Source: a virus
IMG/VR virus record: IMGVR_UViG_3300019926_000023
Span: 1-34,980 of that record
Direction: 5' to 3' (one strand)
Length of the DNA stretch: 34,980 bases
The stretch's first letter is position 1. The number at the start of each line of letters is the position of its first letter. Positions 1-34,980 of the stretch are shown here, piece after piece. Both the position numbers and the translations under genes were made by a program. Below the pieces are notes generated by a model. That model was not told the DNA's origin and did not search any database. It saw nothing but the letters and a program-made list of their open reading frames with translations.

Positions 1-330
1 ACCGCCGTATGGCGATTTGCATAATTTATCTTACATGGAATTACATATGTCCATGCGTGTTAGGAAAACTGTAGTGTATGTCTAAGAATTAGCTATATCC
101 TACTATCTTCTAAACCTATTTCATTATTCTTTGATCAATCATTTACTCTTAGGTATGCCAAAATAGGCCGATTTTCGATGTATTTTTTATTAACTCACCT
201 TCTATATAGGGGCGATTTTGCTAATGTCTATTAGAATCAGATAGCATTTTAATAGAAATAGGGGTTATTTTCCGACAAATAGCTTGAAATAAATCGTCCG
301 CAAAGGTTCGTATCCATGCACGTATGAGAG

Positions 331-373
331 AGAAAGGCTTAGAATCAATTCTAAGGTAGCTCATAGCCTTTCT
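331..373. repeat. Perfect 9-bp inverted repeat with nested palindrome
   Basis: AGAAAGGCT (331-339) and AGCCTTTCT (365-373) are exact inverted copies. Inside lies a second hairpin, TTAGAA-TCAA-TTCTAA (339-354). The AGAAAGGC word recurs at about 429-437. A nested cruciform of this kind is typical of regulatory or origin DNA; function not known. Confidence 0.6.
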
Positions 374-470
374 AAGCTAGCTCAAAGCTGATTGAATGGT
401 ATGAGTCACATAGAAGAAACAAACCGCTTAGAAAGGCGCTAAGGATCTAATTACTGTATGGGTCTTATTC

Positions 471-526
471 TTTATATGGGGGTAACTATATTCCGGAGGT
501 AATTGACTTATCCGCCCCCATATAAA
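471..526. repeat. Perfect 12-bp inverted repeat, TTTATATGGGGG
   Basis: TTTATATGGGGG (471-482) is mirrored exactly by CCCCCATATAAA (515-526) with a 32-base spacer. A third arm, ATGGGG (533-538), can pair alternatively with CCCCAT (516-521), so two hairpins would be mutually exclusive. Each arm contains a TATA-like core. Confidence 0.65.
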
Positions 527-539
527 TTTTAAATGGGGT

Positions 540-598
540 ATGATATCTGTAGCTAATACAACTACAGTTTAGCTAACTACAAATAGAATTTATATCAT
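540..598. repeat. Nested inverted repeats
   Basis: ATGATAT (540-546) pairs with ATATCAT (592-598). Directly inside its left arm, CTGTAG (547-552) pairs with CTACAG (562-567). It forms the right part of a 270-base block of stacked inverted repeats beginning near 331. Confidence 0.5.
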
Positions 599-1412
599 GG
601 AATGTCTAAACATATGAAGATAGTTCTTAGTCTTATGAATAAGTTATCTGATTATTAGAAATTGACATACTGTATCCATTAAGAACCATTAACAATACCG
701 CCGTATGGTGATTTTGAAAGGTGGATTTTCGGCCTTAACCCCCACCCTTTGCGTACCAAATATCGGTATGAACGGTATGCCATGTATTAAGGATTACATG
801 AAATAGCAAAACCCGCCGCCCTATGGGGATTTTCAAGTGTAAGTCAATCAAACAACTTTTGCGATTTTCCGCCGATATATTCTTGAAAATAACCCATGCA
901 AAACCGTTATCTAAATCAGTTTACATGAAAATGCGGCCTATCTTTACATTACATTTTATGGCCTTATATCAGTCTATTCTTACGTATGTCCAAATAACCC
1001 CCAAGTCGAATGTAAAACTTACAGAAATATTCGTAAAACCAAGCCCCCATACATATACTTTCTGGTTAACTTGGTTACTATCTTGTACATATGTAAGATC
1101 CTCTTTTCCATATTATCCTAAAACAAGTTTAATCACATACAAGGAACCTTCAAGTCCTAATCCGGTATTAGGTATATTAATTTCATTAACCACTACGGTT
1201 TTCATATAACCACATACCCATAACCCCATATACGTCTTATACCAGTTAGAAAATAATAGGGGGGATAATATACATATAATCACTAAGAGCTAAAGTAAAA
1301 CAGATATAATGACAGCTATCAATATTAAAACGATATTATGACATATGGATAAGACGCTACTACCTAATACAATATAACCACATACTAAGACATTAAGGAC
1401 ATATAGTAGCAA

Positions 1413-2549
1413 CTAAGAATTGGACATTCTAAAGCTAAGATAGTCTGTATTGGAGTCAAAGCAGCGGATTGGTTTTATGTGGTGAACATCCAAATTGTGA
1501 TCAATGTTCCTGTGACCACAAACTCTACAAACATACCCGTCCCTTTGTCTTATATTTGCTTTTACACTTCTCCAATTATCCCCATAATCTAAATCACCTT
1601 CTGTTTGATTATATTCAATTATATCTTCGTCTGAAAACCCAACATTTTCTAATACATCTTGCCAAGTCGGACCAAAGCGCCTTAAAAATGTATATACATC
1701 ATGAACACAAAATTTAGCAACTTCCTTCGTTGTTGGAAGCCCACCTTCCTTTTGTCGGTAATATGAATGGATATCTTTCTTTAATCTCTCTATTTTGATT
1801 CTCCTCCCCGGCGCAACGTTATAACACCCGGATTCAATTAATACATCAGTATAAGAATCAAAATTATCATAAATATCATTATGTCTCAAATTTGTACAAT
1901 CTTTAATTTCCTGTAAAGAAGGTGTTTCAGATACTTTATTAGTATATTCTCTTACTATTTTACAAACTTCATCTCTTGTACGGGTTTCATATGTCGGGAT
2001 ATCATCTTTTGTTATTGCAGATTTATCAGATTTAGCAAGTTGTAAAAATTTGCTATAAGATATATGAGAAAATTTATCTATCTTGTCTGTAGTAATAAAA
2101 TCACCCTCTGTTTTCTTATTAACCCTTTCTAATTCCTTCAATAAAATCTCCTTTGATGGGTTTTCTTTATATAGCAAAGCAAGATCCATGCTATAATTTT
2201 CTGATATAAATAATAACCAATCAAAGTCGCCCGACGAAGCATATGTATACTTTTTCTCTGCCCACTCAAAGAAATCTTTTTGTCTTGGTATCTTTTCTTT
2301 ATCCCATTCTGCAATAAAAGAATTAATATCTTTATATAACTCCTCTTTACTATAACTCTCGCACGATTTGGTTAGATTTGTATCAAGATTAGCCTCTTCA
2401 AGAAGGTCATTCCAAGAACAATCATTACGTCTTGTATATGTCTCTGGATCGTGATTACCATATTTCTCCATTTCTCTCCACGTTGGGCTATCACCATTAC
2501 AATATTTTTTAGAAACTCGTATTATATCTTCAACTGCTTCTTCCACCAT
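1413..2549 (-). CDS. HNH homing endonuclease with repeats, C-terminus incomplete
   Basis: Most of the protein is built from degenerate repeats of about 50 residues resembling the homing-endonuclease-associated repeat (a W-x-D-L-L-E-E-A type end of each unit is visible near the N-terminus). An HNH nuclease domain begins about 50 residues before the end: a C-x2-C pair and the D-V-H-H-I-K-P-I segment are present. The final part of the domain, which should carry N-L-x-x-L-C-x-x-C-H, is missing; the frame stops soon after M-S-N. The related endonuclease at 34198-34854 has this segment intact. The gene therefore looks 3'-truncated and probably has no nuclease activity. It is the outermost gene next to the non-coding left region. 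Confidence 0.75.
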   Translation of the reverse strand: MVEEAVEDIIRVSKKYCNGDSPTWREMEKYGNHDPETYTRRNDCSWNDLLEEANLDTNLTKSCESYSKEELYKDINSFIAEWDKEKIPRQKDFFEWAEKKYTYASSGDFDWLLFISENYSMDLALLYKENPSKEILLKELERVNKKTEGDFITTDKIDKFSHISYSKFLQLAKSDKSAITKDDIPTYETRTRDEVCKIVREYTNKVSETPSLQEIKDCTNLRHNDIYDNFDSYTDVLIESGCYNVAPGRRIKIERLKKDIHSYYRQKEGGLPTTKEVAKFCVHDVYTFLRRFGPTWQDVLENVGFSDEDIIEYNQTEGDLDYGDNWRSVKANIRQRDGYVCRVCGHRNIDHNLDVHHIKPIRCFDSNTDYLSFRMSNS

Positions 2550-2739
2550 ACGTGATATATACGGTGGTCAGTTAAAAATTTTCTGGTAAATACACAAATT
2601 AAAATTATAGTACAGCTTTTGCCCCTCAAAATATCTTACTAATCATATCAAAGAAGAATAAACCAAATTTACTCTAGCTACGTCAATTCAGAAACCCTAT
2701 CAAACTCTTCCCCTTCCTCAATTGGTAGTAAATCAACCT

Positions 2740-2937
2740 CTAATATTTCCGGATCAGTGCATCAAGTGGAATGTGTGTTTGTATCGGTTTTACTCCATTA
2801 ATGAGCGAGATAATGGTGTCACCGCCCCCAACAGACTTGTATCTCCAATCATCTGCATCTTCCTCTACAACAATACCACCATCATGCGATACATACACCG
2901 CTGTAGTCTGTTTCTTTTCTTCGGCTGTTTCCGGCAT
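2740..2937 (-). CDS. Small acidic protein, probably frameshifted near its end
   Basis: Unrecognised 65-residue protein with acidic N-terminal half (V-V-E-E-D-A-D-D). It stops at 2740, but the sequence just beyond, in the -1 frame down to a stop at 2678, encodes a clean acidic tail (D-P-E-I-L-E-V-D-L-L-P-I-E-E-G-E-E-F). The join lies at 2751-2757 and would be restored by one extra base. Either a one-base deletion or a sequencing error has shortened the gene, or the two frames are connected by frameshifting. First of a chain of very small genes. Confidence 0.5.
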   Translation of the reverse strand: MPETAEEKKQTTAVYVSHDGGIVVEEDADDWRYKSVGGGDTIISLINGVKPIQTHIPLDALIRKY

Positions 2938-2982
2938 ACACGTAAGCCTACCCGTTACTGGTTGAAAAGTCTTTCTACCAAA

Positions 2983-3141
2983 TCAAAGCATAGAAAAGCC
3001 GTTCATAGCCACAATAAAACCAATCGAAACAAGCAATGCCCAAAACATCACCTTCCAATCGGGGTAGTGTAGCGTAGGTGAAGAAAAGAGCATGAATATG
3101 GCAAACAGCATTATGAAAACTCCAATAAAGAATATCAGCAT
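2983..3141 (-). CDS. Small two-helix membrane protein
   Basis: A 52-residue protein with two hydrophobic segments (about residues 2-19 and 33-47) joined by a short polar loop H-Y-P-D-W-K. The start overlaps the stop of the upstream 28-codon gene, so translation is probably coupled. Family not recognised; membrane location is inferred from hydrophobicity only. Confidence 0.5.
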   Translation of the reverse strand: MLIFFIGVFIMLFAIFMLFSSPTLHYPDWKVMFWALLVSIGFIVAMNGFSML

Positions 3142-3221
3142 GATATCACTACCTCAACACCACCTTCATCGGGTAATTCTTCAACATCGACATTAGGCTC
3201 TTCTTCACTTTCACTCAACAT
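3135..3221 (-). CDS. Acidic micro-protein
   Basis: A 28-codon frame encoding a highly acidic peptide (starts M-L-S-E-S-E-E-E, ends V-V-I-S-C). It overlaps the stop of the upstream gene at 3215 and the start of the downstream membrane protein at 3141. The overlaps and acidic composition support it, but its length gives little certainty. No function recognised. Confidence 0.4.
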   Translation of the reverse strand: MLSESEEEPNVDVEELPDEGGVEVVISC

Positions 3222-3457
3222 AGCTTGTACAATTCCTCCTTATCACCATACAGATCAGCATAGATGTGCTGTAGATGGATTTCAAACAAGCACCTAACTT
3301 CTGCATCCTCTATCTTACTAACGTCCCTCATAGCCTTCTGACAGCGTTTCTTAGCCGCCTGAATATCAATTCCCTCATGACCATCAGCAAGGATTTGATA
3401 CAACTCTTCGTTCTGTTCAACGTCTTTACTCATTTCTCTTTGTGATTTCTCATTCAT
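3215..3457 (-). CDS. Hypothetical helical protein
   Basis: An 80-residue, charged, probably all-helical protein beginning M-N-E-K-S-Q. An in-frame codon further upstream (3487) would overlap the 33-codon gene that ends at 3459, so the ATG at 3455-3457 is preferred. Contains isolated cysteines without a zinc-site spacing. Not recognised. Confidence 0.5.
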   Translation of the reverse strand: MNEKSQREMSKDVEQNEELYQILADGHEGIDIQAAKKRCQKAMRDVSKIEDAEVRCLFEIHLQHIYADLYGDKEELYKLC

Positions 3458-3458
3458 A

Positions 3459-3560
3459 TTAACGGGTATCCAATATATCTGAAACAACGACCAATACTAC
3501 TGAAGCTATCCAGTAAAATAAAACCAAAGCAGTAATGATTACAAACGCAAGCTCAAGCAT
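3459..3560 (-). CDS. Single-pass membrane micro-protein
   Basis: A 33-residue product that is almost wholly hydrophobic (residues 3-27) and ends D-I-L-D-T-R. Its ATG overlaps the stop of the upstream membrane protein, and its stop is followed by the next start after one base, which supports a translated operon member. Function unknown. Confidence 0.45.
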   Translation of the reverse strand: MLELAFVIITALVLFYWIASVVLVVVSDILDTR

Positions 3561-3747
3561 CGTTCATAATCATCATCTCATTCTTCTTTAGATTGGTGTA
3601 GAGCAACAGTACACCAAAGGCTATCAAAGCGTTCGTATTTTGTATTACAGTTAAAGCAAAGAGTGCAAGTATCCAAATTGCTTCAACAAAACTAATGGCG
3701 AGATATACCTTTGTAATACTTATTTCGATTGTCTTCTTATTCATCAT
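3553..3747 (-). CDS. Small membrane protein
   Basis: A 64-residue protein with a polar N-terminus (M-M-N-K-K-T), two hydrophobic stretches (about residues 12-36 and 41-50) and a K-K-N-E charged tail. It overlaps both neighbours by a few bases. Either of the first two methionines may start it. One of several tiny membrane proteins in this stretch; no family recognised. Confidence 0.55.
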   Translation of the reverse strand: MMNKKTIEISITKVYLAISFVEAIWILALFALTVIQNTNALIAFGVLLLYTNLKKNEMMIMNDA

Positions 3748-4054
3748 CTAAATCATTCCTCCAATCCTCCTTACTCGGAGGGAGTGTATCATACTGTTCG
3801 ATATACTTCAGGCAGTCAATCAAAACGTCCGGTTTTTCATCAGTATATCTGATCTTACCAGCACGACTTTTACCACTTTCCATACTCTCATCTTTTCGGT
3901 ACAACTTAACCTCATCAACTACACCTTCATAAACTTTGCATCTATCAAAGTAGGTCAATAGGCCCGTAGATTCGTTTCTCACGTAATACTTGTGTCCTGT
4001 ACTTGTTGGACTGCACGCTGAAAGTGTCCAATTCGGAATCTTAAGCGAGCGCAT
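3737..4054 (-). CDS. Hypothetical protein
   Basis: A 105-residue soluble protein with mixed charge and an acidic end (R-N-D-L-D-D-E). No motif recognised. Its end overlaps the start of the downstream membrane protein, consistent with one transcript. Confidence 0.5.
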   Translation of the reverse strand: MRSLKIPNWTLSACSPTSTGHKYYVRNESTGLLTYFDRCKVYEGVVDEVKLYRKDESMESGKSRAGKIRYTDEKPDVLIDCLKYIEQYDTLPPSKEDWRNDLDDE

Positions 4055-4075
4055 ACAGTAACAAAGAGTAGGTTG

Positions 4076-4150
4076 TTACTCATAAGGGTTACGGGTAAGA
4101 AGATAGAAAATAATCGTAGCCACAACACCGCCGATGTATGCTTCATTCAT
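4076..4150 (-). CDS. Membrane micro-protein
   Basis: A 24-codon frame (M-N-E-A-Y-I-G-G...) with one hydrophobic helix, residues 5-18, followed by T-R-N-P-Y-E. Its ATG overlaps the stop of the upstream gene by a few bases. Very short, so it is supported mainly by position and the hydrophobic pattern. Confidence 0.35.
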   Translation of the reverse strand: MNEAYIGGVVATIIFYLLTRNPYE

Positions 4151-4382
4151 TGGCATGACACACGCCCCGATACGCTTTTCGACAATTAGTACAGACTTTA
4201 CCTACTACTGTCTGATCCCGAATGATGTAAGCTTCATCTAATTCTGTATCTTCCAAGTCAATAAACTGTCTATCCTCATCAGCTTCCCGTCTCCTATCAC
4301 AGTATGCTTTGTTATTCTCTCTATAGAGGTGTAGCGTATCATTGTTGCCTTGCCTCTTTTGAGCTTTTAGTTTTTCTGACAT
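4143..4382 (-). CDS. Small cysteine-containing protein
   Basis: A 79-residue polar protein. The N-terminal half is basic, the middle acidic, and the end carries C-T-N-C with a further C-H, suggesting a partial zinc site. It overlaps the upstream gene by 16 bases. Function not recognised. Confidence 0.5.
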   Translation of the reverse strand: MSEKLKAQKRQGNNDTLHLYRENNKAYCDRRREADEDRQFIDLEDTELDEAYIIRDQTVVGKVCTNCRKAYRGVCHANE

Positions 4383-5005
4383 GGCTTCTTCTTAAGTATT
4401 TCGTCTCCACCCTGATAAGTGTAATTGTATAGAATTTCGATTTTCTTTAACTGTTCCAAAACAATATCAAAAGATATTTCTTCTGAAGTAATGTGAGGCA
4501 TTATAACCCCTTCCGGTGCTGGTATGCCACCCAAAGCACCCGTTCCATAATACGTTGAAATGGCTTCACAATCAATAATTGCACTATTGATTTCAGATTT
4601 CAATCCCTCCTTAGTTGGTGGTAAATGTATTCTTACAGACTCAACTGTAGTATCTTCAAATGGGTATGGGTCAAATTCTATACTTGATCCAGTAATTGTT
4701 TTTAGATGTTCATCCTTATTGCTCGGCCACAAATCTCTACTACCAACAGTAAAATCAACCGTTTGATTATATTCACTTATATGCATAAATGTTTTACTCT
4801 CCTCTAAGAATTTTCTTAAAACATCTCTATCTTTTTCCCATTGTAGTTCACCGGGATTTTCTTGCTCTTCTACAACATTGATAGACCCATTAATTTCACC
4901 CCCACACCATTCACAATAGTATTTATCTTCTTTTGGTGAGAGCTTTTCTGGCCCCTTTGCACGATAGGAACAATCGCTACAAAGATATACTTCTGTTTCA
5001 AACAT
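4367..5005 (-). CDS. Zinc-ribbon protein of unknown function
   Basis: 212 residues. The first 35 form a zinc ribbon (C-S-D-C near residue 9 and C-E-W-C near residue 31). The remainder is a soluble mixed domain with a glycine-rich turn T-G-A-L-G-G and a helical C-terminus. It follows the terminase-like ATPase by two bases and is probably co-transcribed. No family recognised beyond the ribbon. Confidence 0.6.
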   Translation of the reverse strand: MFETEVYLCSDCSYRAKGPEKLSPKEDKYYCEWCGGEINGSINVVEEQENPGELQWEKDRDVLRKFLEESKTFMHISEYNQTVDFTVGSRDLWPSNKDEHLKTITGSSIEFDPYPFEDTTVESVRIHLPPTKEGLKSEINSAIIDCEAISTYYGTGALGGIPAPEGVIMPHITSEEISFDIVLEQLKKIEILYNYTYQGGDEILKKKPCQKN

Positions 5006-5007
5006 CT

Positions 5008-5595
5008 TTACATCTCCTTCGGATCAACGACAAACTTTCCTTCAATCTCTTGACAAACCGATGCCGTACCTGCCTTCTCCATAAACTGATCTATGTATTG
5101 TCCATCAATTTGAGGACAATCGTACATATCAGCACTAAAAACCTTAGTGTCTTTATTTTTACAGAATTCAATAAAGTTGTTATAGTCAAGATAAACATCA
5201 GTACCAACCATTAATATCTTACCATAATGATTATCTATTTTTCTCATAGACAAATCCATTGTAGCAGCCTCATCAAAAACGATGTTGTTACCCGCTCTGA
5301 AAACTCTCCCAATATTAGCTTCTTCTGAGAATACTCTAACCCCACACTTAGATTCTATTTCCTTTGCCATTCGGTGATTAGGAGCAACAATGTCTGCATC
5401 GTTTTCTTTAGCCCATTCAATAGCTAACTTAGTTTTCCCAACCTGTCTTCCCCCAACAAAAGCGATTCTGTCTGAAGAACAATCCATAACTTCTTGCTGG
5501 TAATCGTATAAATCAGTCTTTTCTTCCCGAAGAATCTCTTTTTCTTGTTCAGTCAAGACTGCATCTCTGATCTTTTCTCTAACGTTATCTTCCAT
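5008..5595 (-). CDS. Compact terminase-like P-loop ATPase
   Basis: A 195-residue P-loop NTPase. Walker A is G-G-R-Q-V-G-K-T (48-55), Walker B is N-I-V-F-D-E-A (104-110), and L-M-V-G-T-D (128-133) fits motif III. The G-R-Q-x-G-K-T form, D-Y-Q-Q-E before it, and a late Q-E-I-E-G-K-F resemble the ATPase core of terminase large subunits. A full terminase is several hundred residues and carries an RNase H-like nuclease domain, which is absent here. Alternatives are a truncated terminase paralogue or another SF2-like ATPase. The ATPase call is secure; the terminase link is inference. Confidence 0.6.
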   Translation of the reverse strand: MEDNVREKIRDAVLTEQEKEILREEKTDLYDYQQEVMDCSSDRIAFVGGRQVGKTKLAIEWAKENDADIVAPNHRMAKEIESKCGVRVFSEEANIGRVFRAGNNIVFDEAATMDLSMRKIDNHYGKILMVGTDVYLDYNNFIEFCKNKDTKVFSADMYDCPQIDGQYIDQFMEKAGTASVCQEIEGKFVVDPKEM

Positions 5596-5632
5596 ACAGG
5601 TACGCTTACAAGCCCGTTACAAATAAACCTTG

Positions 5633-5959
5633 CTACTCACAAGCCGGACAGTAGTAAGTATCTTCTTTCTTGTTATAGAATTTTTCTTGCCCGCAAGAAC
5701 AAGTTGTTGGTGATTTATGTAATTGTATATCTATGTCTTTGTCTTGAAATAAATATTCTCTATAAACGTTCACTCCCATAACTTGAAATTTCGTTTCAGA
5801 CTTAGCTTTTACTCTTGAATGGCGTCCTACCTCATAGTGTAACTTATCGTAATATTGCGGAGATAAAAACACTCGTTTTACATCATTTCCATTACCATAT
5901 GCCTTGCTTATCTTTTGAGAAATCTCCTGATACACTTCTCCGTCTACATCACCGGGCAT
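5633..5959 (-). CDS. Hypothetical protein with C-terminal zinc ribbon
   Basis: 108 residues. The first 80 form an unrecognised domain (V-F-L-S-P-Q-Y-Y and F-Q-V-M-G-V-N-V segments). The last 22 are a copy of the recurrent ribbon module of this window, here with a C-S-C first knuckle, then F-Y-N-K-K and Y-Y-C-P-A-C-E. Its ATG overlaps the TAA of the upstream gene. Confidence 0.6.
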   Translation of the reverse strand: MPGDVDGEVYQEISQKISKAYGNGNDVKRVFLSPQYYDKLHYEVGRHSRVKAKSETKFQVMGVNVYREYLFQDKDIDIQLHKSPTTCSCGQEKFYNKKEDTYYCPACE

Positions 5960-6285
5960 TATTTGTATGTATGTTCGTATTGTTCATATCTCTGTTCAAT
6001 GTGTTCCTCATCTAGCGTCCCGGTATCTTCCCGTATAGTTACCTGAATCTTCCTATTCGGGCAAGCGACTATATGTTTGTAGAGTGAATACCCCTCTAAC
6101 CTGAGAGCATTAACTTGATCTTTCGGTAATGTTTCATCGAATATGGCGACCCAAGTTCCGGGAAATCTGGTTGGATGAACGTCCGGTAGAATCAAGTCCT
6201 TTGGATGTTGCCTTGCTTCCCACATCTGTTCTTGCTTTCTTGGGTCTTTTTGACTTTGTTTAGTTTTATAGTTAGTGTCGCTCAT
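5959..6285 (-). CDS. Hypothetical protein directly downstream of tRNA-Leu
   Basis: A 108-residue soluble protein, highly charged at both ends. No motif recognised. Its ATG lies four bases after the 3' end of the tRNA, so the mRNA is probably released by tRNA 3' processing and read nearly leaderless. Confidence 0.55.
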   Translation of the reverse strand: MSDTNYKTKQSQKDPRKQEQMWEARQHPKDLILPDVHPTRFPGTWVAIFDETLPKDQVNALRLEGYSLYKHIVACPNRKIQVTIREDTGTLDEEHIEQRYEQYEHTYK

Positions 6286-6289
6286 TTAA

Positions 6290-6375
6290 TGTCGGCGGTG
6301 CGATTTGAACGCACGTACCCGCTACCGGGAAGGGGGCTTAAACCCCTCGCTTTTTCCAAACTCAGCCACGCCGAC
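6290..6375 (-). tRNA. tRNA-Leu (anticodon UAA)
   Basis: On the minus strand a full class II cloverleaf folds: acceptor stem GTCGGCG/CGCCGAC, D arm GCT...AGC, anticodon stem AGGGG/CCCCT with loop TTTAAGC (anticodon TAA), a long variable arm CCCG-GTAG-CGGG, and T arm GTGCG-TTCAAAT-CGCAC. The discriminator base is A and CCA is not encoded. The long variable arm and anticodon agree on leucine, UUA codon. UUA should be rare in GC-rich haloarchaeal hosts and common in this AT-leaning DNA, so it may supplement host decoding (inference). Confidence 0.93.
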
Positions 6376-6400
6376 AAATATACATTGTGACTTATTTTAC

Positions 6401-6627
6401 TTAACTCTTTTGTTTGTCTTTTTCAGCATGGAGTTTGCTGTGTTCAGAACGATCCATTACTTCTATATTACTTGGTCGGTTATCCCATTTAATACCGTTT
6501 TTATGATGAACAACATTATCACACACTTCTTCATAACCGTACTCAGCAACAGCCAATAGTCTATGTACCCATCTTTATACCTTTTAGATATTTCCTTTTT
6601 AGGAACGTTTTGCTTTTCTCGCGGCAT
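6401..6627 (-). pseudogene. HNH endonuclease disrupted by a frameshift
   Basis: Starting at 6627 the frame reads M-P-R-E-K-Q, then K-R-Y-K-D-G. The homology continues in another frame as V-H-R-L-L-A-V-A-E-Y-G, followed by the HNH core V-V-H-H-K-N-G, N-R-P-S-N-I-E-V-M and H-S-K-L-H, ending at 6401. The switch is at a GGG run (6568-6570 on the plus strand CCC) and would be repaired by one additional G. The domain order matches small phage-type HNH homing endonucleases. It lies beside the tRNA. Read as a recently inactivated gene, unless frameshifting or a sequencing error explains it. Confidence 0.7.
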
Positions 6628-6664
6628 AAAATACAGTACGTCTTCTGAACGTAAATATCTTAGG

Positions 6665-6832
6665 TCAGGAAATTAAAACAATCGCCGTCTCCAATTGGCT
6701 ACTCCGGCTCTCAAACGCATTGCCGGGAGTCTCATACCCCTTCAGGGAGGGATCATTGTCTCCCGGAACACGCACCATGCCTGTAGTTGAGGTTCCAAGT
6801 GGGTTCTCAACCTTGCGAGCTTTTTCTGACAT
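6665..6832 (-). CDS. Hypothetical small protein
   Basis: A 55-residue frame starting M-S-E-K-A-R-K-V, rich in G, P, S and T, with no motif. Local G+C is higher than its surroundings and the codon pattern looks coding. It lies upstream of the broken HNH gene. Not recognised. Confidence 0.4.
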   Translation of the reverse strand: MSEKARKVENPLGTSTTGMVRVPGDNDPSLKGYETPGNAFESRSSQLETAIVLIS

Positions 6833-6872
6833 GGCAATTTAGACAAAGGGAGTATCAAATAAAAACCTTACG

Positions 6873-6980
6873 CTACCAGCGAATCAGCATAGTACAGTAC
6901 GGGCAATGGACTGTCTGATTAATAAAGTCCCCCTGAATTTCAAATTTTCTCTCACATCCGCTGCAATATACAGACTTCAT
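6873..6980 (-). CDS. Mini zinc-ribbon protein
   Basis: 35 residues with C-S-G-C and, 17 residues later, C-P-Y-C: a minimal zinc ribbon. Its start is one base beyond the stop of the upstream 47-residue protein. Probably a small nucleic-acid or protein-binding module; function unknown. Confidence 0.55.
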   Translation of the reverse strand: MKSVYCSGCERKFEIQGDFINQTVHCPYCTMLIRW

Positions 6981-6981
6981 T

Positions 6982-7125
6982 TCAGTACCTCGTCTCTACA
7001 GTAGTTTTCGGACTCTCCGTGTCACAAGCTAAACAGTAATCACCGTGTTTTCCAACCTTATTATTCCAACCTAACGAAACCTCGTTCCCACAACAATCAA
7101 AGACTACTACGTATTTCTTGTGCAT
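6982..7125 (-). CDS. Small cysteine-rich protein
   Basis: 47 residues, with D-C-C-G and C-L-A-C separated by about 20 residues, consistent with a treble-clef or ribbon zinc site. It is followed immediately by another mini-ribbon gene. Not otherwise recognised. Confidence 0.5.
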   Translation of the reverse strand: MHKKYVVVFDCCGNEVSLGWNNKVGKHGDYCLACDTESPKTTVETRY

Positions 7126-7168
7126 TGCGTTTCACCATTGCCGGGAAACGAATAAAAATCTTTCGTAC

Positions 7169-7408
7169 TTAGAAATCGAAAAGAGACGGCTTCTCATCGG
7201 TTTCTTCTTGCTCCGGTGAATCCACATCATCTACTTCACGAAGCTTCTCAAAGCGTCCACAAGACTCGTTAATTTCCCATTGCCACTTCCGGTAATCTGA
7301 TGCTTCTATCGACTCATGTTCGATTACTAATTTATCTTCACTCGACTCTAAAACAGTAACTTCTTCGTTGAGTGTATTATCCCAATAAACCTCACCTTCT
7401 TGGGGCAT
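7169..7408 (-). CDS. Acidic protein with C-terminal PIP-like tail
   Basis: 79 residues, strongly acidic. The last residues are K-P-S-L-F-D-F. Archaeal PCNA-interacting peptides end in this way (RFC-L of many archaea ends L-F-D-F), so this small protein may bind the PCNA encoded at 28650-29477. The rest of the protein (E-G-E-V-Y-W-D near the start) is unrecognised. The PCNA link is inference. Confidence 0.6.
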   Translation of the reverse strand: MPQEGEVYWDNTLNEEVTVLESSEDKLVIEHESIEASDYRKWQWEINESCGRFEKLREVDDVDSPEQEETDEKPSLFDF

Positions 7409-7410
7409 TA

Positions 7411-7719
7411 CTATTTATTTGGGCCGTAAGTAATCATTCTTGAGTGATCACAACTGTTACGACTGTCTCCTTGTAGCTTGATGATAGACTTTGGAATTTG
7501 CGCATCCAAGCCACAAATCTCACCGTCTTCTGTCTTCTTTACATCTCTAATGTTGCTTTCTTCGATTGAAAGAACCCACTTAATTATTGTAGGTACTTCC
7601 GTATAAATAGTACCACACTCTAAATCGTTAGGGAAACAAAGAGATGTTTCTTTTTCCTTTGCTGTTAACTTTGGATCAGAAACGATTCTCTCATTCAGTA
7701 ACTCCTGCTTTCTACTCAT
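7411..7719 (-). CDS. Hypothetical protein
   Basis: A 102-residue soluble protein with four scattered cysteines. The N-terminus (S-R-K-Q-E-L-L-N-E-R) is helical and charged. No family recognised; it precedes the PIP-tailed protein by two bases and is likely co-transcribed with it. Confidence 0.5.
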   Translation of the reverse strand: MSRKQELLNERIVSDPKLTAKEKETSLCFPNDLECGTIYTEVPTIIKWVLSIEESNIRDVKKTEDGEICGLDAQIPKSIIKLQGDSRNSCDHSRMITYGPNK

Positions 7720-7761
7720 GCAATTCCAACTTAACGGAGCGTCTTAAAAAGACTTTCGTTT

Positions 7762-7959
7762 TTATTGGAATTCTCGTACTAACCCTGTCCTTTTTATTAG
7801 TGGGTAATAGAGATTATATGTACTGGTGCCTTTTTTCAAGGGAACAATACCAAAGTATCCTCTATTGTCACGTTTCCATATAACCCTCTTTCCAACAGCT
7901 TCGTGTCTTGTATCAACTACCGTGCTTATTCTTGGGAGAAGATACTTCCACTCACCCAT
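7762..7959 (-). CDS. Hypothetical basic small protein
   Basis: 65 residues, unusually basic for this window (R-I-S-T-V-V-D-T-R-H, K-R-V-I-W-K-R). Its beta-rich pattern could suit a small nucleic-acid-binding fold, but no motif is diagnostic. Confidence 0.5.
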   Translation of the reverse strand: MGEWKYLLPRISTVVDTRHEAVGKRVIWKRDNRGYFGIVPLKKGTSTYNLYYPLIKRTGLVREFQ

Positions 7960-7964
7960 TCTTT

Positions 7965-8126
7965 TTATTCACCCATCTCGATTTCTTCCGGTTCCTCAAC
8001 GTAAATTTCATCAACAGGAACACTATACACATCAATATTGCCAACATCAACTTCTCTGATATCGCTACCTTCTCTAACAAAAATATTCTCTTCTTCGCTA
8101 ACGTCTTTGTGGAACTTTTGTGCCAT
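7965..8126 (-). CDS. Acidic small protein
   Basis: 53 residues from the ATG at 8126 (M-A-Q-K-F-H-K-D), strongly acidic in the second half (E-E-P-E-E-I-E-M-G-E). An upstream in-frame start at 8186 would run into the preceding membrane-protein gene, so the shorter form is preferred. A second frame over the same bases is basic and hydrophobic and is rejected. Function unknown. Confidence 0.5.
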   Translation of the reverse strand: MAQKFHKDVSEEENIFVREGSDIREVDVGNIDVYSVPVDEIYVEEPEEIEMGE

Positions 8127-8160
8127 GCAACCTGAAATAATACACCAAGAAATAAAAGTC

Positions 8161-8337
8161 TTACTCTTGGAATATCCACCGGTCAACGTACCAGAAAATA
8201 CAAGCTCCTATTACTTGGGCAAGAGCCAAAGCCACGTATGGTTCAAAGTACCACGAAAATGCAGTAATAGGAGCGACCATTACGATAGTCGAAAGTTGCC
8301 ACCGACCGTGATAAATTAAATATTTCCTATAGTCCAT
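8161..8337 (-). CDS. Two-helix membrane protein
   Basis: 58 residues beginning M-D-Y-R-K-Y with G-R-W-Q-L-S before the first membrane helix (about 17-30) and a second helix (36-51) ending W-Y-V-D-R-W-I-F-Q-E. Tryptophan and arginine at the boundaries fit a two-pass topology. Function not recognised. Confidence 0.6.
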   Translation of the reverse strand: MDYRKYLIYHGRWQLSTIVMVAPITAFSWYFEPYVALALAQVIGACIFWYVDRWIFQE

Positions 8338-8353
8338 AAAAAGAAGTTAGACC

Positions 8354-8836
8354 TTACCGGGAGAGATTTTCAGAAGGAGCGTCGGAAATAGAGCCTGTCT
8401 CAGAAACCTCTTCAAGTTCGCTAAACGTATCAGAGTAAGAAACACCCTCGGTATATTCACGAAGGCGGGGTTCATCGAACCACTCTGATTCATCGGCCTC
8501 TTCAGTAGACTGAACGAGGATCTGTGGGCAGTTGTAGAGCTTATAGTTAACAACAGAAACGATACCCTTGAAACCCGTCACAACGTCGATAACGGGCTGT
8601 CCCGTCTCAAATTCAGACACATCTTCAACATCAACATCATCAACAAACTGTTCTTCAAGTGTAAGCTGTTCCTCGTAAAAGAAAGATTCAGCATTGGGAG
8701 ACTTGTCTTCTTCCGTAGGAGAACAGCCAACACGGGTACATCCTGTAAGATGATCTCCAATCGTGGTAACAACTCCTTCATAGCCACTAATCGTATCCAC
8801 TACACGCTGACCAAGTTGAACATCAGTTTCTTGCAT
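8354..8836 (-). CDS. Protein with tandem SH3-like repeats
   Basis: 160 residues made of two related units of about 60 residues: L-G-Q-R-V-V-D-x-x-S-G-Y-E-G-V-V-T (from residue 8) and T-G-Q-P-V-I-D-V-V-T-G-F-K-G-I-V-S (from about residue 77). Each continues with a cysteine strand and a late F-Y/F-D-E segment. The pattern looks like a small beta-barrel. The C-terminal 30 residues are a Ser/Glu-rich tail. Binding role is likely, partner unknown. Confidence 0.65.
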   Translation of the reverse strand: MQETDVQLGQRVVDTISGYEGVVTTIGDHLTGCTRVGCSPTEEDKSPNAESFFYEEQLTLEEQFVDDVDVEDVSEFETGQPVIDVVTGFKGIVSVVNYKLYNCPQILVQSTEEADESEWFDEPRLREYTEGVSYSDTFSELEEVSETGSISDAPSENLSR

Positions 8837-8885
8837 GACGCAGCTAAACAGAAGGGATGCCTGAATAAAAACGTTGCGTTACAGG

Positions 8886-9215
8886 TTAGTCTGTATATCC
8901 GCCAACAATCTCTACATCAAAAACATCCTTTTCGGGTGCGGTAATAATCGAAGAACGTGTGCCGGGCCGGTCGGTTTCAATTTCGATATCCTCAAAGGAA
9001 GAAACAACTTCTCCATCAATAGTGGCTTCATACCAACCCCGACCAATACTTTGATCGCATCCGAGAGCAATCTGAAGAGTCACACGCTGTCCCGGATCAG
9101 GCGTTTGATTAAGTTCAGCACTCTCAAGAAAGACACTCGGTGTATCTTCGCCTCCATCATCTACCCCTGTGGTTTCAAAACTAACGTTCTCGGCAAAAGT
9201 CTGATTTCGGGCCAT
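8886..9215 (-). CDS. Predicted beta-sandwich protein
   Basis: 109 residues, acidic, with alternating strands and D-P-G-Q-R-V-T-L and G-W-Y-E-A-T-I-D-G-E-V segments that resemble an Ig/FN3-like sandwich. No signal peptide. A CTTTTTAAG box at about 9239-9247 lies 25-34 bases upstream of the ATG, so it probably has its own promoter. Could be a minor virion component, but nothing proves it. Confidence 0.5.
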   Translation of the reverse strand: MARNQTFAENVSFETTGVDDGGEDTPSVFLESAELNQTPDPGQRVTLQIALGCDQSIGRGWYEATIDGEVVSSFEDIEIETDRPGTRSSIITAPEKDVFDVEIVGGYTD

Positions 9216-9248
9216 CAGGTTATAAATAGGCCCCGACGCTTAAAAAGT

Positions 9249-9686
9249 TTACGAATCTCGTTCGGCGTGGAATCGGCGGGCTAAGAATTGTGTTTCATCG
9301 GCAACTCTATCATATCCATCCTCCCTAAAGCATTTACCAACTTCAAAGAGTCTGTTACCTAACGACCAACATTCATAATCAGTTAGAGAAACCACCACAG
9401 AGTAGTTTATCTCTGTGTGTCGCTTATCTCCCTGATTATAGAAATCATCATCGTAACTATTTCTATCAGCTACTTGCGAGAGAAACCTTGCAGCCCAATA
9501 GCTACAGTCTTGGTTAAAATTCTCATCCATATGTTCATAATTTCTCATAGCCCGGTTCAACCTATTACCGATAACACGACACTCGTATTCACTAACGCAA
9601 AATTCTATTTTATCTCCACCTTCTGACTCAACTACTCTCGGTTCTGTATAACGTCCATTTTCATCTCTCGGTTGTGGGTAATTCAT
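9249..9686 (-). CDS. Duplicated-domain helical protein
   Basis: 145 residues from the ATG at 9686 (M-N-Y-P-Q-P-R-D); the frame's TTG at 9695 is less likely. Two homologous halves are visible: S-E-Y-E-C-R-V-I-G-N-R-L-N and T-D-Y-E-C-W-S-L-G-N-R-L-F, each followed by a helix ending A-R-F-L or A-R-R-F. An internal duplication of an unknown helical domain is therefore seen directly. A TATA-like ATATAT lies near 9714-9720. Confidence 0.6.
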   Translation of the reverse strand: MNYPQPRDENGRYTEPRVVESEGGDKIEFCVSEYECRVIGNRLNRAMRNYEHMDENFNQDCSYWAARFLSQVADRNSYDDDFYNQGDKRHTEINYSVVVSLTDYECWSLGNRLFEVGKCFREDGYDRVADETQFLARRFHAERDS

Positions 9687-9725
9687 CAGCAGCAAAATCG
9701 GCTTATCGACCGATATATTAAAACT

Positions 9726-9965
9726 TTACGTCTCCTTTCCTTCTGTAACTTCTATTTCATTGTTTACGTACTGCTGTCTTATTCTTTCCATCTCGTCTTT
9801 AGAATCAATTAAAACTGATTCATAAACAACATATATCAAGAGTGAAGAAATGATATAAATTAAAGAAACCGGAAGTATATATGAAATATCCCCTAAAGCT
9901 ATTAAGATGAATACCGAAAACAAAAAAGGTATCATTTGAGAATGGAATAATGAATCAAGCTTCAT
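9726..9965 (-). CDS. Membrane protein
   Basis: 79 residues with two hydrophobic helices (about 11-25 and 30-47) and a charged C-terminal helix (D-S-K-D-E-M-E-R-I-R-Q-Q). Its ATG overlaps the TAG of the upstream LAGLIDADG endonuclease (ATG at 9963-9965). Function unknown. Confidence 0.55.
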   Translation of the reverse strand: MKLDSLFHSQMIPFLFSVFILIALGDISYILPVSLIYIISSLLIYVVYESVLIDSKDEMERIRQQYVNNEIEVTEGKET

Positions 9966-10762
9966 TGTAGTTCACCGGGCCATTTATATTCAAAACCGGG
10001 TAGTGGTTCACCAATATACTCAAATAATTCTTTACTCTCATCAACTGTCCATCTGAGGTGGGATATTTTTGCCCCATACCTTTCCGAAGTAACCCACTTT
10101 GGTTTAGGTAAGCTCTTTTTCTGAAAATAAGAATTTATCTTTTTCTTTGACTCAGACTCATTCCCCGTAACTATCGTGAATCGGTCATATTCTGTATAAC
10201 TACCATCACCAACGTACCAATGTTTTAAAACCTCTGGATCTAGATTAATTGTTTCGGGAAAAATCTTTTTGCCGCTACTATACCAACTCTTAAATTTTTC
10301 TAAGTCGGGGTGTGTCTTCGTCTTCCACGTATAAAGATCAGAACAATCGGGGTTTTTAACTTCTATGAAACTACTATTTGAAATATTCATAGAAGATTCA
10401 ACAGAATCCATTGATTGATAAACGCCGCCTGTAGAAGACAATAAAGAAAATATATTATTTAATTCGTGGAGGTATTTTTCATTAATTGTTTCTACTTTGA
10501 TTCTCGGATATTTTGAAGAAATATCTAAACAACCATCACCCATCAGTAATCCTTTAATGATATTTAACTGTTTATCTGTAAAGCTTGGCCTGTGTTCGGG
10601 ATTATATCTCCAATGACACGCTAACTGTTTATAAGGCTTCCCACAATCAGGACAACTTTCATATTCCTTTGGAGCGTGTTCGGGATATTCTTCATAATGC
10701 CTTTTCCTCAAATCTCTTTCATCATAATATGAAACATTACATACAGAACATTCTGCGGTCAT
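9962..10762 (-). CDS. LAGLIDADG homing endonuclease with zinc fingers
   Basis: 266 residues from the ATG at 10762; the upstream TTG at 10783 is less likely. The N-terminus has paired cysteines with trailing histidines (C-S-V-C...H and C-P-D-C...C-H), like C2H2-type fingers. Then two LAGLIDADG helices are visible, I-I-K-G-L-L-M-G-D-G-C-L-D and L-K-H-W-Y-V-G-D-G-S-Y, each with the catalytic acidic residue. It is freestanding, with its own TTTTAAA promoter box 24-30 bases upstream, and not in an obvious intron or intein. Cleavage specificity is unknown. Confidence 0.85.
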   Translation of the reverse strand: MTAECSVCNVSYYDERDLRKRHYEEYPEHAPKEYESCPDCGKPYKQLACHWRYNPEHRPSFTDKQLNIIKGLLMGDGCLDISSKYPRIKVETINEKYLHELNNIFSLLSSTGGVYQSMDSVESSMNISNSSFIEVKNPDCSDLYTWKTKTHPDLEKFKSWYSSGKKIFPETINLDPEVLKHWYVGDGSYTEYDRFTIVTGNESESKKKINSYFQKKSLPKPKWVTSERYGAKISHLRWTVDESKELFEYIGEPLPGFEYKWPGELQ

Positions 10763-10785
10763 ACGTAAGTTATTGTTTCTCAAGG

Positions 10786-10792
10786 TTTAAAA
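10786..10792 (-). promoter_or_regulatory. TATA-like box for the LAGLIDADG gene
   Basis: TTTTAAA on the minus strand, 24-30 bases before the ATG at 10762. This spacing fits a leaderless archaeal transcript. Confidence 0.4.
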
Positions 10793-10795
10793 GGG

Positions 10796-11155
10796 TTACG
10801 ATAACTTCTGCTTTAGCTCTTGAAGATCACCTTTACGAATGTACCTTTTTAGTTCTTCATTATCGAACCACTTCCAAGAGTACCTTTCAGTCCTAAACCC
10901 GTTATCAGACTTTGGTGGTTCACCCCTCCACGGTTCTATACTTTGAACACCCAAGTCATAGTCAAACGGGTCTGTATTAAACGACTGTGTAGCCGGTTTA
11001 TAATTTATGTCAATACCATCATAATCAGCAAGAACAGCTAATTTTAATCTCTCTTCGATTAACTCTTGCTCTTCTTGCAGGATTTCATGAAGTTTGTTCT
11101 TTATTTCTACATTCTCTAAAATAAGCTCTTCAGGATCTAGTTTAAAGCTTCTCAT
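10796..11155 (-). CDS. Hypothetical protein
   Basis: 119 residues: a charged helical N-terminal half (about residues 10-45, possible coiled coil, E-I-L-Q-E-E-Q-E-L-I-E-E-R) and a C-terminal half with W-K-W-F-D-N-E-E-L-K. Not recognised. It sits in a tight run with the next two genes upstream. Confidence 0.5.
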   Translation of the reverse strand: MRSFKLDPEELILENVEIKNKLHEILQEEQELIEERLKLAVLADYDGIDINYKPATQSFNTDPFDYDLGVQSIEPWRGEPPKSDNGFRTERYSWKWFDNEELKRYIRKGDLQELKQKLS

Positions 11156-11157
11156 AT

Positions 11158-11349
11158 TTATTGCTTGATTTCTATTGTTTCACCGTCAAAAAGTAACCAA
11201 GCAGTTTCCTCATTCATTGAATCAAAGAGCCAAGTAGTACCTCCTAATGCTGTATCGAGTATTACTTTTGGGTCTTTTTCTTGTTTCATAGGTTCCTCAT
11301 TTCTCTCCCATTCTTCTAACAGAGCTTCTTCTGAAGAATTAGTAACCAT
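11158..11349 (-). CDS. Hypothetical small acidic protein
   Basis: 63 residues, acidic, with a G-G-T-T-W-L-F-D segment. It lies two bases after the RNA ligase gene and two bases before the next gene, so a shared transcript is likely. No function recognised. Confidence 0.5.
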   Translation of the reverse strand: MVTNSSEEALLEEWERNEEPMKQEKDPKVILDTALGGTTWLFDSMNEETAWLLFDGETIEIKQ

Positions 11350-11351
11350 GC

Positions 11352-12089
11352 TTAGTGACGTTCTCCCTCAAACCAACCAAACATATCTCTTCTCAACTTT
11401 GCCATGTTGGGTGCATATTTACGATACATACCATTAGATAATTCTTCTTCCTCTAGTTCAATACTTTGAGCATTATACTGAGCATCCGGGCGAATGAAAA
11501 TGATGCCCTCGCAAAAAGTACCGTTCTCAACGGAAGCGGTTTCAATACTGGTACTGTGCATACGAGCATAGAACAGACTAAACAAGTTTTCTTCAAACCA
11601 CCCACTTATTGTCTCAAAGTCTTTCGGATACTTACCCCACGACTTGTAGGAACACTTGTCTACTAACCAGTCGAAAGGAATGAACAGATTTTCTTTTAAT
11701 TCATGTTCATTACCGTGGAAATCAGGCCCAACAGTTTCTCCATAAAAGACTCCTTGACCCAAATCATCCAAGTAACCACGCCGATAGCTATTCTGAATAG
11801 CCCGGCAAATACGGCGGTGATGGTAATCAGCACTATAGGGATCAACTTCTTGAAACGGTTCAGGACCATGCCGAGTATATCCATCTAACAAAAGACCGTG
11901 TTCTCCTTGCCGAATACGTACTGCTGTATTTGTGCCATGAAGTTTCTCTACAGCAAGAACACGATCATTTTCAAAAACCCATTCATATCCATCATTCACT
12001 TCATCATAGACTACATACTCACCATCTTCATTCTCTTTACGCTTAAACGGAGAATGAATCTTCGGAAACCGAAGGGGATTAATTGTCAT
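11352..12089 (-). CDS. RNA ligase (nucleotidyltransferase superfamily)
   Basis: 245 residues with the ligase core: motif I E-K-L-H-G-T-N with the adenylated lysine at residue 49, a motif III-like F-Y-G-E-T (115-119), motif IV C-E-G-I-I-F-I (193-199), and motif V-like K-Y-A-P-N-M-A-K-L-R-R (224-234). These are the motifs of ATP-dependent RNA ligases that seal nicks or repair tRNA. No extra C-terminal specificity domain is seen. Viral RNA ligases often counter host tRNA cleavage, so a link to the nearby tRNA-Leu is possible but unproven. Confidence 0.75.
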   Translation of the reverse strand: MTINPLRFPKIHSPFKRKENEDGEYVVYDEVNDGYEWVFENDRVLAVEKLHGTNTAVRIRQGEHGLLLDGYTRHGPEPFQEVDPYSADYHHRRICRAIQNSYRRGYLDDLGQGVFYGETVGPDFHGNEHELKENLFIPFDWLVDKCSYKSWGKYPKDFETISGWFEENLFSLFYARMHSTSIETASVENGTFCEGIIFIRPDAQYNAQSIELEEEELSNGMYRKYAPNMAKLRRDMFGWFEGERH

Positions 12090-12306
12090 TGTTATCGTTT
12101 AAGTTTTCAGCTACTTTTTCAGCTACTTCATCAACGTACATATCAATAGCAGGAAGTTCCGTAATCTGAACATCATCAGAAGAAAACACAACCTGAGCTA
12201 TACCATCGTGTTTTTGTAAATCGTTCTTTATAGAGCTAGCAAGTTGTTTAAGTTCATTCTCTGTTGCATCTACAACGGTAACATGGAGTATTTTGTCGTC
12301 TCTCAT
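12079..12306 (-). CDS. Hypothetical acidic protein
   Basis: 75 residues. A beta-alpha-beta pattern (K-I-L-H-V-T-V-V, then a helix, then A-Q-V-V-F-S-S) resembles a small ferredoxin-like fold. An Asn/Asp-rich tail overlaps the RNA ligase start by 11 bases, indicating translational coupling. Confidence 0.5.
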   Translation of the reverse strand: MRDDKILHVTVVDATENELKQLASSIKNDLQKHDGIAQVVFSSDDVQITELPAIDMYVDEVAEKVAENLNDNNDN

Positions 12307-12413
12307 TCCTCATTCAACAATGGGTGATTCTCCTGTAAAAACTTTGCGGCTTCTTCATACCTGTGCCTCTTTAAGATTTCAATAGCTGACTCAACCTTTT
12401 CTTTCTCGTTCAT
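12303..12413 (-). CDS. Micro-protein, helical
   Basis: 36 residues (M-N-E-K-E-K-V-E...), an amphipathic two-helix pattern including R-Y-E-E-A-A-K-F-L. Overlaps of 3-4 bases with both neighbours support translation. Function unknown. Confidence 0.45.
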   Translation of the reverse strand: MNEKEKVESAIEILKRHRYEEAAKFLQENHPLLNEE

Positions 12414-12517
12414 AGTTTGTCTTTCACTTCTTCATAGTCTTGACCACAATACTGATCTTCACAATCCGATTGTGGTTCTCCCCACTCAACTTCGCATTGG
12501 TGACACATATAAATCAT
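12410..12517 (-). CDS. Micro-protein with cysteine pairs
   Basis: 35 residues with C-H-Q-C near the N-terminus and two later cysteines (D-C-E-D-Q-Y-C-G), suggesting a small zinc site. It overlaps both neighbours by four bases. Confidence 0.45.
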   Translation of the reverse strand: MIYMCHQCEVEWGEPQSDCEDQYCGQDYEEVKDKL

Positions 12518-12642
12518 TTGTAGCTTCTATAAATTTCCTTTGAATTTTTATTGTTATCAAAATGCTTCACAGGAACAGGACAGTCTACATCTAATCCACA
12601 AGGAAGTGGATGGTAATTTCCACACGGTTTTAAATCGGACAT
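12514..12642 (-). CDS. Micro-protein, cysteine-containing
   Basis: 42 residues with three cysteines (K-P-C-G-N, P-C-G-L-D, D-C-P-V). First gene of the minus-strand transcript from the divergent promoter at 12643-12728. Function unknown. Confidence 0.45.
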   Translation of the reverse strand: MSDLKPCGNYHPLPCGLDVDCPVPVKHFDNNKNSKEIYRSYK

Positions 12643-12728
12643 ATATTGACTTGGGATTGCTCACTTATAACATTTTTGTGATACCCGTTAGCAAAAGCCT
12701 TTTATTCTGCTAAAACATAGACCGTATT
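12643..12728. promoter_or_regulatory. Divergent promoter region
   Basis: For the minus strand, TTATAA at about 12665-12670 lies roughly 25 bases before the ATG at 12642. For the plus strand, CTTTTATT at about 12699-12706 lies 23-30 bases before the GTG at 12729. Both fit archaeal TATA placement for near-leaderless transcripts. Confidence 0.5.
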
Positions 12729-13166
12729 GTGCAACCCAAAGAACCAACTAAAGTGAAGGTTGCTAACAACGAAACAGTCTATGATATTGAGTACAAAAAT
12801 GATTCAATCATCCTACTACGAGAAGAAAATGAAGGTATGCACAGACTTGAGAAACGATCACAGTTTGAAACTGAACTTGAATCCGGTTGGTTTGAAACAG
12901 TCGAGGAACAACCTATTCCCGAAGCTTCCATTGAATCTACCGAATCAGAGAGTGACGGACAAGAAAAAGAAACTTCCGGGGAGGACGAAAGCATAGACCT
13001 ACTCTCCGTTGGAGGTGTTGGAGAGCAAACGGCTAAAAATCTTGAACAAGAAGGATACAATGATGCAGAGTCTATTTCTAAGGCGCGTCTTGGGCAGTTG
13101 AAGGCTGTTGATGGAGTCGGGACGGCAACGGCTAAGAATCTACAAGAAGCCGCTCAGAACGTGTAG
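12729..13166 (+). CDS. Helix-hairpin-helix protein, lone plus-strand gene
   Basis: 145 residues starting at GTG. The N-terminal 45 residues form a small beta domain (T-V-Y-D-I-E-Y-K-N-D-S-I-I-L-L), followed by an acidic Ser/Glu linker. The last 55 residues are a tandem helix-hairpin-helix: V-G-G-V-G-E-Q-T-A-K-N-L and V-D-G-V-G-T-A-T-A-K-N-L. Such HhH pairs bind DNA non-specifically and occur at the N-terminus of RadA, as in the recombinase at 31898-32803. It is the only plus-strand gene between 1413 and 31810 and ends overlapping the convergent membrane gene by 13 bases. Confidence 0.7.
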   Translation: MQPKEPTKVKVANNETVYDIEYKNDSIILLREENEGMHRLEKRSQFETELESGWFETVEEQPIPEASIESTESESDGQEKETSGEDESIDLLSVGGVGEQTAKNLEQEGYNDAESISKARLGQLKAVDGVGTATAKNLQEAAQNV

Positions 13167-13360
13167 ACTCTGTAGAAGATCCATCCCAAGAAGACTGAAA
13201 TGAAGTAGAGAACCGAAGCAAACTTAACCATCAACATCCCATTTGCGAAAGCGTTCTTAATGACGGACAAGTAGATTAAGATACTTGCATAAATAAATGC
13301 CGTAGCTGCAAGTGCAAGCAACAACGATTCTCCAACAACGAGTGCGATTGTTTCGATCAT
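13154..13360 (-). CDS. Two-helix membrane protein
   Basis: 68 residues with hydrophobic segments at about 4-33 and 44-65, and little between them. Convergent with and overlapping the HhH gene; its ATG overlaps the stop of the upstream gene by four bases. Function unknown. Confidence 0.55.
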   Translation of the reverse strand: MIETIALVVGESLLLALAATAFIYASILIYLSVIKNAFANGMLMVKFASVLYFISVFLGWIFYRVYTF

Positions 13361-13641
13361 TTTCGGGGTGGGATGCAGTAGTATTTAGCGTAATTTCCTG
13401 TCCGACTCTCTAGCTCTCTATACTTTTTGATTTCACCATCAAGGATTATATCTCCGTTTTGGTCACTAACGATAATAGGCCACCACTTCACATCTTCCGG
13501 TGGGAATAGGAATGGATCTATCTTGATTGCAGAATAGTTATCTCTATCTACAATCTCCACCTTTCTACCTTTTAGCTCTTCATCAAACCTATACTCCTTA
13601 TCTTTTCTAAAAATCGAAATTTTACCAATGTTTTCTGTCAT
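13357..13641 (-). CDS. Hypothetical protein
   Basis: 94 residues, beta-rich, with K-W-W-P-I-I-V and I-I-L-D-G-E-I. The pattern, with D-G-E and Y-Y-C-I-P-P-R-K at the end, loosely resembles ParB/ASCH-like small domains, but no diagnostic motif is visible. It follows the methyltransferase by two bases. Confidence 0.45.
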   Translation of the reverse strand: MTENIGKISIFRKDKEYRFDEELKGRKVEIVDRDNYSAIKIDPFLFPPEDVKWWPIIVSDQNGDIILDGEIKKYRELESRTGNYAKYYCIPPRK

Positions 13642-13643
13642 TG

Positions 13644-14822
13644 TTAGTAGTCCATAATGCTTCTATCATCAAAAATCTTTGTAGTCTCGTTCTCAATTCG
13701 GTCAAAACTCATGTCTACGTAGTCTTTGTTTAGGTCAATTCCAATCCAATCTCTATCAAGTTGCTCTGCTACAACAGCCGTCGTTCCTGAACCGATGAAT
13801 GGATCAAGAACAACTCCATCTTCGGGGCAGGAAGATTTGATATGTGGTTCAATTAAGTTTTGCGGGAAGACAGCAAAATGTGCATCAGAGTGTTTTGCAG
13901 TTTTAACCTCCATTACATCTCGTGGGATCTTACCATTGGGGTTTCTATCAATATCACCCGCCCCAACAGCAGGACTTTTAGCAGTTTCTTGAGATTCAAT
14001 ATCCGCATTAAATTCATAGTTATACCGACTCTTACTAGACTCAGCGTATGGTTGCCTAACAGAATCCATATCGAAATAATAGTCCTTCGATTTTACAAAA
14101 TGGAAAACAAACTCAAAGGACGTACATCGTCTATCTGTTACACTTTCAGGCATAGGGTTGGGTTTGTTCCAAACTATATCATTTCTAAGAATCCACCCAT
14201 TATCCATAAGTGAAATTGCTGTACGGTGGGGGATTAGCATCTTACATTTATCGGGAAATTCAACATCTCTTGCAGGCACAGAATCGGGATATTTTTCTCT
14301 ATCTTGAGTTGAAGCAGAATCCCAATCATCAGGAACACCTGAAATTCCTCCACCCCCCGCGTAAGTGTCTCCAAGATTTAGATAAAAGCTTCCTTCGGGC
14401 TTCAATACACGATATATTTCATTACATATCTCAGTAATATTACGAACGAATTGGATTGGAGATGGTTCCAAACCAAGTTGCCCTTTCCAAGCACCGCACT
14501 TTGAACAGTAGTTGCTTTCAATACCATCACCACCACGGAGTCTTGTTTCTTGTGTGTGTTCATTCCCGCCAACATCGGGCGGGTTTTCCTCAGTATTATT
14601 TCCACCGCGAGGTTTCTTTGTTACAGTCCCCCAATCATGTTTACAATCATCTTCACCACCCCAAATAGATTCAACATCATCCCCGTAATCTCTGAGTCCG
14701 TAATAAGGAGGACTTGTAACTACCATATCTACACTCTCTTCGGGCATTTCTTTCAGCTTTTCCCTTGAATCACCTTGATGCACTTCATTCAACCAATAAT
14801 CTATGTTATTTTTATCTGTCAT
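13644..14822 (-). CDS. Site-specific DNA methyltransferase (beta class)
   Basis: 392 residues. The catalytic motif IV T-S-P-P-Y-Y-G-L-R-D-Y is at 36-46; the SAM-binding motif I V-L-D-P-F-I-G-S-G-T-T is near the C-terminus (338-348), followed by D-R-D-W-I-G-I-D-L-N. This IV-before-I order defines the beta class; an SPPY motif suggests N4-cytosine, though N6-adenine cannot be excluded. An insert with C-K-H-D and N-Y-C-S-K-C-G (60-110) looks like a zinc knuckle. The last residues D-R-S-I-M-D-Y resemble a PIP peptide. No partner restriction enzyme is seen, so it is probably an orphan protecting viral DNA. Confidence 0.88.
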   Translation of the reverse strand: MTDKNNIDYWLNEVHQGDSREKLKEMPEESVDMVVTSPPYYGLRDYGDDVESIWGGEDDCKHDWGTVTKKPRGGNNTEENPPDVGGNEHTQETRLRGGDGIESNYCSKCGAWKGQLGLEPSPIQFVRNITEICNEIYRVLKPEGSFYLNLGDTYAGGGGISGVPDDWDSASTQDREKYPDSVPARDVEFPDKCKMLIPHRTAISLMDNGWILRNDIVWNKPNPMPESVTDRRCTSFEFVFHFVKSKDYYFDMDSVRQPYAESSKSRYNYEFNADIESQETAKSPAVGAGDIDRNPNGKIPRDVMEVKTAKHSDAHFAVFPQNLIEPHIKSSCPEDGVVLDPFIGSGTTAVVAEQLDRDWIGIDLNKDYVDMSFDRIENETTKIFDDRSIMDY

Positions 14823-14824
14823 TA

Positions 14825-16078
14825 TTAGTAATCAAAAACACTCCGGGTACTTGGATCACGAACATCGAGTGCTTCAGCAAACCACGATGGGGGTTTTGCT
14901 TTTCGCTTTAGTTTGTCAAAGTCTTCGTCTAAAATGTAGTATTCTGCATAATCATCCTTTGAGCGGATACCACGACCATACGACTGAACAAGCCTGTTCA
15001 TTGTGGTTTCATAATACTTTTTCCAGCCAATCTCAGGCTTCTCGTTAAGCAAGTACGAAAATCGTTCATTCCCCCTCGGTGGATATGGAACCTTGAGCAA
15101 AATTTGGAATCGACACATATCATCGGGTAGGTCTACACCTTCCATCATAGAGGGTGAAACAATAACGTCATGCTCTGAATTTTGCCACCGTTCAACAACC
15201 GGGTCCATTTCATCATCTTGCCCGTGGACTACCACATTATTGTGGAGATACGGATGTTTGTCTTCATCAATGGACTCTTTAACTCTCTCAGCACGACCGT
15301 ATGAGACACTATGAATGAGTCCCTTATCTCCCGAATGGTTCTTCACCAACTCATTAATTTTCTCCATGATAACGTCCCAATTATCATCATCACCTCCACC
15401 CGACATAGATGCCACCATACAATCTCTTGTATGCACAGGTCGATTATCCACATCGAACGGCATACCGACACTCACAATCTTCGTTTTATCCGGGTCAAGT
15501 CCAATCGACATTAGCCAACTATCGGGATTATCCTGATACGGCATAGTTGCCGTTGAAATCAGTCTTTTTTCTCCCCGTGACCAAACGAACGAATTGAGAA
15601 AGCCACCAACATCAACCGGCGTTAAGTTAAGCGTGTTGTGGTAACTACCTCCGTAAAGCGTCCCTTCAACGTCTCCAACAAATACGTTATCGTTCTGGTA
15701 CTGATTGTCAATCCAATCAACTTTATCTACGAATTTGCTTGCTTGCTTTTGCTCTTTAGATTGTTGTTGTGGAGGAACACCACTAATAAAGTTAACACAA
15801 TCTCTCCGTAAGTCAAGAATCTCACTACGGATATCCTTGTATCGGTCTATACCGTGCGTAATGTCGTCTTTAATCCGTTTGTATAGGTCACGGTGGATAC
15901 GGACCTTACCGGTATTGTTCATTATTGATTCAAAATCAGACCACATCATTTCTCGCTCTTTCTCGACTGAAACGAGTGTTATAGTGCGGTCTATTTCGTT
16001 TATTTCTGTAATCCTGTATGTCCTGTGACCTAGCTCTACAACATCGTCTACACTCACAACCAAGTCAATTTCAAACAT
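14825..16078 (-). CDS. XPD/DinG-type helicase half lacking Walker A
   Basis: 417 residues. Visible superfamily 2 motifs are late ones: S-T-A-T-M-P (175-180, motif III), K-G-L-I-H-S-V-S-Y (252-260, IV), D-V-I-V-S-P-S-M-M-E-G-V-D-L-P (304-318, V), and Q-S-Y-G-R-G-I-R (365-372, VI). The order and sequence match the C-terminal half of XPD/Rad3/DinG helicases. No Walker A or DEAH box exists in the protein; residues 1-60 are a small unrelated beta domain (D-V-V-E-L-G-H-R-T-Y-R-I). The tail S-V-F-D-Y is PIP-like. It may need a separate ATPase subunit or be a non-helicase derivative. Confidence 0.75.
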   Translation of the reverse strand: MFEIDLVVSVDDVVELGHRTYRITEINEIDRTITLVSVEKEREMMWSDFESIMNNTGKVRIHRDLYKRIKDDITHGIDRYKDIRSEILDLRRDCVNFISGVPPQQQSKEQKQASKFVDKVDWIDNQYQNDNVFVGDVEGTLYGGSYHNTLNLTPVDVGGFLNSFVWSRGEKRLISTATMPYQDNPDSWLMSIGLDPDKTKIVSVGMPFDVDNRPVHTRDCMVASMSGGGDDDNWDVIMEKINELVKNHSGDKGLIHSVSYGRAERVKESIDEDKHPYLHNNVVVHGQDDEMDPVVERWQNSEHDVIVSPSMMEGVDLPDDMCRFQILLKVPYPPRGNERFSYLLNEKPEIGWKKYYETTMNRLVQSYGRGIRSKDDYAEYYILDEDFDKLKRKAKPPSWFAEALDVRDPSTRSVFDY

Positions 16079-16692
16079 TAGATGATATCTTCGTTGAGTA
16101 AAACCAACTCGGCTTGATCAACAACCTCTTCAATTGGCGTACTCCCATCTAACATAAACATATTCTCTTTCCGGGAGAGAAGATTAAGATAGTCACGTCT
16201 AACCTGCATCAAGAATTCCTCTTCCTCATACTTGGAATCAAGCTCCCGTCTCTCTTTAGCTATATCAACATCAACATCAACAAGTAACTCTATATCGGGT
16301 TCTACCATCCAATCCCAAGTACAATCATGTGCAAAGTCTTCAACGGATTTTCCCAAACGTTCTTCGACATTATCCTTTTGATATGTTAAGGTCGAAGCGT
16401 GAAATCTATCACAGATAACAGTCTTCCCATCTTTCAGATTGGGAACGATAAATTCCCGAAGGTGATGATCTCTATCAGCAAGAAACATAAAGAAATCGCC
16501 AAGACCACCATCAGGAGAGTCTTCATCAGATAAAGACTCACGTAACATCTTGCCGTAGTATCCGTTTGAAGGTTCATTTGTCCATACAGAGTCTTTAATA
16601 CGCTCTTCAAGACGCATTGAGAGCGTGGTAGTTCCCGAACCGTCGATCCCTTCAACAACTATGAAGTTACCGGGGTAATTATTACTCATCAA
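16078..16692 (-). CDS. tmk: Thymidylate kinase with altered P-loop
   Basis: 204 residues, usual Tmk length. It would phosphorylate dTMP to dTDP. The N-terminus F-I-V-V-E-G-I-D-G-S-G-T-T-T is the Tmk P-loop, but the canonical lysine of G-K-T/S is a threonine, read clearly from the codon ACT. The D-R-F-H-A-S-T-L-T-Y-Q segment is the Tmk DR-x motif, which contacts phosphate and nucleoside. A lid region (A-K-E-R-R-E) is present. Gene overlaps are four bases upstream and one base downstream. Loss of the lysine could reduce activity or change the phosphate donor. Confidence 0.82.
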   Translation of the reverse strand: MMSNNYPGNFIVVEGIDGSGTTTLSMRLEERIKDSVWTNEPSNGYYGKMLRESLSDEDSPDGGLGDFFMFLADRDHHLREFIVPNLKDGKTVICDRFHASTLTYQKDNVEERLGKSVEDFAHDCTWDWMVEPDIELLVDVDVDIAKERRELDSKYEEEEFLMQVRRDYLNLLSRKENMFMLDGSTPIEEVVDQAELVLLNEDII

Positions 16693-17210
16693 AAATCACC
16701 CTTGATTTTCTCAATCACCTTTTCACGACTATCAGAAATATACTGTGCATGGGAAGTAACCCAAAGAGGAATATCATCAAGCTTGTCCATATTCCAGATA
16801 TAAATCGGGATACGATTCAGATAACAAAACATCATCTCCATACAAGTACCACGCGACTTAATATCTTGGAAACCTACAAAGACAGCATCACAACGGAGAA
16901 TTTCTTGTTTTTCTTGGGTTGTAACTTCCTCATCCAAGATGAATTCATCGTAGTTTCCTTCCGGGATTTCACCTTCAAGTGTAGGTTTATAAACCTTTTG
17001 AATCTCTTCTCTTGAGAATATATCGTGTGGGTTCACATAATCAACATCAGAGAACAATTCAATTGTTTCATTCCTCCAAGTCTTACCATCATCATCAGCA
17101 AACTCAATAGGGCCAGCTAGATACACTAATGGGTTTCTATTGTGTGCTTGTTTGAGCTTTTCAGAAACGTCTTCATCAATGTCAATCGGTTCAGTTTCGC
17201 TTGCCGACAT
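16689..17210 (-). CDS. Nucleoside 2-deoxyribosyltransferase-like protein
   Basis: 173 residues from the ATG at 17210; an earlier in-frame start at 17339 would overlap the resolvase gene by nearly 100 bases. Signature features: V-Y-L-A-G-P-I (29-35), W-R-N-E, C-D-A-V-F-V-G-F (107-114), and S-R-G-T-C-M-E-M (119-126) with the glutamate expected as nucleophile. The family transfers or hydrolyses deoxyribose-base bonds in nucleotide salvage. It sits with Tmk and Dcd, so a role in adjusting the deoxynucleotide pool is likely. Confidence 0.75.
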   Translation of the reverse strand: MSASETEPIDIDEDVSEKLKQAHNRNPLVYLAGPIEFADDDGKTWRNETIELFSDVDYVNPHDIFSREEIQKVYKPTLEGEIPEGNYDEFILDEEVTTQEKQEILRCDAVFVGFQDIKSRGTCMEMMFCYLNRIPIYIWNMDKLDDIPLWVTSHAQYISDSREKVIEKIKGDF

Positions 17211-17241
17211 ACGGTTCAACTTTACACACGCCCGCGTAAAA

Positions 17242-17640
17242 CTATTCCGGTTGTGGAAGAATTTCTTCTCTCGATAATGCGTTATCCCAATCAGATTTCC
17301 GGATAGAAAAGTTACCAGAATCGGTTGAATGTAACTCATCTATAGGAATGAAATACCATTGGTCATGGCTACGCATATCGGGCTTCACACCCGCATATGC
17401 CTTACCACCCGCTCTCTCTGTCCACTCATTCAACTCTCTAATCTCGTGACTATCATAGTAGCCTGTTCCATCAGAAGTAGACTTTAGCTCTGTAGCCACG
17501 ATACTTCCACGGCTGTCTATTATAATTACATCAGGTGACGGTCGATCAACCGAACCTGAACCGGGAGAACGTAATGTAGAATAACCCCTATCCCAAGCAT
17601 AATTCACCAACTCGTTTTCTGCATCACTACCTTTCCCCAT
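17242..17640 (-). CDS. hjc: Hjc-type Holliday junction resolvase
   Basis: 132 residues from the ATG at 17640; a TTG two codons earlier is less likely. The archaeal Hjc pattern is complete: K-G-S-D-A-E-N-E-L-V at the N-terminus, L-R-S-P-G-S-G-S (24-31), P-D-V-I-I-I (36-41), and V-A-T-E-L-K-S-T (48-55), giving the E...D...E-x-K nuclease core. It would cut four-way junctions as dimers during recombination or before packaging. Followed by three tandem zinc-ribbon genes on the upstream side. Confidence 0.85.
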   Translation of the reverse strand: MGKGSDAENELVNYAWDRGYSTLRSPGSGSVDRPSPDVIIIDSRGSIVATELKSTSDGTGYYDSHEIRELNEWTERAGGKAYAGVKPDMRSHDQWYFIPIDELHSTDSGNFSIRKSDWDNALSREEILPQPE

Positions 17641-17642
17641 AG

Positions 17643-17783
17643 TCAATCACAGGCGGGGCAATAAAACTCATCGGTCTTTTCATTGAGGAACATGGGCTGT
17701 TCACAGTTTGGACAGACCATATTAAAATCTTCAACGGCCTTTTCAAGTAGTTTATTCATAACTTCACTATGTTGTGTGGGCAT
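17643..17783 (-). CDS. Zinc-ribbon mini-protein, module copy
   Basis: 46 residues from the ATG at 17783. A short helix is followed by the recurrent ribbon: C-P-N-C-E-Q-P-M-F-L-N-E-K then F-Y-C-P-A-C-D at the end. It is one of three tandem, mutually overlapping paralogues. Zinc binding is expected from the four cysteines; the partner is unknown. Confidence 0.65.
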   Translation of the reverse strand: MPTQHSEVMNKLLEKAVEDFNMVCPNCEQPMFLNEKTDEFYCPACD

Positions 17784-17952
17784 TATCACAAACGGGGCAA
17801 TAAAACTCTTTTTGTTCTTTGTTGTAAAAAACTTTTTGGTCACATTCCCAACAATAAATCCCATCTTGTTGTTCTAATAACTTTAAAACCAAATTGGGGT
17901 GTACCTCCGCTTTTAAATATTCCTTTGCTGCATTACGTACTTCTTCATCCAT
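17767..17952 (-). CDS. Zinc-ribbon mini-protein, module copy
   Basis: 61 residues from the ATG at 17952. A charged helix (E-V-R-N-A-A-K-E-Y-L) precedes the ribbon C-W-E-C-D-Q-K-V-F-Y-N-K...F-Y-C-P-V-C. It overlaps the next paralogue by 17 bases and the previous one by 8. Confidence 0.65.
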   Translation of the reverse strand: MDEEVRNAAKEYLKAEVHPNLVLKLLEQQDGIYCWECDQKVFYNKEQKEFYCPVCDNAHTT

Positions 17953-18163
17953 CTTCACAAACAGGACAGTAGAATTTGTCCTCCTTTTCGTTGAAGAAGA
18001 AATTTTGTCCACACTCAGGACAAGCGACCTTGTTTTTAATTTTGTCCTTAATTAATTCTTCGTTTGTGTTTTGGAACGACTTATTAAACGCCTCAATTCC
18101 ATTCCTTTCAATAACTTTCTTAGCGTAGTTTGCAGCGATTACAGCGGCGTGTTCAGAAACCAT
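17945..18163 (-). CDS. Zinc-ribbon mini-protein, module copy
   Basis: 72 residues: a helical N-terminus (A-A-V-I-A-A-N-Y-A-K-K-V-I-E-R) and the ribbon C-P-E-C-G-Q-N-F-F-F-N-E-K...F-Y-C-P-V-C at the end. It overlaps the dCTP deaminase stop by 11 bases. First of the tandem trio in transcription order. Confidence 0.65.
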   Translation of the reverse strand: MVSEHAAVIAANYAKKVIERNGIEAFNKSFQNTNEELIKDKIKNKVACPECGQNFFFNEKEDKFYCPVCEDG

Positions 18164-18716
18164 CTTTGTCTTCGTTTATCTTGCTCCCAACCGCTCCTTT
18201 TTGTCCTTGATACTTAGTATCCTCTTTCTCACCATACGGATTCTCAGAACCAGAGCGCATGGTATTGAATACAATCTGACCAATCCGCATACCCGGATAG
18301 AGCATAATCTTTTTATCAGTATTGTTACTTATCTCAAGAACAATATCACCTTCAAATCCGGGATCAATCAAACCGGCTGTGCTATGAACCTCAACCCCAA
18401 GCCGACCGATAGATGAACGACCACGTAGTTCGCCCTCCAAGTAGTTTGGAAGCTTGATTTCTTCAACCGTATTCACAAGCATGAAATCATCTGGTTTAAT
18501 CCAATAATGGTTTTTCTTTCCGAGAGTATGAGAAACCATCATATCTTCAATGTTGCCTCTTGGATCAATGCAATCAATATCCTCAGAGAAGAAACTGTAC
18601 TCTCTCCCAAGACGAATATCCACACTACTTGGCTGTATATTTTCAGGGACAAGAGGATCAATCTCTAACCCACCATGCTTTAACTCCCACTTGATGTTGT
18701 GGTCACTAAGTATCAT
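18153..18716 (-). CDS. dcd: dCTP deaminase
   Basis: 187 residues, family length. Dcd converts dCTP to dUTP, feeding dTMP synthesis. The hallmark R-G-R-S-S-I-G-R-L-G-V (98-108) and the G-L-I-D-P-G-F-E-G-D-I-V-L-E core (115-128), with the catalytic glutamate at 128, are intact. A Q-G-Q-K-G-like C-terminal segment (Y-Q-G-Q-K-G-A-V-G-S) is present. Whether it also hydrolyses dUTP cannot be judged by eye. No thymidylate synthase is in the window. Confidence 0.9.
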   Translation of the reverse strand: MILSDHNIKWELKHGGLEIDPLVPENIQPSSVDIRLGREYSFFSEDIDCIDPRGNIEDMMVSHTLGKKNHYWIKPDDFMLVNTVEEIKLPNYLEGELRGRSSIGRLGVEVHSTAGLIDPGFEGDIVLEISNNTDKKIMLYPGMRIGQIVFNTMRSGSENPYGEKEDTKYQGQKGAVGSKINEDKDGF

Positions 18717-18922
18717 AGGATATCTTCAGGGATACCGTAGTCTTCAAACGTCTCAACAAAATCAATCCGATCTTCAGTATTCCAATTCGTACCGTCAAAA
18801 GTAGCTACTTCCAACCACTCATGGTCAACGTCTCCCTGTTCAAGAGATTCATCTACGACCCAAAGGAGACACTTCATGTCTCCATCCGTACTTTGCCACT
18901 CAAGCAACTTATTCGCCTTCAT
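18713..18922 (-). CDS. Hypothetical acidic protein
   Basis: 69 residues from the ATG at 18922 (M-K-A-N-K-L-L-E-W); a start further upstream would overlap the preceding gene more. Very acidic, with W-L-E-V-A-T-F-D-G and a C-terminal D-Y-G-I-P-E-D-I-L. Overlaps dcd by four bases. Not recognised. Confidence 0.5.
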   Translation of the reverse strand: MKANKLLEWQSTDGDMKCLLWVVDESLEQGDVDHEWLEVATFDGTNWNTEDRIDFVETFEDYGIPEDIL

Positions 18923-19577
18923 CTTCCTCGTAGTCCGTGAGAAGGTCAATCCGACCATTCATAGTCCATCCATTCTTCTTACACATCTTCTCACAGAAAG
19001 AGGCCCGGTTTGCTGTAGTATGGAGTTTTCGACCGGTAGGACGGATATAAATATCAGAGTTATATAGCTTATACTCTTTAGAGATTTCATTCACATACTC
19101 ATCATCAGTAACCTTTTTCAAATCGAAAACAAAGTCAACATCCCCAAACTTTCGGGACTGTTCAGCGAAAGACTCCATAACATCCCGGTCGAAATCAAAA
19201 TTTCGGGGAACAAAAACAACAAAGTGGTCAGCTAACCGTTTAATACGCCGTGGGGGTTCAGTCTGTAGATCGGTCACACCAAAGTCAAAGAATCGAGCAT
19301 TAAGAGAATTTTCAAGCCCGGAAAGACCTTCTTCGTGCATTTCATGAAACGGTTGTGTCCCGTGAACAAAGAGTCTTGCATTTCCGGACTCAAGATCATT
19401 AACCCATCCATAGTTCTCCATAACGGAAAGGAGAGAACCAACTTTAGTATCGAAATCATCAGACTTAGAGAGATTCATAGAAACAGTAGGCTCTCCCTCA
19501 TAGCTACCAAAACTCCGGCAACGGTAGTCCATTCGACTCTGATTAACTTTAATAACCCGGTTGTTACTAGCTTTCAT
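18909..19577 (-). CDS. Unknown; possible cysteine-free QueE-like protein
   Basis: 222 residues. The second half reads like the C-terminal part of QueE (7-carboxy-7-deazaguanine synthase): D-H-F-V-V-F-V-P-R, then V-D-F-V-F-D-L-K-K-V-T-D-D-E, then I-Y-I-R-P-T-G-R, then G-W-T-M-N-G-R-I. The radical-SAM C-x3-C-x2-C cluster motif is absent, and the expected T-G-G-E-P region reads H-G-T-Q-P. So it may be a catalytically dead relative or merely a similar fold. QueE genes occur in haloarchaeal viruses that make deazaguanine DNA bases; no other gene of that pathway is recognised here. Low certainty. Confidence 0.4.
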   Translation of the reverse strand: MKASNNRVIKVNQSRMDYRCRSFGSYEGEPTVSMNLSKSDDFDTKVGSLLSVMENYGWVNDLESGNARLFVHGTQPFHEMHEEGLSGLENSLNARFFDFGVTDLQTEPPRRIKRLADHFVVFVPRNFDFDRDVMESFAEQSRKFGDVDFVFDLKKVTDDEYVNEISKEYKLYNSDIYIRPTGRKLHTTANRASFCEKMCKKNGWTMNGRIDLLTDYEEDEGE

Positions 19578-19921
19578 TACTGGACACCTCGGCCAAAGTT
19601 GGTATCATTGCCCATGAAATCCATGTTACTTGCTTCTTCCTTAAACTCTTCAATCATATCATCGGCAAAGTCTGTTTCCTCATCAAGAGCTTCAAAGAAG
19701 TATTCAGCCGTTACTTCACGGAGAAGAGAATCATAAATATGATGGCAAGCTACAGCATATTGTGGATCAATTTCACTCAGTTGAACCTGATTGTATCCAA
19801 GGATTGTTAGGAGCGAATGAATCTCACTTGGGTAAAGGTCAACAGACACCTTGTCAACATCTTTCTCTGAATCTCCCATACATACGTTTATATACGGAAG
19901 TTTAAAAACCTTTTCTTTCAA
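19577..19921 (-). CDS. Hypothetical protein
   Basis: Up to 114 residues. The frame opens with TTG at 19921, overlapping the RFC-L stop; the first ATG is at 19879 (M-G-D-S-E-K-D), giving 100 residues. The hydrophobic F-K-L-P-Y-I-N-V before it looks coding, so the start is unsettled. The second half is helical and acidic (F-F-E-A-L-D-E-E-T-D-F-A-D-D). Function not recognised. Confidence 0.5.
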   Translation of the reverse strand: MKEKVFKLPYINVCMGDSEKDVDKVSVDLYPSEIHSLLTILGYNQVQLSEIDPQYAVACHHIYDSLLREVTAEYFFEALDEETDFADDMIEEFKEEASNMDFMGNDTNFGRGVQ

Positions 19922-21159
19922 AAGTCGAATATACTGCCCTGAGAAGAAGAATCTTCACTTTTGCTTTCTTGTTCTGTATCAAATTCTCCTAAATCGGCTG
20001 ATTCAAGCCAATTCTCGTACTTTGTCTTGGTAATTCCCAACGTAGAATATGTCTCTTCATCAAGTCGCTCATTCATTACTAACTTGAATTTCTTTTCATC
20101 ACTCCAAGACTCAATCATCGGAAGGATAACCGATTCAAACTCTTGGTAGTCACATGAGATTCTAAAGTTAGCTCTGTCAGTTTGTTTGAGTTGTTCAAAT
20201 AACTCCTTAGCCCCTTGTGAAGAGCCTCTAACTCTCCTAATAGACGGATAACTTTTCCTGATATACCCATCATAGGGTTCCGAGATTCTTAGGTTTGCGG
20301 TTTGCTCGGCAATTTCACCAGCATACTTCCACCATGAGTAGTCTTGGGTTTCATTTGTATGACCCAACCATCTATCAGAAGCAGCTAACGCTTGCTTGAT
20401 TCTCATCAATTCAACCCCATCAACCCTCCCTGTCCAATTCTCATCTAACCATTCAACCAGATCCGGAGGTGTTACACTACCCGTAAACTTCTTTTCGTTG
20501 ATGATATTATCTACAACCTGAAACTCACCTGTCTCCATATCTCTATCATCCCACCCAATATCCATCCCTGTCTTATGCTTTTGAAGGTCATTGATAATAG
20601 AGCGAAGATCACTCCTTGTAGCAAGTTGGCCTATCTCTTTCGGTGAAAGATTAATATCTTCCTCATCACAAATATCGCGTATGAAAGATTTCTTCGTGTT
20701 CTTGTTAATCTTAAAGTCAAAGTCGTCACACTTATTAGTGATTGAGTCTGAAATCTTCCACGAATCGTTTGAGGTAAAGATAATTGGGTTTGGTGGATTC
20801 TCTAAAACGTCAATGAGTGGTTTTAACGGAGACTTACCAAGAGAATCTGCCTCATCAATCAAGACAAGCTTGAATTCGGATGATGTTGGCTTCTGCTTGA
20901 TCCGCGAAACAAGAGAGTAAATATCTCCTTTCTTCCGTGCATCAGACGCATTAACTTCTTCGATAGGCCAACTCATCTCGTTAGCAACTACTTCCGCTGT
21001 GGAGGTTTTACCTGTACCAGCATCACCATCAAATAGAAGTGCTGAATCCCCTTCCGAAAAGTTGTTTGCCCATTTTTTGATGTTTTTTATAGACTTGTTG
21101 TTACCATAAATATCGTTCCATTCCTCTGGTCTGTACTTTTGCCACCAAGAATCACTCAT
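19918..21159 (-). CDS. rfcL: Replication factor C large subunit
   Basis: 413 residues from the ATG at 21159 (M-S-D-S-W-W-Q-K-Y-R-P); a longer frame reading upstream lies on top of a separate zinc-ribbon gene and is rejected. Walker A G-D-A-G-T-G-K-T (45-52) and Walker B L-V-L-I-D-E-A-D (98-105) are intact; V-N-A-S-D-A-R follows the sensor spacing. RFC loads PCNA onto primed DNA. The C-terminus, acidic and ending Q-G-S-I-F-D-F, is a PIP box as in cellular archaeal RFC-L. Shorter than many cellular RFC-L, and without inteins. Confidence 0.9.
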   Translation of the reverse strand: MSDSWWQKYRPEEWNDIYGNNKSIKNIKKWANNFSEGDSALLFDGDAGTGKTSTAEVVANEMSWPIEEVNASDARKKGDIYSLVSRIKQKPTSSEFKLVLIDEADSLGKSPLKPLIDVLENPPNPIIFTSNDSWKISDSITNKCDDFDFKINKNTKKSFIRDICDEEDINLSPKEIGQLATRSDLRSIINDLQKHKTGMDIGWDDRDMETGEFQVVDNIINEKKFTGSVTPPDLVEWLDENWTGRVDGVELMRIKQALAASDRWLGHTNETQDYSWWKYAGEIAEQTANLRISEPYDGYIRKSYPSIRRVRGSSQGAKELFEQLKQTDRANFRISCDYQEFESVILPMIESWSDEKKFKLVMNERLDEETYSTLGITKTKYENWLESADLGEFDTEQESKSEDSSSQGSIFDF

Positions 21160-21289
21160 CGTATTCGGTATTACACGCAGGGCAGTAATAAACGTTCTCC
21201 TTCTGATTGTAAAATAGCTTTTGACCACACCCACGACAAGCATGAATAGGCTTTTTATGATAAACACCGGTAAATGTGTACTCATCCAT
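21152..21289 (-). CDS. Zinc-ribbon mini-protein, module copy
   Basis: 45 residues starting M-D-E-Y-T-F-T. Nearly the whole protein is the recurrent ribbon: C-R-G-C-G-Q-K-L-F-Y-N-Q-K...Y-Y-C-P-A-C. It overlaps the 138-residue gene upstream and the rfcL start downstream by 8 bases each, placing it between PolB and RFC-L on one transcript. Confidence 0.65.
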   Translation of the reverse strand: MDEYTFTGVYHKKPIHACRGCGQKLFYNQKENVYYCPACNTEYDE

Positions 21290-21698
21290 TTTTGTATCCC
21301 TCAGTACAAGCAGGACAATATCTAAAGTCGTCTTTACTGTTATACATTAGCTCTTGGTCACAGTTTGAACAAACATATCTTGCAGAAATAGATTTTTCGG
21401 AAAACAAATTATAATTTTCGGGATACAAATCATGCCCAAACTCTACTCCTGTTTCCTTCTTTGATTCCAATGGTTCATAAAAATCAAGCTCTACATTAAA
21501 CTTACTCGGTTTACTAACTACTTCTTTCTTCATTCCTGACTCTATATCCCAATGTGGTAATACTCTACTCTTACCATACGCTTCTTTAACGAGATGCTTT
21601 TGATAACTTAAAAGATCGGGCACCCCAAATAAATTAGTTAGCTTTTCCGTTTCTAGCTCATATCCTAACGTGCTTCCGTTTTCAAAGCAAATGTTCAT
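21282..21698 (-). CDS. Hypothetical protein with C-terminal zinc ribbon
   Basis: 138 residues. Residues 1-105 form an unrecognised domain (E-L-E-T-E-K-L-T-N-L-F and V-E-L-D-F-Y-E-P-L). The end carries the ribbon C-S-N-C-D-Q-E-L-M-Y-N-S-K...Y-C-P-A-C. It overlaps the polymerase stop by four bases and may be a polymerase-associated factor (position only). Confidence 0.6.
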   Translation of the reverse strand: MNICFENGSTLGYELETEKLTNLFGVPDLLSYQKHLVKEAYGKSRVLPHWDIESGMKKEVVSKPSKFNVELDFYEPLESKKETGVEFGHDLYPENYNLFSEKSISARYVCSNCDQELMYNSKDDFRYCPACTEGYKNG

Positions 21699-24316
21699 TG
21701 GAATGGGTTGCTCGTATCGTTATTTATATCCAATTCTTGCGCTTTCTTACCTTCACGAAGCTCAGAGAACTTCCAATCAACCTCGTTGATGATTGGGGCA
21801 ATTGGTTTTCGGATTGCACGCTCTATAATAGCTTCTTTATCGAATTTAAATCCTTCGGGTATATCTTCATTCCATTCAAACGCAACCACATCTGTCTGTG
21901 GTAGTCCGGGTGGTGTGTCCTTAACCATGTACACAAATGGACTATCACCCTCACCAAACTCATACCCAAGATGCTCGTTGGAATACATCGAAGCTCTTGG
22001 AACCTGTCTGTTCGGGTAATCTTCCAAATCTTTATTGATTGAACCGGGCAGGGCGAACTTCTTCACATCAGGATGCTCTTCATCAATATCATCAATAATA
22101 GATTGGACAAAGGCAGAAACGTCTTTGAAATTAGCAGATAGCAATATCATCTCGATAACTTTCTTCTGTAGATCAGCAGTTACCTCCGGGCTATCGGAAC
22201 GTCTAAATTCAAATCCCGAAATAGAGACATTCGGATCTGAATAATACGTTCCCTCTTTCCAAGCTATGTTACCTGCATATCGTTTCTTTTTCCCCAATTG
22301 GATGAAGGTATCATATACCTTTTCTGCTTCCCACATCATGCAAGTGTATTCATCACCGTGCAAATCAGAATTAACAAGGAACGGGTGCTTCTTATCGTAA
22401 CCGCAATCAGAAAGTATCTCTGAAGCATCCGAATCCATCTCTGCTGAAACAGCCTTCAACTCGTTAACTCTTTCTTCGACTGTATCTTCAGTTAGTTGTA
22501 TCACATGGCTATCCGTATCAGAGTATATGTGTTCATAACCCAACCTATTAATCGTTTGTTCTCCTTTCCACAACGTATATCGGGCTGTAGATGTAACAGC
22601 ATCACCGAGATATTCATTCGACAGACGGTAGTATTTTGAGCTAACGTTGCCATAGATCGAATTCATCACAACCTTTGTCGCACCTTGCTTCCTATCCCAC
22701 TTTCTCTCTTCTTGCGGATCATCAGCATCATACATCTTCTCTTTCTCTCTATTCCGCTTCTTGAACAGTTTCTTTGTTGTTCTCGGAATCAAACCTTCAC
22801 GGTCAAGAGACGCATACAACCAATCATAGTCGATTGAACTCTGTAAAATATCCCCATCTACGTCTTTTGGTTCCGGAACCTTCGGTATCTTAACATACTC
22901 ATCGAAATCTTCAGGACTTTCTGCTACCGTTTCCGTAGATATATTCCAAGTAATAATAGCAGAGGGGTAGAGACTCTTCAGGTCTGATACACCCAAGTTA
23001 TCCTTTGTCCCATCAATGGCATCAGCGACATAACCACCAGCATTTTCCACAAGTTCAGACTCATCGGCAGAGGGAAGTATTTCATCATCCTTACGACGAC
23101 TCATGATATACCCATCAACAAGTCTCTTCTCAAAGAAAGTATCATAGATGGGAATAGAACAAACATCCCCCATCTCGTAGAAGAAGTTGTGTACATCATT
23201 CGCATCATCAAGCATTACAGTAAGAATAACGTCAACGATATTGTACCCAATAAGCCTCTCAGGATAGTTCTGCCAATCTTCGTTAATATCTACATCATCC
23301 ACTTTACCCACACCCAACTCTTCATTAGAAACATAATCGAGACTCTTAGAACGCCAATTAGAGAAGGTCATTTTATCACAGAACCCTCTCATCATATCAA
23401 AAGATGGCAAACCCCTAATTCGCATACGTTTGTTATTTGTCCACCCCACATCTCCAAAAGGGGATAGCCGTGACTTACTAACACCATCAAGATCAGAGAA
23501 TCGGTTAATGATATACTCGTAGTCGAAATCAGTCCAATTCCACCCACTCGTTAAGTCAAACTCCTTTTCCCTAACATAGTTAATGAAGGAGTTAGCCATA
23601 CTCGCTTCTGTTGGTGAGACAGATAGATTGATAGATGTATTTTCGTAACCATCCTCTGTTTCAATCTGTGACTCAACAATCTCTCTTACTTCAGCAGGAT
23701 TGGAGAGAGAATCATACTTATCGTAATAGAAAACAGAATATTCATCGTCGTAGTTATCGTATGCACATATAACGTTAATGGGTTGCGAAGCTAACTCTCT
23801 TGTCCGGTCAAATGACTCATCACCAATTCTCACCTCAATATCAGCAAGCATGACCCGTGGTTCAATCGCCTCATCGAAATCGGGGTCAAGGTCTATAGAC
23901 TCATAACCGTATATTTCTATCCCGTTGTTTGTGTCCTGTGGCTCATCCGGTAATCGAACGTAGCCACTTATCCCATCAATGATAGAAAGCTTCCGATACA
24001 TGGGGATATCGGATTCGTAGTGTTCATCGACATAATCAGCCATTGTATCGTTATCGTTTGAACTATTCACCTTAGACGGTTTAGTGGTAACTATCTTCTT
24101 TAGAGTTTCATCAAACAAGCTCTCGTATCCGTGTTCAATGCGTTTAATCCAATTCCGTTCTGGTATATCAGCATCTTCATGCACGAAACCCCACGGTTCT
24201 ACATCGGTTATATAGCAGTTTTTCTTAGAACCATCTTTCATCCGAATACCAACCCGTGCAACAGGTCCATACTGAGTTGATTCCTTATAATCAACCCAAA
24301 CGACTCTACCAATCAT
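21695..24316 (-). CDS. polB: Family B DNA polymerase
   Basis: 873 residues, full length. Proofreading exonuclease: Exo I D-I-E (159-161), Exo II N-W-T-D-F-D (260-265), Exo III Y-N-I-V-D (358-362). Polymerase: A-G-G-Y (427-430), motif A S-D-L-K-S-L-Y-P-S (444-452), motif B K-V-V-M-N-S-I-Y-G (548-556), motif C Y-S-D-T-D-S (598-603). All catalytic acids are present and no intein interrupts them. It is the main replicative polymerase of the element. N-terminal 150 residues are divergent. It heads the overlapping cluster polB - ribbon protein - mini-ribbon - rfcL. The C-terminus (N-P-F-Q) shows no PIP box. Confidence 0.95.
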   Translation of the reverse strand: MIGRVVWVDYKESTQYGPVARVGIRMKDGSKKNCYITDVEPWGFVHEDADIPERNWIKRIEHGYESLFDETLKKIVTTKPSKVNSSNDNDTMADYVDEHYESDIPMYRKLSIIDGISGYVRLPDEPQDTNNGIEIYGYESIDLDPDFDEAIEPRVMLADIEVRIGDESFDRTRELASQPINVICAYDNYDDEYSVFYYDKYDSLSNPAEVREIVESQIETEDGYENTSINLSVSPTEASMANSFINYVREKEFDLTSGWNWTDFDYEYIINRFSDLDGVSKSRLSPFGDVGWTNNKRMRIRGLPSFDMMRGFCDKMTFSNWRSKSLDYVSNEELGVGKVDDVDINEDWQNYPERLIGYNIVDVILTVMLDDANDVHNFFYEMGDVCSIPIYDTFFEKRLVDGYIMSRRKDDEILPSADESELVENAGGYVADAIDGTKDNLGVSDLKSLYPSAIITWNISTETVAESPEDFDEYVKIPKVPEPKDVDGDILQSSIDYDWLYASLDREGLIPRTTKKLFKKRNREKEKMYDADDPQEERKWDRKQGATKVVMNSIYGNVSSKYYRLSNEYLGDAVTSTARYTLWKGEQTINRLGYEHIYSDTDSHVIQLTEDTVEERVNELKAVSAEMDSDASEILSDCGYDKKHPFLVNSDLHGDEYTCMMWEAEKVYDTFIQLGKKKRYAGNIAWKEGTYYSDPNVSISGFEFRRSDSPEVTADLQKKVIEMILLSANFKDVSAFVQSIIDDIDEEHPDVKKFALPGSINKDLEDYPNRQVPRASMYSNEHLGYEFGEGDSPFVYMVKDTPPGLPQTDVVAFEWNEDIPEGFKFDKEAIIERAIRKPIAPIINEVDWKFSELREGKKAQELDINNDTSNPFQ

Positions 24317-24359
24317 TGCTCTTAACTAAAAGACCGCTGCTTATTAATGTTCGGTTCTG

Positions 24360-24467
24360 CTACAGATGAAGGTCTTCTTTATAAGCCTTTTTATAACATT
24401 CAGGACAAATACGCATATTTCCGGAAGTTTTGTTTTCACAACCTTCTACCTTACAAGTCTCATTCAT
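24360..24467 (-). CDS. Zinc-binding micro-protein
   Basis: 35 residues: C-K-V-E-G-C and, 11 residues later, C-P-E-C, a treble-clef-like arrangement. It overlaps the upstream 57-residue ribbon gene by four bases and precedes polB by 43 bases. Unknown function. Confidence 0.5.
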   Translation of the reverse strand: MNETCKVEGCENKTSGNMRICPECYKKAYKEDLHL

Positions 24468-24637
24468 AAAAACTTAGCACCTGTCCATTCGATACCCCAC
24501 TCTTTAAGTTCACAATTCGGACACCGGAGCGTGATTTCATTATCTTCTGCCCAATGGATCATACCAGCCTCTTCGCTTCCACAACCCGGACAAACTATCC
24601 AATTTTGACCTTTGTTGTGATATAGTGATTCAGTCAT
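24464..24637 (-). CDS. Zinc-ribbon protein
   Basis: 57 residues: V-C-P-G-C-G-S (15-21) and R-C-P-N-C-E (38-43) enclosing a beta hairpin, a classical zinc ribbon but not the window's N-x-K module. Overlaps the nuclease stop by four bases. Confidence 0.6.
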   Translation of the reverse strand: MTESLYHNKGQNWIVCPGCGSEEAGMIHWAEDNEITLRCPNCELKEWGIEWTGAKFL

Positions 24638-25410
24638 AGTTTAAAGGAAATGTTATGTGGTTTTACCTTCTCTGCCCCGACATACTCACTACAGATTCCC
24701 TTGTAATCACACCAATGGCAAACCGATTGCTCTTTCGGTGTTGCTTCAAACTCATCCTTAGTCTTTTCAGCACGAACTATTTTCTTGGCTGTATCGTGAA
24801 TGTTCTCCCAATAATTCTTCCAAATAGCGGCATTGTTATCCTTGCTATGCTTGCTTCCTTCTTCCTCTCTCAAGTAGAGAAACATAACAGTATCAGGCTC
24901 ATACCCATACTCGTTTTCAAATAACTTGGCGTAAACACCCGATTGAACCAACTCCTTTTGATCAGACATTACATTACCCGTCTTCCAATCAACTATAGTA
25001 TCGTTAGACATAACAAGGTCAGAGTAACCAACCCACTCAATATTTTGGAATTGGTTATCTTGCATAGTCCAACGTTCTTCTATATCTTTGATTCCGGGGA
25101 TACCGGCAAGGAAACGAGAAGCCGTCTCAAGGCACGTCTGAGCTTGTTCTTCAAATTCCGACCTGTCATACGGATACTCGGAATGAAGTTGCTCTGCTTC
25201 ATCTCTGAGTAGTTCTAAGACCACATCCTCGTTCTCTTGGACTCCGTACTCGTTTAGGATGTTTTCAATGCTTTCGTGAACAACGTTTCCAAGATATATG
25301 TGATCCGACTCTTCTTGCTCAATATCGACTCTATCCACATACTTATATTGGAACATTCGGTGGCACCTGTTCCATTTATTAATAGCAGATGCCGAAAGAT
25401 GTTCAATCAT
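24634..25410 (-). CDS. Cas4/RecB-like PD-(D/E)XK nuclease
   Basis: 258 residues. Nuclease motifs: G-N-V-V-H-E (41-46, histidine motif), V-G-Y-S-D-L-V (127-133), V-D-W-K-T-G (140-145), Q-S-G-V-Y (156-160, QxxxY). C16 together with C231, C234 and C240 fits the Fe-S cluster of Cas4/AddB-type exonucleases. Likely an end-processing exonuclease for recombination or genome maturation. No CRISPR array or cas genes lie nearby, so it is not called a CRISPR adaptation protein. Confidence 0.85.
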   Translation of the reverse strand: MIEHLSASAINKWNRCHRMFQYKYVDRVDIEQEESDHIYLGNVVHESIENILNEYGVQENEDVVLELLRDEAEQLHSEYPYDRSEFEEQAQTCLETASRFLAGIPGIKDIEERWTMQDNQFQNIEWVGYSDLVMSNDTIVDWKTGNVMSDQKELVQSGVYAKLFENEYGYEPDTVMFLYLREEEGSKHSKDNNAAIWKNYWENIHDTAKKIVRAEKTKDEFEATPKEQSVCHWCDYKGICSEYVGAEKVKPHNISFKL

Positions 25411-25564
25411 CTTTCTCCCAATGAACGTATATCTGCCCTTCCGATGGAAGTATATCCATTTTTGTTACGTGCTTATTATCGAAATCACCGTGTCTAAGAT
25501 ATTTTTCAATATCTACAATATTGTGTCTAATTGAAAACCTCATTGGGTTTTTTAAATCACTCAT
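25403..25564 (-). CDS. Hypothetical small protein
   Basis: 53 residues from the ATG at 25564 (M-S-D-L-K-N-P-M-R-F). An upstream reading to 25654 is rejected because it overlies the next gene. No motif; overlaps the nuclease start by eight bases. Confidence 0.45.
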   Translation of the reverse strand: MSDLKNPMRFSIRHNIVDIEKYLRHGDFDNKHVTKMDILPSEGQIYVHWEKDD

Positions 25565-25766
25565 TATCATCAACCTCAAACTCATGGTAAGCTTCGACCC
25601 ACCCCTTGTATCCACGCTTTTGAGATTCACCACTAAGGAAACCAAATATAACAAGATTATCTTTATCTTCCAAAGGCCACGGGTCAGATACCATATATAA
25701 GTCTAACAAGACACGAAACGCTTCATCTGTTATCTTGTCTCTTTCTGATAAAGTTTTATTGCTCAT
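25557..25766 (-). CDS. Hypothetical small protein
   Basis: 69 residues, acidic at the end (H-E-F-E-V-D-D-N-E), with a helical N-terminus (T-D-E-A-F-R-V-L-L-D-L-Y). Overlaps both neighbours by 4-8 bases. Not recognised. Confidence 0.5.
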   Translation of the reverse strand: MSNKTLSERDKITDEAFRVLLDLYMVSDPWPLEDKDNLVIFGFLSGESQKRGYKGWVEAYHEFEVDDNE

Positions 25767-25984
25767 GTATCACACCTTGCACAGTACAACTCATTTGTCT
25801 TTTGATTCATAAACATCTTTTGCTTACAAGAAGGGCATAGATTTGAAACGAATGTTCTTTCACCGGTATGTTTGTGTATGAGTACAAAGTCATTCTTTTC
25901 TCTATCTTCTTCTACTCGATAGTTTTCGGGATCATAAGGTAGTCCGGTTTCTTCAATTACAGCCTCTTCCCAAATATCTCGCAT
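25763..25984 (-). CDS. Hypothetical protein with C-terminal zinc ribbon
   Basis: 73 residues. A short acidic N-terminal part with L-P-Y-D-P-E-N-Y and F-V-L-I-H-K-H-T-G is followed by the recurrent ribbon C-P-S-C-K-Q-K-M-F-M-N-Q-K...L-Y-C-A-R-C. It follows RFC-S by eight bases, as other copies follow replication genes. Confidence 0.6.
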   Translation of the reverse strand: MRDIWEEAVIEETGLPYDPENYRVEEDREKNDFVLIHKHTGERTFVSNLCPSCKQKMFMNQKTNELYCARCDT

Positions 25985-25992
25985 GGTTTATC

Positions 25993-26970
25993 TTATTCGT
26001 AGTTTGGAATCGAAGCGTTACGAGCAACCGGAATTTGTGCCAAGAAGCTACCCAACTGAACGTGCGGGTTAGAACCTTCCTGAATGTTACGCTCTGTTTC
26101 ACCCAACCGACTAATCATGTACCACCGAACATCATCTTCTATAGTATCGTTGTACTTGATTGCGTTCATCAAAGAAGACGCAAACTTAGAGTAGTCAGTA
26201 ACTTCAGGAACAATATCATAGATGAGTGTTTCTTGAGCTTCTTCCATGTTGGCGCTTGCAGCGTTTTCGATCATCTCATCAATCTTGTCTTGTGGGACAG
26301 TCTGTGAAACAACGTCAATAATATCAGTTGTTAACACTCCTTCATCGACAGAGGTTTGTAGAGTATGAACAGCCCGGCGAGCATCACCGGAAGTATAATC
26401 CACAATGGAATCAATTGCTTCATCCTCATACTCAACTTCTGCCTTTTCACAAATCCGTTCAAGTAGTTGTTTTACCTGATGGTTATCAAGTCGTTTGAAC
26501 GGGAGTGAAATACACCGTGACTGAATCGGGTCAATTAATTTGTTTGGGTAGTTACAAGAAAGGATGAATCGGGTATTATCTGCATACTGTTCCATAATCC
26601 TCCGGAGTGCTGCCTGAGCGTCTTTTGTGAGGGAGTCAGCTTCATCAAGGTATATAATCTTGTAACCAAAGTCTCCCGCCGGGGATTGCTTCGCAAGAGA
26701 CTTGATACGGTCACGAACAACATCTATACCACGTTCATCACTTGCGTTCATCTCGATCAAGTTAGAGGACCATCTATCCCCGTACTTGTCCTTAGCAAAA
26801 GCAACAGCAGTTGCCGTCTTCCCCGTACCGGCTGGTCCGTGAAGGAGAAGGTTAGGCATCGAATCATCATCTACCCAATCCTGAAGCCGGGCAATCGTCT
26901 TGTCGTGTCCGATAACTTCTGTGAGCGATTCAGGACGAAACCTTTCAACCCAAACCTCGTTTTGAATCAT
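25993..26970 (-). CDS. rfcS: Replication factor C small subunit
   Basis: 325 residues, the normal archaeal length. N-terminus W-V-E-R-F-R-P is the RFC box; Walker A H-G-P-A-G-T-G-K-T (44-52), Walker B I-I-Y-L-D-E-A-D (105-112), sensor/arginine finger S-R-C (151-153). It forms the hetero-oligomeric clamp loader with RFC-L. No intein. Transcribed from the promoter near 27295 together with the 96-residue gene in front of it. Confidence 0.95.
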   Translation of the reverse strand: MIQNEVWVERFRPESLTEVIGHDKTIARLQDWVDDDSMPNLLLHGPAGTGKTATAVAFAKDKYGDRWSSNLIEMNASDERGIDVVRDRIKSLAKQSPAGDFGYKIIYLDEADSLTKDAQAALRRIMEQYADNTRFILSCNYPNKLIDPIQSRCISLPFKRLDNHQVKQLLERICEKAEVEYEDEAIDSIVDYTSGDARRAVHTLQTSVDEGVLTTDIIDVVSQTVPQDKIDEMIENAASANMEEAQETLIYDIVPEVTDYSKFASSLMNAIKYNDTIEDDVRWYMISRLGETERNIQEGSNPHVQLGSFLAQIPVARNASIPNYE

Positions 26971-27261
26971 TCACTCTTTGATTGCCTCTCCGTCGTTATA
27001 AGACTTACCTCTCGTACTAACATCGTCCGAATCAATGATATGCTGAAAATCAATCATCATAGTCCACGGACGTTTTTCTTCAGCAGAATATAAGTCTGAA
27101 CGTTCATTGTTAATCCACTCTCTATCACGAACAGCCGCTTCTTCAGACTGGTAGATTCCAAGAAGTTCCCCACGAGGATAAATGTCTAACTCACCATACG
27201 GGTCTTCTTCGCCTTCAACATCTTTGTTTGGAATCTTCCACAAACAGACAACCTTTGACAT
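26971..27261 (-). CDS. Hypothetical protein, first gene of the RFC-S operon
   Basis: 96 residues, begins M-S-K-V-V-C-L-W-K-I-P, mixed alpha/beta, acidic. Directly abuts rfcS (one base between its stop and the rfcS start). No motif recognised. Confidence 0.55.
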   Translation of the reverse strand: MSKVVCLWKIPNKDVEGEEDPYGELDIYPRGELLGIYQSEEAAVRDREWINNERSDLYSAEEKRPWTMMIDFQHIIDSDDVSTRGKSYNDGEAIKE

Positions 27262-27287
27262 AGTTTACAGCTTATTCTTAAACTTGG

Positions 27288-27300
27288 AGGGTTATAAATA
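27288..27300 (-). promoter_or_regulatory. TATA box of the RFC-S operon
   Basis: TATTTATAA on the minus strand, centred about 34 bases upstream of the ATG at 27261, would give a leader of a few bases. It is a strong match to the archaeal TATA consensus. Confidence 0.55.
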
Positions 27301-27310
27301 CTTCGTTTGT

Positions 27311-27317
27311 AAAAAAA
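27311..27317 (-). terminator. Oligo-T tract after the candidate ncRNA
   Basis: Seven Ts on the minus strand directly after the closing stem (G-G-G-C-T-A-A then T7). Archaeal RNA polymerase terminates at such tracts. Confidence 0.45.
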
Positions 27318-27320
27318 TTA

Positions 27321-27417
27321 GCCCGTCAGTCCACAGGAAGAAACCCCAAAAACTCCTGTTTCATCCATGTAGCATCAGTATAACGCTGTCGGGGTTGATC
27401 TTCGCGTTAGTGACCGG
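27321..27417 (-). ncRNA. Candidate structured RNA with kissing hairpins
   Basis: Read on the minus strand, this non-coding spacer folds as follows. GTCA (27414-27411) pairs with TGAC (27328-27325), extended by CC/GG. Hairpin 1 is TAACGC/GCGTTA (27409-27404 with 27386-27381), loop 17. Hairpin 2 is ACAGGA/TCCTGT (27359-27354 with 27338-27333), loop 15. Loop 1 contains AACCCC and loop 2 contains GGGGTT, exact complements. A TATA-like ATATAA sits at 27441-27436, about 22-25 bases before the fold, and TTTTTTT (27317-27311) follows it. G+C is higher than the flanks. Not a tRNA: no T-loop. The longest open frame inside is 16 codons. Confidence 0.5.
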
Positions 27418-27435
27418 ATGCAGGCTATTGTAAAC

Positions 27436-27441
27436 TTATAT
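27436..27441 (-). promoter_or_regulatory. TATA-like box for the candidate ncRNA
   Basis: ATATAA on the minus strand between the primase stop and the structured element. The implied start, 22-26 bases on, falls at the 5' base of the outer stem. Confidence 0.4.
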
Positions 27442-27473
27442 CCAAATTTACTTAAAGGTTTTGGGGTTTTGCT

Positions 27474-28613
27474 TTAAAATTGACATTCACCGGAGGTCCA
27501 TGAATATGTTTCGCAACTTTCTGGATCATCAGTCCTTGTACAGAAACCGCGCTTCATCATCGTACTACATGAATACTCTGAATATCTCTTCTTTTTAGCT
27601 TGCTTAACAAACTTTCTCGTTAGGTCAGATTTAAAGTCAATCCAATTCAATCCTCTTGAAACTTCAACTATTTCGTTTACTGAAAATCCCGCGTTAAGCA
27701 TATGGATAGCAAAATTGAGACGTATGTGATGATCAGGATTGCTCTGTTTGATTCTCTCCCGAACACAGGGCATATGGATAGCGTTATCTACTAACATTTC
27801 AGCATAGGAATCAACCTCAGAGCTAACGTCTCTGCTCTCAACTTCCTTCACCGGAGCATTATCCAAATCGGTTTTCTCGTAGTCTTCGTACAAGTCCATC
27901 TCCGGTCTATTCTTCATATCATACCGTTCGGAATATTCTATTTGTCGGGGAGAAGCTGATTCAGCAAATACATCATCGAGAGTCATACCCATAACATCTC
28001 TCCCGGTTAACGGGATAGTCCAAACACCACAGGATACAGCCTCTCCGTTTTCTGTATCTATCCTTTGTGCGTTTGGAACACGTAGAATCCTCCTTACATC
28101 AGTAATTACTTTCCTATCGTGTGTATCCAAATCGCACTCATCAACTAACATATTCGATGTAGATACTTTCTTCCGAACAGGATTAACTTCTTCTTGGTAA
28201 AGGAGATATGTATGAAAGCCAAGCCCTGAGAAAACTGTGAGCGTAGGTATTTCTTCTTGATACGCATACCCAACAAGACTTTCTACATCTTCCCAAACAG
28301 AACCAAGAACATGATGTAAAAGGTCCGGATCTTCTCTCATTCGCTGTATCTTCATTCTATCCGAAGATACATTAGAAAATGCAGAGTCTTTCTTAGCACT
28401 ATCAAAGTCAAAAAATACTGAAGAAAGAACGGGTCGCATATCAGACCTAAACCGGCAAGTCGAACAATAGACATTTTTATCTGGTCTAACTTTCTTGAAA
28501 AACGAATCAAACGACTTTTCAGAGTGTATGTAAAACTGCCTCATTTCTCCATTCTTTGAAGCGGCTACCGAACGAGGGAATCCGTTGTATAGAATCCGTG
28601 AGGCAGTATCCAT
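27474..28613 (-). CDS. Archaeo-eukaryotic primase with PriL-like C-terminus
   Basis: 379 residues from the ATG at 28613; the frame opens with a TTG six codons earlier. AEP catalytic features: V-F-F-D-F-D-S (67-72) with the metal-binding D-x-D, and F-S-G-L-G-F-H (128-134). A Y-C-S-T-C pair (49-53) may bind zinc. After residue 270 the sequence resembles the Fe-S domain of PriL: M-P-C-V-R-E-R, R-L-N-F-A-I-H-M-L, then S-C-S-T-M-M-K-R-G-F-C and two further late cysteines. So catalytic and PriL-like parts are in one chain. It makes primers for PolB; gene neighbours are PCNA and RFC-S. Confidence 0.85.
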   Translation of the reverse strand: MDTASRILYNGFPRSVAASKNGEMRQFYIHSEKSFDSFFKKVRPDKNVYCSTCRFRSDMRPVLSSVFFDFDSAKKDSAFSNVSSDRMKIQRMREDPDLLHHVLGSVWEDVESLVGYAYQEEIPTLTVFSGLGFHTYLLYQEEVNPVRKKVSTSNMLVDECDLDTHDRKVITDVRRILRVPNAQRIDTENGEAVSCGVWTIPLTGRDVMGMTLDDVFAESASPRQIEYSERYDMKNRPEMDLYEDYEKTDLDNAPVKEVESRDVSSEVDSYAEMLVDNAIHMPCVRERIKQSNPDHHIRLNFAIHMLNAGFSVNEIVEVSRGLNWIDFKSDLTRKFVKQAKKKRYSEYSCSTMMKRGFCTRTDDPESCETYSWTSGECQF

Positions 28614-28640
28614 TCTTACTTCACGATACAAGACAAGAGG

Positions 28641-28649
28641 TTAAAAGGA
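28641..28649 (-). promoter_or_regulatory. TATA-like box for the primase
   Basis: CCTTTTAAC on the minus strand, 28-36 bases before the primase ATG at 28613, immediately next to the PCNA stop. Confidence 0.4.
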
Positions 28650-29477
28650 TTACGCAGTTGGGAGAAGCGCATACCGACAAGTCATACCGGACTCATCATA
28701 GACAACAGAAAGGGGATGGTCTTGTTCAGTCATAACTTCTACAGTCCCATCAATAGAACCGAATAGCTCCGCAAAGCCGCGAGAATAGGTATTCGATACA
28801 TCCGGCCCGTCAACAGAGTGTGCGTTGAGAGCGCCCGTAAGGGTGTTACGTTGGTTCTCATCAGTCGCCTCAAGCACAAGTTCACCATCTTCAATAGTCA
28901 CGGGATAACTATTGAGCGAAAATTCATCAAATTCCTTCGCACGAACGATACGGTTCAACTCAGATGTATCGACCGTGAACTTGGTACTCATAGGCTCACC
29001 GCTACTCTGCTTAGTCCATCGGTCCCGTTCATCGTACAGTTGAGTAACAGAGAGTAGCATAGACTCAAGGTAACTGTTACTCGTCGGGATATAGATGGTA
29101 GCAGTAAGCTCTCCATCTAACTCCATCACAGACGAAAGCCTATCATCACCATTACCGAAGATTGAAACAGTAACGCTCTCTCCACCAACAAAATCAAGGT
29201 ACTGTCTCATCTCTTCAGCATCAATGATAGCCTCTGTACCGGCTTCCTCATCAACATCTCCATCTAACGTAAGATCGTTCAGGAATTCCTCTCGGAAGGT
29301 ACAGTACGAGGTAATCGACTCTCCCGCATTTGCGATACTCCGGATTCCACCCTCAAAGATGTTCAGGTAAACTTCTTTGTACCTGTCTTCAAGAGGTGCG
29401 GTAGCGTGGTTGATAATCTTGTAAACGTCGCCCGTATCAACGGTAAACGACGCTCGGTGTTCTAAATCTTCAGTCAT
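28650..29477 (-). CDS. pcn: PCNA-type sliding clamp
   Basis: 275 residues, slightly longer than cellular PCNA. Recognisable by the strand pattern, the acidic surface, T-F-x-V-D-T-S-E-L-N-R-I-V opening the second domain, and the end P-L-S-V-V-Y-D-E-S-G-M-T-C-R-Y-A-L-L-P, typical of archaeal PCNA. Encircles DNA as a trimer and tethers PolB and PIP-tailed partners. Its ATG overlaps the stop of the 48-residue gene upstream. Confidence 0.85.
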   Translation of the reverse strand: MTEDLEHRASFTVDTGDVYKIINHATAPLEDRYKEVYLNIFEGGIRSIANAGESITSYCTFREEFLNDLTLDGDVDEEAGTEAIIDAEEMRQYLDFVGGESVTVSIFGNGDDRLSSVMELDGELTATIYIPTSNSYLESMLLSVTQLYDERDRWTKQSSGEPMSTKFTVDTSELNRIVRAKEFDEFSLNSYPVTIEDGELVLEATDENQRNTLTGALNAHSVDGPDVSNTYSRGFAELFGSIDGTVEVMTEQDHPLSVVYDESGMTCRYALLPTA

Positions 29478-29623
29478 TATTGTTCGGGCTTGTAAAGGTC
29501 GTATTTGTTACCATCCTGATGCACAACCTCAACTACACCGTCTTCTAACTTATCCTTTACGGATACAACATCATCTTCGTCTGAGTTGATATCGTGAAAC
29601 TCAACGGTCGCAAACTTGACCAT
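29477..29623 (-). CDS. Small acidic protein next to PCNA
   Basis: 48 residues beginning M-V-K-F-A-T-V-E-F-H-D, acidic middle (D-E-D-D-V-V-S-V), ending Y-D-L-Y-K-P-E-Q. A single small beta domain is likely. Sits between the Sak4-like gene and PCNA, overlapping the latter. Function unknown. Confidence 0.5.
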   Translation of the reverse strand: MVKFATVEFHDINSDEDDVVSVKDKLEDGVVEVVHQDGNKYDLYKPEQ

Positions 29624-29636
29624 AATTCGATTTTTG

Positions 29637-30806
29637 TTATTCATGAATCTCCATTGTATTGCCTTCAGTAAAGTTTAGCTCATACGGTACTTCAATTTCG
29701 GAACGTAGCTCAAGTTCCGAATCCACACCGCTCGCTTCTGCCTGTTCAATCGCCTCTGTAATTTCTTTGTGTTTCTCAAAGGTGGGACGGGTAAGGCCGA
29801 GATACTTGAATCGGTTTCGGCCACTCTTCCGTTGGAAACCGGTAGGAACACCTTCTTCATCGAGTTGAAGTTGGATGATATCGTTTACCTTGTACTTGTT
29901 GTTAGTTTCGCCTGCCGGTTTAACAGGAGTCTTTTCAAGACCCTCCTGAATCTTAGCCCCAACATCATCCTTCTGCATTTCGGTCCAACAGACGTGGAAA
30001 TCACATTCCTCAATGGGTTTCCGGAACGTCTCATTGTGATAGTCTTTGATCTTTCCCCAATCCTGAAGATCCATGTTGGCATCTTCCGGGGCCGTGTTGG
30101 GGTAGTAATCATCAATATACTTGTACTGTGACCACTCCCACATCACCGACATACTATCAATTACAAGCGTTCCGGTATCACCCGTTTCTGCTTCCCATTG
30201 TTCAAGCACATCAAGTGCTTGTTCAACCGCCTCACACGCTTCCGTGAAGGACTTAGGTTGCCAAATCTTGACCTGCTTATCAGAGAACTTGGAAGCGATA
30301 TCTTCTGCCTTATTCTCTGTATCAACGAGCATAATTGGTTCAGGCATGGTATATGCAAAGTGCGTCTTACCCATACCTTCACCGCCCCAAATCATCATCT
30401 TCCATGTATGTTCCTTATCAGCAGCATCGGAAACATCCATAGCATTTGGAGCTAGACGGTCAAGGTCTAATGCAGATGAATTATCATCATTTTCCGTCTC
30501 CGGTTCGGACACCGTATTCTCTTCGGAAGTATCCTCAGTCCCCATTGATTCAATATCAGGAACTTCATCCTCCACCTCATCCAATTCTTCCTCCGCTTCT
30601 AACTCATCAATACGTTCACGGTACTTCTCACAGACCGACTTCCGGGAATCGGATTCGTGCGCTTGTTCAAGCAACTCAACATCTTCAACACCATCAATCT
30701 CATCGACAATCTCGGTGGGGCTTAGAGTTTCAAGCTCGTTGCTCTCAACAGCCTCTTCAAACGAAAGCTCATCATCAGCCTCTTGCGCTTTGTCTGACCA
30801 TCCCAT
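29637..30806 (-). CDS. Sak4-like RecA-fold ATPase
   Basis: 389 residues. Residues 1-130 are an acidic, low-complexity helical region. The ATPase core follows: Walker A W-G-G-E-G-M-G-K-T (140-148), Walker B T-L-V-I-D-S-M-S (213-220), and a C-W-T-E-M-Q segment as in phage AAA_24/Sak4 proteins. These are viral RecA-like proteins that promote strand annealing with an SSB. It lies next to the probable ssDNA-binding protein, as Sak4 genes often do. The acidic extension is unusual and may interact with partners. Confidence 0.7.
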   Translation of the reverse strand: MGWSDKAQEADDELSFEEAVESNELETLSPTEIVDEIDGVEDVELLEQAHESDSRKSVCEKYRERIDELEAEEELDEVEDEVPDIESMGTEDTSEENTVSEPETENDDNSSALDLDRLAPNAMDVSDAADKEHTWKMMIWGGEGMGKTHFAYTMPEPIMLVDTENKAEDIASKFSDKQVKIWQPKSFTEACEAVEQALDVLEQWEAETGDTGTLVIDSMSVMWEWSQYKYIDDYYPNTAPEDANMDLQDWGKIKDYHNETFRKPIEECDFHVCWTEMQKDDVGAKIQEGLEKTPVKPAGETNNKYKVNDIIQLQLDEEGVPTGFQRKSGRNRFKYLGLTRPTFEKHKEITEAIEQAEASGVDSELELRSEIEVPYELNFTEGNTMEIHE

Positions 30807-30808
30807 AT

Positions 30809-31810
30809 TTAAATCTCCATTCGGTCGGCATCAGTTTCAACTTCTTCATCCGAATCAGAAGAACCCGTGGTGTCAACTGTCCCATCAAAGTCTTGAGCGA
30901 AGATGGGATTGACAGCAACGGCGTTCATCTGAATCTGCCCATCATCATTCTGTGTAACAGTACCGAAGAATTCACACACAGAACCATTACCGTACTCCAT
31001 CATTTCAGGATCAGTCCAACACGTTAGGCCGGGAGTACGCGACTCTTCATCATAGATAGGCGAATCGGCAATGTCTTCATCATCGAAGACAGTTTCATCA
31101 CGGAGTGTGTAGATTCCAAAGTCATTACTCTTGTAGGCATCGTAGATATCAGCCTCAATCATCTTCAGATCAACTCCAAAGTCAACAGGATACTCATCTC
31201 CGTTATCGCTAACCTCCGTCGCACTCATGTTATCAGCAATGTTCTCGATTTTAAACTCCGGGATAACATTCCGGATTTCAGAAACCATAGCATCACGGTT
31301 CGGCGGTTCCTGCACGGAAACTTCAGTACCAGAAGAGGAATTCAACACAAGATGCCGTTCAATATCGGATTCCGAAACCGAGAATTCACCGGTAACGATG
31401 TTACCCATTTCAGAGAACACATCATACACAAAGGGAATCTCAATCCCGTCTTCCTCATCGAAGAGGATAACAGAGACGTGCGGTTGTTCTTCCTTCTCAA
31501 CAAGACCGTATGCAACGAGAACATCATGCTCACCCACAACGTTCCCGTTATCGTCGTACTTATTCCAACTCCGAACACCGCCATGCCCGATAGTTAGAAC
31601 CTCAATCTCCTCGGTTGGCATCCGACTATCAGCAACCTCGGAAGATCGAGTAAAGCGGAGAGCAATACTTTCCATCTTCTCATCGGAAAGTCCACTTGTG
31701 CTACTCTGAACCTCCTCAAGATTCTCTTCATACTTCTCTTCGATTACTTCAAACTCAACTTCAAAGTCTTCTGCAAGCGACTCAAGCTCATCACGGGTTT
31801 CGTCCATCAT
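30809..31810 (-). CDS. Probable ssDNA-binding protein
   Basis: 333 residues: a coiled-coil-like acidic N-terminus (1-50), then beta-rich segments (I-A-L-R-F-T-R, H-D-V-L-V-A-Y-G-L-V, V-S-V-I-L-F-D) that could form OB folds, a second beta-rich part with V-C-E-F-F-G-T-V-T, and a strongly acidic tail (D-S-D-E-E-V-E-T-D-A-D). The acidic tail, abundance of beta strands, first place in the replisome operon and neighbour Sak4 point to an SSB/RPA analogue. No sequence motif is diagnostic, so this is inference. Confidence 0.5.
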   Translation of the reverse strand: MMDETRDELESLAEDFEVEFEVIEEKYEENLEEVQSSTSGLSDEKMESIALRFTRSSEVADSRMPTEEIEVLTIGHGGVRSWNKYDDNGNVVGEHDVLVAYGLVEKEEQPHVSVILFDEEDGIEIPFVYDVFSEMGNIVTGEFSVSESDIERHLVLNSSSGTEVSVQEPPNRDAMVSEIRNVIPEFKIENIADNMSATEVSDNGDEYPVDFGVDLKMIEADIYDAYKSNDFGIYTLRDETVFDDEDIADSPIYDEESRTPGLTCWTDPEMMEYGNGSVCEFFGTVTQNDDGQIQMNAVAVNPIFAQDFDGTVDTTGSSDSDEEVETDADRMEI

Positions 31811-31897
31811 ACACCCCCAACTCAGGGATGGTTAGGTATAAGTCCTTTGGATGAAATCAATCGAAGAATTTTTACGTTTTCAGCGGTTAGAGAGTGT
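31811..31897. promoter_or_regulatory. Divergent promoter between replisome and RadA genes
   Basis: Minus strand: CTTATACC at about 31835-31842, 24-34 bases before the ATG at 31810. Plus strand: AATTTTTACG at about 31867-31876, 22-31 bases before the ATG at 31898. This is the main transcription divergence point of the window. Confidence 0.55.
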
Positions 31898-32803
31898 ATG
31901 GCTGAAGAAATAGGTGATATTGATGGCATCGGTAGCACAACCGAAGAGAAAATCAGAGAAAAAGGTATTGATTCGATAGACGACTTGGCACAAGCAAGCG
32001 TAGAAGAGATTACGGGGAGTGGTATTAGCGAAAGTCGGGCTAAGGACTTTATTAACAAGGCAAAGCAAAATGCTGTGATAATTCAGTCGGGTACAGAAGT
32101 TGAGGAAGAATACAGGCAATATACTACCGTTTCTACGGGTATAGAATCGCTTGATGAGGCAATGGAAGGCGGTTGGGAAGAAGAAGCTGTAGTCTCTCTG
32201 TGGGGTGAATCAGGTTGTGGGAAAACACAGCTAGCAATGAAAGCTCTTGTTGAGGCTGTAAAGCAAACAGGTAAGCCGGGAATCTACATTGAGACAGAGA
32301 AAAACCGTTTCCGACCCCAACGTATCCGCGACTTGTCGGACGGTGATGATGAAATTCTTTCCAATATTCACCGTGTCAAGGCATATGGTGTAGATATGCA
32401 GTACAATTCTTATCAAAAGGTAATTGATTCCTTTGATGAAGCTAGTATTGTTGTAGTTGATTCTCTAACAGCACGTATCCGTCTGTCTGATGAGTTTAGT
32501 GATCGTTCTACACTTAGCCAACGTTCTTCCTTATTGGGTAAACACTTAGAAAAAATTGAAGATATAGGTGAATGTCTTAACTGTCCTGTCCTATTTACTA
32601 ACCAAGCTTACCAAAACCCTGATTCTTATGGTAAAAATGTAATACAGTATGGTGGTGCCCTAATTAGACATACTGCTCAGTTCTTTGTTCATATGTCTTC
32701 TAAAGGTGATATCCATGAAGCAGAGGTACAACAACATCCATCTACAGGTGACACTAGTTGTATGATAGATATACAAGAGAATGATGTTGTAGACGTTTCC
32801 TAA
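31898..32803 (+). CDS. RadA-like recombinase
   Basis: 301 residues from the ATG at 31898; an in-frame start at 31847 lies within the promoter. An N-terminal helix-hairpin-helix (D-I-D-G-I-G-S-T-T-E-E-K-I and I-T-G-S-G-I-S-E-S-R-A) is followed by the RecA core: G-I-E-S-L-D-E (81-87), Walker A G-E-S-G-C-G-K-T (103-110), Walker B I-V-V-V-D-S-L (184-190), and a late T-N-Q-A-Y-Q loop. Domain order matches archaeal RadA, but it is shorter. It would form filaments for strand exchange. Downstream codons are more AT-rich than in the minus-strand operons. Confidence 0.88.
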   Translation: MAEEIGDIDGIGSTTEEKIREKGIDSIDDLAQASVEEITGSGISESRAKDFINKAKQNAVIIQSGTEVEEEYRQYTTVSTGIESLDEAMEGGWEEEAVVSLWGESGCGKTQLAMKALVEAVKQTGKPGIYIETEKNRFRPQRIRDLSDGDDEILSNIHRVKAYGVDMQYNSYQKVIDSFDEASIVVVDSLTARIRLSDEFSDRSTLSQRSSLLGKHLEKIEDIGECLNCPVLFTNQAYQNPDSYGKNVIQYGGALIRHTAQFFVHMSSKGDIHEAEVQQHPSTGDTSCMIDIQENDVVDVS

Positions 32804-33179
32804 TTTTATATTCTTTGTATAGTTTGTCTTCTCTATACTAGCTAGGTAAACATAGAATAAGATAGTCTAAGTTATGATAGTCTAAACTATTATAGTCTAT
32901 TTACTATATAGTATAATACTTACTACTAGTTTACAAACGCTTATGAGAAGTATGTATATTAGTCCCCCATTTATGGGAATAGATTGTCTAGTAAACAAGG
33001 TACTATACTAGAGGAATAAATCATACTATAACTAGAACAATAATAAACTAATAGACCGCCCCGCAAACAGCACAGCAACAGCTAGGAGATGTATAGTATA
33101 TAAGTATTACGAATAAAGAATACTTGTTTTTAAACTTAGTAAGGGAAAGATTTTTATGTAGACAGTTATAAATAGTCAT
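32804..33179. other. AT-rich spacer with iterons
   Basis: A 376-base gap without a gene, very AT-rich, full of TATAGT/ACTATA and CTAG words. It holds three 15-bp iterons (32863-32900), the inverted pair CCCCCAT/ATGGG around 32963-32978, and a promoter for the phosphoesterase gene (TTTTTATG at 33150-33157). It is a candidate origin or regulatory region. Confidence 0.5.
32863..32907. repeat. Three tandem 15-bp iterons (TAGTCTA)
   Basis: TAGTCTA occurs at 32863-32869, 32878-32884 and 32893-32899, exactly 15 bases apart, with AT-only or nearly AT-only spacers. The regular phase suggests a protein binding successive sites on nearly the same helix face after about 1.5 turns each. It is followed by the palindromic ACTATATAGT. 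Confidence 0.6.
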
Positions 33180-34232
33180 ATGCCTGAACCAACTCCAAAA
33201 CAAAAAGAAGTTTTGGACCTTATGCCTAATTCTCGTGAGTTTATTGCGGAAGAATTAAATATTTCTCGCCGTTCTGTAAGGTATCGGATGAACGCATTAG
33301 AGAAAAAGGGATATGAGGTTGAGAGAGATTCTGATGGGGTTTGGGGTATTGTTGGGGAGAGTGATACTGAAAACGAAGAGAAGACAGAACGTAGTGAGGA
33401 AAAGACTAAACCACGGAGAAACGCTTCAGTCAAACGTATAAATACTTACGATAATGCACAAGCTACAAAAGATATAAATAACGCACTTCTTGATATTGAA
33501 AAACAGGTTGTTGAGGCTGTAAACAAAGTCCCGGTTGATTATCCAGAGTTTGAGAATAGCGAGAATTCTTCTACACTTGTTATTCCAAGATCGGATGATC
33601 ATTTCGGGGTAAAGGTCGAAGGTCGTAGTGTTAATTCTGATTATTCAACCCCAATCGCAAGAGAACGTGTAAATTACGTTATTAATGACGCGATTGAAAA
33701 GGCAAGGAAGCGGGGTGATGTGGAAAATGTTGTCATGCCTATTCTCGGAGATGTGATTGATGGTGAAAATGTATATCCCGGCCATGAAGTAAACCTTCAG
33801 GACTTTATGAATGATCAAATAAAAAAGGCATCTTCTGTTTATATTAACCAAATTCAAAAACTATCTGAAGAGTTTGAACACGTAAAGATTCCACTTTGTC
33901 CGGGTAATCATGCTAATATTGGTACTATTAGTAATGCGGATGATATCATATATAATCAACTCGAAATGGGGGTAGAACTTTTAGGTATTGATAATGTCTC
34001 CTTTGTGCGTGATAATAGTGCTTATGTTGAATTTACTATCCGTGGGTACGATGGTTATGGTCGTCATGGTGATGATGCATTAGAACACGCCTCAACGTCT
34101 TCTGGTGATGATAGATGGATGAACTGGAAGGAAGATAGTGATTTTGACGTTGCTTATCATGGACACCATCACCAACTACGTTTAGAACCTGTAGGTCATG
34201 GGCAGGTTTTCCAATGTGGTACGATTATATGA
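33180..34232 (+). CDS. HTH-metallophosphoesterase, C-terminus replaced
   Basis: 350 residues. Residues 5-57 are a winged helix (F-I-A-E-E-L-N-I-S-R-R-S-V-R-Y-R-M-N). A charged linker follows. The calcineurin-like core has S-D-D-H-F-G (138-143), G-D-V-I-D (190-194), G-N-H (242-244), R-H-G-D-D (295-299) and G-H-H-H (328-331), so all metal ligands are present. The chain stops at C-G-T-I-I, about 50 residues earlier than such domains usually end, exactly where the HNH endonuclease frame takes over. Mre11/SbcD-like nucleases share this fold; substrate unknown. Promoter box about 22-30 bases upstream. Confidence 0.8.
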   Translation: MPEPTPKQKEVLDLMPNSREFIAEELNISRRSVRYRMNALEKKGYEVERDSDGVWGIVGESDTENEEKTERSEEKTKPRRNASVKRINTYDNAQATKDINNALLDIEKQVVEAVNKVPVDYPEFENSENSSTLVIPRSDDHFGVKVEGRSVNSDYSTPIARERVNYVINDAIEKARKRGDVENVVMPILGDVIDGENVYPGHEVNLQDFMNDQIKKASSVYINQIQKLSEEFEHVKIPLCPGNHANIGTISNADDIIYNQLEMGVELLGIDNVSFVRDNSAYVEFTIRGYDGYGRHGDDALEHASTSSGDDRWMNWKEDSDFDVAYHGHHHQLRLEPVGHGQVFQCGTII

Positions 34233-34854
34233 TAAATTTGATCAAGTACCATCATCTTCTTTGATGAATAAAAAGGGTAAATATTCGGAAGGTCCATATT
34301 TAGACAGATTTGGTTCTTGGAATGAAGCATTAGAAGAGGTGGGGGTTGATCCAATTTTCCATCAGAATATCTCTAAGGATGAATTAAGAGAAGAGTTATT
34401 CCGTTTGAAAGAATTTTTAGGTCATGTTCCTAGATATGAAGAAGTTGAAGAACATGGTTTATATGGGAAGAGTACATTTGAAAGATATTTCGGGAGTTGG
34501 AATGATGCTCTTGAAGAAGTTGGTTTTACACTCAATAAGCTGAGAGATGGTAACAGGAGAAGTATTAAGTATGGTCAGTCTTGGTCTACACCTTTAAAAC
34601 GAAAGGTTTTACTGAGGGATGATTATAGGTGTCAAGCTTGTTTTTCTTCAGAAAATAAATTGGGTCAAAAACCGGATATACATCATATTAAACCGGTAAA
34701 ACATTGGAATGTTGAAAGAGAACACGAAGAAATGAATTCACCTGAAAATCTGATTTGCCTTTGTAGAAGTTGTCATAGGAGGTTCCAAAGCAGGTGGATG
34801 GATTGTGATCCGGACGTGTTTTCAGTAAAGGCTAGGAGTAAAATTACAGATTGA
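34198..34854 (+). CDS. HNH homing endonuclease with repeats
   Basis: 218 residues from the ATG at 34198. Two homing-endonuclease-associated repeats are visible, ending R-F-G-S-W-N-E-A-L-E-E-V-G (about 37-49) and Y-F-G-S-W-N-D-A-L-E-E-V-G. The HNH domain is complete: C-Q-A-C, D-I-H-H-I-K-P-V, N-L-I-C-L-C-R-S-C-H. The first repeat lacks its first few residues; the sequence there is the phosphoesterase gene read in another frame (34198-34221). The endonuclease gene thus appears to have landed in the phosphoesterase 3' end, and the true start is uncertain (34264 is another ATG). Confidence 0.85.
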   Translation: MGRFSNVVRLYDKFDQVPSSSLMNKKGKYSEGPYLDRFGSWNEALEEVGVDPIFHQNISKDELREELFRLKEFLGHVPRYEEVEEHGLYGKSTFERYFGSWNDALEEVGFTLNKLRDGNRRSIKYGQSWSTPLKRKVLLRDDYRCQACFSSENKLGQKPDIHHIKPVKHWNVEREHEEMNSPENLICLCRSCHRRFQSRWMDCDPDVFSVKARSKITD

Positions 34855-34914
34855 TTCCTTCCAACACATTAGAATAAACGAGGATTAGTGTTCATTTGAC
34901 CACAATAAATCAAA

Positions 34915-34925
34915 AGACTTATAAA
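34915..34925 (+). promoter_or_regulatory. TATA-like box near the window end
   Basis: ACTTATAAAC on the plus strand, a good archaeal TATA match, with no gene start in the remaining 55 bases. It probably drives a gene or RNA that begins at or beyond the window end. Confidence 0.4.
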
Positions 34926-34980
34926 CCCCCGGCTATTAGTAAGGGTAAGAAGTAAACAATCGCTGTGTTCGCAGAACCTC

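Follow-up and report, generated by a model that had tools for sequence, protein, structure and literature searches.

The window, that is, the whole stretch of DNA analysed here, is a virus record of 34,980 bases with a G+C content of 40%. Its minus strand carries a set of replication genes recognised with Pfam and PHROGs, namely a family B DNA polymerase, a PD-(D/E)XK nuclease, the small subunit of replication factor C (RFC-S), an ORF of 96 amino acids (ORF96), a primase and AAA/RadA-like proteins. Compared with proteins of cultured Druskaviridae infecting Haloarcula, the primase has an identity of 36-38% and RFC-S one of ~40%. The replication genes of these viruses (HCTV-1, HCTV-5, HCTV-16 and HVTV-1/2) resemble those of the window and follow a similar order of AAA protein, clamp-like gene, primase, RFC-S and nuclease. 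Membership of the family was judged on replication gene set and order, the window being an incomplete fragment; given the 36-38% identity of the primase and the similar gene order, its likeliest source is a druskavirus-like tailed virus of haloarchaea.

Between the primase and the ORF96/RFC-S pair lies a spacer of 212 nt (27262-27473), wider than any other gap found when the genes between 19.9 and 31.8 kb were checked. The features of the locus, in the order in which the minus strand is read, are as follows.

27474-28631, minus strand: upstream primase gene (Pfam DNA_primase_lrg).
27449-27462, minus strand: proposed promoter CAAAACC...TTTAAGTA (CGAAA plus TTTTAAGTA in the relatives), with a predicted start at ~27428-27424.
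27435-27441, minus strand: ATATAAG, the box favoured by an earlier note on this DNA, conserved in both relatives, with a predicted start at ~27412.
27311-27428, minus strand: proposed small RNA gene of ~110-118 nt, non-coding, carried by the window and the virus contigs L004 and L003/L011 only, with no Rfam match.
27421-27427, minus strand: 5' strand of the outer stem P0, TAGCCTG, pairing with 27319-27325 at a pair probability of 0.88-1.0 on average over the three sequences.
27415-27420, minus strand: 5' strand of stem Pa, CATCCG, pairing with 27362-27367 in all three sequences, with C-G becoming U-G at 27416.
27381-27409, minus strand: hairpin P2, TAACGC/GCGTTA, its loop holding AACCCC at 27391-27396.
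27371-27387, minus strand: alternative hairpin AGCGTTA-TAC-TGATGCT, competing with P2, at a pair probability of 0.6-0.9.
27362-27367, minus strand: 3' strand of stem Pa, TGGATG.
27333-27359, minus strand: hairpin P3, ACAGGAG/TTCCTGT, its loop holding GGGGTT at 27342-27347, with two A-U to G-U changes in the relatives.
27319-27325, minus strand: 3' strand of the outer stem P0, CGGGCTA.
27311-27317, minus strand: T7 tract (T5 in the relatives), a likely terminator.
27292-27300, minus strand: TATA-like box TATTTATAA of the ORF96/RFC-S operon, whose distance to the start codon at 27261 would suit a short leader.
26971-27261, minus strand: downstream ORF of 96 amino acids with no assigned function.
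25993-26970, minus strand: replication factor C small subunit (Pfam and PHROGs).

The earlier note, made from the letters alone, had described a spacer able to close on itself around two 6-bp hairpins with complementary loops, set between a TATA-like box and a T tract, and inspection of the sequence found each of these elements on the minus strand. The hairpins are TAACGC/GCGTTA at 27409-27404/27386-27381 and ACAGGA/TCCTGT at 27359-27354/27338-27333, the second being lengthened to 7 bp by a G-U pair. The loop complements AACCCC and GGGGTT occupy 27396-27391 and 27347-27342, GTCA/TGAC lies at 27414-27411/27328-27325 with CC/GG also there, the TATA-like box is TATATAAG at ~27441-27435 and the T7 tract runs from 27317 to 27311. 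The segment is also non-coding, as had been claimed: a plus-strand ORF that overlaps it (27182-27433) is disrupted in L004 by a 2-nt deletion, and stops occur in all minus-strand frames.

The combination of elements was compared with chance expectation. Two 6-bp hairpins of Watson-Crick pairs only, with 6 nt of loop complementarity, did not arise once when the segment was put through 5000 dinucleotide shuffles; when G-U pairs were allowed in the stems 2.0% of shuffles matched, and 0.6% when the closing stem was also required. Across the window, on one strand, three kissing-hairpin pairs of any composition were found against 0.9 expected, and one with at least four G/C in the kiss against 0.07 expected. 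The z-score of the minimum free energy (MFE) was -2.2 for the minus strand compared with -1.15 for the plus strand, and -0.2 for L004 with slightly different limits. Taken as one sequence the segment is unusual, not overwhelmingly so.

The promoter had originally been placed so that transcription would begin at the closing stem. The ATATAAG box on which that placement relied is indeed kept, but the 5' end of P0 is fitted instead by a haloarchaeal-type box, TTTAAGTA at 27456-27449, from which the predicted start falls at 27428-27424. In the alignment an exact CGAAA precedes the TTTTAAGTA box of both relatives; CGAAA has been proposed as the haloarchaeal BRE, with TTWT as the TATA motif (PMC4983044). 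The terminator suggested for the other end is likely, with a T7 tract there and T5 in the relatives; in a Haloferax reporter a T stretch terminated transcription efficiently (PMC7237163). Transcription would start at ~27427, from a haloarchaeal-type promoter where primase and spacer meet, and the T tract would end it at ~27311, the predicted product being an RNA of ~110 nt with a 7-bp closing stem.

The TATA-like box of the ORF96/RFC-S operon lies ~12-20 nt past the 3' end of the RNA and, since this box at 27292-27300 is separate, the RNA is probably not the leader of the next operon. The same observation bears on the possibility of a cis element, in which the primase transcript would have its 3' untranslated and terminator region here, or the segment would be a read-through leader regulating ORF96/RFC-S, and no separate RNA would be made. 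Its position between two co-directional replication genes and its ending in a T tract would suit such an element, but the promoter-like boxes upstream together with the separate box downstream argue against it, as does a structure that far exceeds the needs of a T-stretch terminator, and a role purely in cis is considered unlikely.

The stems common to the three sequences include P0, Pa, P2, P3 and AACCCC/GGGGTT, five helices that can all form together: a three-way junction is closed by P0, which stacks without a gap on Pa, and Pa carries P2. In the mature RNA as proposed here P0 would stack on domain A (Pa/P2), with P2 and P3 kissing loop to loop through AACCCC/GGGGTT. All 96 of 96 pair cells are standard in the three sequences against 37-46% when the partners are slid by 1-3 columns, a result that is expected in part because the stems were picked as shared. 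The first description needs qualifying on two counts. Closing by GTCA/TGAC is present in the sequence but is not the best solution, P0 being longer at 7 bp, having a probability of 0.88-1.0 in all three sequences and starting at the predicted start site. The two hairpins with kissing loops are likewise present, but the nested-fold ensemble gives them a probability close to zero and, in the window, pairs AACCCC with GGGGTT inside a rod.

That rod offers a different fold for the same RNA gene, a long structure that P0 closes, in which AACCCC/GGGGTT of the window is nested, the alternative hairpin lies inside and the loops do not kiss. It is the MFE structure of the window (-35.3), each of the three sequences favours P0 and the inner hairpin, and the mismatches that flank the inner hairpin in the window (C.A and A.C) become U-A and G-U in the relatives. 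The nested part of the kissing fold reaches -25.7 kcal/mol in the window and -21.5 in the relatives, against -33 to -35 for the best nested fold, which is the rod; the isolated loop-loop duplex contributes ~-8 to -12 before penalties, and the kissing fold nears the energy of the rod only once P0 and CATCCG/TGGATG are added, so the energies do not favour it. However, conservation fails in the central part of the rod: both relatives lack the pair at 27400, and the probability of the nested AACCCC/GGGGTT helix drops from ~1 in the window to 0.2 and 0 in the relatives. The rod is regarded as doubtful. The kissing three-way junction is a plausible model of the fold, and it stays unproven because there is no double-sided covariation and the rod is predicted to be more stable.

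The spacer is carried by two other virus contigs, L004 and L003/L011, at 87-91% identity over the aligned stretch, and the RNA differs from that of the window at 7 and 8 positions, respectively. On the minus strand, A to G at 27354 and 27359 turns A-U into G-U in P3, C to U at 27416 alters Pa, and C to U at 27391 in L011 turns a kissing C-G pair into U-G. The change of G to A at 27400 falls in the P2 loop, as do the substitutions at 27388 and 27389, and 27369 lies in a joining strand. None of the eight substituted positions breaks a stem of the kissing fold, all being in unpaired stretches or keeping their pair through G-U, and the four paired changes preserve pairing only in an RNA of minus-strand sequence. 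This agreement is weak evidence because seven of the eight changes are of a G-U-compatible type anyway. The covariation test, on three near-identical sequences, found all pairs kept, with four one-sided G-U changes and none double-sided.

In the 5' part of the RNA 9-11% of sites differ, whereas in the neighbouring primase gene the figure for 4-fold sites is 49%; the contrast with the 45 nt just upstream of the RNA is weaker (20-24%, Fisher p ~0.07-0.11). At 4-fold sites ORF96 differs at 1 of 32 and RFC-S at 18 of 141 (3-13%). A comparison of positions 25733-31742 with L004 is mosaic, the primase region showing ~70-95% identity per 100 nt and ORF96/RFC-S mostly 95-100%, and divergence switches at or beside the RNA spacer. 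Since the spacer sits at this boundary, purifying selection and recombination are not cleanly separable, and recent recombination may be a partial cause of its conservation. A more sceptical reading would hold that the stems are due to chance, that a recombination boundary accounts for the likeness to the relatives and that the segment has no function. The z-score is modest, there are only three carriers and similarity climbs sharply toward the RFC-S side, all of which suit that reading. Loop-complementary hairpins of this kind are nevertheless rarer than chance would give, promoter and terminator are aligned with them and every substitution fits the fold, and lack of function is considered rather unlikely.

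A covariance model (R1) applied to 20 virus records, including the whole genomes of HCTV-1, HCTV-5, HCTV-16 and HVTV, returned only the three carriers. Pattern scans of IMG/VR (two patterns) and of GTDB genomes (one pattern), followed by the covariance model, likewise found only the known carriers, while blastn against phages and plasmids gave short chance matches only and alignment of the primase to GTDB genomes revealed no provirus. The RNA gene is probably real, but its carriers are limited to three closely related sequences, which is why its shape and its job are unproven.

The place after the primase is variously occupied in related viruses. In the cultured druskaviruses, which are without the RNA of the window, a hypothetical gene and then thymidylate kinase follow the primase, and in L024 the next ORF appears by eye to be HNH endonuclease-like. 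L014 has a small ORF, then three tRNA genes and then RFC-S, L015 a small ORF followed by a tRNA cluster, and L013 a tRNA cluster two genes past the primase. Structured segments without a family adjoin the tRNAs in L013-L015; the same kissing pattern was not seen in those that were folded. The region is a cargo site, occupied by RNA genes in some of the more distant relatives, and so a small RNA gene is a natural reading of the spacer.

Several of these segments can be described individually. In L014 a four-way-junction, cloverleaf-like segment with a 12-bp closing stem (4016-4106, z -6.05) lies directly before tRNA-Leu/Arg/Trp and is no tRNA by ARAGORN or Rfam. Structured segments are found between tRNA genes in L013 (5380-5468, 10-bp closing stem) and L015 (7612-7690, z -4.2), and L015 7918-8050 is a tRNA by Rfam only (32 bits, 133 nt) and seems to contain a long intron.

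With tRNA genes lying between the primase and RFC-S or the next gene in L014 and L015, and with a P0 of 7 bp followed by an A, the spacer of the window might itself be a degenerate or intron-containing tRNA, a remnant of such a cluster. Against this, the sole tRNA that ARAGORN finds in the window is tRNA-Leu at 6289-6376, the Rfam tRNA model gives no match with E up to 5 and the T-loop GTTC motif is absent by eye; a tRNA origin was rejected as very improbable.

A second RNA of ~65-73 nt occurs at 6773-6837 of the window (minus strand), L013 4982-5054 (plus strand) and L015 7846-7910 (plus strand), and is laid out as a 7-bp stem, AGAAAANGYTYGCAAG, a hairpin, TACA and the closing strand. Nine of its 13 pairs change on both sides in the three sequences, which 0 of 500 shuffles reach, and its support is stronger than that of the kissing-loop RNA. 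It lies inside tRNA clusters in L013 and L015 and ~400 nt from tRNA-Leu in the window. Rfam gave no match for it in L013, L015 or the window, and it was not found in the HCTV-1, HCTV-5, HCTV-16 and HVTV genomes. In the window it overlaps an ORF of 55 amino acids that has no matches among phage records, and a stop codon seen by eye in the corresponding frame of L013 argues against coding. Directly after it in the window is a strong hairpin, GCGTGTTCCGGGAG...CTCCCGGCAATGCG (6706-6775, minus strand, z -3.4), and at ~6665-6706 the stretch GCCGGAGTAGCCAATTGGAGACGGC looks by eye like the 5' half of a tRNA. A weak partial match to the second-RNA model (E 0.02) was also obtained at L124 1501-1540 (minus strand), on a contig of L006, in a stretch that holds a tRNA-Met as well.

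The most likely reading of the spacer is a new small viral noncoding RNA acting in trans. We put the probability of an independent small noncoding RNA gene with a kissing-loop three-way-junction fold and a trans-acting role at about 0.5, and it is from the sequence that we infer the transcription of the RNA, its kissing interaction and its action in trans. The structured RNA gene first suggested for the spacer is favoured by the promoter spacing, the two relatives and the G-U-compatible changes, whereas its closing stem, fold and start site needed correcting. Once folded, the stable RNA might bind a protein or another RNA, of the host or of the virus, during infection. Action in trans is suggested by the promoter-to-T-tract layout, by the lack of long antisense matches in the window, where only scattered 11-mers were found, and by the tRNAs and structured segments of the relatives.

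If real, the viral RNA would be compact and its pseudoknotted fold open to testing; added to the covarying RNA at 6773-6837, it would point to more RNA genes in these viruses than protein-centred annotation reveals. No published accounts of structured noncoding RNAs besides tRNAs were found for haloarchaeal tailed viruses; by term search the main comparative survey mentions tRNAs and, within the reach of those terms, not noncoding or structured RNAs (PMC8651126). Counting the kissing-loop RNA, the covarying RNA and the others in L013-L015, it is conceivable, if rather improbable, that AT-rich druskavirus-like haloviruses possess, within and near their tRNA clusters, a repertoire of small structured RNAs not described before, the kissing-loop RNA being a new class that acts on host translation or RNA processing.

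The earlier impression that the RNA resembles no tRNA or known archaeal RNA agrees with Rfam 15, which gave no match for it in the window at gathering score; a permissive scan of 27200-27560 gave nothing better than E 1.8, to an unrelated miRNA model. The self-cleaving ribozymes, C/D and H/ACA guide RNAs and CRISPR repeats held in Rfam gave no match even at the permissive threshold. Hammerhead-like CUGAUG and GAAACAGG strings were dropped by eye, being without stem II and having a disallowed base at the cleavage site. The purine riboswitch aptamer is a kissing-loop three-way junction, in which an outer stem bears two arms joined by a loop-loop contact. What the viral RNA, as proposed, has in common with it is architecture only; the core sequence is unshared, there is no Rfam match and the RNA is no leader of a purine gene. 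With the intergenic small RNAs of haloarchaea such as Haloferax volcanii (PMC6490895, PMC4983044) it would share the promoter and T-stretch terminator logic of the host group, but it is virus-encoded and one pattern found no sequence relatives in GTDB genomes. The closest known kind, by analogy, would be the noncoding RNAs near phage tRNA islands, GOLLD and ROOL, ornate RNAs of phages and prophages of which GOLLD is often >800 nt, and whose models are held in Rfam (PMC12286853); their covariance models gave no match in the window. The RNA described here differs in being ~110 nt rather than several hundred, in belonging to an archaeal virus and in having no adjoining tRNA in the window. It resembles them as a putative virus-encoded structured noncoding RNA with no assigned function, with a proposed loop-loop contact and in a region that holds tRNA clusters in its relatives.
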